Of a stretch of 25,810 nucleotides of DNA, positions 1 to 25,810 are shown one piece after another (positions within the stretch are counted from its first letter, which is position 1; the number at the start of each line of letters is the position of its first letter). Where the stretch lies: positions 1 to 25,810 of the IMG/VR virus record IMGVR_UViG_3300010389_000113; one strand, written 5' to 3'. Source of the stretch: a virus. Position numbers and translations under genes: made by a program. A model generated the notes under the pieces. That model saw nothing but the letters and a program-made list of their open reading frames with translations, made no database searches and had not been told where the DNA came from.

Positions 1-54
1 AACTCAGTTCACACCGTTATAAGCAGTGGGCCTTAACCCATAGGCGACAGTCCC
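1..54 (-). tRNA. tRNA-Ile(UAU), 3' end cut off by window edge
   Basis: Read on the minus strand from 54 downward, the sequence folds as the 5' two-thirds of a tRNA. It has acceptor strand GGGACTG (54-48), U8, a D stem GCCT/AGGC enclosing a GG-containing loop, an anticodon stem CACTG/CGGTG around the 7-nt loop CTTATAA, a 4-nt variable region, and a T-stem strand CTGAG followed by TT of the TTC loop, where the window ends. Loop positions 34-36 read TAT, which would decode AUA isoleucine codons. AUA is a plausible codon for an AT-rich phage to supplement. The rest of the T arm and the acceptor 3' strand lie outside, so they cannot be checked. The gene is 8 nt downstream of the antitoxin stop codon, so the two are probably co-transcribed, and a tRNA cluster may continue to the left. 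Confidence 0.82.
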
Positions 55-62
55 GCGATGAA

Positions 63-287
63 TTAGCTACCTTCTTCGTGGTCGGTATGTATTCGTACTA
101 ATTCATCTTCATCATTATTTGTAAGACCTGTTTTGATAACATCATTGAGATCTTCAAAGTCTGATGCGGGTATAATCATAAATTCTCCATGTTCTTTATC
201 TGAGATAATGAAGGATTCTCCGTTTTCAACTCTTCCGAAGAGTTCATCAAAATTTTCTTGAAACTGTTCTGTGGTGTATCTTTCCAT
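63..287 (-). CDS. Phd/YefM-like antitoxin, apparently without a toxin
   Basis: A 74-aa protein with the layout of the Phd/YefM antitoxin N-terminal fold. It has an opening segment like MERYTTEQFQENFDELF, a turn with VENGESFIISD, and a strand plus helix FMIIPASDFEDL that matches the usual 'v-l-i-p-x-x-e-y-x-x-L' segment. The C-terminal tail (NNDEDELVRIHTDHEEGS) is acidic; in complete systems this region is disordered and neutralises the toxin. Family members bind DNA and repress their own promoter. No Doc, YoeB or RelE-like toxin gene is adjacent: upstream is a 67-aa protein of other character and downstream is a tRNA. Solitary Phd-like genes are known in cyanophages. A role against host toxins or as a transcription regulator is inference. 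The start is the ATG at 287; no strong ribosome binding site is seen. Confidence 0.72.
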   Translation of the reverse strand: MERYTTEQFQENFDELFGRVENGESFIISDKEHGEFMIIPASDFEDLNDVIKTGLTNNDEDELVRIHTDHEEGS

Positions 288-361
288 TGAATTTGATAAA
301 AACGGAGAATTTCTTCGTAAAAACTAGATGGATACCTATTCATAAAAAGTAATAGGGTATT

Positions 362-381
362 TTTTTACCGGAGTTTTTTTC
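362..381. repeat. CCGG-centred 20-bp element, copy 1
   Basis: The plus strand reads TTTTTACCGGAGTTTTTTTC. A second copy at 20231-20250 differs at one base of 20. Both lie in short non-coding gaps between the stop of one leftward gene and the start of a small leftward gene. Here the gap (288-409) also contains an 8-bp AT-rich inverted repeat, AACTAAAA/TTTTAGTT (395-402 and 408-415), which overlaps the stop of the preceding gene. No T-tract follows that hairpin in either direction, so it is not a convincing terminator. The function of the element is unknown; a regulatory site is the simplest reading. Confidence 0.6.
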
Positions 382-409
382 GCCCGATTTTTGGAACTAA
401 AAGTGAATT

Positions 410-613
410 TTAGTTTGCGGTTGCTACAAGCGGACTTGCATATACAAGAGTCTCATCATCAAGGACCGAACGACAGAATTCTAGCACACTCATAAACTCT
501 TCCATCTTCTCGCAGTCAACAATCTTTTCATTTCCCTGCTCACTATACATGATAAAGCGGCGGGCAGAGGTATCAACGACGCAGCGGGTCAGATAGTCTT
601 CCTCTTTGAACAT
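410..613 (-). CDS. Small conserved-type protein of unknown function
   Basis: A 67-aa protein that I do not recognise. It starts MFKEEDYLTRCVVDTSARRF and has two cysteines, a central stretch KIVDCEKMEEFMSVLEFC that looks helical, and no membrane segment or signal peptide. It is the first gene after the strong promoter at 638-667, with a leader of only about 18 nt. The Phd-like antitoxin and the tRNA follow downstream, so all three may form one early transcript. It is unlikely to be the missing toxin: it is not basic and shows no RelE- or Doc-type motif. The ATG at 613 is the only sensible start between the promoter and the body of the protein. Confidence 0.7.
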   Translation of the reverse strand: MFKEEDYLTRCVVDTSARRFIMYSEQGNEKIVDCEKMEEFMSVLEFCRSVLDDETLVYASPLVATAN

Positions 614-637
614 GGGGTGCTCTCGGTTTACCTATGT

Positions 638-667
638 ATTATAGCAGGGCCAGGGGCCCCCTGTCAA
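638..667 (-). promoter_or_regulatory. Consensus sigma70-type promoter with GC-rich dyad spacer
   Basis: On the minus strand: -35 TTGACA (667-662), an 18-bp spacer, and -10 TATAAT (643-638). Transcription should start near 631, about 18 nt before the ATG at 613. The spacer is very GC-rich and nearly self-complementary around GGGGCCCC, unlike the AT-rich surroundings; it could be an operator. The sequence CTATAATACATAGGTA at and after the -10 box closely matches CTATAATACCTAGGTA at the gp32 promoter. Confidence 0.85.
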
Positions 668-670
668 GCC

Positions 671-1300
671 TCATTTGTTAATGCTATAAATTGAATTATC
701 GCCAGGATAATCATCCGATGATTGTCCTTCATATTCAACTATTAATTTTTCACCGTCCGCTCTCTCTGCATGAACCAAAAAGAAGCAGTCAATTTTAGAT
801 GCGGATCCAGATCTTATTTTTACTTTAGATCCCCAATCAATAGAATCAACAATCAAGTCTTGAGATGAACCTATCTGAGTAAGAGTGACTGTGATTGTTT
901 CTGGATCAACTAACCCTTTCCAATAATCTGGAAGATTTATAATATTGGAATCGGTGAGTCTTCCACGATAGTAAACACCAGATTCTGGACCTTCTAAACA
1001 TACATGACGAAGCCTCCATCCTTCTTTAGTTGGATGAGGAATGTCAAATGGTTTTCTTGAGGTTAGAGTGATTCCACTCGCTATTACCTCTGTTGCTGTT
1101 ACAGTTCCACCACAATCAATACTACCTTCAACAACAGAATTACCTTCTAATAATCCATTCGTGAGGTGATATGAAATTGCATTACAGCAATCTGCTTCAA
1201 GATCATCTGCTCGACCAAAAATTTCATCTTGTTTCCATCTACTTCCACCGCAACCTACATCCTGTTCAGGATATAGACCTTGACATCCTCCATGTGGCAT
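671..1300 (-). CDS. Fibre-like virion protein A (paralogue of next upstream gene)
   Basis: A 209-aa protein with two parts. The N-terminal third is rich in glycine and cysteine (MPHGGCQGLYPEQDVGCGG), followed by short beta-like repeats. The C-terminal domain (about residues 83-195) contains FDIPHPTKEGWRLRHVCLEG, then YYRGRL, NLPDYWKGLVDPETITVTL and a strand-rich tail ending near LIVEYEG. The same domain order is seen in the neighbouring gene at 1311-2012 (LRYTCIEGP, VFVRGKL, LPDEWDWL, SITVSLTPIG, ERAD). I know this domain as a recurrent C-terminal module of tail-fibre or decoration-type structural proteins in marine T4-like phages. It is the last gene of the late tail block. The start is the ATG at 1300, with a strong AGGAGG site 6 nt upstream. 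The exact location in the virion is not determinable. Confidence 0.68.
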   Translation of the reverse strand: MPHGGCQGLYPEQDVGCGGSRWKQDEIFGRADDLEADCCNAISYHLTNGLLEGNSVVEGSIDCGGTVTATEVIASGITLTSRKPFDIPHPTKEGWRLRHVCLEGPESGVYYRGRLTDSNIINLPDYWKGLVDPETITVTLTQIGSSQDLIVDSIDWGSKVKIRSGSASKIDCFFLVHAERADGEKLIVEYEGQSSDDYPGDNSIYSINK

Positions 1301-1310
1301 AATTTACCTC

Positions 1311-2012
1311 CTATTGTCCAACAAATTTATCAGAGAGAAGATCTTCTTCAGGGAAAACATTGGGTTCTCTAGGTGTATCTGCCCTTTCCCCATAGATCGT
1401 ATAGTAACAATTGATCGGCATTGCAGAATGAGAATCAATAATGACATCTAATCCTTGAATTCCTTTCACAAATAAAACTTGAGGTGCTCCGATTGGAGTA
1501 AGACTCACAGTGATTGAGTCTTTATGCACCAACCAATCCCACTCATCTGGTAATCTAATTGTATTGTTACCAGACAACTTACCACGAACAAAAACGTCCT
1601 TTGTAGGACCTTCGATGCAGGTATACCGAAGTTTGTATCCTGGTTTGGTTGCATGATCAATTACAAAGTTGCAACTTCCTTTGTTGATTGCAGAAATAAA
1701 TGCTCGTCTTGCATTGATTTTATCAGCAACCAAAGTTTTAGTCTTGGTTTCTTGCTCTACCCAAAGATTGTCACGAATGTGTTCATCATCTTTGACTTCA
1801 AGAGCAAAAGAACCTTTCTGTTCTTCACTCTTATTGATCATCACGGTTCCTTCCATGAGACCAAATTTATCAGGCGCTCCTACATGAAGACCATTTTCAA
1901 TGTAGGCGCTACCTAAAACTTTTTCCTCATCAGCTTTACCAACAGATGTGGATGTCCTTCCACCAATCACATGTTGTTTATGAGTTTGTCCGTCATCAAA
2001 TGTCCAAGCCAT
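1311..2012 (-). CDS. Fibre-like virion protein B
   Basis: A 233-aa protein paralogous to the next gene downstream. After an N-terminal region with KQHVIGGRTSTSVG and beta-like repeats, residues about 110-210 carry the shared C-terminal domain: NFVIDHATKPGYKLRYTCIEG, VFVRGKL, IRLPDEWDWLVHKDSITVSL, YYTIYGERAD. The middle part (residues about 45-105) reads like triple-helix or beta-helix fibre segments (GSAYIENGLHVG, GTVMINKSEEQKGSFALEVK). It differs from the partner gene outside the shared domain, which suggests an old duplication with divergence of the N-terminal (attachment) part. The genes are 10 nt apart and co-directional, and the gp5-associated gene lies 3 nt upstream. A role as a short baseplate or tail spike or fibre is inferred from context. 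Confidence 0.66.
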   Translation of the reverse strand: MAWTFDDGQTHKQHVIGGRTSTSVGKADEEKVLGSAYIENGLHVGAPDKFGLMEGTVMINKSEEQKGSFALEVKDDEHIRDNLWVEQETKTKTLVADKINARRAFISAINKGSCNFVIDHATKPGYKLRYTCIEGPTKDVFVRGKLSGNNTIRLPDEWDWLVHKDSITVSLTPIGAPQVLFVKGIQGLDVIIDSHSAMPINCYYTIYGERADTPREPNVFPEEDLLSDKFVGQ

Positions 2013-2015
2013 AAA

Positions 2016-2576
2016 TCACTCCACAATTGGTTTTTCTTGAGATGTTCCTCTTTTACCATATCTAGAGGACGCAGATTGACATACACCTTGAGAGGCATAT
2101 ACGCCCATTGATCCATTAGATTTGATTTCCATTTTATTTTCACTATTCAATTCACACTTTTGTTTACCGTTAATAATAACTTCTGGAGAATTCATTTCAA
2201 TTTTTGAATTAGATTTGAGGGTAATGACACCATCTTTACCATTTCCTCCTTTTGCCTCAATCGTTACATTCTTTCCTTGAATTTCAACATCACCTGTCTG
2301 ACAAGTCAAACAAAGTTTTCCATTCTCAACTTGAATATTGAATGTAATGTCTGGTCTCGTTTTATCTTGACCACATTTGATGATGATTCCTCCAGGAGAC
2401 TCAAGAGTAGTAACTCCTTTTCTTGGATCATCAATATCCATGTAAAGTCTGTGGCGGGCATCTTGTTTGTTTCCAAGATATACTGCCGCTCTTACATTAT
2501 CTGGATCTAGAATTCCAAAATTGAGTTGACCATAATTATTTTCACTCCAACTAGTGAAGTCATTATTCTTAGACAT
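2016..2576 (-). CDS. Beta-rich baseplate/needle accessory protein
   Basis: A 186-aa protein directly downstream of gp5, overlapping it by 8 nt. Residues about 50-165 are a run of short strands with alternating hydrophobic residues (VENGKLCLTCQTGDVEIQGK, NVTIEAKGG, VITLKSNSKIEMNSPEVIIN, KCELNSENKMEIKSNGSMGV). This resembles the repeats of the gp5 C-terminal prism and VgrG-type beta-helices. The N-terminus (FTSWSENNYGQLNFGILDP) may be a docking segment. It may extend or decorate the central spike made by gp5, which here ends in a different kind of sequence. No enzyme motif is seen. I do not recognise a named family, so the spike role rests on position and repeat character. Confidence 0.6.
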   Translation of the reverse strand: MSKNNDFTSWSENNYGQLNFGILDPDNVRAAVYLGNKQDARHRLYMDIDDPRKGVTTLESPGGIIIKCGQDKTRPDITFNIQVENGKLCLTCQTGDVEIQGKNVTIEAKGGNGKDGVITLKSNSKIEMNSPEVIINGKQKCELNSENKMEIKSNGSMGVYASQGVCQSASSRYGKRGTSQEKPIVE

Positions 2577-5500
2577 TAATCTTACCTACACAATCAACAA
2601 CGCTAATGATTTGATCTTGAGTAACTTGATCCAGAACTTGTTGGATATTATCTCTTCCTCTATACTTGATTCTGAGATATGGTGTAAGTTTAGCACCAGC
2701 ACCAGTCTTAGTATTTATAGTGACTGTAGGGACATTGGTAAATCCAAGTCCTCTTTGGTCATCGGGAATTTTTACATCAAGTATAGATCCATTGACGGAA
2801 AGAACAGGTTGAAGTGTGAGAGTATTACCGTCACCAGTGACAGTAATTGTATCTCCATTATTATATGAAATTCCTGTTTTGTCAACATTTATCTCATCCA
2901 ACTCCATCACTACAGGATAATCTAGAGGATCAGAAACCACAAAATTGATGGTAAGATCAACTGTGGCAGTAGCATCTCCTAAAACATTATCAGATAATAT
3001 TATACTAGTACCAACTATATCTACGATAGTTGTATTGAATGGTAATGATAATCCACCTGGTCCTAGATTCCTATCTGAAATTCTAGTGGTGGTTGTACTA
3101 TATGAAGGGGTTTCGATAGAACCAGTTCCGCCAGTTATAGTTCCGCTAGAAATTACAGGATTACCATTTGAAGTTACTGGACTTCCACCAACTCCACCAA
3201 CAGTTACAGGAGTACCTCCAATTCCACCAGCAGTTAAAGGAATTCCATTGGAAGTTACAGGATCACCTCCAGCAGTTATAGGAGTTCCTCCGACTCCACC
3301 AACAGTTACAGGATCACCTCCAGCAGTTACAGGAGTGCCTCCAACTGCACCCGAAACTAAGGGAATACCATCTGTGCCACCAGCAGTTACAGGATCGCCA
3401 CCAGCAGTTACAGGATCGCCACCAGCAGTTACAGGAGTGCTACCACCAGTTGCAAGAGTAGATCCAACTATGGGAGTTCCAGTTGGTCTTGTAGATGTAA
3501 TAACAGGGATTATTTCAACTAGAGATCCAATACGAATATTTTCAATATCAGATATATTAGAAATAGTATTGCGACCACCAGTAGCAATACCAGATACAAC
3601 CTTAGATCCTTTAACTGGATTTGGAGTAATGATACTCGTTTCTGTTGTTATTGTAAACCCATTTCCATCTGTAAGTCCCTTACCAGTAGTAATACCACTA
3701 ACAGAATTGCCATTTTGATCAACCGTTCCTTCAGGAAGAACAACAGATCCACCAGATGGTATAAAAATAGTTGATCCTGAAGGTGCAGTGACACTTTTAT
3801 TTGGTTTTATAGCAATCTGTTCTCCATCCTCTGTTCTAACGATAGTTTGAGTAGAATCTGCAAAGACTTGCCCACTCGCACCAACAGAACCATCAGGTGC
3901 TGGAAGATATCCAGTTCCTGGTTCATCAATAACAACTTTATTAATTGACCCATCATCATTTAGTATTACTCTTCCAGATGCTCCACCTCCAGTTCCACAA
4001 TTACTGTTGAAGTTGACTGATGGAACACTATTATAGATTGCATTCAAGGCATCACTTCCATCTAGATCCACACCAATAATATTTCCTGCTTGATTGACAA
4101 TCGTATTAACTTTAGTTTCAACAATACCACCACCAAAAATAACAGCAAGAGGAGGTTCACAAGTGTCTGCAAATGGATTACAAGATTGAAGTGCATCTAA
4201 AGCTTGACCTGGTATTCCTGCTATCGTTTCCACAGCATTAGCAGCGGAATCAATGGCACCTTGAACGGAACCAACAACATTACTTCCCGCTTCAAGTAAA
4301 GATCCTATTGGTTCTGGTACAAAGGATCCACCACCTAAAGCTTTGCTAACTAAACCTAGAAAATCACTTGGTTTTTCTGACTGATTACCATATAGAGCAT
4401 TGAACTGAGAAATTTCTGTGCATTCAGTCTCTTCTTTACAAGTAAACAATGCCTTGAGAGCTGCTAAGAAGTCTGCTGCCATCATCAGTGGCAACTTGAT
4501 AGCACCAATTGCACCAAGAAGACTATCTAAAACCCCAGTAATAGAATCAAGAATTCCATTTACTGCATCAAGAGCAGTGCTGAGCATATTACCAATAACA
4601 TCATTGATAATACAATCAAGTGCTCCTGTAACTTTGCCAATCATATCCTGAAGAAGACCATTCAAGGTATCTTCAAGTCCACCAATTATATTTTCAAACA
4701 AACATCCAAGACCCTCTAAAGCATCGTCGAGAGTATCCTTGAAGTCTCCCATCTTATCAATGGGAAGTTTGATAGAAAGTTTTGCTGCTCTTTCAGCAAC
4801 CTCTTTAGTCATAACACCACGGACTCTCTCCATAATGTCTTTCACATATGCAGCAATACCATCCTTTGCTCTTGCTATTTCATTTTGAATATTGTTTACC
4901 TTTAGATTGATAGGATCTAAAAATATACCCTGCTGTTTTTGAATGAAAGCAACTTGTTTTTGAAGTCTTCTCAGAACAAGGTTGATTCCTTCTCCAGGAT
5001 TATCATCAGCACATTTTTGAGATGGTTTTGTTTCACCTGTATTTTTCATATTCTCATGCGCTTGATAAGTGCCATGATCATTCACATCCCTCTGAGGATT
5101 TTCTGCTACGGCACTTTCAGTTGCAAGAGTTGGTGCTATCTTTGTTCCACCGCCACCCGCTGCACTATTTCCACCAGTTGAAACAGGTGGAGATGAAGTA
5201 TCTGTTGTTCCAGGTGCTCCATCCTTTTTTATATTATGAGTAGACTCAACTAATCCATTAGTATAACCCTGAAAAGGAGTGAAACCAATTCTGGGTATTT
5301 CTTTACCAAAGTTTAGTTGACTTGACTTATCAAGCACACCCATAATAATAGGTTGCTGGGCATCTTCGCCATCCAGGAAGAAACCAAATACAAATTCTCC
5401 ACCAGAAAAATTCACACTCTGGGACATTCCTCCCATAGATCCACCAGCAGTCACAGGCATCATGCAATATGCCCATGGCAAATCATTATCAGAAAGTGCC

Positions 5501-5694
5501 GTGGTATCAGCAGTGTGATACCCCATGATACGAACTTTCACTCTGCGTTTGAATCCAGGTAAGTCTGATTGACTACCTACAGGAAGTTCTGGTGAATTAC
5601 GTTTCCAAGTGTTTGAGTCAACTACCTGCCCAATCCACCAAAAGAAACCATCACGACCTACAAAATTTTTCTTTAGTAAAGATTCTTCAATCAT
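2569..5694 (-). CDS. gp5: Baseplate hub spike protein gp5-like (no lysozyme domain seen)
   Basis: A 1041-aa protein. Residues about 1-135 match the gp5/VgrG OB-fold: FFWWIGQVVDS, a segment with GFKRRVKVRIMGYH, DLPWAYCMMPVT, and GEFVFGFFLDGEDAQQPIIM followed by GVLD. T4 gp5 continues into a lysozyme domain; I find no such domain here. Instead there is a Ser/Gly/Thr linker (150-230), then a long, mostly helical, hydrophobic region (240-430) with regular leucine/isoleucine spacing such as ALDCIINDVIGNMLSTALDA. A glycine/valine beta-rich region follows, with a low-complexity repeat at about 750-850 built on PVTAGGD units. The C-terminal domain is strand-rich (VTVTGDGNTLTLQPVLSVNG-like). The protein is almost twice as long as T4 gp5. 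The start ATG overlaps the upstream CP12-like stop as TAATG, which implies coupled translation. It should form the trimeric spike at the tail tip with the gp27-like protein. Confidence 0.85.
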   Translation of the reverse strand: MIEESLLKKNFVGRDGFFWWIGQVVDSNTWKRNSPELPVGSQSDLPGFKRRVKVRIMGYHTADTTALSDNDLPWAYCMMPVTAGGSMGGMSQSVNFSGGEFVFGFFLDGEDAQQPIIMGVLDKSSQLNFGKEIPRIGFTPFQGYTNGLVESTHNIKKDGAPGTTDTSSPPVSTGGNSAAGGGGTKIAPTLATESAVAENPQRDVNDHGTYQAHENMKNTGETKPSQKCADDNPGEGINLVLRRLQKQVAFIQKQQGIFLDPINLKVNNIQNEIARAKDGIAAYVKDIMERVRGVMTKEVAERAAKLSIKLPIDKMGDFKDTLDDALEGLGCLFENIIGGLEDTLNGLLQDMIGKVTGALDCIINDVIGNMLSTALDAVNGILDSITGVLDSLLGAIGAIKLPLMMAADFLAALKALFTCKEETECTEISQFNALYGNQSEKPSDFLGLVSKALGGGSFVPEPIGSLLEAGSNVVGSVQGAIDSAANAVETIAGIPGQALDALQSCNPFADTCEPPLAVIFGGGIVETKVNTIVNQAGNIIGVDLDGSDALNAIYNSVPSVNFNSNCGTGGGASGRVILNDDGSINKVVIDEPGTGYLPAPDGSVGASGQVFADSTQTIVRTEDGEQIAIKPNKSVTAPSGSTIFIPSGGSVVLPEGTVDQNGNSVSGITTGKGLTDGNGFTITTETSIITPNPVKGSKVVSGIATGGRNTISNISDIENIRIGSLVEIIPVITSTRPTGTPIVGSTLATGGSTPVTAGGDPVTAGGDPVTAGGTDGIPLVSGAVGGTPVTAGGDPVTVGGVGGTPITAGGDPVTSNGIPLTAGGIGGTPVTVGGVGGSPVTSNGNPVISSGTITGGTGSIETPSYSTTTTRISDRNLGPGGLSLPFNTTIVDIVGTSIILSDNVLGDATATVDLTINFVVSDPLDYPVVMELDEINVDKTGISYNNGDTITVTGDGNTLTLQPVLSVNGSILDVKIPDDQRGLGFTNVPTVTINTKTGAGAKLTPYLRIKYRGRDNIQQVLDQVTQDQIISVVDCVGKINV
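2712..2719 (-). promoter_or_regulatory. Possible internal T4-type late promoter in gp5
   Basis: The minus strand reads CTATAAATACT, an exact match to the T4 late -10 box TATAAATA. It lies inside the last 150 nt of gp5 and would start transcription near 2705, ahead of the accessory and fibre-like genes. A bare ATAAATA string is expected several times by chance in this AT-rich window, so position and the full octamer are the only support. Confidence 0.35.
3377..3439 (-). repeat. 21-bp tandem repeat inside gp5
   Basis: Three head-to-tail 21-bp units starting CCACCAGCAGTTACAGGATCG on the plus strand (3377-3397, 3398-3418, 3419-3439). The first two are identical and the third differs only at its end. 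They encode seven-residue units of the type DPVTAGG. Diverged units (GGTPVTAGG, GGVGGTP, NGIPLTAGG) extend the array over about 3120-3460. The near-identity of the central copies points to recent slippage or recombination. Confidence 0.85.
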
Positions 5695-5912
5695 TAGTCT
5701 TCGTAAATCCTACACTCTTCTGCTTCTGGGTTTTCATCACAATACATCTCAAATCCTGTTGGATCATGATCAGTATCTGGATGATTGATTTGATACTTTT
5801 CTAAATGATTTAGTTCATCTTCTACATGACGACGCATTTGTGGTGATAGAGTTGGATCATCCAACTTATCTTTATCATCATTAATGTGTTGTTGTAGAGT
5901 TTTGTCTGACAT
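5694..5912 (-). CDS. cp12: CP12-like Calvin-cycle regulator
   Basis: A 72-aa protein whose C-terminus (residues about 52-72) reads TGFEMYCDENPEAEECRIYED. This is the hallmark GAPDH-binding tail of CP12, with the C-x8-C cysteine pair at residues 58 and 67 and the final R-x-Y-E/D-D. The N-terminal two-thirds is charged and helical (LQQHINDDKDKL, RHVEDELNHLEKY), as in CP12, and lacks the extra N-terminal cysteine pair present in some plant and cyanobacterial forms. CP12 is an intrinsically disordered redox switch that ties GAPDH to phosphoribulokinase and shuts down the Calvin cycle. Cyanophages are known to carry it, presumably to divert host NADPH and carbon to nucleotide synthesis. The odd point is location: it sits between the gp27-like and gp5 genes, 1 nt after the former's stop and sharing TAATG with the latter. 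Confidence 0.82.
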   Translation of the reverse strand: MSDKTLQQHINDDKDKLDDPTLSPQMRRHVEDELNHLEKYQINHPDTDHDPTGFEMYCDENPEAEECRIYED

Positions 5913-5913
5913 T

Positions 5914-7215
5914 TTACGCTTTTGTAAATGAATCTCTCACAAGTCCTAATCTAGTTAGGCATCTCTCTGGAGTTATATAGTGACAAAGTGTAGCAATAGT
6001 ATACTTTCCACTAGTTTTATCATCCTTAGTTTTATTTTCACCCAGACTTTTTCTAGCGGGGAAAATACATTCGATACAATCTCCCGCTCTAAGAGAAAAG
6101 TCTCCTTCAATTGTAATCGATGCCTTGATCGTAAACAACTGATTGTATCTCATGATAGACTGAACCATTCTTTCAGCTACCTTATCATTTGTATTTGCCT
6201 TATCAGCATTCCAATACTGAAGTTGTGACTCAGCATCTTTTCCTATGGGCAAAGCTCCAACATCAAGAATTGCAGACATCAATCTGGTTGGGGTATCAGT
6301 AAACTGACTATTTACCTGATTGAATCCAGATGGTTTACCAGAGTGGTCTAAGTTCTGCTGTTGATTGATGTCGTAAGTTTTTACATCAATAGTAAACTTA
6401 TAAGGATCGAAATATATCGTTCTATTGTGGTAGACACCTAACATCATATCAGTTTGAACATCAATATTTTTATTGATGTCATAAGAAAGTATCTTCTTTT
6501 CTCCACTGTTACCATCTACAGTATCAGAGTATCTGTATGTTCCTTTAGAAGTGCCACTTAGAAGTCCATCAATAGACTTGAAGCAAAATCCATCTTGTGT
6601 TTGATAGAAAAGAAATCCTGCTGTCTTACCATAATTTTTTGTTGGGATTGCTTTGTTTCCTAACCAGGAACAGGTGAAGAAAGGTTTTCTATCATTACCT
6701 ATAAAAACATATGCGTTTGATGTCTCTTCAATGTTGCTACTCTTATAATGTTTTGTCTGTATTATTTCATCTAGTATTTTCTTTACACTCTCGCTGATTT
6801 TTCCCTCATATCTTTTTACAACTCTAGTCTTTTCATTTGAAAAGTATTCTTTACTGACTAATCCAAAATCAACGATCGTTGATTTAGTATCTGAAGTTGG
6901 TACACTAACAGTGTTCACATACAACTCATTCTTAGAGAAATCAATCTTATTTTTAGCAGAATCTACAGCAACCAATCTAATTTCTTCGCCGCCACGAATA
7001 GGAAGATAGTTTAGCAGTCCATCAGTAGTTCCTTTTCTATCAGAACCCTCTCTTGTAGCAGATTCAAATACAGAAACAGATGCTGTAATAAAATTTGAAA
7101 GAATATTTTCGTAGTATGAAAACGCTGCAATACCTTCTCTGATATCAACGGTTTTGCCATTGTCTTCCGAAGCTTGTATTTCAAATCTAGTAAAATTAGA
7201 ATCTCTTGCTGACAT
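5914..7215 (-). CDS. gp27: Baseplate hub protein, gp27-like
   Basis: A 433-aa protein. The N-terminus (FTRFEIQASEDNGKTVDIRE, then IAAFSYYENILSNFITASVSVFES) has the strand pattern of the first tube-like domain of gp27/gpD hub proteins. It is followed by GGEEIRLVAVDS and IVDFGLVSKEYFSNEKTRVV, a helix with VKKILDEIIQTKHY, and then a second domain with GFLFYQTQDGFCFKSIDGLL. The C-terminal strands FTIKASITIEGDFSLRAGDC and YTIATLCHYITPERCLTRL close the tube fold. T4 gp27 is 391 aa and forms the trimeric torus that holds gp5. Size, fold-like motifs and position next to gp5 all agree, but sequence similarity to T4 gp27 is weak, so the name is an assignment by context and pattern. Its ATG overlaps the upstream stop as TAATG. 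Confidence 0.68.
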   Translation of the reverse strand: MSARDSNFTRFEIQASEDNGKTVDIREGIAAFSYYENILSNFITASVSVFESATREGSDRKGTTDGLLNYLPIRGGEEIRLVAVDSAKNKIDFSKNELYVNTVSVPTSDTKSTIVDFGLVSKEYFSNEKTRVVKRYEGKISESVKKILDEIIQTKHYKSSNIEETSNAYVFIGNDRKPFFTCSWLGNKAIPTKNYGKTAGFLFYQTQDGFCFKSIDGLLSGTSKGTYRYSDTVDGNSGEKKILSYDINKNIDVQTDMMLGVYHNRTIYFDPYKFTIDVKTYDINQQQNLDHSGKPSGFNQVNSQFTDTPTRLMSAILDVGALPIGKDAESQLQYWNADKANTNDKVAERMVQSIMRYNQLFTIKASITIEGDFSLRAGDCIECIFPARKSLGENKTKDDKTSGKYTIATLCHYITPERCLTRLGLVRDSFTKA

Positions 7216-10200
7216 TATCCCTGTTTATAGAGGAAGGCACTTATCTGTTGTATGTAGTAGTAATTCAAGACCCAGGAATTAGATAACCCCTGAGAAGCTA
7301 CAGCACCACCACCAGGCATCATTGCACCACCTTGTCCACCAGCAGAAGGAAGAGGTAGCAGTAATGGATTTACTTTTCCGTTCTTATCATAAGGTGCCTG
7401 CTGGGAAATAGTAGAGGTTGCAGTAGCTGATGGAGTAGAAGGTGTAGAAGGTGCAAGTTGTGCAGTTGCTGGAGTAGATGATATTTGTGAAGAAGTAATT
7501 TGTGCAGCAGTTGGTGATGGTAGAACTGGAGCACGAGGAGGAGTCATCTCAGGCATTGGTTGAGATGTGGGTGTAGGAATGGAAGTTACAGATCGTTGAT
7601 TTTGAGTTGGAGTATTTTGTAACTGGAATGGAACATCACCCGTTAACGGTCCAGGTCTAGATCCAGGTGATGCCATATGAATAGTGAATCCACCTCCAGT
7701 TCCAAGATAGTTTTTAGCAGCAACACTAAAATCAAGCATATGATTTGATGCATGTCCAGCAACACCAGGTCCAACATCATTAACTCTAATGACAGCTTTT
7801 TTGCCCTTGGAATTAGTTACAATAACATTCACTGGTTTTTTCAGAGTTCTTCCACCAGGAAATCCAGCAGCTGGAACTGTCATTGATCTTGGCAATTTTG
7901 CCAATAAAGGTGGGAAGGCAGCTGCCGAGAAAACATTAGGTCTATAACCCTCTCCTGTTGAAGTTGCTGGAAGACCTTCTTTTGTTTTATATCCACTGGC
8001 ATTGATGCCGCCAAGAGATGGATCATAATAAGTAGTTTTTGCATTAGATGATAGCAGTTCACCAGGACTTCCTGTGCCTGTAGGAGTTGCCAAATTCATG
8101 AAAGGATTGCCTCCCGCAGATGTTTGTGATCTACTAGAGACTGAACCAGCTGCTCCAGCAAGTCCTTGCCCAGCTGCAGAAACTCCACCAGAAATTGCAC
8201 CCGTAACTTCTTGGAAAGTTCCTCTTCTAGTTAAGAAATCCCAGAACTTATCTCTACTATTCCACAGATTACTAACGTTTTTGAAGAAAGGTTTTATAGC
8301 ATTATCCCATAGAAATCCCCATGGTCCAGGATTGATAAAAAGTTTTGATAGAATTCCCAATCCAGATTTGATTGCCAATCCAGCTCCAACCAAATCAAAT
8401 TTTTTCACCTTTTCAATAGCAACTTTCATGACATATCTCATGTCATTAAAAACTTTTAGTATTGCCTTGATTAAACTCACTCCACCCATGAATTCTACCA
8501 TGCTGCTAATAATGCCCCAAGCACTATTAGCAACTCCTCTCATGGTTTTCAATAACCAATCGACAAAACCTTTACCAATCTTTTTCCAGTCTTGATTGAA
8601 TAATTTTGCTACTCCAGATCTAAAGTTTTTACCAACTTCTCCAGAAGTATTCATAGAAGATGAACCATCAGGATTTGTTTTGATAAACAAATCATACAAC
8701 CATCCACCAAGCATTTCTCCACCCATTCCACCTAACATACTGCCAATAAATCCTCCAAGAGGAACAGTAATAGGTGCTGCTGGACCACCAATAGCACCAA
8801 TAGCACCACCAGCCCATGTACCTAACAGTTGTCCCAGACCAGAACCAACTGCCATAGCACCAGATCTAAGAATAGATTCTCCAGATGCCCAGTTCAATCC
8901 AAAAACAAGAAGAGGTCCGATGATGGGTATTTTGCCCATCATCTTTTTCAATCCCTGAACCCCACCCTTTCCAAGAACTTTAATAAAGAACCTTTGAGTT
9001 GCTCTATCAACACCTTTACCGAAGACTTGTTGCAATCCGCCTGCTATCTTTGCAGGTGCTGTCTTTGCAACTTGTGCTGTTGCTCTTGCACCTGCTCTTG
9101 CAGCACCCATTCCATACTCACTAACTGCTCTAGCACCTCTAGTAACAGCAGGCATTTGAGAGGTGGGTGGACCACCCCATTTTATTCGCATCCTGTTTCG
9201 TTTCAGGAATTCTGCTGTTTGTCTTGGAGCTCTTGTAATTCTTTGCTTCAGAGGAACTTTTTGTTTTAGTTTTCTACCAAGAAGATTGCCAGTTTGTGGT
9301 TGAGATTTTATCTGTCCCTTTCTAATTGCCTTTTCAACTGCCGCTTTGGCACTCTTATTTGCTTGATAAGGAGACTTACCTTGACTTATAAGATCATCAT
9401 ACTTGTTTTCAAATATTCTCCTAGCAGTATGTCCATGTTGACGTTGAATCTTTGCAGCAAGTTTTCTTTGAGGAGAACCAATTGCGGTGTCCTGTATTGT
9501 TGTTGCTTTTGTAGTTGGTTTTACCTTTGCCTTTGGAGGTTCTTTTCCGTCAACTACAGATGGTTTATCTTTACCTGGTTTATCTTTACCTGGTTTACCA
9601 CCATCATCAGAATCCATCAATTCTGACAGGGTATATTGCAATAGAAGACCACCAAGAAGAAGAGATGCATCAAACAATTGGGTGAGAGTTCCACCCATAT
9701 TTTCAAGAGCACTGAAGGCATCTTCTCCAAAGGTTCCCTTGATAAAGGATCCAAATGCCTGTTCTATTTTATCTACACCATCGATGATGGATGCAAACAA
9801 GTCTACTGTTACTACAAAAACATTAGCAATTGTATCTAATGCCCTCTCTAAAGTCTTGATTGCTCCAACAAATACTTGAGGATTATCAATTGCCCACTTA
9901 CCAATTATAGCAAGAATAATAGATCCAACAGCATTCAAAACCTGATCCCAGAAGGACATGAAAGGTCTTGTGATTGGTGCAACAGCAGATGCTATGCCGC
10001 CAATCTTCATCTTCTCTAATAAGTTTTCCCTCTTACCTCTCTTTTCTTTTTCAGTATCTTTCCTCTTTCTTTCCTCTGTAGATCGAATTGACTTCAATCT
10101 ATTTGAGAATAGAGACTTCAGAGAATCAAGTTTTTTAGATATCAACCTTGCTTTTGGTTTTACTCCTTTTGGTTTTTGTCCACCTATCTTTTCCTCTCTG

Positions 10201-10367
10201 ACACTAGGAGCTGGTGGTAAAAGAGACTGTGATGGATCTGATACAGCTTCGGTTTTTACTCTCTCAACCTCTGTAATAAATGGTTTCATAGCAGGTTTTT
10301 CCTGCTTGACAATTTGCCCTTCGTTTTTCTTATTTGAAATTGCTGATCCGATGAGTGCTTTTATCAT
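7215..10367 (-). CDS. Large tail/hub protein with RlpA-like double-psi barrel
   Basis: A 1050-aa protein. Residues 1-90 are low-complexity and proline-rich. Residues 95-120 are a highly charged helix (STEERKRKDTEKEKRGKREN), followed by a hydrophobic helical module (about 120-205) with VLNAVGSIILAIIGKWAIDN. Residues about 400-450 are Ala/Arg-rich. Residues about 480-570 are glycine-zipper and hydrophobic segments (LGGFIGSMLGGMGGEMLGGW) that could insert into a membrane. Residues about 775-900 resemble the RlpA double-psi beta-barrel: TTYYDPSLGGINASGY, VNVIVTNSKGKKAVIRVNDV followed by GPG, and HMLDFSVAAKNYLG. The Asp of the N-D-x-G-P motif is kept, but I find no counterpart of the catalytic His that RlpA enzymes have in T-A-A-H. 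A Pro/Thr/Ser-rich linker and a short C-terminal domain follow. It shares its charged-plus-hydrophobic module with the next upstream gene. It is likely an internal tail or tip protein acting on the host envelope. Confidence 0.66.
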   Translation of the reverse strand: MIKALIGSAISNKKNEGQIVKQEKPAMKPFITEVERVKTEAVSDPSQSLLPPAPSVREEKIGGQKPKGVKPKARLISKKLDSLKSLFSNRLKSIRSTEERKRKDTEKEKRGKRENLLEKMKIGGIASAVAPITRPFMSFWDQVLNAVGSIILAIIGKWAIDNPQVFVGAIKTLERALDTIANVFVVTVDLFASIIDGVDKIEQAFGSFIKGTFGEDAFSALENMGGTLTQLFDASLLLGGLLLQYTLSELMDSDDGGKPGKDKPGKDKPSVVDGKEPPKAKVKPTTKATTIQDTAIGSPQRKLAAKIQRQHGHTARRIFENKYDDLISQGKSPYQANKSAKAAVEKAIRKGQIKSQPQTGNLLGRKLKQKVPLKQRITRAPRQTAEFLKRNRMRIKWGGPPTSQMPAVTRGARAVSEYGMGAARAGARATAQVAKTAPAKIAGGLQQVFGKGVDRATQRFFIKVLGKGGVQGLKKMMGKIPIIGPLLVFGLNWASGESILRSGAMAVGSGLGQLLGTWAGGAIGAIGGPAAPITVPLGGFIGSMLGGMGGEMLGGWLYDLFIKTNPDGSSSMNTSGEVGKNFRSGVAKLFNQDWKKIGKGFVDWLLKTMRGVANSAWGIISSMVEFMGGVSLIKAILKVFNDMRYVMKVAIEKVKKFDLVGAGLAIKSGLGILSKLFINPGPWGFLWDNAIKPFFKNVSNLWNSRDKFWDFLTRRGTFQEVTGAISGGVSAAGQGLAGAAGSVSSRSQTSAGGNPFMNLATPTGTGSPGELLSSNAKTTYYDPSLGGINASGYKTKEGLPATSTGEGYRPNVFSAAAFPPLLAKLPRSMTVPAAGFPGGRTLKKPVNVIVTNSKGKKAVIRVNDVGPGVAGHASNHMLDFSVAAKNYLGTGGGFTIHMASPGSRPGPLTGDVPFQLQNTPTQNQRSVTSIPTPTSQPMPEMTPPRAPVLPSPTAAQITSSQISSTPATAQLAPSTPSTPSATATSTISQQAPYDKNGKVNPLLLPLPSAGGQGGAMMPGGGAVASQGLSNSWVLNYYYIQQISAFLYKQG

Positions 10368-10369
10368 GG

Positions 10370-13300
10370 TTATCCGACAATATTATGCATTGCTTTCATA
10401 CCAATCATACTCTTATTGTTTGGATCAATACTTCCAATTCTAGGAATATCATTAGACACTCCTGGATTTGGTCCAGGAGCTCCTGGTTGTCCAGTTGGAA
10501 CACCAAGAGTCGGTGTAACTTTCTGTATGTCACTAGGAGTTGCACCAAAAACTTCTTGGTACAACTTCATAGTTTCCTGCATGTACTGAATTGGATTTAT
10601 TTGTTGCTCTTGTTCTATATTAGTGGACATGCCTTCATTATTAGTATCAGTGCTCTGAGACTGTCCACTTACACTATCAGAAGTTGTTCCAAATGTAGGT
10701 TTACCTGAAGTAATAAAGTTTATGAAAGCTTCATGACCTGCAGGTTCGGCATCTAAATGCAAATGGTCAACAGCAGTACCAGTTTTACCTTGTGTTCCTA
10801 TAATAGTACCCGCTTTGATCTGTTGTCCTTGAGAAATATTGCCATATTTACTCAAATGAGCGAATAGCATTCTGCCCGTGGTATTTTTTACTATGACAGT
10901 ATTGCCATATCCACCCGCAGGTCCTTTGAATATAACCTCAGAGTCTAAGGGGACTGGAATATCGGCATTGGGAGAGGAAGATAAATTTGTGCCGTGTAAA
11001 ATTGTATAATCCCTAGGCCACCCATCAGTTCTTTTGGCATTCTTTCCAACACCAGGAGAAGCACCATGATGCCAAAGTGTATCGGAAAACTTATATGTTG
11101 TTCCAGAATAAAGAGGTTTATTAGTCCGACCATCATTTGTGCTAAAGTATTTAATTTTTCCACCACCCATCTGACCACCACCTTGAGCATAAACAGTATC
11201 TCTAATGATTTTTGGTTTATTATTTCCACCACCTGCAGCATTCATCTTTGCAAGAGTATCTGAACCATACTTCTTCACTGCTCCCTTAGACATGACAAAC
11301 TCGCCAGGTTCCAACATGGCACGGATTCTATCTCCTCCACCATATCCACCACGAACTTTACCACCACCAGAGTATTGAATTGATTCACCTCTGAGGTTCA
11401 TACTCTCGTTGGCACCAGACATTCCAGCATCTTGCATTGCTGCTCTTAGATTGTCATAATACTGCTGCTGCTTTGTTGCTACTCCAGCAGCACTTTCTAC
11501 AAGAGGACTATAGGAACTTCCGCCAGGTAGTTGAGTGACTTCTCTGGCATTCTGTATTGCTGCATCAAGTCTTTGATTACCAGTTCCAGATGTACGTGTT
11601 ACAAGTTGAGGAAGAGTTCCACCTGTGTTTACAAACTGTTTATTTCGATTAGCACCTTCATATTTTCTCATCTGTGGTTGAGAATATCCAGTCCCATATC
11701 CACTAGAATCTCTTGGAAAGGTTGGTTTTCCGACAGGAATTCCTAAGAACTTATTCTGATATCCAGCAACAGTTTGATTGCCAACTGTCTTGGGTGCCAT
11801 TACTGTTCCTGTTCCTGGTAAAAATCTACCAAGAGTATTCAGGAAACCACCACCCTGCATAGCAACTGAAGAATTTGCATATGAATTATTAGTATTAGTT
11901 ACTAAACCACCACCCTGCATAGCAACTGAAGAATTTGCATATGAATTGTTAGTATTAGTTACTAAACCACCATTGCTCATAGCAACTAATGGTTCTATTG
12001 GGGTAACTAAACCACCACCACTTATACCCTGTAACAATCCATAAGGTGTTGTTGGACCCATATCACCAGGACCACCAACACCCTGAAGTCCAACACTTTT
12101 TCCTGTCTGTGCTTTTGCTTTGTTATCTGCTTGAGTACCAGATGCTTTACGTTGTCCAGTTACTTCATTAGCAAGTATAGCAGCACCTGCAACACCTGCA
12201 CCAACACCAATAATTTTTGCAGCTGGTGTAGCAGCCGCTGCTCTTAGTCCAGTCGCTGCACCCTTTATACCTGCGCCAGGTTTGCGTAAGAACTTGAGTC
12301 CTTTTGCTCCAAGTTTGAGTGCTAATTTTCCTGCTGCTTTTATGAGATCAAAAGTCATTTTGATCATCTTAGGAACAAACTTGAATGCAATCTTCATCAA
12401 GAACATTACAATTCCATTCAACCTTGTTCCAAACAACAAGAGACCACCGACGATCAATAACCAATGTCGTCTAAAGAACTTGATGACTCTGTTTAGTTTC
12501 TCAGCATTTCCTGGTTCAGAATACCAGTCAATCAGTTTCATTCCAACCTTAGCAAATAGGATCTTTCCTATCGCATCCATTATTTGTTGGAACACATTCT
12601 GTATGGGTGCTATTATCTTTTGAGCTGGACCCGCTAAGAAATTTCTTAGACCCTCTAATCTATTTTCTTTTTCTTCTCTCTTTGTTTTTTCTTTTTCTTT
12701 TCTATCTTTATCAGCAACAGCCTTTTCATACTTACCAGTATCTCTTACTTCTTTTAGAAGTCCATCAATCTTATCTAAGATACTATCAAGACCTTCCTCA
12801 ACTTCATCTTTTGTTACTACTTGCTTCTCAACCTTCTTTTCAATGTCCTCTGGTTTGAGATCATCTGCACTAATTGGTGGTTGATATTTTACAATTGCAC
12901 TCGTCGCAGTTCCAGGCAATAATCCTTTGGTCGGAACAGATGGTCCTCCAGTTCCTCCACCAGCTGCTGCTTTCTTCTCAAGAAGATTGTCTACAAAATT
13001 TTTAAAATCTATTTTGCTACGTCTTTTTTTGAATGCCTCCTTTCTTTCTGATGCAGAAAGAGGTCTGCCATCGATAGTACCCTGAGCCGTTAGTTCAGCA
13101 ACATATCTTTCATATCTTTCTTCACCAAAAAATTTAGAGGCAACAATTGCTCTAGACTTTGGTTTTGAATCTTCTTTCTTTATACTTTCTATTAGATCAT
13201 CCAAACCTAATGGAATCTCAGACTCTGTTTCAGACGGTTCTGGAACAGATTCAGTAGTTTTGTTTAGATACTCCTTTACCAACCACTTCTGATATGGCTC

Positions 13301-13561
13301 TTCGTTGTATGCACCACCAGTTTTACCAGTTTGATTTAGTTTTGGATAATGACCAGACTTCTTGATGTTTTCAATCAACTTATCAGCATCAGCATCACTC
13401 AGTCTCACATAAGATGTAAACTGTTGATTACTCAACTCTGGAATTCTTCTCCCAGTAAGTTGTCCTTTAAGTTTATACCAAACTGCAGGACCAATTTGCC
13501 CCAATGGCCACCATGGTTGTTGTGGATCTAGTATTCCTTCTGGTGGCTGGGGAAGATTCAT
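10370..13561 (-). CDS. Tape-measure-like tail protein with M23-like domain
   Basis: A 1063-aa protein. Residues about 255-310 are a charged coiled-coil region (DRKEKEKTKREEKENRLEGL). Residues 310-465 are hydrophobic helices (HWLLIVGGLLLFGTRLNGIV; IIGVGAGVAGAAILANEV). Residues about 520-580 are GGLVT repeats. Residues about 744-780 carry the segment RIRAMLEPGEFVMSKGAVKK followed by YGSDTLAKMNAAGGG, a motif I associate with phage tape-measure proteins. Residues about 815-950 resemble an M23 peptidase: NADIPVPLDSEV (near 866), GGYGNTVIVK, LFAHLSKYGNISQGQQIKAG (near 900) and DHLHL (near 930). The canonical first Zn ligand, the His of H-x-x-x-D, is replaced by Ser, so activity is doubtful. Gene order (tail chaperone pair just upstream) also fits a tape measure. 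If fully helical, about 1060 residues would span roughly 160 nm at 1.5 angstrom per residue. Confidence 0.7.
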   Translation of the reverse strand: MNLPQPPEGILDPQQPWWPLGQIGPAVWYKLKGQLTGRRIPELSNQQFTSYVRLSDADADKLIENIKKSGHYPKLNQTGKTGGAYNEEPYQKWLVKEYLNKTTESVPEPSETESEIPLGLDDLIESIKKEDSKPKSRAIVASKFFGEERYERYVAELTAQGTIDGRPLSASERKEAFKKRRSKIDFKNFVDNLLEKKAAAGGGTGGPSVPTKGLLPGTATSAIVKYQPPISADDLKPEDIEKKVEKQVVTKDEVEEGLDSILDKIDGLLKEVRDTGKYEKAVADKDRKEKEKTKREEKENRLEGLRNFLAGPAQKIIAPIQNVFQQIMDAIGKILFAKVGMKLIDWYSEPGNAEKLNRVIKFFRRHWLLIVGGLLLFGTRLNGIVMFLMKIAFKFVPKMIKMTFDLIKAAGKLALKLGAKGLKFLRKPGAGIKGAATGLRAAAATPAAKIIGVGAGVAGAAILANEVTGQRKASGTQADNKAKAQTGKSVGLQGVGGPGDMGPTTPYGLLQGISGGGLVTPIEPLVAMSNGGLVTNTNNSYANSSVAMQGGGLVTNTNNSYANSSVAMQGGGFLNTLGRFLPGTGTVMAPKTVGNQTVAGYQNKFLGIPVGKPTFPRDSSGYGTGYSQPQMRKYEGANRNKQFVNTGGTLPQLVTRTSGTGNQRLDAAIQNAREVTQLPGGSSYSPLVESAAGVATKQQQYYDNLRAAMQDAGMSGANESMNLRGESIQYSGGGKVRGGYGGGDRIRAMLEPGEFVMSKGAVKKYGSDTLAKMNAAGGGNNKPKIIRDTVYAQGGGQMGGGKIKYFSTNDGRTNKPLYSGTTYKFSDTLWHHGASPGVGKNAKRTDGWPRDYTILHGTNLSSSPNADIPVPLDSEVIFKGPAGGYGNTVIVKNTTGRMLFAHLSKYGNISQGQQIKAGTIIGTQGKTGTAVDHLHLDAEPAGHEAFINFITSGKPTFGTTSDSVSGQSQSTDTNNEGMSTNIEQEQQINPIQYMQETMKLYQEVFGATPSDIQKVTPTLGVPTGQPGAPGPNPGVSNDIPRIGSIDPNNKSMIGMKAMHNIVG
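11845..11964 (-). repeat. 60-bp tandem duplication in tape-measure-like gene
   Basis: Two adjacent 60-bp units (11845-11904 and 11905-11964) differ at a single base (A at 11888 against G at 11948), and the first bases of a third unit follow. Each encodes 20 residues containing GGLVTNTNNSYANSSVAMQG. Further diverged GGLVT units flank the pair. The change between copies is synonymous (third codon position). This indicates a recent in-frame duplication. Confidence 0.92.
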
Positions 13562-13563
13562 TT

Positions 13564-13740
13564 CTATTGTTGCTGCTGTTGCTGCTTTGCCTTTTCTTCT
13601 TCTATATGCTGTTTCAATAATTCAACATAGATGTCCCTTTCCCAAGGCATCATGTTTTCAACCTCAGTCAAAGAGTATTTATGGTACTGCATCAAGGCAA
13701 AATTAATCCTGAAGTAAACTTCAAGATTCATATGCGACAT
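13564..13740 (-). CDS. 58-aa tail chaperone-like ORF, probably expressed as gp26 frameshift product
   Basis: This short ORF encodes 58 aa: MSHMNLEVYFRINFALMQYH, then HKYSLTEVENMMPWERDIYV, then ELLKQHIEEEK and a glutamine-rich end encoded by CAG/CAA repeats. The 'MMPWERxIYxELL' segment with a following acidic helix is typical of the second partner of tail-tape-measure chaperone pairs (compare the T part of lambda gpGT). It starts 2 nt after the gp26 stop and lies in the -1 frame relative to gp26. No Shine-Dalgarno sequence precedes its ATG. A slippery heptamer sits just before the gp26 stop (see 13749-13755). It may therefore be made only as a gp26 fusion, by re-initiation, or both. It ends 2 nt before the start of the tape-measure-like gene. 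The coding assignment is strong because the reading frame and motif are coherent; the expression route is inference. Confidence 0.75.
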   Translation of the reverse strand: MSHMNLEVYFRINFALMQYHKYSLTEVENMMPWERDIYVELLKQHIEEEKAKQQQQQQ

Positions 13741-13742
13741 CG

Positions 13743-14459
13743 CTAGGCGAAAAAACTTGAGATGCCCTCCAGTACAACCTCGTTCTTCTTCTTGGTATTT
13801 GGATTCGTGACAGTAATCTTATAAGAAAGTTTAGGCATTGTTGAGAAGAAAGTCTCGATGTCCTTGAACTGAGAAGTATTCAGTTGCTCCAAGAACTCCA
13901 TCAATTCTTTCTTGGTCACATCGGCAGCATTCCATGCCTCATCTTCATTATAAATTGTTTCCACACAAGAAGAAATAAGTTCAAAGGTCTTATCAATTCC
14001 ACCAACATCATTCATATCAAAGTTCTCAGACACAAACTGTTCAAGAGAAGGATACTTCATTCTCATTACCAGATTATCATCAAGTTTAATATCTTTGGTG
14101 TGTTCTGGATCTTTCTGTACTTGAATATCATCAATCGGAATAACTACTGGAACTTCAGTTACTCCATCATCAGGACAGATAATTTTTACTTCAACTTCTT
14201 CACCAACAGACTTGCCACGAATGTTGAGGAACAGATACTCAATATCAAACGTTGGCAACTCTTCGATCTTTAGTTTTGTTTTTACACAAGATCTAATGAC
14301 ATCTTTGATTGCTTTTGTAATCTGTTTTGTGTCTTGACTTTCCATTGCCAAGACAAGAATTTTTTCTTCCTTTACAAGAAAAGGTCTGTATTCAATTTCT
14401 TCCCCAGTGGATGGCAAATTCAGATTATAATACGGGGTCGCAATTTTTGGTAAAGGCAT
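13743..14459 (-). CDS. gp26: Baseplate hub subunit / tail chaperone gp26-like
   Basis: A 238-aa protein of the T4 gp26/gp51 baseplate family. The start MPLPKIATPYYNLNLPSTGE followed by YRPFLVKEEKILVLAMES is a strong family signature (lead strands, then the 'R-P-F-L-V-K-E-E-K' motif). T4 gp26 has 208 aa. The middle part has paired strands (VEVKIICPDDGVTEVPVVIP), and the C-terminal part has an acidic helix region (TSQFKDIETFFSTMPKLSYK). In T4 these proteins help assemble the hub and the tape-measure core. Here the gene precedes the 58-aa ORF and the tape-measure-like gene, the position of tail-chaperone genes in many phages. The ATG at 14459 has an AGGAG site close upstream (spacing about 3-4 nt), and a NATAAATA late box lies about 26 nt upstream. 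Confidence 0.85.
   Translation of the reverse strand: MPLPKIATPYYNLNLPSTGEEIEYRPFLVKEEKILVLAMESQDTKQITKAIKDVIRSCVKTKLKIEELPTFDIEYLFLNIRGKSVGEEVEVKIICPDDGVTEVPVVIPIDDIQVQKDPEHTKDIKLDDNLVMRMKYPSLEQFVSENFDMNDVGGIDKTFELISSCVETIYNEDEAWNAADVTKKELMEFLEQLNTSQFKDIETFFSTMPKLSYKITVTNPNTKKKNEVVLEGISSFFA
13749..13755 (-). other. Candidate -1 ribosomal frameshift site (T TTT TTC)
   Basis: On the minus strand the end of gp26 reads AGT TTT TTC GCC TAG. The heptamer T TTT TTC fits the X XXY YYZ rule. A slip of -1 changes the reading to TTT TTT CGC CTA GCG ATG and runs in frame straight into the 58-aa ORF at 13740. The site is one codon before the gp26 stop. Downstream stimulatory structure was not established by eye. 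Confidence 0.55.
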
Positions 14460-14484
14460 AATCTCCTATACAATTCAGGTGTTT

Positions 14485-14492
14485 TATTTATC
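14485..14492 (-). promoter_or_regulatory. T4-type late promoter upstream of gp26
   Basis: The minus strand reads TGATAAATAAAACACC. GATAAATA matches the NATAAATA late -10 box, and its first bases overlap the gp54 stop codon TGA (14493-14491). A start near 14478 would give a leader of about 19 nt ahead of gp26, containing its Shine-Dalgarno sequence. It would feed the whole hub and tail block. Confidence 0.55.
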
Positions 14493-15378
14493 AGGCAATG
14501 TCACGACCAAAGTTAGTCGCATCTTGAGATCTTTGTCCTGGTCCTTGTCTCTGATTAAAGTTACGTCCTAGAATTCCATTGTTATAATATTCATTCGTAA
14601 TGACCTTACCAAGTTTACTGGTATCAAATGGAGTTGCTCCAGCATTTCTACTTGAAGTTGGAGTAGTAGTCTGTAGTTGATTATTTTGTGCAGTATCAGT
14701 TTGAACAGCAGAAGTAGAAGATCTATTCACAAAGTATCTGTCATATGTAAATGTAACTGTAGTCTTCAGTAGTTGTGATTGATCATATGAGATGGGAATA
14801 GATGATATGTTTGATGGAAATGCATTCACAAATGTATACACCATCTCACTAGGAACTCCAGTCCCAGTAACAAACCCATCACCATTTCCAGCAAATACTG
14901 ATTGATAGTCTTTGTTGAACTTATGAATATAAATTGTTGTCTTGTATCTGTTTGGATACTTAAATCTATAATATGCATTTGTAGATTCTGGTCTGTCACC
15001 TACAACAGAATACGTATTTTCATCTGGACTAGCAATCCAATCCATCCATTGTTCAAAGAAGTTCAAAGTTCTATATCCAGCATCAACATAGAAAGTCATA
15101 TCAATAGTATCAAAGTCCTTTCTATAGGCAAACTTCTGACTGATACCATAATAATCCTGGTTGTTTTCTGAAGTAGAAAACCTAGATCCAGGTAAAATAG
15201 TTTCAGAGCAAAGGATACTTAGTTCTTCAGTATATCTATTTGCAGGAGCGTATGCTGATGTAAACGGCAGGTTCTGAATGTTGAACACTGCCCTGAACAT
15301 ACTTGTCTGGGCAATGTGAGAAAATCTCTTTACAAAATCACTAGTAGTATAAGTTCTGTATGGGATGTTCCCTGCCAT
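14491..15378 (-). CDS. gp54: Baseplate tail-tube initiator gp54-like
   Basis: A 295-aa protein with tail-tube-like features. It has an N-terminal segment MAGNIPYRTYTTSDFVKRFS, then MFRAVFNIQNLPF, LCSETILPGSRFST, and the strand pattern KDFDTIDMTFYVDAGYRTLN followed by FFEQWMDWIASPD. Further on are YRFKYPNRYKTTIYIHKFNK and FVNAFPSNISSIPISYDQSQ, then TVTFTYDRYFVN. The order 'helper helix, F-x-x-W-x-x-W-I, Y-P, P-x-x-I-s-x-i-x-l' is typical of tube-forming gp19/gp54/gp48 proteins. T4 gp54 (320 aa) sits on the gp48 cap and starts tube polymerisation. The identification rests on this fold pattern and on the neighbours gp26, gp4 and gp48. The gene is divergent from gp4, with only 31 nt between the start codons. 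Residues 225-295 are low-complexity (QTDTAQNNQLQTTTPTSS). Confidence 0.75.
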   Translation of the reverse strand: MAGNIPYRTYTTSDFVKRFSHIAQTSMFRAVFNIQNLPFTSAYAPANRYTEELSILCSETILPGSRFSTSENNQDYYGISQKFAYRKDFDTIDMTFYVDAGYRTLNFFEQWMDWIASPDENTYSVVGDRPESTNAYYRFKYPNRYKTTIYIHKFNKDYQSVFAGNGDGFVTGTGVPSEMVYTFVNAFPSNISSIPISYDQSQLLKTTVTFTYDRYFVNRSSTSAVQTDTAQNNQLQTTTPTSSRNAGATPFDTSKLGKVITNEYYNNGILGRNFNQRQGPGQRSQDATNFGRDIA

Positions 15379-15409
15379 CTAAATACCTATTAGTCTTTAT
15401 ATATTATGT
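15379..15409. promoter_or_regulatory. Divergent gp54/gp4 intergenic region with near-late boxes
   Basis: Only 31 nt separate the divergent start codons, so both promoters must lie in this gap or inside the opposite gene. The plus strand shows TCTAAATAC (15378-15386) and the minus strand shows TATAAAGA (15401-15394). Each is one mismatch from the TATAAATA late box. Leaders would be very short, and no good Shine-Dalgarno is seen for gp4. Confidence 0.4.
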
Positions 15410-15844
15410 ATGAGCTATAAAGGTAGATTTCGTCCTAGTAACTATCAAAAATACAAAGGAGATCCAACCAATATAATCTATCGCTCATTATGGGAACTCA
15501 AATTCATGAACTGGTGTGACAGGAATGAAAACATTCTTGAGTGGGGTAGTGAAGAGTTTTGGATTCCATACGTATCACCTATTGATAATAGGGTTCATAG
15601 ATATTTTCCAGACTTCTATTTGAAAGTCAGGGAACAAAATGGTTCTATAAAAAGATATGTGATTGAAGTGAAACCATTGAAGCAGACAGTGGAACCACAA
15701 GCACCAAAGAGAAAGACAAAGAAATATCTTTATGAGGCAATGGAATATGCAAAGAATCAAGCAAAGTGGAAAGCTGCTAAAGAGTTCTGTGATGATCGTA
15801 GATATGAATTCAAGATCATCACAGAGAAAGAACTAGGAATATGA
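15410..15844 (+). CDS. gp4: Head completion protein gp4-like, PD-(D/E)XK nuclease fold
   Basis: A 144-aa protein close in length to T4 gp4 (150 aa). It opens MSYKGRFRPSNYQKYKGDPT followed by NIIYRSLWELKFMNWCDRNE, where the conserved R-S-x-W-E contains the first acidic residue. It continues with WGSEEFWIPYVSPIDNRVHR, YFPDFYL (the catalytic Asp) and YVIEVKPLKQT (the E-x-K pair). This is the layout of the TnsA/gp4 branch of PD-(D/E)XK nucleases. In T4, gp4 (also called gp50) is a minor head protein needed to finish DNA-filled heads before tail joining. All key residues are present. The stop overlaps the next start as ATGA. It is the first gene of the rightward late block. Confidence 0.9.
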   Translation: MSYKGRFRPSNYQKYKGDPTNIIYRSLWELKFMNWCDRNENILEWGSEEFWIPYVSPIDNRVHRYFPDFYLKVREQNGSIKRYVIEVKPLKQTVEPQAPKRKTKKYLYEAMEYAKNQAKWKAAKEFCDDRRYEFKIITEKELGI

Positions 15845-16188
15845 ACAGACTAGAACCCATCATGTATAAATTGAAGGGAACTGAAGACCCAGACATTATG
15901 ATGATGGAAATAATGGAAGCACTAAAAGATATTGAATATGCTCCTGATAGAATAGGAAACTTATTTACATTCATATACGTACCAAAGACACCAAACATTT
16001 TATATGATCAACACCCTCTTGTAGAAGTCACAGAAATAACAAGATGGGGGTTTAGAGGATTCAACTATCATTGGAATCGTATTCGTAACTATACCTTTCC
16101 AGAAATCGTTGGTCCAATGCATAGATTATATCCAAGAGAATTAGAGGCACTAAAAACAATACCATATAGAAAGTTCCTAATGTCATAA
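15841..16188 (+). CDS. Small T4-like phage protein of unknown function
   Basis: A 115-aa protein translationally coupled to gp4 (ATGA overlap). The N-terminus is acidic and methionine-rich (DPDIMMMEIMEALKDIEYAP). The core has FTFIYVPKTPNILYDQHPLV followed by EVTEITRWGFRGFNYHWNRI, and then YTFPEIVGPMHRLYPRELEA. The 'H-P-L-V-x-V-t-x-x-x-x-G-F-x-G-x-N-x-H-W' pattern is one I associate with a conserved small domain in T4-like marine phages, but I know no function. Tandem position with the head completion gene and just before gp48 suggests an assembly or structural role. No membrane segment is seen. Its stop codon overlaps a NATAAATA late box for gp48. Confidence 0.75.
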   Translation: MNRLEPIMYKLKGTEDPDIMMMEIMEALKDIEYAPDRIGNLFTFIYVPKTPNILYDQHPLVEVTEITRWGFRGFNYHWNRIRNYTFPEIVGPMHRLYPRELEALKTIPYRKFLMS

Positions 16189-16194
16189 TAAATA
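16187..16194 (+). promoter_or_regulatory. T4-type late promoter upstream of gp48
   Basis: The plus strand AATAAATAACT matches NATAAATA and overlaps the TAA stop (16186-16188) of the preceding gene. A start near 16201 would leave a leader of only about 11 nt before the GTG start of gp48, with no Shine-Dalgarno sequence. Confidence 0.45.
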
Positions 16195-16211
16195 ACTAAA
16201 AAAAAGTAATT

Positions 16212-17474
16212 GTGGCAGCACAAGCATACGATAAAAGAACAAATGTAGGTGGCAGCCTGTTGCAAATAACAGGGTATGATGATGGTTCATATGATTTGTT
16301 TGATTCTGGAGGAGCAAAAGTAGGTAGTGGATCTGCTTCTACTGGAGGGAAGGTAGAGTTTACTTCTACCAACAATGAAAGTTTATATGGTGGGGCATCA
16401 AGAACGATAGAATCTTTTAATGTATCAAATCTAAATGCAAATTTAGATAAAGATAAACTATCCAGTATAGCAGCTGCTGGATATGGGAATCAAATGAATA
16501 TTGACGGTGTTACAGTTCCAATTTCAGAGACAGCAGCAAACGCAGGAGCATCTCTAGCAGGAGGAAATTCGGGAACAGATCCAGGAGCAACCACAACAAC
16601 ATCATCAGGAACAAGTCCTGACACTCCTAAACCTGTTGGAGGAACAACAGCAAATAACTATCGCTATCCATACGATAGAATGAGCACTCAAGATCATGTG
16701 CTGTTTAGTAGGATCAGATATGTTTCTGGAGGAACATCTGCTCTAGCAACAGGTGCAATTGGTAGACCTTCAGAAAGATTAGCAGCAGCGTCAGTACTAG
16801 GAACTACAATTCTACCCATTCCAACAAACGTTTCCTCAGATGTAACAGTTGGTTGGGGAGATGATAGACTTGACTTTGTAAAAGCAATGATGGGAGCTGG
16901 GGCAGAAGGTCTCATTGCTGGTGGAGATACATTAGACACCGTTCTCAATAACATATCAGGAACTGTATCTGCAAATAAAGAATCCTTGAAACAGTTGCTA
17001 CAAAAAAGTGTAGCTGGTTCAATAGCGGGATCAAATTTATTTACTAGAACAACAGGTGCAGTTACTAATAACAACTTAGAACTACTCTTTACTGGACCAG
17101 AACTAAGAGGATTCAACTTCACATATAGATTGACTCCCAGAGATTCTACAGAGACTGCACAGATCAAAGGAATGATTCGTCAGTTCAAACAGTCTATGGC
17201 AGCATCAGTTGTTGATGGTCAACTGTTTCTACAAACACCCAATGTATACAAAATTGAATTCTTCTATAGAGGTACAGCACACCCATTCTTAGATAGAATA
17301 AAACCATGTGCTCTAACAAATTTCAAAGTCAACTACACTCCTGATAATGCTTACATGACATACGGAGATGGTTCTCCAATTTCATATGAAATATCATTAG
17401 GATTCAAGGAACTAGAACCTATCTACGCTCAAGATTATGATGTTTCAGAAGGTCTACTAGGGATGGGTTACTAA
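16212..17474 (+). CDS. gp48: Baseplate tail-tube cap gp48-like
   Basis: A 420-aa protein starting at GTG; no in-frame ATG lies between the upstream stop (16197-16199) and this codon. The N-terminal part (residues 1-155) is Gly/Ser/Thr-rich and ends in a linker with TTTSSGTSPDTPKP. The conserved part begins with NYRYPYDRMSTQDHVLFSRI. It continues through LELLFTGPELRGFNFTYRLT and PRDSTETAQIKGMIRQFKQS to FLQTPNVYKIEFFYRG. Near the end are FLDRIKPCALTNFKVNYTPD and SYEISLGFKELEPIYAQDYD. The 'F-x-F-x-Y-x-L-x-P-R-d-x-x-E' and 'Y-t-P-d-x-x-x-x-x-y-x-d-G' motifs are typical of tail-tube fold proteins of the gp48 class. T4 gp48 is 364 aa and, with gp54, forms the platform where tube and sheath start. 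Coupled to gp53 by TAATG. Confidence 0.85.
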   Translation: MAAQAYDKRTNVGGSLLQITGYDDGSYDLFDSGGAKVGSGSASTGGKVEFTSTNNESLYGGASRTIESFNVSNLNANLDKDKLSSIAAAGYGNQMNIDGVTVPISETAANAGASLAGGNSGTDPGATTTTSSGTSPDTPKPVGGTTANNYRYPYDRMSTQDHVLFSRIRYVSGGTSALATGAIGRPSERLAAASVLGTTILPIPTNVSSDVTVGWGDDRLDFVKAMMGAGAEGLIAGGDTLDTVLNNISGTVSANKESLKQLLQKSVAGSIAGSNLFTRTTGAVTNNNLELLFTGPELRGFNFTYRLTPRDSTETAQIKGMIRQFKQSMAASVVDGQLFLQTPNVYKIEFFYRGTAHPFLDRIKPCALTNFKVNYTPDNAYMTYGDGSPISYEISLGFKELEPIYAQDYDVSEGLLGMGY

Positions 17475-18133
17475 TGACTTACTTCAGACAACTACCTAAC
17501 TTCAACTACGTTTCAAGACTTAAAGATCCCAACTCAAGTTCGGATTACATTGAAGTAAAGAATCTCTATCGTAGAGCAAAGATTAGAGAAGATCTCTTCA
17601 ATAATTTTACAACATTCACAGAGTATACAATCATTGGAGATGAGAGACCAGACTACGTTGCATATAAGTTCTACCAAGATTCATCACTAGATTGGTTAGT
17701 TCTTCATGCTAACAATATTGTGAACGTAAGAGACGAATGGCCTCTTACACAAAGAGATTTTGAAAACTTTCTACTGGATAAGTATGGATCAGTAGAAAGT
17801 TACAACGAAGTAATGCGCTATGAGTCGAAAGAAACAAGAGACACTCTTGGAAATATTATTCTTCCTGCTGGATTGATAGTTGATGCAAACTATTCTATCA
17901 CATACAGAGATAATGGAACTGGAACAGAACTGATTGCCAGCGACATATCATCTCCAGTTACCTATGCAGAATATGAAACACGTCTGCAGAACCAGAAGAG
18001 AAACATTTATATTCTGAAACCACAGTATGTTGAGACTGTTCTCAATGACATTGAAGATATTATGACATACACAGAATCGTCTCAGTATGTAAGTGACACA
18101 CTGAAACAAGGGGATAATATTAAAATAAAATAG
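17474..18133 (+). CDS. gp53: Baseplate wedge subunit gp53
   Basis: A 219-aa protein matching the gp53 wedge family (T4 196 aa). It opens MTYFRQLPNFNYVSRLKDPN, with YIEVKNLYRRAKIREDLFNN and FTTFTEYTIIGDERPDYVAY after it. The next block, KFYQDSSLDWLVLHANNIVN followed by RDEWPL, is the characteristic 'W-L-v-L-x-x-N-x-i-x-d-x-x-x-x-W-P-l' motif, shared with LysM-like wedge domains. In T4, gp53 joins neighbouring wedges into the baseplate. The start overlaps the gp48 stop (TAATG). The stop codon runs into the G-tract of a strong hairpin terminator, and gp32 converges from the other side. Confidence 0.92.
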   Translation: MTYFRQLPNFNYVSRLKDPNSSSDYIEVKNLYRRAKIREDLFNNFTTFTEYTIIGDERPDYVAYKFYQDSSLDWLVLHANNIVNVRDEWPLTQRDFENFLLDKYGSVESYNEVMRYESKETRDTLGNIILPAGLIVDANYSITYRDNGTGTELIASDISSPVTYAEYETRLQNQKRNIYILKPQYVETVLNDIEDIMTYTESSQYVSDTLKQGDNIKIK

Positions 18134-18150
18134 GGGGGATTTCTCCCCCC
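18133..18150. terminator. Hairpin terminator between convergent gp53 and gp32
   Basis: GGGGGGA - TTTC - TCCCCCC forms a perfect 7-bp stem with a 4-nt loop. On the minus strand it is followed by TATTTTATTTTA, so it terminates the gp32 transcript best. On the plus strand the tail is ATTATATC, weaker but possibly effective for gp53. The G-run begins with the last base of the gp53 stop codon. Confidence 0.9.
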
Positions 18151-18156
18151 ATTATA

Positions 18157-19062
18157 TCATGCCTCAGCGAGTTTCTGGAAGTAACTCAGGGCATCGTCTT
18201 CATCATCATCGTCAACTTTAGAAGTGACTTGCGGAAGACTTACCTTCTGACGGACTTCCTCTTCGACAGGATCAAACCTGTCTTCTTCATCAGCAACCTC
18301 AGAATCAATGCGGCGAGAGGGTTGAGACACTCGCAGAACTTGATTCAGGCGGCGCTCAAGTTCTTCGTAGGACTTGAAGTTGGAGGGTTTTACAAACTCC
18401 TCTAGAGAATATTCTTTTTTCCAAAGGGATTCAAGAGCTTCATCGTCATCAAGGAGAGGCTCAGCAGAGTCAAACTCTGACTTGTCATAATTCCAGTAGC
18501 CATCCACCTTGCGGATCTTAAGTTTGAAGTTTGCTCCTTGCCAAAAGTCGAAAGGGTTGATAGGTGATTCATCCTCAAACTCTGGTTGCATAGCTGCCAT
18601 GATCTTATCGAAGATTTTCTTGCCATACTTGAACAGGAAAACCTTGCCCTCGTTCTCAGGATTTACGGGGTCTTTGACAACATAGATGTTGCTATAGTAG
18701 GACAGTTTACGCTTCTGTTTACGGACAGTATCTTTGTCAGCATCACTACCACTGTTCCAAAGATCGCGGTTGTATTCAGACACAGGATCTTTCTGACCAA
18801 CAGTAGTCAGAGAGTTCTCGATATACCAACCACCAGGACCTTGGAAGGCATGGGAGTACACTTTTGCCCAGGGAACTTCCTCTCCTTCAGGAGCAGGCAG
18901 GAAGCGAATAACAGCATAACCATTACCGCTCTTATCAAGAGCAGGTTTCCAGAGTCGCTCATCAGCACCACTAGATTTGGTGCTAAGTTTCTCTACTTCA
19001 GCGACCAGTTTGGAAGTAAGAGAACCAAGACGGGATTGTTTTTTGAGATCGGAAAAAGACAT
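18157..19062 (-). CDS. gp32: Single-stranded DNA-binding protein gp32
   Basis: A 301-aa protein, the same length as T4 gp32. The basic N-terminus FSDLKKQSRLGSLTSKLVAE corresponds to the cooperativity domain. The core OB-fold has ERLWKPALDKSGNGYAVIRF, LPAPEGEEVPWAKVYSHAFQ, WYIENSLTTVGQKDPVSEYN and KLSYYSNIYVVKDPVNPENE. It continues with GKVFLFKYGKKIFDKIMAAM and INPFDFWQGANFKLKIRKVD. The C-terminus is very acidic (DDDDEDDALSYFQKLAEA), as expected for the tail that recruits gp59, polymerase and recombination proteins. The protein contains no cysteine, so the His/Cys zinc site of T4 gp32 is absent. It binds and protects replicating DNA with gp59, encoded two genes upstream. It has its own strong promoter (19101-19129) and is followed by a terminator. 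Confidence 0.94.
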   Translation of the reverse strand: MSFSDLKKQSRLGSLTSKLVAEVEKLSTKSSGADERLWKPALDKSGNGYAVIRFLPAPEGEEVPWAKVYSHAFQGPGGWYIENSLTTVGQKDPVSEYNRDLWNSGSDADKDTVRKQKRKLSYYSNIYVVKDPVNPENEGKVFLFKYGKKIFDKIMAAMQPEFEDESPINPFDFWQGANFKLKIRKVDGYWNYDKSEFDSAEPLLDDDEALESLWKKEYSLEEFVKPSNFKSYEELERRLNQVLRVSQPSRRIDSEVADEEDRFDPVEEEVRQKVSLPQVTSKVDDDDEDDALSYFQKLAEA

Positions 19063-19100
19063 TAGATTTGGCTTGTAACGTGGCTTGTGTGTACCTAGGT

Positions 19101-19129
19101 ATTATAGGGCTAGATGGAGGTCTTGTCAA
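19101..19129 (-). promoter_or_regulatory. Consensus sigma70-type promoter for gp32
   Basis: On the minus strand: TTGACA (19129-19124), a 17-bp spacer, TATAAT (19106-19101). Both hexamers are perfect consensus. The -35 lies inside the last codons of the DUF1825 gene. The start site would be near 19094, giving a leader of about 32 nt. The block CTATAATACCTAGGTA resembles the promoter at 638-667. Confidence 0.9.
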
Positions 19130-19448
19130 TCTGGTAGCGCATGACTTCCAGCATTTTTTCCATGTTCTGGAAAATGACATTCATATCGATATTATCTGGC
19201 ATACCCATCAGTTTGGCAGAGTTCACGATGTTTTCTTTCATCTGCTTTGCTTCTGGATCATCAGACAGAGACAGTCTTGTGTATAAGACTCTCTGTTTTT
19301 CAAGAAGTTTCTCCAACATTTCAACGTGCTCCACCTTCTCCTCCTTATTCATGGTGGGGAACTGAAACACTTTCTTGTAGATTTCCTCTTGGAGCTCAGT
19401 GATCTCGGTCATCTCTGAACGAACCACTTCAGAGTCAAAGAAACTCAT
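19110..19448 (-). CDS. DUF1825-like protein
   Basis: A 112-aa protein starting at the ATG at 19448: MSFFDSEVVRSEMTEITELQ. The start is chosen because a strong AAGGAGG site lies 8 nt upstream and the ATG overlaps the gp59 stop as ATGA; a longer reading frame from 19541 would run back through gp59. The opening 'F-F-D-S-E-x-V-x-x-E', the segment EEKVEHVEMLEKLLEKQRVL followed by YTRLSLSDDPEAKQM, and the C-terminal methionine-rich helix (MNVIFQNMEKMLEVM) match DUF1825. That family is found mainly in cyanobacteria and their phages and has no known function. It is all-helical and soluble. Its place between gp59 and gp32 ties it to the replication/recombination set and suggests a host-derived partner. 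The 3' end contains the gp32 promoter. Confidence 0.8.
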   Translation of the reverse strand: MSFFDSEVVRSEMTEITELQEEIYKKVFQFPTMNKEEKVEHVEMLEKLLEKQRVLYTRLSLSDDPEAKQMKENIVNSAKLMGMPDNIDMNVIFQNMEKMLEVMRYQIDKTSI

Positions 19449-20035
19449 AGAATAACCTCCTTGAGGATTGTAGTGTAACGAGGTACATCGATATTTAGAA
19501 AGGGAGAATACTTGTCTATCTTCTGAGATATGAGTTTCCACACAGGATCATTCAGTTTCTTATCGAAGATCGATTTATATCCGATTACCTTATCAAGAAT
19601 GATCAAAGTCTCTATTGAGATGTTCTTTCGGATAAAATCTTTGACAATTTGTGGATGTCGATTCTCTTCAATCTTGAAGAAACTGTCAAAATCTTTTCCG
19701 CTGAAAGTTGATTCAACTTCTCCTCTGAAGATATATGAGAGTGACTGTGTTTTCTTTTGCCACTCTCGATATCGTTGCTCTCCATTCTTGATTATATCAA
19801 CGATGTAAAGAGTCTGTGGATCGTCACACTCCACAAAGTTTGCGATAAAAAAATTCTCTACTTCTTTATCAGAATGCTGACGTGACATCTTCTCAAAGAA
19901 GTATCGATCTTTCCTCTTATAAAAAGATTGAAGTGATGCTTTAGATCTACCACAATACTTTATATAATCGTAACTATCCTTTGTGAAGTGTTGCTTCATC
20001 GCAAGATAAGTCTTGTAGCATTCAAACGGCATCAT
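19445..20035 (-). CDS. gp59: Replicative helicase loader gp59
   Basis: A 196-aa protein, slightly shorter than T4 gp59 (217 aa). The N-terminus CYKTYLAMKQHFTKDSYDYI followed by KYCGRSKASLQSFYKRKDRY and FFEKMSRQHSDKEVENFFIA aligns well with the T4 sequence (Y-K-L-Y-L-M-I-K-Q-H, R-R-D-K-Y-F-F-Q-K-L). The C-terminal half keeps ISIETLIILDKVIGY and VWKLISQKIDKYSPFLNID. gp59 loads the gp41 helicase onto gp32-coated forks and gates the polymerase. Two consecutive ATGs (20035 and 20032) are possible starts. The reading frame overlaps the upstream 61-aa gene by 14 nt and the DUF1825 gene by 4 nt. Confidence 0.93.
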   Translation of the reverse strand: MMPFECYKTYLAMKQHFTKDSYDYIKYCGRSKASLQSFYKRKDRYFFEKMSRQHSDKEVENFFIANFVECDDPQTLYIVDIIKNGEQRYREWQKKTQSLSYIFRGEVESTFSGKDFDSFFKIEENRHPQIVKDFIRKNISIETLIILDKVIGYKSIFDKKLNDPVWKLISQKIDKYSPFLNIDVPRYTTILKEVIL

Positions 20036-20207
20036 TCACTTGCTCAAAATCTTCGATCATATTGACTGGTACGGAATGCCTATTCGCAATTCGATACCAG
20101 TGAGTACCTTCACCGTAACCAATATACATAATCTGACTTTCGGGAATATTATTCTCCCGAATGGCAGCCTGGATCTTGTGGTGAATCAATTCAGATTTAC
20201 TGATCAT
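20022..20207 (-). CDS. Small protein of unknown function between gp33 and gp59
   Basis: A 61-aa protein, not recognised: MISKSELIHHKIQAAIRENN, then IPESQIMYIGYGEGTHWYRI and VNMIEDFEQVNDAV. It has one helix, a central aromatic/glycine strand pair and an acidic tail; no cysteine or membrane segment. The start ATG at 20207 lacks a clear ribosome binding site. The 20-bp CCGG element (20231-20250) lies 24 nt upstream. It overlaps gp59 by 14 nt and is part of the leftward replication block. Confidence 0.65.
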   Translation of the reverse strand: MISKSELIHHKIQAAIRENNIPESQIMYIGYGEGTHWYRIANRHSVPVNMIEDFEQVNDAV

Positions 20208-20230
20208 TGCAAAAAACTAATGAAGAAAAA

Positions 20231-20250
20231 TTTTTACCGGAATTTTTTTC
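20231..20250. repeat. CCGG-centred 20-bp element, copy 2
   Basis: The plus strand reads TTTTTACCGGAATTTTTTTC, 19 of 20 identical to 362-381. It lies between the gp33 stop and the 61-aa gene. Next to it, 20248-20263 forms a 6-bp stem TTCTAT/ATAGAA with a GAAA (plus strand) loop, directly abutting the gp33 stop. The arrangement stop, AT-rich hairpin, element, small gene is the same as at copy 1. Confidence 0.6.
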
Positions 20251-20263
20251 TATGAAAATAGAA

Positions 20264-20521
20264 TCAAAGAGGCAATTTTGCCCTGGAACTTCTCTTGAGG
20301 AAGTTTAGTTCCATAGCATTATACTTGATCTTTTCTTTGAGTGGTTTGGAAATAAGTTTGGGAACAGATTCAAGTTCAATATTATTCTGTTCACAGTAAA
20401 CTACGATGGCATCAATGTAGTTTAGGTCATCATTTTCTAGGACAATCTTTTCGATGTCTTGTGCAAATTTTGCGGGACCTAAAAACTTTTTATTGAATGC
20501 CTCGTCTAGTTCATTTGGCAT
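20264..20521 (-). CDS. gp33: Late-transcription coactivator gp33
   Basis: An 85-aa protein starting at the ATG at 20521 (MPNELDEAFNKKFLGPAKFA). A longer frame exists only with a TTG at 20548 and is less likely. The core DDLNYIDAIVVYCEQNNIEL with SVPKLISKPLKEKIKYNAME and the C-terminal LNFLKRSSRAKLPL match cyanophage gp33. In T4, gp33 (112 aa) binds the RNA polymerase beta flap and the gp45 sliding clamp and activates transcription from TATAAATA promoters with sigma factor gp55. The short basic-hydrophobic C-terminus is where the clamp epitope should lie. It overlaps the exonuclease gene by 11 nt. It links this block to the late boxes seen elsewhere in the window. Confidence 0.85.
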   Translation of the reverse strand: MPNELDEAFNKKFLGPAKFAQDIEKIVLENDDLNYIDAIVVYCEQNNIELESVPKLISKPLKEKIKYNAMELNFLKRSSRAKLPL

Positions 20522-21194
20522 TGGCGTGAGGTAAATTGTTGGTGACAAATTCTTTGATGTAGCGAACTAGTAACTTAATATACTCGTCTTTGTTTCGTTT
20601 GTCAAATACTTCGACCTCTCCTCCAGGTGTGACCATCAAGGTAATCAGTTTAGTAACTGGAATACCAGTGAGTTCATAGTACATACAGGCATAAGCAGTC
20701 TCCTGTACGAAATAATGTTCTAACCACTTTTCAGGTTTGATTTTATCTGAAGTCTTGAAGTCGATGATTGCTAGTTCGCCATCATATTCTGCAATGCAGT
20801 CAACTCTTCCAGCGAGTCCCAGATATTCTGAGTAAAGAGTACGTTCGATTGCGTGAATATTATTTATCTTATCCAGGTATGGTTTGGCATGAAAGAACAT
20901 GAACTTTGTCAGGGGTTGATAATCATCCCAGTTCAATTCCTTGTTCTCTAGATATGCCTGTGCAGCTTCATGGAAATCTGTACCACGCGAGGTTGCCTTT
21001 TTCGTAATTCGATTCGCTTCTTCCTCTCCAACTCGCTTTCTCCACTCAACAAAAATTTGGCGGTTATAGAAAGAAGTGACAGAAGTAATAGAGGGAACCC
21101 ACTCTCCATTTGGTAACTGGTAGAGTCGGCACCCTGGCGTTTCCTTTTTATCAAGTTCAAGTTCACCGAGATAATTATGATGAATAAAGTTCAT
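20511..21194 (-). CDS. PD-(D/E)XK (RecB-like) exonuclease
   Basis: A 227-aa protein with the RecB-type nuclease signature. After SITSVTSFYNRQIFVEWRKR come KATSRGTDFHEAAQAYLENK (the G-T-x-x-H motif) and YSEYLGLAGRVDCIAEYDGE (the G-x-x-D motif). Then comes LAIIDFKTSDK (the D-x-K motif) and a helix with HYFVQETAYACMYYEL carrying the Q-x-x-x-Y motif. All catalytic elements are present, so it should be active. Length and order are similar to the MGME1-like exonuclease often found in cyanophages, with likely functions in host DNA breakdown, replication fork processing or recombination. The neighbours phoH (ATGA overlap upstream) and gp33 (overlap downstream) place it in the DNA metabolism block. 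Confidence 0.88.
   Translation of the reverse strand: MNFIHHNYLGELELDKKETPGCRLYQLPNGEWVPSITSVTSFYNRQIFVEWRKRVGEEEANRITKKATSRGTDFHEAAQAYLENKELNWDDYQPLTKFMFFHAKPYLDKINNIHAIERTLYSEYLGLAGRVDCIAEYDGELAIIDFKTSDKIKPEKWLEHYFVQETAYACMYYELTGIPVTKLITLMVTPGGEVEVFDKRNKDEYIKLLVRYIKEFVTNNLPHANAK
20577..20605 (-). promoter_or_regulatory. Possible internal sigma70 promoter ahead of gp33
   Basis: On the minus strand: TTGACA (20605-20600), 17-bp spacer, TATATT (20582-20577). It lies within the exonuclease coding sequence, about 60 nt before gp33. It is a good match but constrained by codons, so chance cannot be excluded. Confidence 0.45.
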
Positions 21195-21946
21195 ACTAAA
21201 CCAACTGCGTTCTTTGCTAGGATGTATTCCTTGACTAGACCAGAACGAACAATATCCTCAACTCCAAACTCTATAAGAGAGAATGATTCCATCTTTGCAA
21301 GAATACGGGTGAAGTCTGAGATACCATTTCTTTCAAATGTTTTTGTCAAGTCAGACTGGACACCATCACCACAGAACATAATCTTAGAATTTTCACCAAC
21401 ACGGGTAATGATTGAATCAAGTTCGTGGAAGTTTAGATTCTGACATTCATCAACAATGATGATTGCATTATCAAGTGTAGTACCACGAATGAATGATGTG
21501 CTCCAGAAACTAATAGTTCCTTGAGTTTTGAGATTACCATAGAGCATTTCAAAGTCTGCTTCAGATGGTAACTCAAACATGTACTTTACCATATTCTTAT
21601 ATGGAATCTGATAAAGAGAGGACTTATCCTCATGATCACCTGGAAGAAAACCAATCTCCCGAGTTGCCACAAGGGAACGTACAATATAAATTTTTTCGTA
21701 AGGAGATCTTTCATCTAGTACATCCTTAAGTGCTTTGTAGAGTGCGATGAATGTTTTACCAGTTCCAGCACAACCATATGCAAAAAGATGTTTACCCTGA
21801 TCGTAAGATTCAAAGAACCTCTTTTGATTATCTGTAAGAGGATCGATGTCAACTAGGATGTCAGCATTGATTGGTTTCTTACGACGTAGTTGCTTAGCAG
21901 TGTAACCAACTCCAATTGGGTCTTCAGACTTTCTTCTTCTTGCCAT
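21191..21946 (-). CDS. phoH: PhoH-like P-loop NTPase
   Basis: A 251-aa protein. After a basic N-terminus (MARRRKSEDPIGVGYTAKQL) come ILVDIDPLTDNQKRFFESYD and HLFAYGCAGTGKTFIALYKA, with Walker A G-C-A-G-T-G-K-T. Then follow YIVRSLVATREIGFLPGDHE, IRGTTLDNAIIIVDECQN (Walker B) and SKIMFCGDGVQSDL, all standard PhoH landmarks. The family has SF1-helicase-like ATPase cores. PhoH is widespread in marine phages and was named from phosphate-regulated E. coli phoH, but its role in infection is not settled. The start is the ATG at 21946. The 3' end overlaps the exonuclease start. Confidence 0.95.
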   Translation of the reverse strand: MARRRKSEDPIGVGYTAKQLRRKKPINADILVDIDPLTDNQKRFFESYDQGKHLFAYGCAGTGKTFIALYKALKDVLDERSPYEKIYIVRSLVATREIGFLPGDHEDKSSLYQIPYKNMVKYMFELPSEADFEMLYGNLKTQGTISFWSTSFIRGTTLDNAIIIVDECQNLNFHELDSIITRVGENSKIMFCGDGVQSDLTKTFERNGISDFTRILAKMESFSLIEFGVEDIVRSGLVKEYILAKNAVGLV

Positions 21947-21949
21947 AAG

Positions 21950-22201
21950 TTAGATCTTGAATTTTTGAGTTGCAGAAGGTGCGTTCTGTGCTTTTTCAAG
22001 CACTTCATTCCATCCAGGTTTGGATTTGATGAGTTTGTCTTTCCACTCACCAACCTCTCCGTTACCAGGACATGTGGAGGGATCAGACCAATCTCTCTCC
22101 CAACCTGGATTGTTTTGTTTCCACTGGTCCCAGTCATGCACGCTGAGCATCACTTCTTTTTGCTCACCAGTTTCTTTGTTGATAACAGGATAAATTGCCA
22201 T
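21950..22201 (-). CDS. Small marine-phage protein of unknown function
   Basis: An 83-aa protein starting at the ATG at 22201: MAIYPVINKETGEQKEVMLS, VHDWDQWKQNNPGWERDWSD, PSTCPGNGEVGEWKDKLIKS, KPGWNEVLEKAQ. An upstream extension would use a poorer start and run through the late box. The pattern 'Y-P-v-i-n-x-x-t-G-e-q-x-E-x-x-x-s-x-x-e-W-d-x-W' followed by 'G-e-V-G-E-W-k-d-k-L' is one I have seen in other marine T4-like phages, close to zinc-ribbon regulator-type small proteins, though here only one cysteine is present, so no zinc site. Function unknown. It is first after the thyX stop and 3 nt before phoH. Confidence 0.75.
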   Translation of the reverse strand: MAIYPVINKETGEQKEVMLSVHDWDQWKQNNPGWERDWSDPSTCPGNGEVGEWKDKLIKSKPGWNEVLEKAQNAPSATQKFKI

Positions 22202-22221
22202 AACGTTACATAATGTAGGAA

Positions 22222-22229
22222 TATTTATG
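22222..22229 (-). promoter_or_regulatory. T4-type late promoter after thyX
   Basis: The minus strand reads GCATAAATATTCC. CATAAATA matches NATAAATA and overlaps the thyX TAA stop. Start near 22215; leader of about 14 nt to the ATG at 22201. It may add late expression of the small gene, phoH and exonuclease. Confidence 0.45.
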
Positions 22230-22857
22230 CCCACTCAAGTGCTTTAGCAACCGTGGGATACTGCTCAGCAAAGACCTTCTTGCAGTCCTCAGCGATCTCC
22301 ATATGCTCCTTCTGTGTGCCGTTAGAAGACCGCAGAGAGATGTAATGGATCCAACTGCGGCAAGAGCCTGTCATGTAAATCCTGGTGGGCGTAGCAAGCG
22401 GCAGAACGAACCTTGCACACTCCTTAGCAACCCCTGCTTCAAGCATATCTTCATATAGATCTACGGCATGATCGAATTGAAGTTTGATACGCTTACGAAA
22501 TACTTCTGCGATTTCTTTTGGAAGATCATCAATACTGTTCTGACGATTCTTTACATCCTGTCTACGGAGTTCAGGCAGAGGAATGTTTCCAAGTTCAGTG
22601 CTGTCAGCATACCGTTGTGAAAATTCCTGAAATGTAAACGAACGATGACGAAGAATTTGTGCTGCTATAGCACGACTAGTTTCAATCTGAAGCGTCATAT
22701 ATGCCTGCTCAAACACAGACCAATGTTGATGCTTGATGCAGTACTTCAGAAGACCTTCAAAACTTTCGTTATCCTGATTCTTTGGATTGCTTACACGGGC
22801 AATGTAAGCCATGTTCTGTTCAGGATTCGGTGTTGCTTGAATCAGTTTTACTTTCAT
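22225..22857 (-). CDS. thyX: Flavin-dependent thymidylate synthase ThyX
   Basis: A 210-aa protein from the ATG at 22857 (MKVKLIQATPNPEQNMAYIA). An alternative ATG four codons upstream, overlapping the previous stop as TAATG at 22869, is also possible. Key features are HQHWSVFEQAYMTLQIETSR, the ThyX signature RHRSFTFQEFSQRY (R-H-R-x7-S, substrate and FAD binding), and the C-terminal FVLPLATPTRIYMTGSCRSW followed by HYISLRSSNGTQKE. These residues bind dUMP and FAD. It makes dTMP from dUMP using methylene-THF and NADPH for phage DNA synthesis, matching the NADPH-sparing effect proposed for CP12 and the glutaredoxin in this window. It is complete and standard in length for cyanophage ThyX. Confidence 0.95.
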   Translation of the reverse strand: MKVKLIQATPNPEQNMAYIARVSNPKNQDNESFEGLLKYCIKHQHWSVFEQAYMTLQIETSRAIAAQILRHRSFTFQEFSQRYADSTELGNIPLPELRRQDVKNRQNSIDDLPKEIAEVFRKRIKLQFDHAVDLYEDMLEAGVAKECARFVLPLATPTRIYMTGSCRSWIHYISLRSSNGTQKEHMEIAEDCKKVFAEQYPTVAKALEWA

Positions 22858-22868
22858 TCTTTTTCTCA

Positions 22869-23039
22869 TTAGTCTGGATATCCATCATCATCAAAGACTT
22901 CATCATAGTCTGAGATTCTCATGGGTTCTACGTTATCTATGTAACGACTGGCATCTGAATATATTTCAGACTTTAGTGATTCTACCAGAAGTTCTAGGTT
23001 TCTGACAATGAGCTTTAATTTCTCTTGATCCATTCTCAT
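22869..23039 (-). CDS. Small conserved-type cyanophage protein upstream of thyX
   Basis: A 56-aa protein from the ATG at 23039 (MRMDQEKLKLIVRNLELLVE, SLKSEIYSDASRYIDNVEPM, acidic end DYDEVFDDDGYPD); the ATG at 23033 is an equal alternative. It has an amphipathic helix then a serine/acidic tail. The 'L-k-L-I-V-r-x-L-E-L-L-V-E-S-L-K-S-E-I-Y-S-D' helix looks like a conserved cyanophage small protein, function unknown. Its stop overlaps the upstream alternative thyX start (TAATG). It is the first gene after the promoter at 23057-23085. Confidence 0.75.
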   Translation of the reverse strand: MRMDQEKLKLIVRNLELLVESLKSEIYSDASRYIDNVEPMRISDYDEVFDDDGYPD

Positions 23040-23056
23040 GAACGCTGACAAAGCTA

Positions 23057-23085
23057 ATTCTACACAAAAAAAGAAGGGTTGTCAA
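23057..23085 (-). promoter_or_regulatory. Sigma70-type promoter built into a terminator
   Basis: On the minus strand: TTGACA (23085-23080), 17-bp spacer, TAGAAT (23062-23057). The -35 box occupies the centre of the terminator hairpin at 23071-23093, and the spacer includes the terminator's T-run. Start near 23050, about 12-18 nt from the candidate ATGs. It restarts transcription towards thyX and phoH. Confidence 0.75.
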
Positions 23086-23093
23086 CCCTTCTT
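23064..23093 (-). terminator. Rho-independent terminator of the microprotein unit
   Basis: AAGAAGGGTTG-A-CAACCCTTCTT on the minus strand is a perfect 23-nt inverted repeat, followed by TTTTT continuing the stem's final Ts (a run of seven). The stop codon TGA (23084-23082) of the last microprotein gene sits in the hairpin's centre. Confidence 0.88.
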
Positions 23094-23249
23094 GTTATAC
23101 ACTGGTTGTATTGTTAGGACTTGCTCAAACCATTCCCTAAGGTGTATTCGATAACATGACCAATACTTACATCCACGATATGTAAGTTGATAGCAGGCTG
23201 GTGTCCTACTATCTCTATCCATATCATCCCAGTGGTAATGGTAATCCAT
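23082..23249 (-). CDS. Microprotein with DUF4278-like YRG motif
   Basis: A 55-aa protein from the ATG at 23249: MDYHYHWDDMDRDSRTPACY, QLTYRGCKYWSCYRIHLREW, FEQVLTIQPVYNKKG. The core 'L-T-Y-R-G-x-x-Y' is the motif of DUF4278, a small cyanobacterial/cyanophage domain. The neighbour at 23340-23477 carries the same motif twice. Three cysteines and many aromatics are present. A TTG at 23267 would add six residues. No clear Shine-Dalgarno site is seen; the start overlaps the previous gene by 26 nt. Function unknown. Confidence 0.6.
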   Translation of the reverse strand: MDYHYHWDDMDRDSRTPACYQLTYRGCKYWSCYRIHLREWFEQVLTIQPVYNKKG

Positions 23250-23340
23250 TAGATGTGATTTGAGCAAGGGATGCCTGACGACGACGATCCTCTTTTTGTT
23301 TTTGCTCTTTGATAATTTGTAGAACGTTAAGTTTCTTCAT
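23224..23340 (-). CDS. 38-aa microprotein
   Basis: A 38-aa ORF: MKKLNVLQIIKEQKQKEDRR, RQASLAQITSNGLPLPLG. It has a basic, helical N-terminal half. An AAGGAGG Shine-Dalgarno sequence lies about 9-10 nt upstream, inside the end of the preceding gene, and the start overlaps its stop as TGATG. This is strong evidence that it is translated despite its size. Function unknown. Confidence 0.68.
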   Translation of the reverse strand: MKKLNVLQIIKEQKQKEDRRRQASLAQITSNGLPLPLG

Positions 23341-23477
23341 CACTTGTGCCCCTCCTTCACAAACTTGACGCCACGATAGACTTCATTTTGCTGTTGGGGT
23401 TGCTGCATCATTTGCTGCTGATACTCCAGACGCTTCTGGGTATCATATTCAACACCGCGATATACTACTTTAGACAT
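23340..23477 (-). CDS. DUF4278-like microprotein with two YRGV motifs
   Basis: A 45-aa ORF: MSKVVYRGVEYDTQKRLEYQ, a Gln/Met-rich middle (QQMMQQPQQQ), and EVYRGVKFVKEGHK. The 'V-Y-R-G-V-x-Y/F' unit, present at residues 5-11 and 33-39, is the DUF4278 signature known from cyanobacteria and cyanophages. The ATG at 23477 has a good AGGAG site 8 nt upstream. Function unknown; small size and two motif copies suggest a binding or adaptor peptide. Confidence 0.75.
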   Translation of the reverse strand: MSKVVYRGVEYDTQKRLEYQQQMMQQPQQQNEVYRGVKFVKEGHK

Positions 23478-23517
23478 TGGTTTACTCCTAAAGGATTGGA
23501 TTTTTAGGCCCGTTCCT

Positions 23518-23670
23518 TCAGTCGTTTGCGTCTACTTTACACTCCTTTTTGGTCACTTGTTTCAATTCCCAGATGATATCATTCTTAGTTTGAAGTGATA
23601 TTCCTGGGTAACTAGACACCCTTGCCTTTAGCATTTGAAACTGAAGGCATGTGATGAAGAGTGCTTCCAT
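23518..23670 (-). CDS. 50-aa microprotein, first gene of the unit
   Basis: A 50-aa ORF: MEALFITCLQFQMLKARVSS, YPGISLQTKNDIIWELKQVT, KKECKVDAND. It starts with a hydrophobic helix and ends in a charged one. It is first after the promoter at 23738-23766, with a leader of about 60 nt carrying a hairpin. The ribosome binding site is weak. I do not recognise the family, though the length and position are typical of early cyanophage ORFs. Confidence 0.6.
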   Translation of the reverse strand: MEALFITCLQFQMLKARVSSYPGISLQTKNDIIWELKQVTKKECKVDAND

Positions 23671-23702
23671 AGATGAACGATCCGTTCCGCGACTTACTTG
23701 CG

Positions 23703-23724
23703 TTCGCTATCCGCGAATAGCGAA
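23703..23724 (-). promoter_or_regulatory. 5'-leader hairpin of the microprotein transcript
   Basis: TTCGCTAT - TCGCGG - ATAGCGAA on the minus strand is a perfect 8-bp stem with a 6-nt loop, located 7-28 nt downstream of the predicted start site. It is GC-richer than its surroundings. It has no T-tail, so an mRNA-stability or translation-control element is likelier than a terminator. Confidence 0.6.
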
Positions 23725-23737
23725 TGAACGTAGAGGT

Positions 23738-23766
23738 ACTATAGCACCTCTCTATTATCTAGTCAA
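23738..23766 (-). promoter_or_regulatory. Sigma70-type promoter of the microprotein unit
   Basis: On the minus strand: TTGACT (23766-23761), 17-bp spacer, TATAGT (23743-23738). Each hexamer is one base off consensus. Start near 23731. It opens a transcript of roughly 650 nt that ends at the terminator at 23064-23093. Confidence 0.72.
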
Positions 23767-23799
23767 ATAGTTTTGTAAAACGTGATACAATTTTATATT

Positions 23800-23979
23800 T
23801 TATTCCGAATCTCCATACTTATCAAGGAGATTCTTTACCTTAGTCTCTGTTCCATCCATGACTTTGATCTGAAACAGATTTGATTTCATATATTTTTTGA
23901 TCTGCTTATACTCTTTTACAACATCATTGATACTATCAAGATCCAAAGTTACCTTTGGTTTATTAACGAATCCACTCAT
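23800..23979 (-). CDS. 59-aa protein of unknown function
   Basis: A 59-aa ORF: MSGFVNKPKVTLDLDSINDV, VKEYKQIKKYMKSNLFQIKV, MDGTETKVKNLLDKYGDSE. It is charged, mostly helical and soluble. Its ATG overlaps the preceding stop as ATGA, supporting coupled translation. It is the last gene of the right-hand early operon; the promoter of the microprotein unit begins 34 nt after its stop. I do not recognise a family. Confidence 0.72.
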   Translation of the reverse strand: MSGFVNKPKVTLDLDSINDVVKEYKQIKKYMKSNLFQIKVMDGTETKVKNLLDKYGDSE

Positions 23980-24242
23980 TGCCTCTTACCTTTTTTCTTT
24001 TGTGGAGGATTTATATCCCAGAGTTTTGGGTTCCTTCTACCCTCTGTCTGCTTGAAATTTTTCAATCCTTCTCTATACCTATCCCAGTAATGATCAAAGA
24101 TATCTACTTTCTTATCTGTCATCACAATATCATAGGCAGTTGCCCCATCGATTTCATATTCAACCAAATAGGTCGTGTAAGGTAACGACCTATTGTTCGC
24201 TAGTTCTGGATCACAATTTTGATGAAGGATTTTCAAACTCAA
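23976..24242 (-). CDS. 88-aa cyanophage protein, probable TTG start
   Basis: A protein of 88 aa if translation starts at the TTG at 24242 (read as Met: MSLKILHQNCDPELANNRSL), which overlaps the upstream stop as TTGA. A GTG at 24257 is an alternative, giving 93 aa; no ATG is available before residue 50. The core PYTTYLVEYEIDGATAYDIV, MTDKKVDIFDHYWDRYREGL, NPKLW has the look of a conserved cyanophage protein ('Y-D-I-V-x-x-x-K-x-V-D-I-F-D-x-Y-x-D-x-Y'). The C-terminus is basic (KKKGKRQ). Function unknown. Confidence 0.72.
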   Translation of the reverse strand: MSLKILHQNCDPELANNRSLPYTTYLVEYEIDGATAYDIVMTDKKVDIFDHYWDRYREGLKNFKQTEGRRNPKLWDINPPQKKKGKRQ

Positions 24243-24784
24243 GATCGACCACCCCACTTGATATCGGGGTATGCTTCCTCAATAACACTGCGAGAAATAC
24301 TATACTTATCGATCAGTCTCTTGTCCTTCACAAGCACAAGAAGATCTGCTTCTTCAGGATGAAGACCTTCAAGCATCTGAATGAAAATAGTTTCACGTCT
24401 GGTCTTGGACAGAGTATCGTTACCACCCTTCACAAAGTTATAGAAACTTCTCTGCTCAGAACGTAGAGAGGTATGCTCAGTTCCTTTCGGTGCTTCGTTG
24501 GGTTTGTAAGGAACTGAACCTTCAGGAAGCATGGAGATTACACTCTCATCAAAGTTCCAAATGAGAAGTGATACAAGAGCATCATTCCTATACTGTCGCA
24601 GGATTTCAACTTTCTTTTGACGAGTCCTAGCTTTAGAAACAAGATCTAGAATCTCACTTTGGAAAGGGTTGGGGGGAAGACCTGTAGATACAACTTCCTC
24701 CACAACCTCTTTCGGTTTCGTGGTTCTAGTTGCTCTAGGTTTAGTCGTCGTCTTCGATGTCGTGGTCGTAGTAGTCTTCGGCAT
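24239..24784 (-). CDS. T4-like conserved protein of unknown function, basic Thr-rich N-terminus
   Basis: A 181-aa protein from the ATG at 24784 (MPKTTTTTTSKTTTKPRATR); a TTG at 24790 is less likely. Residues 1-30 are a low-complexity Thr/Lys/Arg tail. The folded part has NPFQSEILDLVSKARTRQKK followed by VEILRQYRNDALVSLLIWNF, then DESVISMLPEGSVPYKPNEA and TEHTSLRSEQRSFYNFVKGG. The last part is TRRETIFIQMLEGLHPEEAD followed by LLVLVKDKRL. I know this as a protein conserved across marine T4-like phages without a defined function. The start lies 44 nt inside the upstream gene, and a consensus promoter lies about 150 nt upstream, inside that gene. The long frame, good motif coherence and coupling make it a secure gene. 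Confidence 0.82.
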   Translation of the reverse strand: MPKTTTTTTSKTTTKPRATRTTKPKEVVEEVVSTGLPPNPFQSEILDLVSKARTRQKKVEILRQYRNDALVSLLIWNFDESVISMLPEGSVPYKPNEAPKGTEHTSLRSEQRSFYNFVKGGNDTLSKTRRETIFIQMLEGLHPEEADLLVLVKDKRLIDKYSISRSVIEEAYPDIKWGGRS

Positions 24785-24983
24785 TTTCAAATCTCAAAGC
24801 AAAAATTTGGTCTGGAATTACATTCCCATCTTCGTCTAGGAATTCGGGATGTAAGTTGAGGGTGTCTGGATGGTGGGGGGTTGTTTTGATAACATGTTCT
24901 TTAGCTAACCATCCGAGGATAACACCGACGAATAAGAACATTATACTGACTAATGTGCCTATTGTCAAAGTAACTGCTAACAT
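24741..24983 (-). CDS. Small single-pass membrane protein
   Basis: An 80-aa protein. Residues 1-27 (MLAVTLTIGTLVSIMFLFVG, then VILGWLA) form one clear transmembrane helix; the lack of positive residues before it and KEHVIK after it suggest the C-terminal part faces the cytoplasm. The rest is hydrophilic and acidic (TPHHPDTLNLHPEFLDEDGN; DYYDHDIEDDD). The ATG at 24983 has AGGAG 8 nt upstream (ACTAGGAGTAGGAAG). It overlaps the next gene by 44 nt. Function unknown; such small inner-membrane proteins are common among early phage genes. The 5' part doubles as an internal promoter. Confidence 0.78.
   Translation of the reverse strand: MLAVTLTIGTLVSIMFLFVGVILGWLAKEHVIKTTPHHPDTLNLHPEFLDEDGNVIPDQIFALRFENAEDYYDHDIEDDD
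24940..24968 (-). promoter_or_regulatory. Perfect sigma70 promoter inside the membrane-protein gene
   Basis: On the minus strand: TTGACA (24968-24963), 17-bp spacer, TATAAT (24945-24940), all consensus. It lies in codons 6-15 of the 80-aa membrane protein gene, so that transcripts starting near 24933 cannot encode it. It would drive the downstream 181-, 88- and 59-aa genes. Confidence 0.85.
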
Positions 24984-24993
24984 CTTCCTACTC

Positions 24994-25203
24994 CTAGTTT
25001 GAATTTTGTTTCCTTACATCAAAGGAAAATTCTAAGAAGATGTGAATCTCTCTTTTCAGGAGAGAAACCATCTTACCAAAACGAATTTGGAATGTCTTTG
25101 GTTCTCTCCTTTTTTGATTTTTGTTTCGGAGCATCAGCTCCACACCTTTATTTATTTCTAGATCAGGATTTCTTTTTTCTTCCTGGTCTCTTGTCTCGCT
25201 CAT
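24994..25203 (-). CDS. 69-aa basic protein of unknown function
   Basis: A 69-aa protein from the ATG at 25203: MSETRDQEEKRNPDLEINKG, VELMLRNKNQKRREPKTFQI, RFGKMVSLLKREIHIFLEFS, FDVRKQNSN. A first, charged half is followed by a hydrophobic/basic beta-like half. A GGAGG lies 12 nt upstream of this ATG and directly abuts a second ATG at 25215, so the former is the better start. It overlaps the upstream gene by 41 nt. Not recognised; assigned mainly from coherent frame and operon position. Confidence 0.6.
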   Translation of the reverse strand: MSETRDQEEKRNPDLEINKGVELMLRNKNQKRREPKTFQIRFGKMVSLLKREIHIFLEFSFDVRKQNSN

Positions 25204-25507
25204 AACGACACGCATCCTCCAATATTCCGTACAAGTAATTTCTTATTTTACGTGCGCGTGGCTTTGGTATGTGACCATATCCCTCACGTAGTTGCTTGTG
25301 AGTTTCATCAGCACCACCTTTCAGATACTCATCAAGATCAACAATAAGATCATTGAGTTCAGTAGCTACTGGACTTTTGATGAAGTTGGTCATCTGATCC
25401 TTGGTCATCTTAGATGACCTAGCATATTCATACATGTTCAGGATAAATCTATCCTTCATGAATGCATGATCGATAGCAGTTTCAACGACGTAAAAAATAT
25501 CTTCCAT
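25163..25507 (-). CDS. Helical protein of unknown function downstream of glutaredoxin
   Basis: A 114-aa protein: MEDIFYVVETAIDHAFMKDR, FILNMYEYARSSKMTKDQMT, NFIKSPVATELNDLIVDLDE, LKGGADETHKQLREGYGHIP, KPRARKIRNYLYGILEDACR, YERDKRPGRKKKS. It is all-helical and soluble with a basic C-terminal tail that could bind nucleic acid. Its start overlaps the glutaredoxin stop as TAATG, showing translational coupling. I do not recognise a family. Confidence 0.78.
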   Translation of the reverse strand: MEDIFYVVETAIDHAFMKDRFILNMYEYARSSKMTKDQMTNFIKSPVATELNDLIVDLDEYLKGGADETHKQLREGYGHIPKPRARKIRNYLYGILEDACRYERDKRPGRKKKS

Positions 25508-25749
25508 TAGTTTGGTAGGTGCTTTTGTTCCCTCAGAAATTTAATAGTATCTGCACATCCTCCGACATGCTGGCTTCCATACGTTACTTGGGGAAAAGTA
25601 GCGCCTTGACCATACTCATCATAAAATGCCTCTCTTGTAAAGTCTCTATCTAATTTATATACAACGTGCTTTACCTCAGCAAACTCCAGAAGGTTCTCAA
25701 TCTTCTGACAGTATGGGCAATTGTCTTTTGAATAAACAGTGAAAGTCAT
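25507..25749 (-). CDS. nrdC: Glutaredoxin (NrdC-like)
   Basis: An 80-aa glutaredoxin. MTFTVYSKDNCPYCQKIENL carries the active-site C-P-Y-C after strand 1. GATFPQVTYGSQHVGGCADT holds the cis-proline (T-F-P-Q-V) and the glutathione-binding G-G-C-x-D. The final helix is IKFLREQKHL. Length and order are normal. In T4, NrdC-type proteins reduce ribonucleotide reductase; here it may supply reducing power for nucleotide synthesis beside ThyX. It is the first gene of the right-hand leftward operon within the window. Confidence 0.92.
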   Translation of the reverse strand: MTFTVYSKDNCPYCQKIENLLEFAEVKHVVYKLDRDFTREAFYDEYGQGATFPQVTYGSQHVGGCADTIKFLREQKHLPN

Positions 25750-25810
25750 GTGTTTTTTTGATTATAACTTATGTATTTAATTTAGAAATAATGTAATACA
25801 ATATCTCCCA
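25750..25810 (-). promoter_or_regulatory. AT-rich leader upstream of glutaredoxin
   Basis: This stretch contains TTATAATC on the minus strand (a possible -10) about 13 nt before the ATG, but no matching -35 box at 16-18 bp. It also contains TTAAATAC. A promoter is plausible because the upstream gene lies outside the window; the evidence is weak. Confidence 0.3.

What the first reader, a model, noticed from the sequence alone, without database searches (positions are those of the whole stretch)
13564..13755. Candidate programmed -1 frameshift joining gp26 to a 58-aa ORF before the tape-measure gene
T TTT TTC lies one codon before the gp26 stop. A -1 slip reads on as CGC CTA GCG ATG directly into a 58-aa ORF with the MMPWERDIYVELL motif, which has no Shine-Dalgarno sequence and starts 2 nt after the stop. 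Frame arithmetic was checked: gp26 and the ORF differ by exactly -1. Two overlapping products made by frameshift just upstream of the tape measure is a hallmark of tail chaperones (lambda gpG/gpGT, P2 E/E'), but I am not aware of it being described for the T4 gp26 family.
Basis: partly seen in the sequence, partly recalled or inferred. Interest (0 to 1): 0.82.

Follow-up and report, generated by a model that had tools for sequence, protein, structure and literature searches.

The report
Frameshifted tail chaperone in T4-like cyanophage
In this marine phage and its relatives, ribosomes very probably slip back one base at the end of gene 26 and so make a longer second version of a tail-building helper protein; the slip is well supported by comparison of many genomes, but this arrangement in T4-like phages was already reported in 2022.

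Summary
gp26 (13743-14459, minus strand) ends AGT TTT TTC GCC TAG. A -1 slip on T_TTT_TTC (13755-13749) reads RLA and then the 58-aa ORF (13564-13740), giving a 298-aa fusion.

In the window alone the motif is weak evidence: resampling synonymous codons gives it 40% of the time. Comparison is decisive. Among 163 gp26 loci (under 90% DNA identity to each other), a recognisable tail lies in the -1 frame in 159, and in no other frame. 154 carry an in-phase T_TTT_TTN (60 expected). 81 of those 154 have no start codon near the slip. A GGAGG-like element sits 8-10 nt upstream of most slip sites. T4 gp51 is the same fusion in one gene: its residues 7-203 match the gp26 profile and 209-250 match the tail.

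The best reading is a tail assembly chaperone made in short (gp26) and long (fusion) forms. This is not new in kind. Vladimirov, Gautam and Davidson (Virology 2022; not held here, known from two citing papers and from memory) identified these genes as T4-like tail assembly chaperones.

Exceptions: lineages without a slippery heptamer (Ackermannviridae, Vibrio K474/D532, Pseudomonas Cygsa01), and phage S-SCSM1, where an 11-nt insertion breaks the -1 path. No product has been measured.

The parts
13743..14459 (-). gp26-family gene, 238 aa (PF12322; short form, TAC-N)
   Evidence: Pfam PF12322 E=7e-72; PHROG 150 baseplate hub E=5e-79
13765..13770 (-). Shine-Dalgarno-like GGAGGG, 9 nt before the slippery heptamer; proposed 5' frameshift stimulator
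   Evidence: 139 of 154 loci have an SD-like element upstream, 138 of them at 8-10 nt spacing; the Glu codon there is GAG in 73/112 against 27% background, p=1e-16
13749..13755 (-). slippery heptamer T_TTT_TTC, in phase with gp26
   Evidence: sequence; in-phase T_TTT_TTN in 154 of 163 non-redundant loci
13743..13745 (-). gp26 stop codon TAG, one codon after the heptamer
   Evidence: stop directly after or one codon after the heptamer in 148 of 154 loci
13564..13749 (-). -1 frame tail (RLA + 58 aa + stop); the 58-aa ORF itself is 13564-13740; C-terminal domain of the long form
   Evidence: PHROG 634 E=2e-27 over positions 60-117/121 and PHROG 150 positions 242-280/282; dN well below dS in the -1 frame against relatives
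13705..13728 (-). 10-bp hairpin 20 nt after the heptamer; possible 3' stimulator, shared with the two closest relatives only
   Evidence: MFE -13.9 kcal/mol, z=-3.2; no consensus structure in the window's clade
10370..13561 (-). 1063-aa ORF with hydrophobic segments and C-terminal peptidase M23; candidate tape measure, client of the chaperone
   Evidence: PF01551 E=1e-13; tape-measure PHROG matches confined mainly to the M23 part; the nearby downstream gene is annotated tape measure or tape-measure-like in phiM12 and RHph_I1_18

Best explanation
gp26 and the 58-aa ORF are one gene with two products. Most ribosomes stop at the gp26 TAG and make the 238-aa short form. A minority slip back one base on T_TTT_TTC, helped by the GGAGGG element 9 nt upstream pairing with 16S rRNA and perhaps by a downstream hairpin, and make a 298-aa fusion that adds RLA plus the 58-residue tail. 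By analogy with lambda gpG/gpGT, the short form would coat the tape measure protein and the few long forms would recruit the tail tube subunit through the tail domain. The T4 counterparts are gp26 (short form) and gp51 (long form), which T4 encodes as two separate genes. Shown here: frame relation, slippery motif and upstream element conserved; gp51 has the fused architecture. Inferred: that the slip occurs, how often, and the chaperone role in this phage.
For: Sequence facts. 61 of 61 relatives scored from the first viral-contig search keep a -1 tail. Of 163 non-redundant loci, 159 have a recognisable tail homologue and all 159 are in -1, including Sinorhizobium, Rhizobium, Aeromonas, Vibrio, Methylophilales and Delftia phages. 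154/163 have in-phase T_TTT_TTN against 59.9 expected. 81 of 154 tails have no ATG, GTG or TTG within nine codons of the slip, so separate initiation is often not available there. SD-like element at 8-10 nt with strong codon bias. Downstream folding mean z=-1.48 against 0.01 upstream, both on about 60 loci; a 12-bp hairpin in the S-PM2 clade, 93.9% paired, with one C-G/U-A exchange on both sides. T4 gp51 columns 7-203 match the gp26 profile (probability 98.9, E=1e-17) and 209-250 match the tail profile (95.9, E=5e-9). The AlphaFold model of gp26 (pLDDT 87) gives the HK97 tail assembly chaperone 2ob9 as the highest-probability match among the 50 PDB hits listed (0.72; E=1.2, so suggestive only).
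Against: No protein, ribosome-profiling or reporter data were available. The window's own clade has no conserved downstream structure. In S-SCSM1 an 11-nt insertion puts stops in the -1 path after the slip, and the tail has its own ATG. Nine divergent loci keep the -1 order without a slippery heptamer.
Confidence: 0.9

Rival explanations
1. The 58-aa ORF is made as a separate small protein by termination-reinitiation at the ATG two bases after the gp26 stop; the -1 offset only reflects tight gene packing.
For: In the window the ATG is ideally placed for reinitiation. Cygsa01, K474 and K567 have stop/start overlaps of the TAATG type. S-SCSM1 keeps an ATG with the -1 path broken.
Against: 81 of 154 loci have no start codon within nine codons of the slip and only 66 have an ATG there. 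Tight packing would also allow other offsets, yet 159 of 159 recognisable tails are in -1. Codon bias builds the slippery site and the upstream element. T4 gp51 is a fused protein.
Confidence: 0.06
2. RNA polymerase, not the ribosome, slips on the T run and makes some mRNAs with one base more or fewer, so the fusion is translated without frameshifting.
For: The site is a run of six or more T in the heptamer-bearing loci.
Against: Bacterial transcriptional slippage is typically described on runs of about nine A or T (PMC5009743). The codon phase of the run, the SD-like element at 8-10 nt and the downstream structure point to the ribosome.
Confidence: 0.03
3. The downstream hairpin at 13705-13728 is a terminator or attenuator and the slippery run is incidental.
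For: The site is scored as terminator-like.
Against: Only 1 found against 0.8 expected in shuffles; it lies inside a coding region, its T tract is weak, and it is not conserved in the clade.
Confidence: 0.01

Closest known systems
T4-like phage tail assembly chaperones, T4 gp26 (TAC-N) and gp51 (TAC-NC); Vladimirov, Gautam and Davidson, Virology 2022, 566:9-15
   Same: Same protein family (PF12322) and the same two-form architecture; gp51 = gp26-like core + tail homologous to the 58-aa ORF. Frameshifting in several T4-like groups is, from memory of its abstract, already proposed there; the paper is cited for this family.
   Different: T4 encodes the two forms as separate genes on opposite strands; the window encodes them as one frameshifting gene.
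lambda gpG/gpGT and HK97 tail assembly chaperones
   Same: Short form plus a -1 frameshifted long form encoded before the tail-length gene; slippery site near the end of the short ORF (PMC5009743).
   Different: No sequence homology found here; fold similarity to HK97 2ob9 only weak. The stop follows the slip almost at once here.
E. coli dnaX -1 frameshift cassette
   Same: SD-like element about 10 nt upstream of a heptamer with a hairpin downstream (dnaX geometry from general knowledge; shift site A_AAA_AAG in PMC5009743).
   Different: Unrelated gene, T-rich rather than A-rich heptamer, and here the frameshift product is the longer one.
Pseudomonas phage Adele (Vandenendeviridae) tail assembly chaperone, PMC12846349
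   Same: Predicted -1 frameshift on a conserved T-run at the end of the short form, with the downstream ORF routinely annotated as a separate gene.
   Different: Different phage family; motif GTTTTT rather than T_TTT_TTN.

Membership tests
T4_baseplate / gp26 family (PF12322) | profile match over the curated cut-off | tested here: met
   E=7e-72, 242 bits against cut-off 24.5
T4-like tail assembly chaperone pair (gp26/gp51) | long form = short-form core plus a C-terminal tail homologous to the gp51 end | tested here: met
   profile-profile matches of core and tail to adjacent parts of gp51; T4 gp51 matches PHROG 150 over 13-280/282
Frameshifted tail assembly chaperones (lambda G/GT type) | tail in a shifted frame reachable at a slippery site near the end of the short ORF, conserved in relatives | tested here: met
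Frameshifted tail assembly chaperones (lambda G/GT type) | located directly upstream of the tape measure gene | tested here: inconclusive
   followed by a 1063-aa ORF with M23; matches to tape-measure families mainly in the M23 part; a nearby downstream gene is called tape measure or tape-measure-like in two relatives
Frameshifted tail assembly chaperones (lambda G/GT type) | chaperone fold | tested here: inconclusive
   model pLDDT 87; HK97 2ob9 probability 0.72, E=1.2
Frameshifted tail assembly chaperones (lambda G/GT type) | both forms made in a fixed ratio and absent from the virion | not testable with these tools
   needs protein data
dnaX-like -1 frameshift cassette | SD-like stimulator about 10 nt upstream and 3' structure | tested here: inconclusive
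   SD-like element met; 3' structure lineage-specific; effect not measured

The most novel reading that the evidence does not exclude
Across the gp26 family the long form is reached by different routes: -1 slip with a dnaX-like upstream SD element and lineage-specific hairpins (Kyanoviridae and many others), gene duplication (T4), and, in lineages without a heptamer (Ackermannviridae, K474/D532, Cygsa01) or with a broken -1 path (S-SCSM1), some other route such as a non-canonical slip or a separate coupled tail peptide. The SD element as a family-wide stimulator was not found described in the literature searched here.
Probability: 0.4. Interest if true: 0.45.

Novelty: new member of a known kind. 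Interest (0 to 1): 0.33.

Why it matters
None of the relatives whose annotation was read here shows a joined gene. The tail is listed as a separate 'baseplate hub assembly catalyst', as hypothetical, or not at all (for example), so a routine correction would apply to hundreds of genomes (691 phage records match the fusion). It also gives a clear test of how T4 gp26 and gp51, long called hub chaperones of unclear function, relate to lambda-type tail chaperones.

Tried and rejected
(1) Conserved 3' structure in the window's own clade: RNAalifold gives none, so the window hairpin is only a possible stimulator. (2) Profile search of gp26 against PDB sequences: no credible relative. (3) A viral-contig search with the broad alignment A1 failed for lack of conserved stretches, and the Vibrio K567 query found nothing; single-protein queries were used instead. 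(4) A fold of gp26 without an alignment was started, was not finished, and was not collected; it was superseded by the aligned job. The 298-aa fusion was not folded, since it cannot be read from the DNA in one frame. (5) Initial statistics on T-ending codons (log10 P -32 and -24) are conditional on the motif being present; the unconditional codon-resampling test is the one to rely on. (6) Vladimirov et al. 2022 is not in the library; its content is taken from two citing papers and from memory of its abstract.

Full report
What is there. On the minus strand of the window, gp26 (13743-14459, 238 aa, PF12322) ends ...GGC ATC TCA AGT TTT TTC GCC TAG. The heptamer T_TTT_TTC (13755-13749) is in phase for a canonical -1 slip; after it the -1 frame reads CGC CTA GCG ATG and runs through the 58-aa ORF (13564-13740). 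The predicted fusion is 298 aa.

Is it more than chance? Not from this sequence alone. The protein ends in SFF and the family prefers T-ending codons; resampling synonymous codons for the last 21 codons gives an in-phase T_TTT_TTN 40% of the time. The strength lies in comparison. Viral-contig searches with the window's gp26 and with gp26 of S-PM2, Melnitz-2, Salmonella phage BSP101 and a distant locus, a search with T4 gp51, and annotated phage records gave 343 loci with a complete end of the gene; 170 remained after removing those at 90% or more DNA identity, of which 163 are gp26 proper and 7 are gp51-type genes from the T4 side. A tail homologue was recognised in 159 of the 163, in the -1 frame each time. 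The other four are a truncated contig (L189) and three divergent phages (L076-L078) whose downstream ORF is also in -1. An in-phase T_TTT_TTN occurs in 154 of 163 (59.9 expected), and in 51 of 55 lineages below 60% protein identity (20.3 expected). The tail evolves as protein in the -1 frame: against the closest relative dN 0.05, dS 0.44.

Separate gene or fusion? If the tail were an independent gene its start codon should be kept. Of 154 loci with the heptamer, 66 have an ATG within nine codons of the slip, 7 have only GTG or TTG, and 81 have none. The residues encoded between slip and ATG are conserved in type (FFR[IVL] in the window's clade). In phiM12, Bellamy and others the annotated tail gene starts at a later ATG, leaving the conserved beginning out.

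Stimulators. A Shine-Dalgarno-like element (GGAGG, GAGGG, GAAGG and similar) lies upstream of 139 of 154 heptamers, at a spacing of 8-10 nt in 138. It is built by codon choice: the Glu codon there is GAG in 73 of 112 (27% background, p=1e-16), the Gly codon is GGG or GGA in 108 of 152 (39% background, p=1.5e-15), and the preceding Leu codon ends in G in 58 of 108 (28%, p=2e-8); these loci are related, so the p-values overstate the independence. The pairing energy to the 16S 3' end has its minimum there. This resembles the geometry of the E. coli dnaX cassette. Downstream RNA is more folded than shuffled sequence (mean z -1.48, against 0.01 upstream, about 60 loci). The S-PM2 clade has a 12-bp hairpin, 93.9% of cells paired, with a C-G to U-A exchange at one pair. 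The window has a 10-bp hairpin at 13728-13705 (z=-3.2) that its two closest relatives share but its wider clade does not. It was also flagged as terminator-like, at about the chance rate. Structure is therefore lineage-specific and unproven as a stimulator in the window.

What the product is. T4 genes 26 and 51 lie on opposite strands. Both proteins match PF12322, and gp51 matches PHROG 150 along 13-280 of 282 plus PHROG 634, the family of the 58-aa ORF. Profile-profile comparison puts the gp26 family on gp51 columns 7-203 (probability 98.9, E=1e-17) and the -1 tails on 209-250 (95.9, E=5e-9). So the predicted fusion has the architecture of gp51, and gp26 that of the short form. T4 gp26 and gp51 are listed as hub assembly chaperones, with gp51 required but absent from the particle (PMC3004832). 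A short form and a long form with an extra C-terminal domain, upstream of the tail-length gene, is the lambda gpG/gpGT plan (PMC5009743). The AlphaFold model gives the HK97 tail assembly chaperone as the highest-probability listed PDB match (0.72), but at E=1.2 this is only suggestive.

Exceptions. Nine loci have no heptamer: Ackermannviridae (L079, L080, L257, L266, L267, L270), Vibrio K474 and D532, and Pseudomonas Cygsa01. The last three have a stop/start overlap (TAATG), so a separate coupled tail peptide is possible there; the Ackermannviridae keep the -1 frame (FHLIFE) without a recognised motif. In Synechococcus phage S-SCSM1 an 11-nt insertion relative to P-TIM68 places stops in the -1 path and the tail has its own ATG. 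These do not weaken the case in the window's lineage but show that the family does not depend on one solution.

Novelty. PRFect (PMC10885494) cites Vladimirov, Gautam and Davidson, Virology 2022, for T4-like phages that carry a short gene and a long fused gene instead of frameshifting, and the Adele paper (PMC12846349) cites it for poly-T slippery sequences in 'TAC-N genes of T4-like phages'. From memory, its abstract states that frameshifting is conserved in several T4-like groups while T4 uses genes 26 and 51. The paper itself could not be read here. No joined CDS was seen in the annotated records examined.

Noticed in passing
L358 1200-1245 (Synechococcus phage S-SCSM1, MK867354.2): 11-nt insertion between the gp26 stop and the tail breaks the -1 path (FFRLES**); the tail is then in the +1/-2 frame with its own ATG. 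Either a real change of strategy or a sequence or assembly error.
   Followed up: partly
L079, L080, L257, L266, L267, L270 (Ackermannviridae), at the end of gp26: -1 tail kept (FHLIFE...) but no canonical slippery heptamer; sequence [A/G]TTTTCAT[C/T]T[A/G]AT. How the tail is translated is unclear.
   Followed up: partly
L095 1501-2258 (T4-like IMG/VR contig 2974754850): gp51 homologue is split into two ORFs (1501-1863 and 1887-2258) in different frames.
   Followed up: no
window 11844-11987: 60-bp tandem repeat, 2.4 copies, 94% matches, inside the 1063-aa ORF (repeat of VTNTNNSYANSSVAMQGGGL).
   Followed up: no
window 671-2012, minus strand: Two adjacent genes (671-1300 and 1311-2012) match the same two PHROG families (28536, 17490), suggesting a tandem duplication.
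   Followed up: no
window 3172-3459: Overlapping 21-, 30-, 51- and 72-bp tandem repeats inside the 1041-aa ORF (2569-5694).
   Followed up: no
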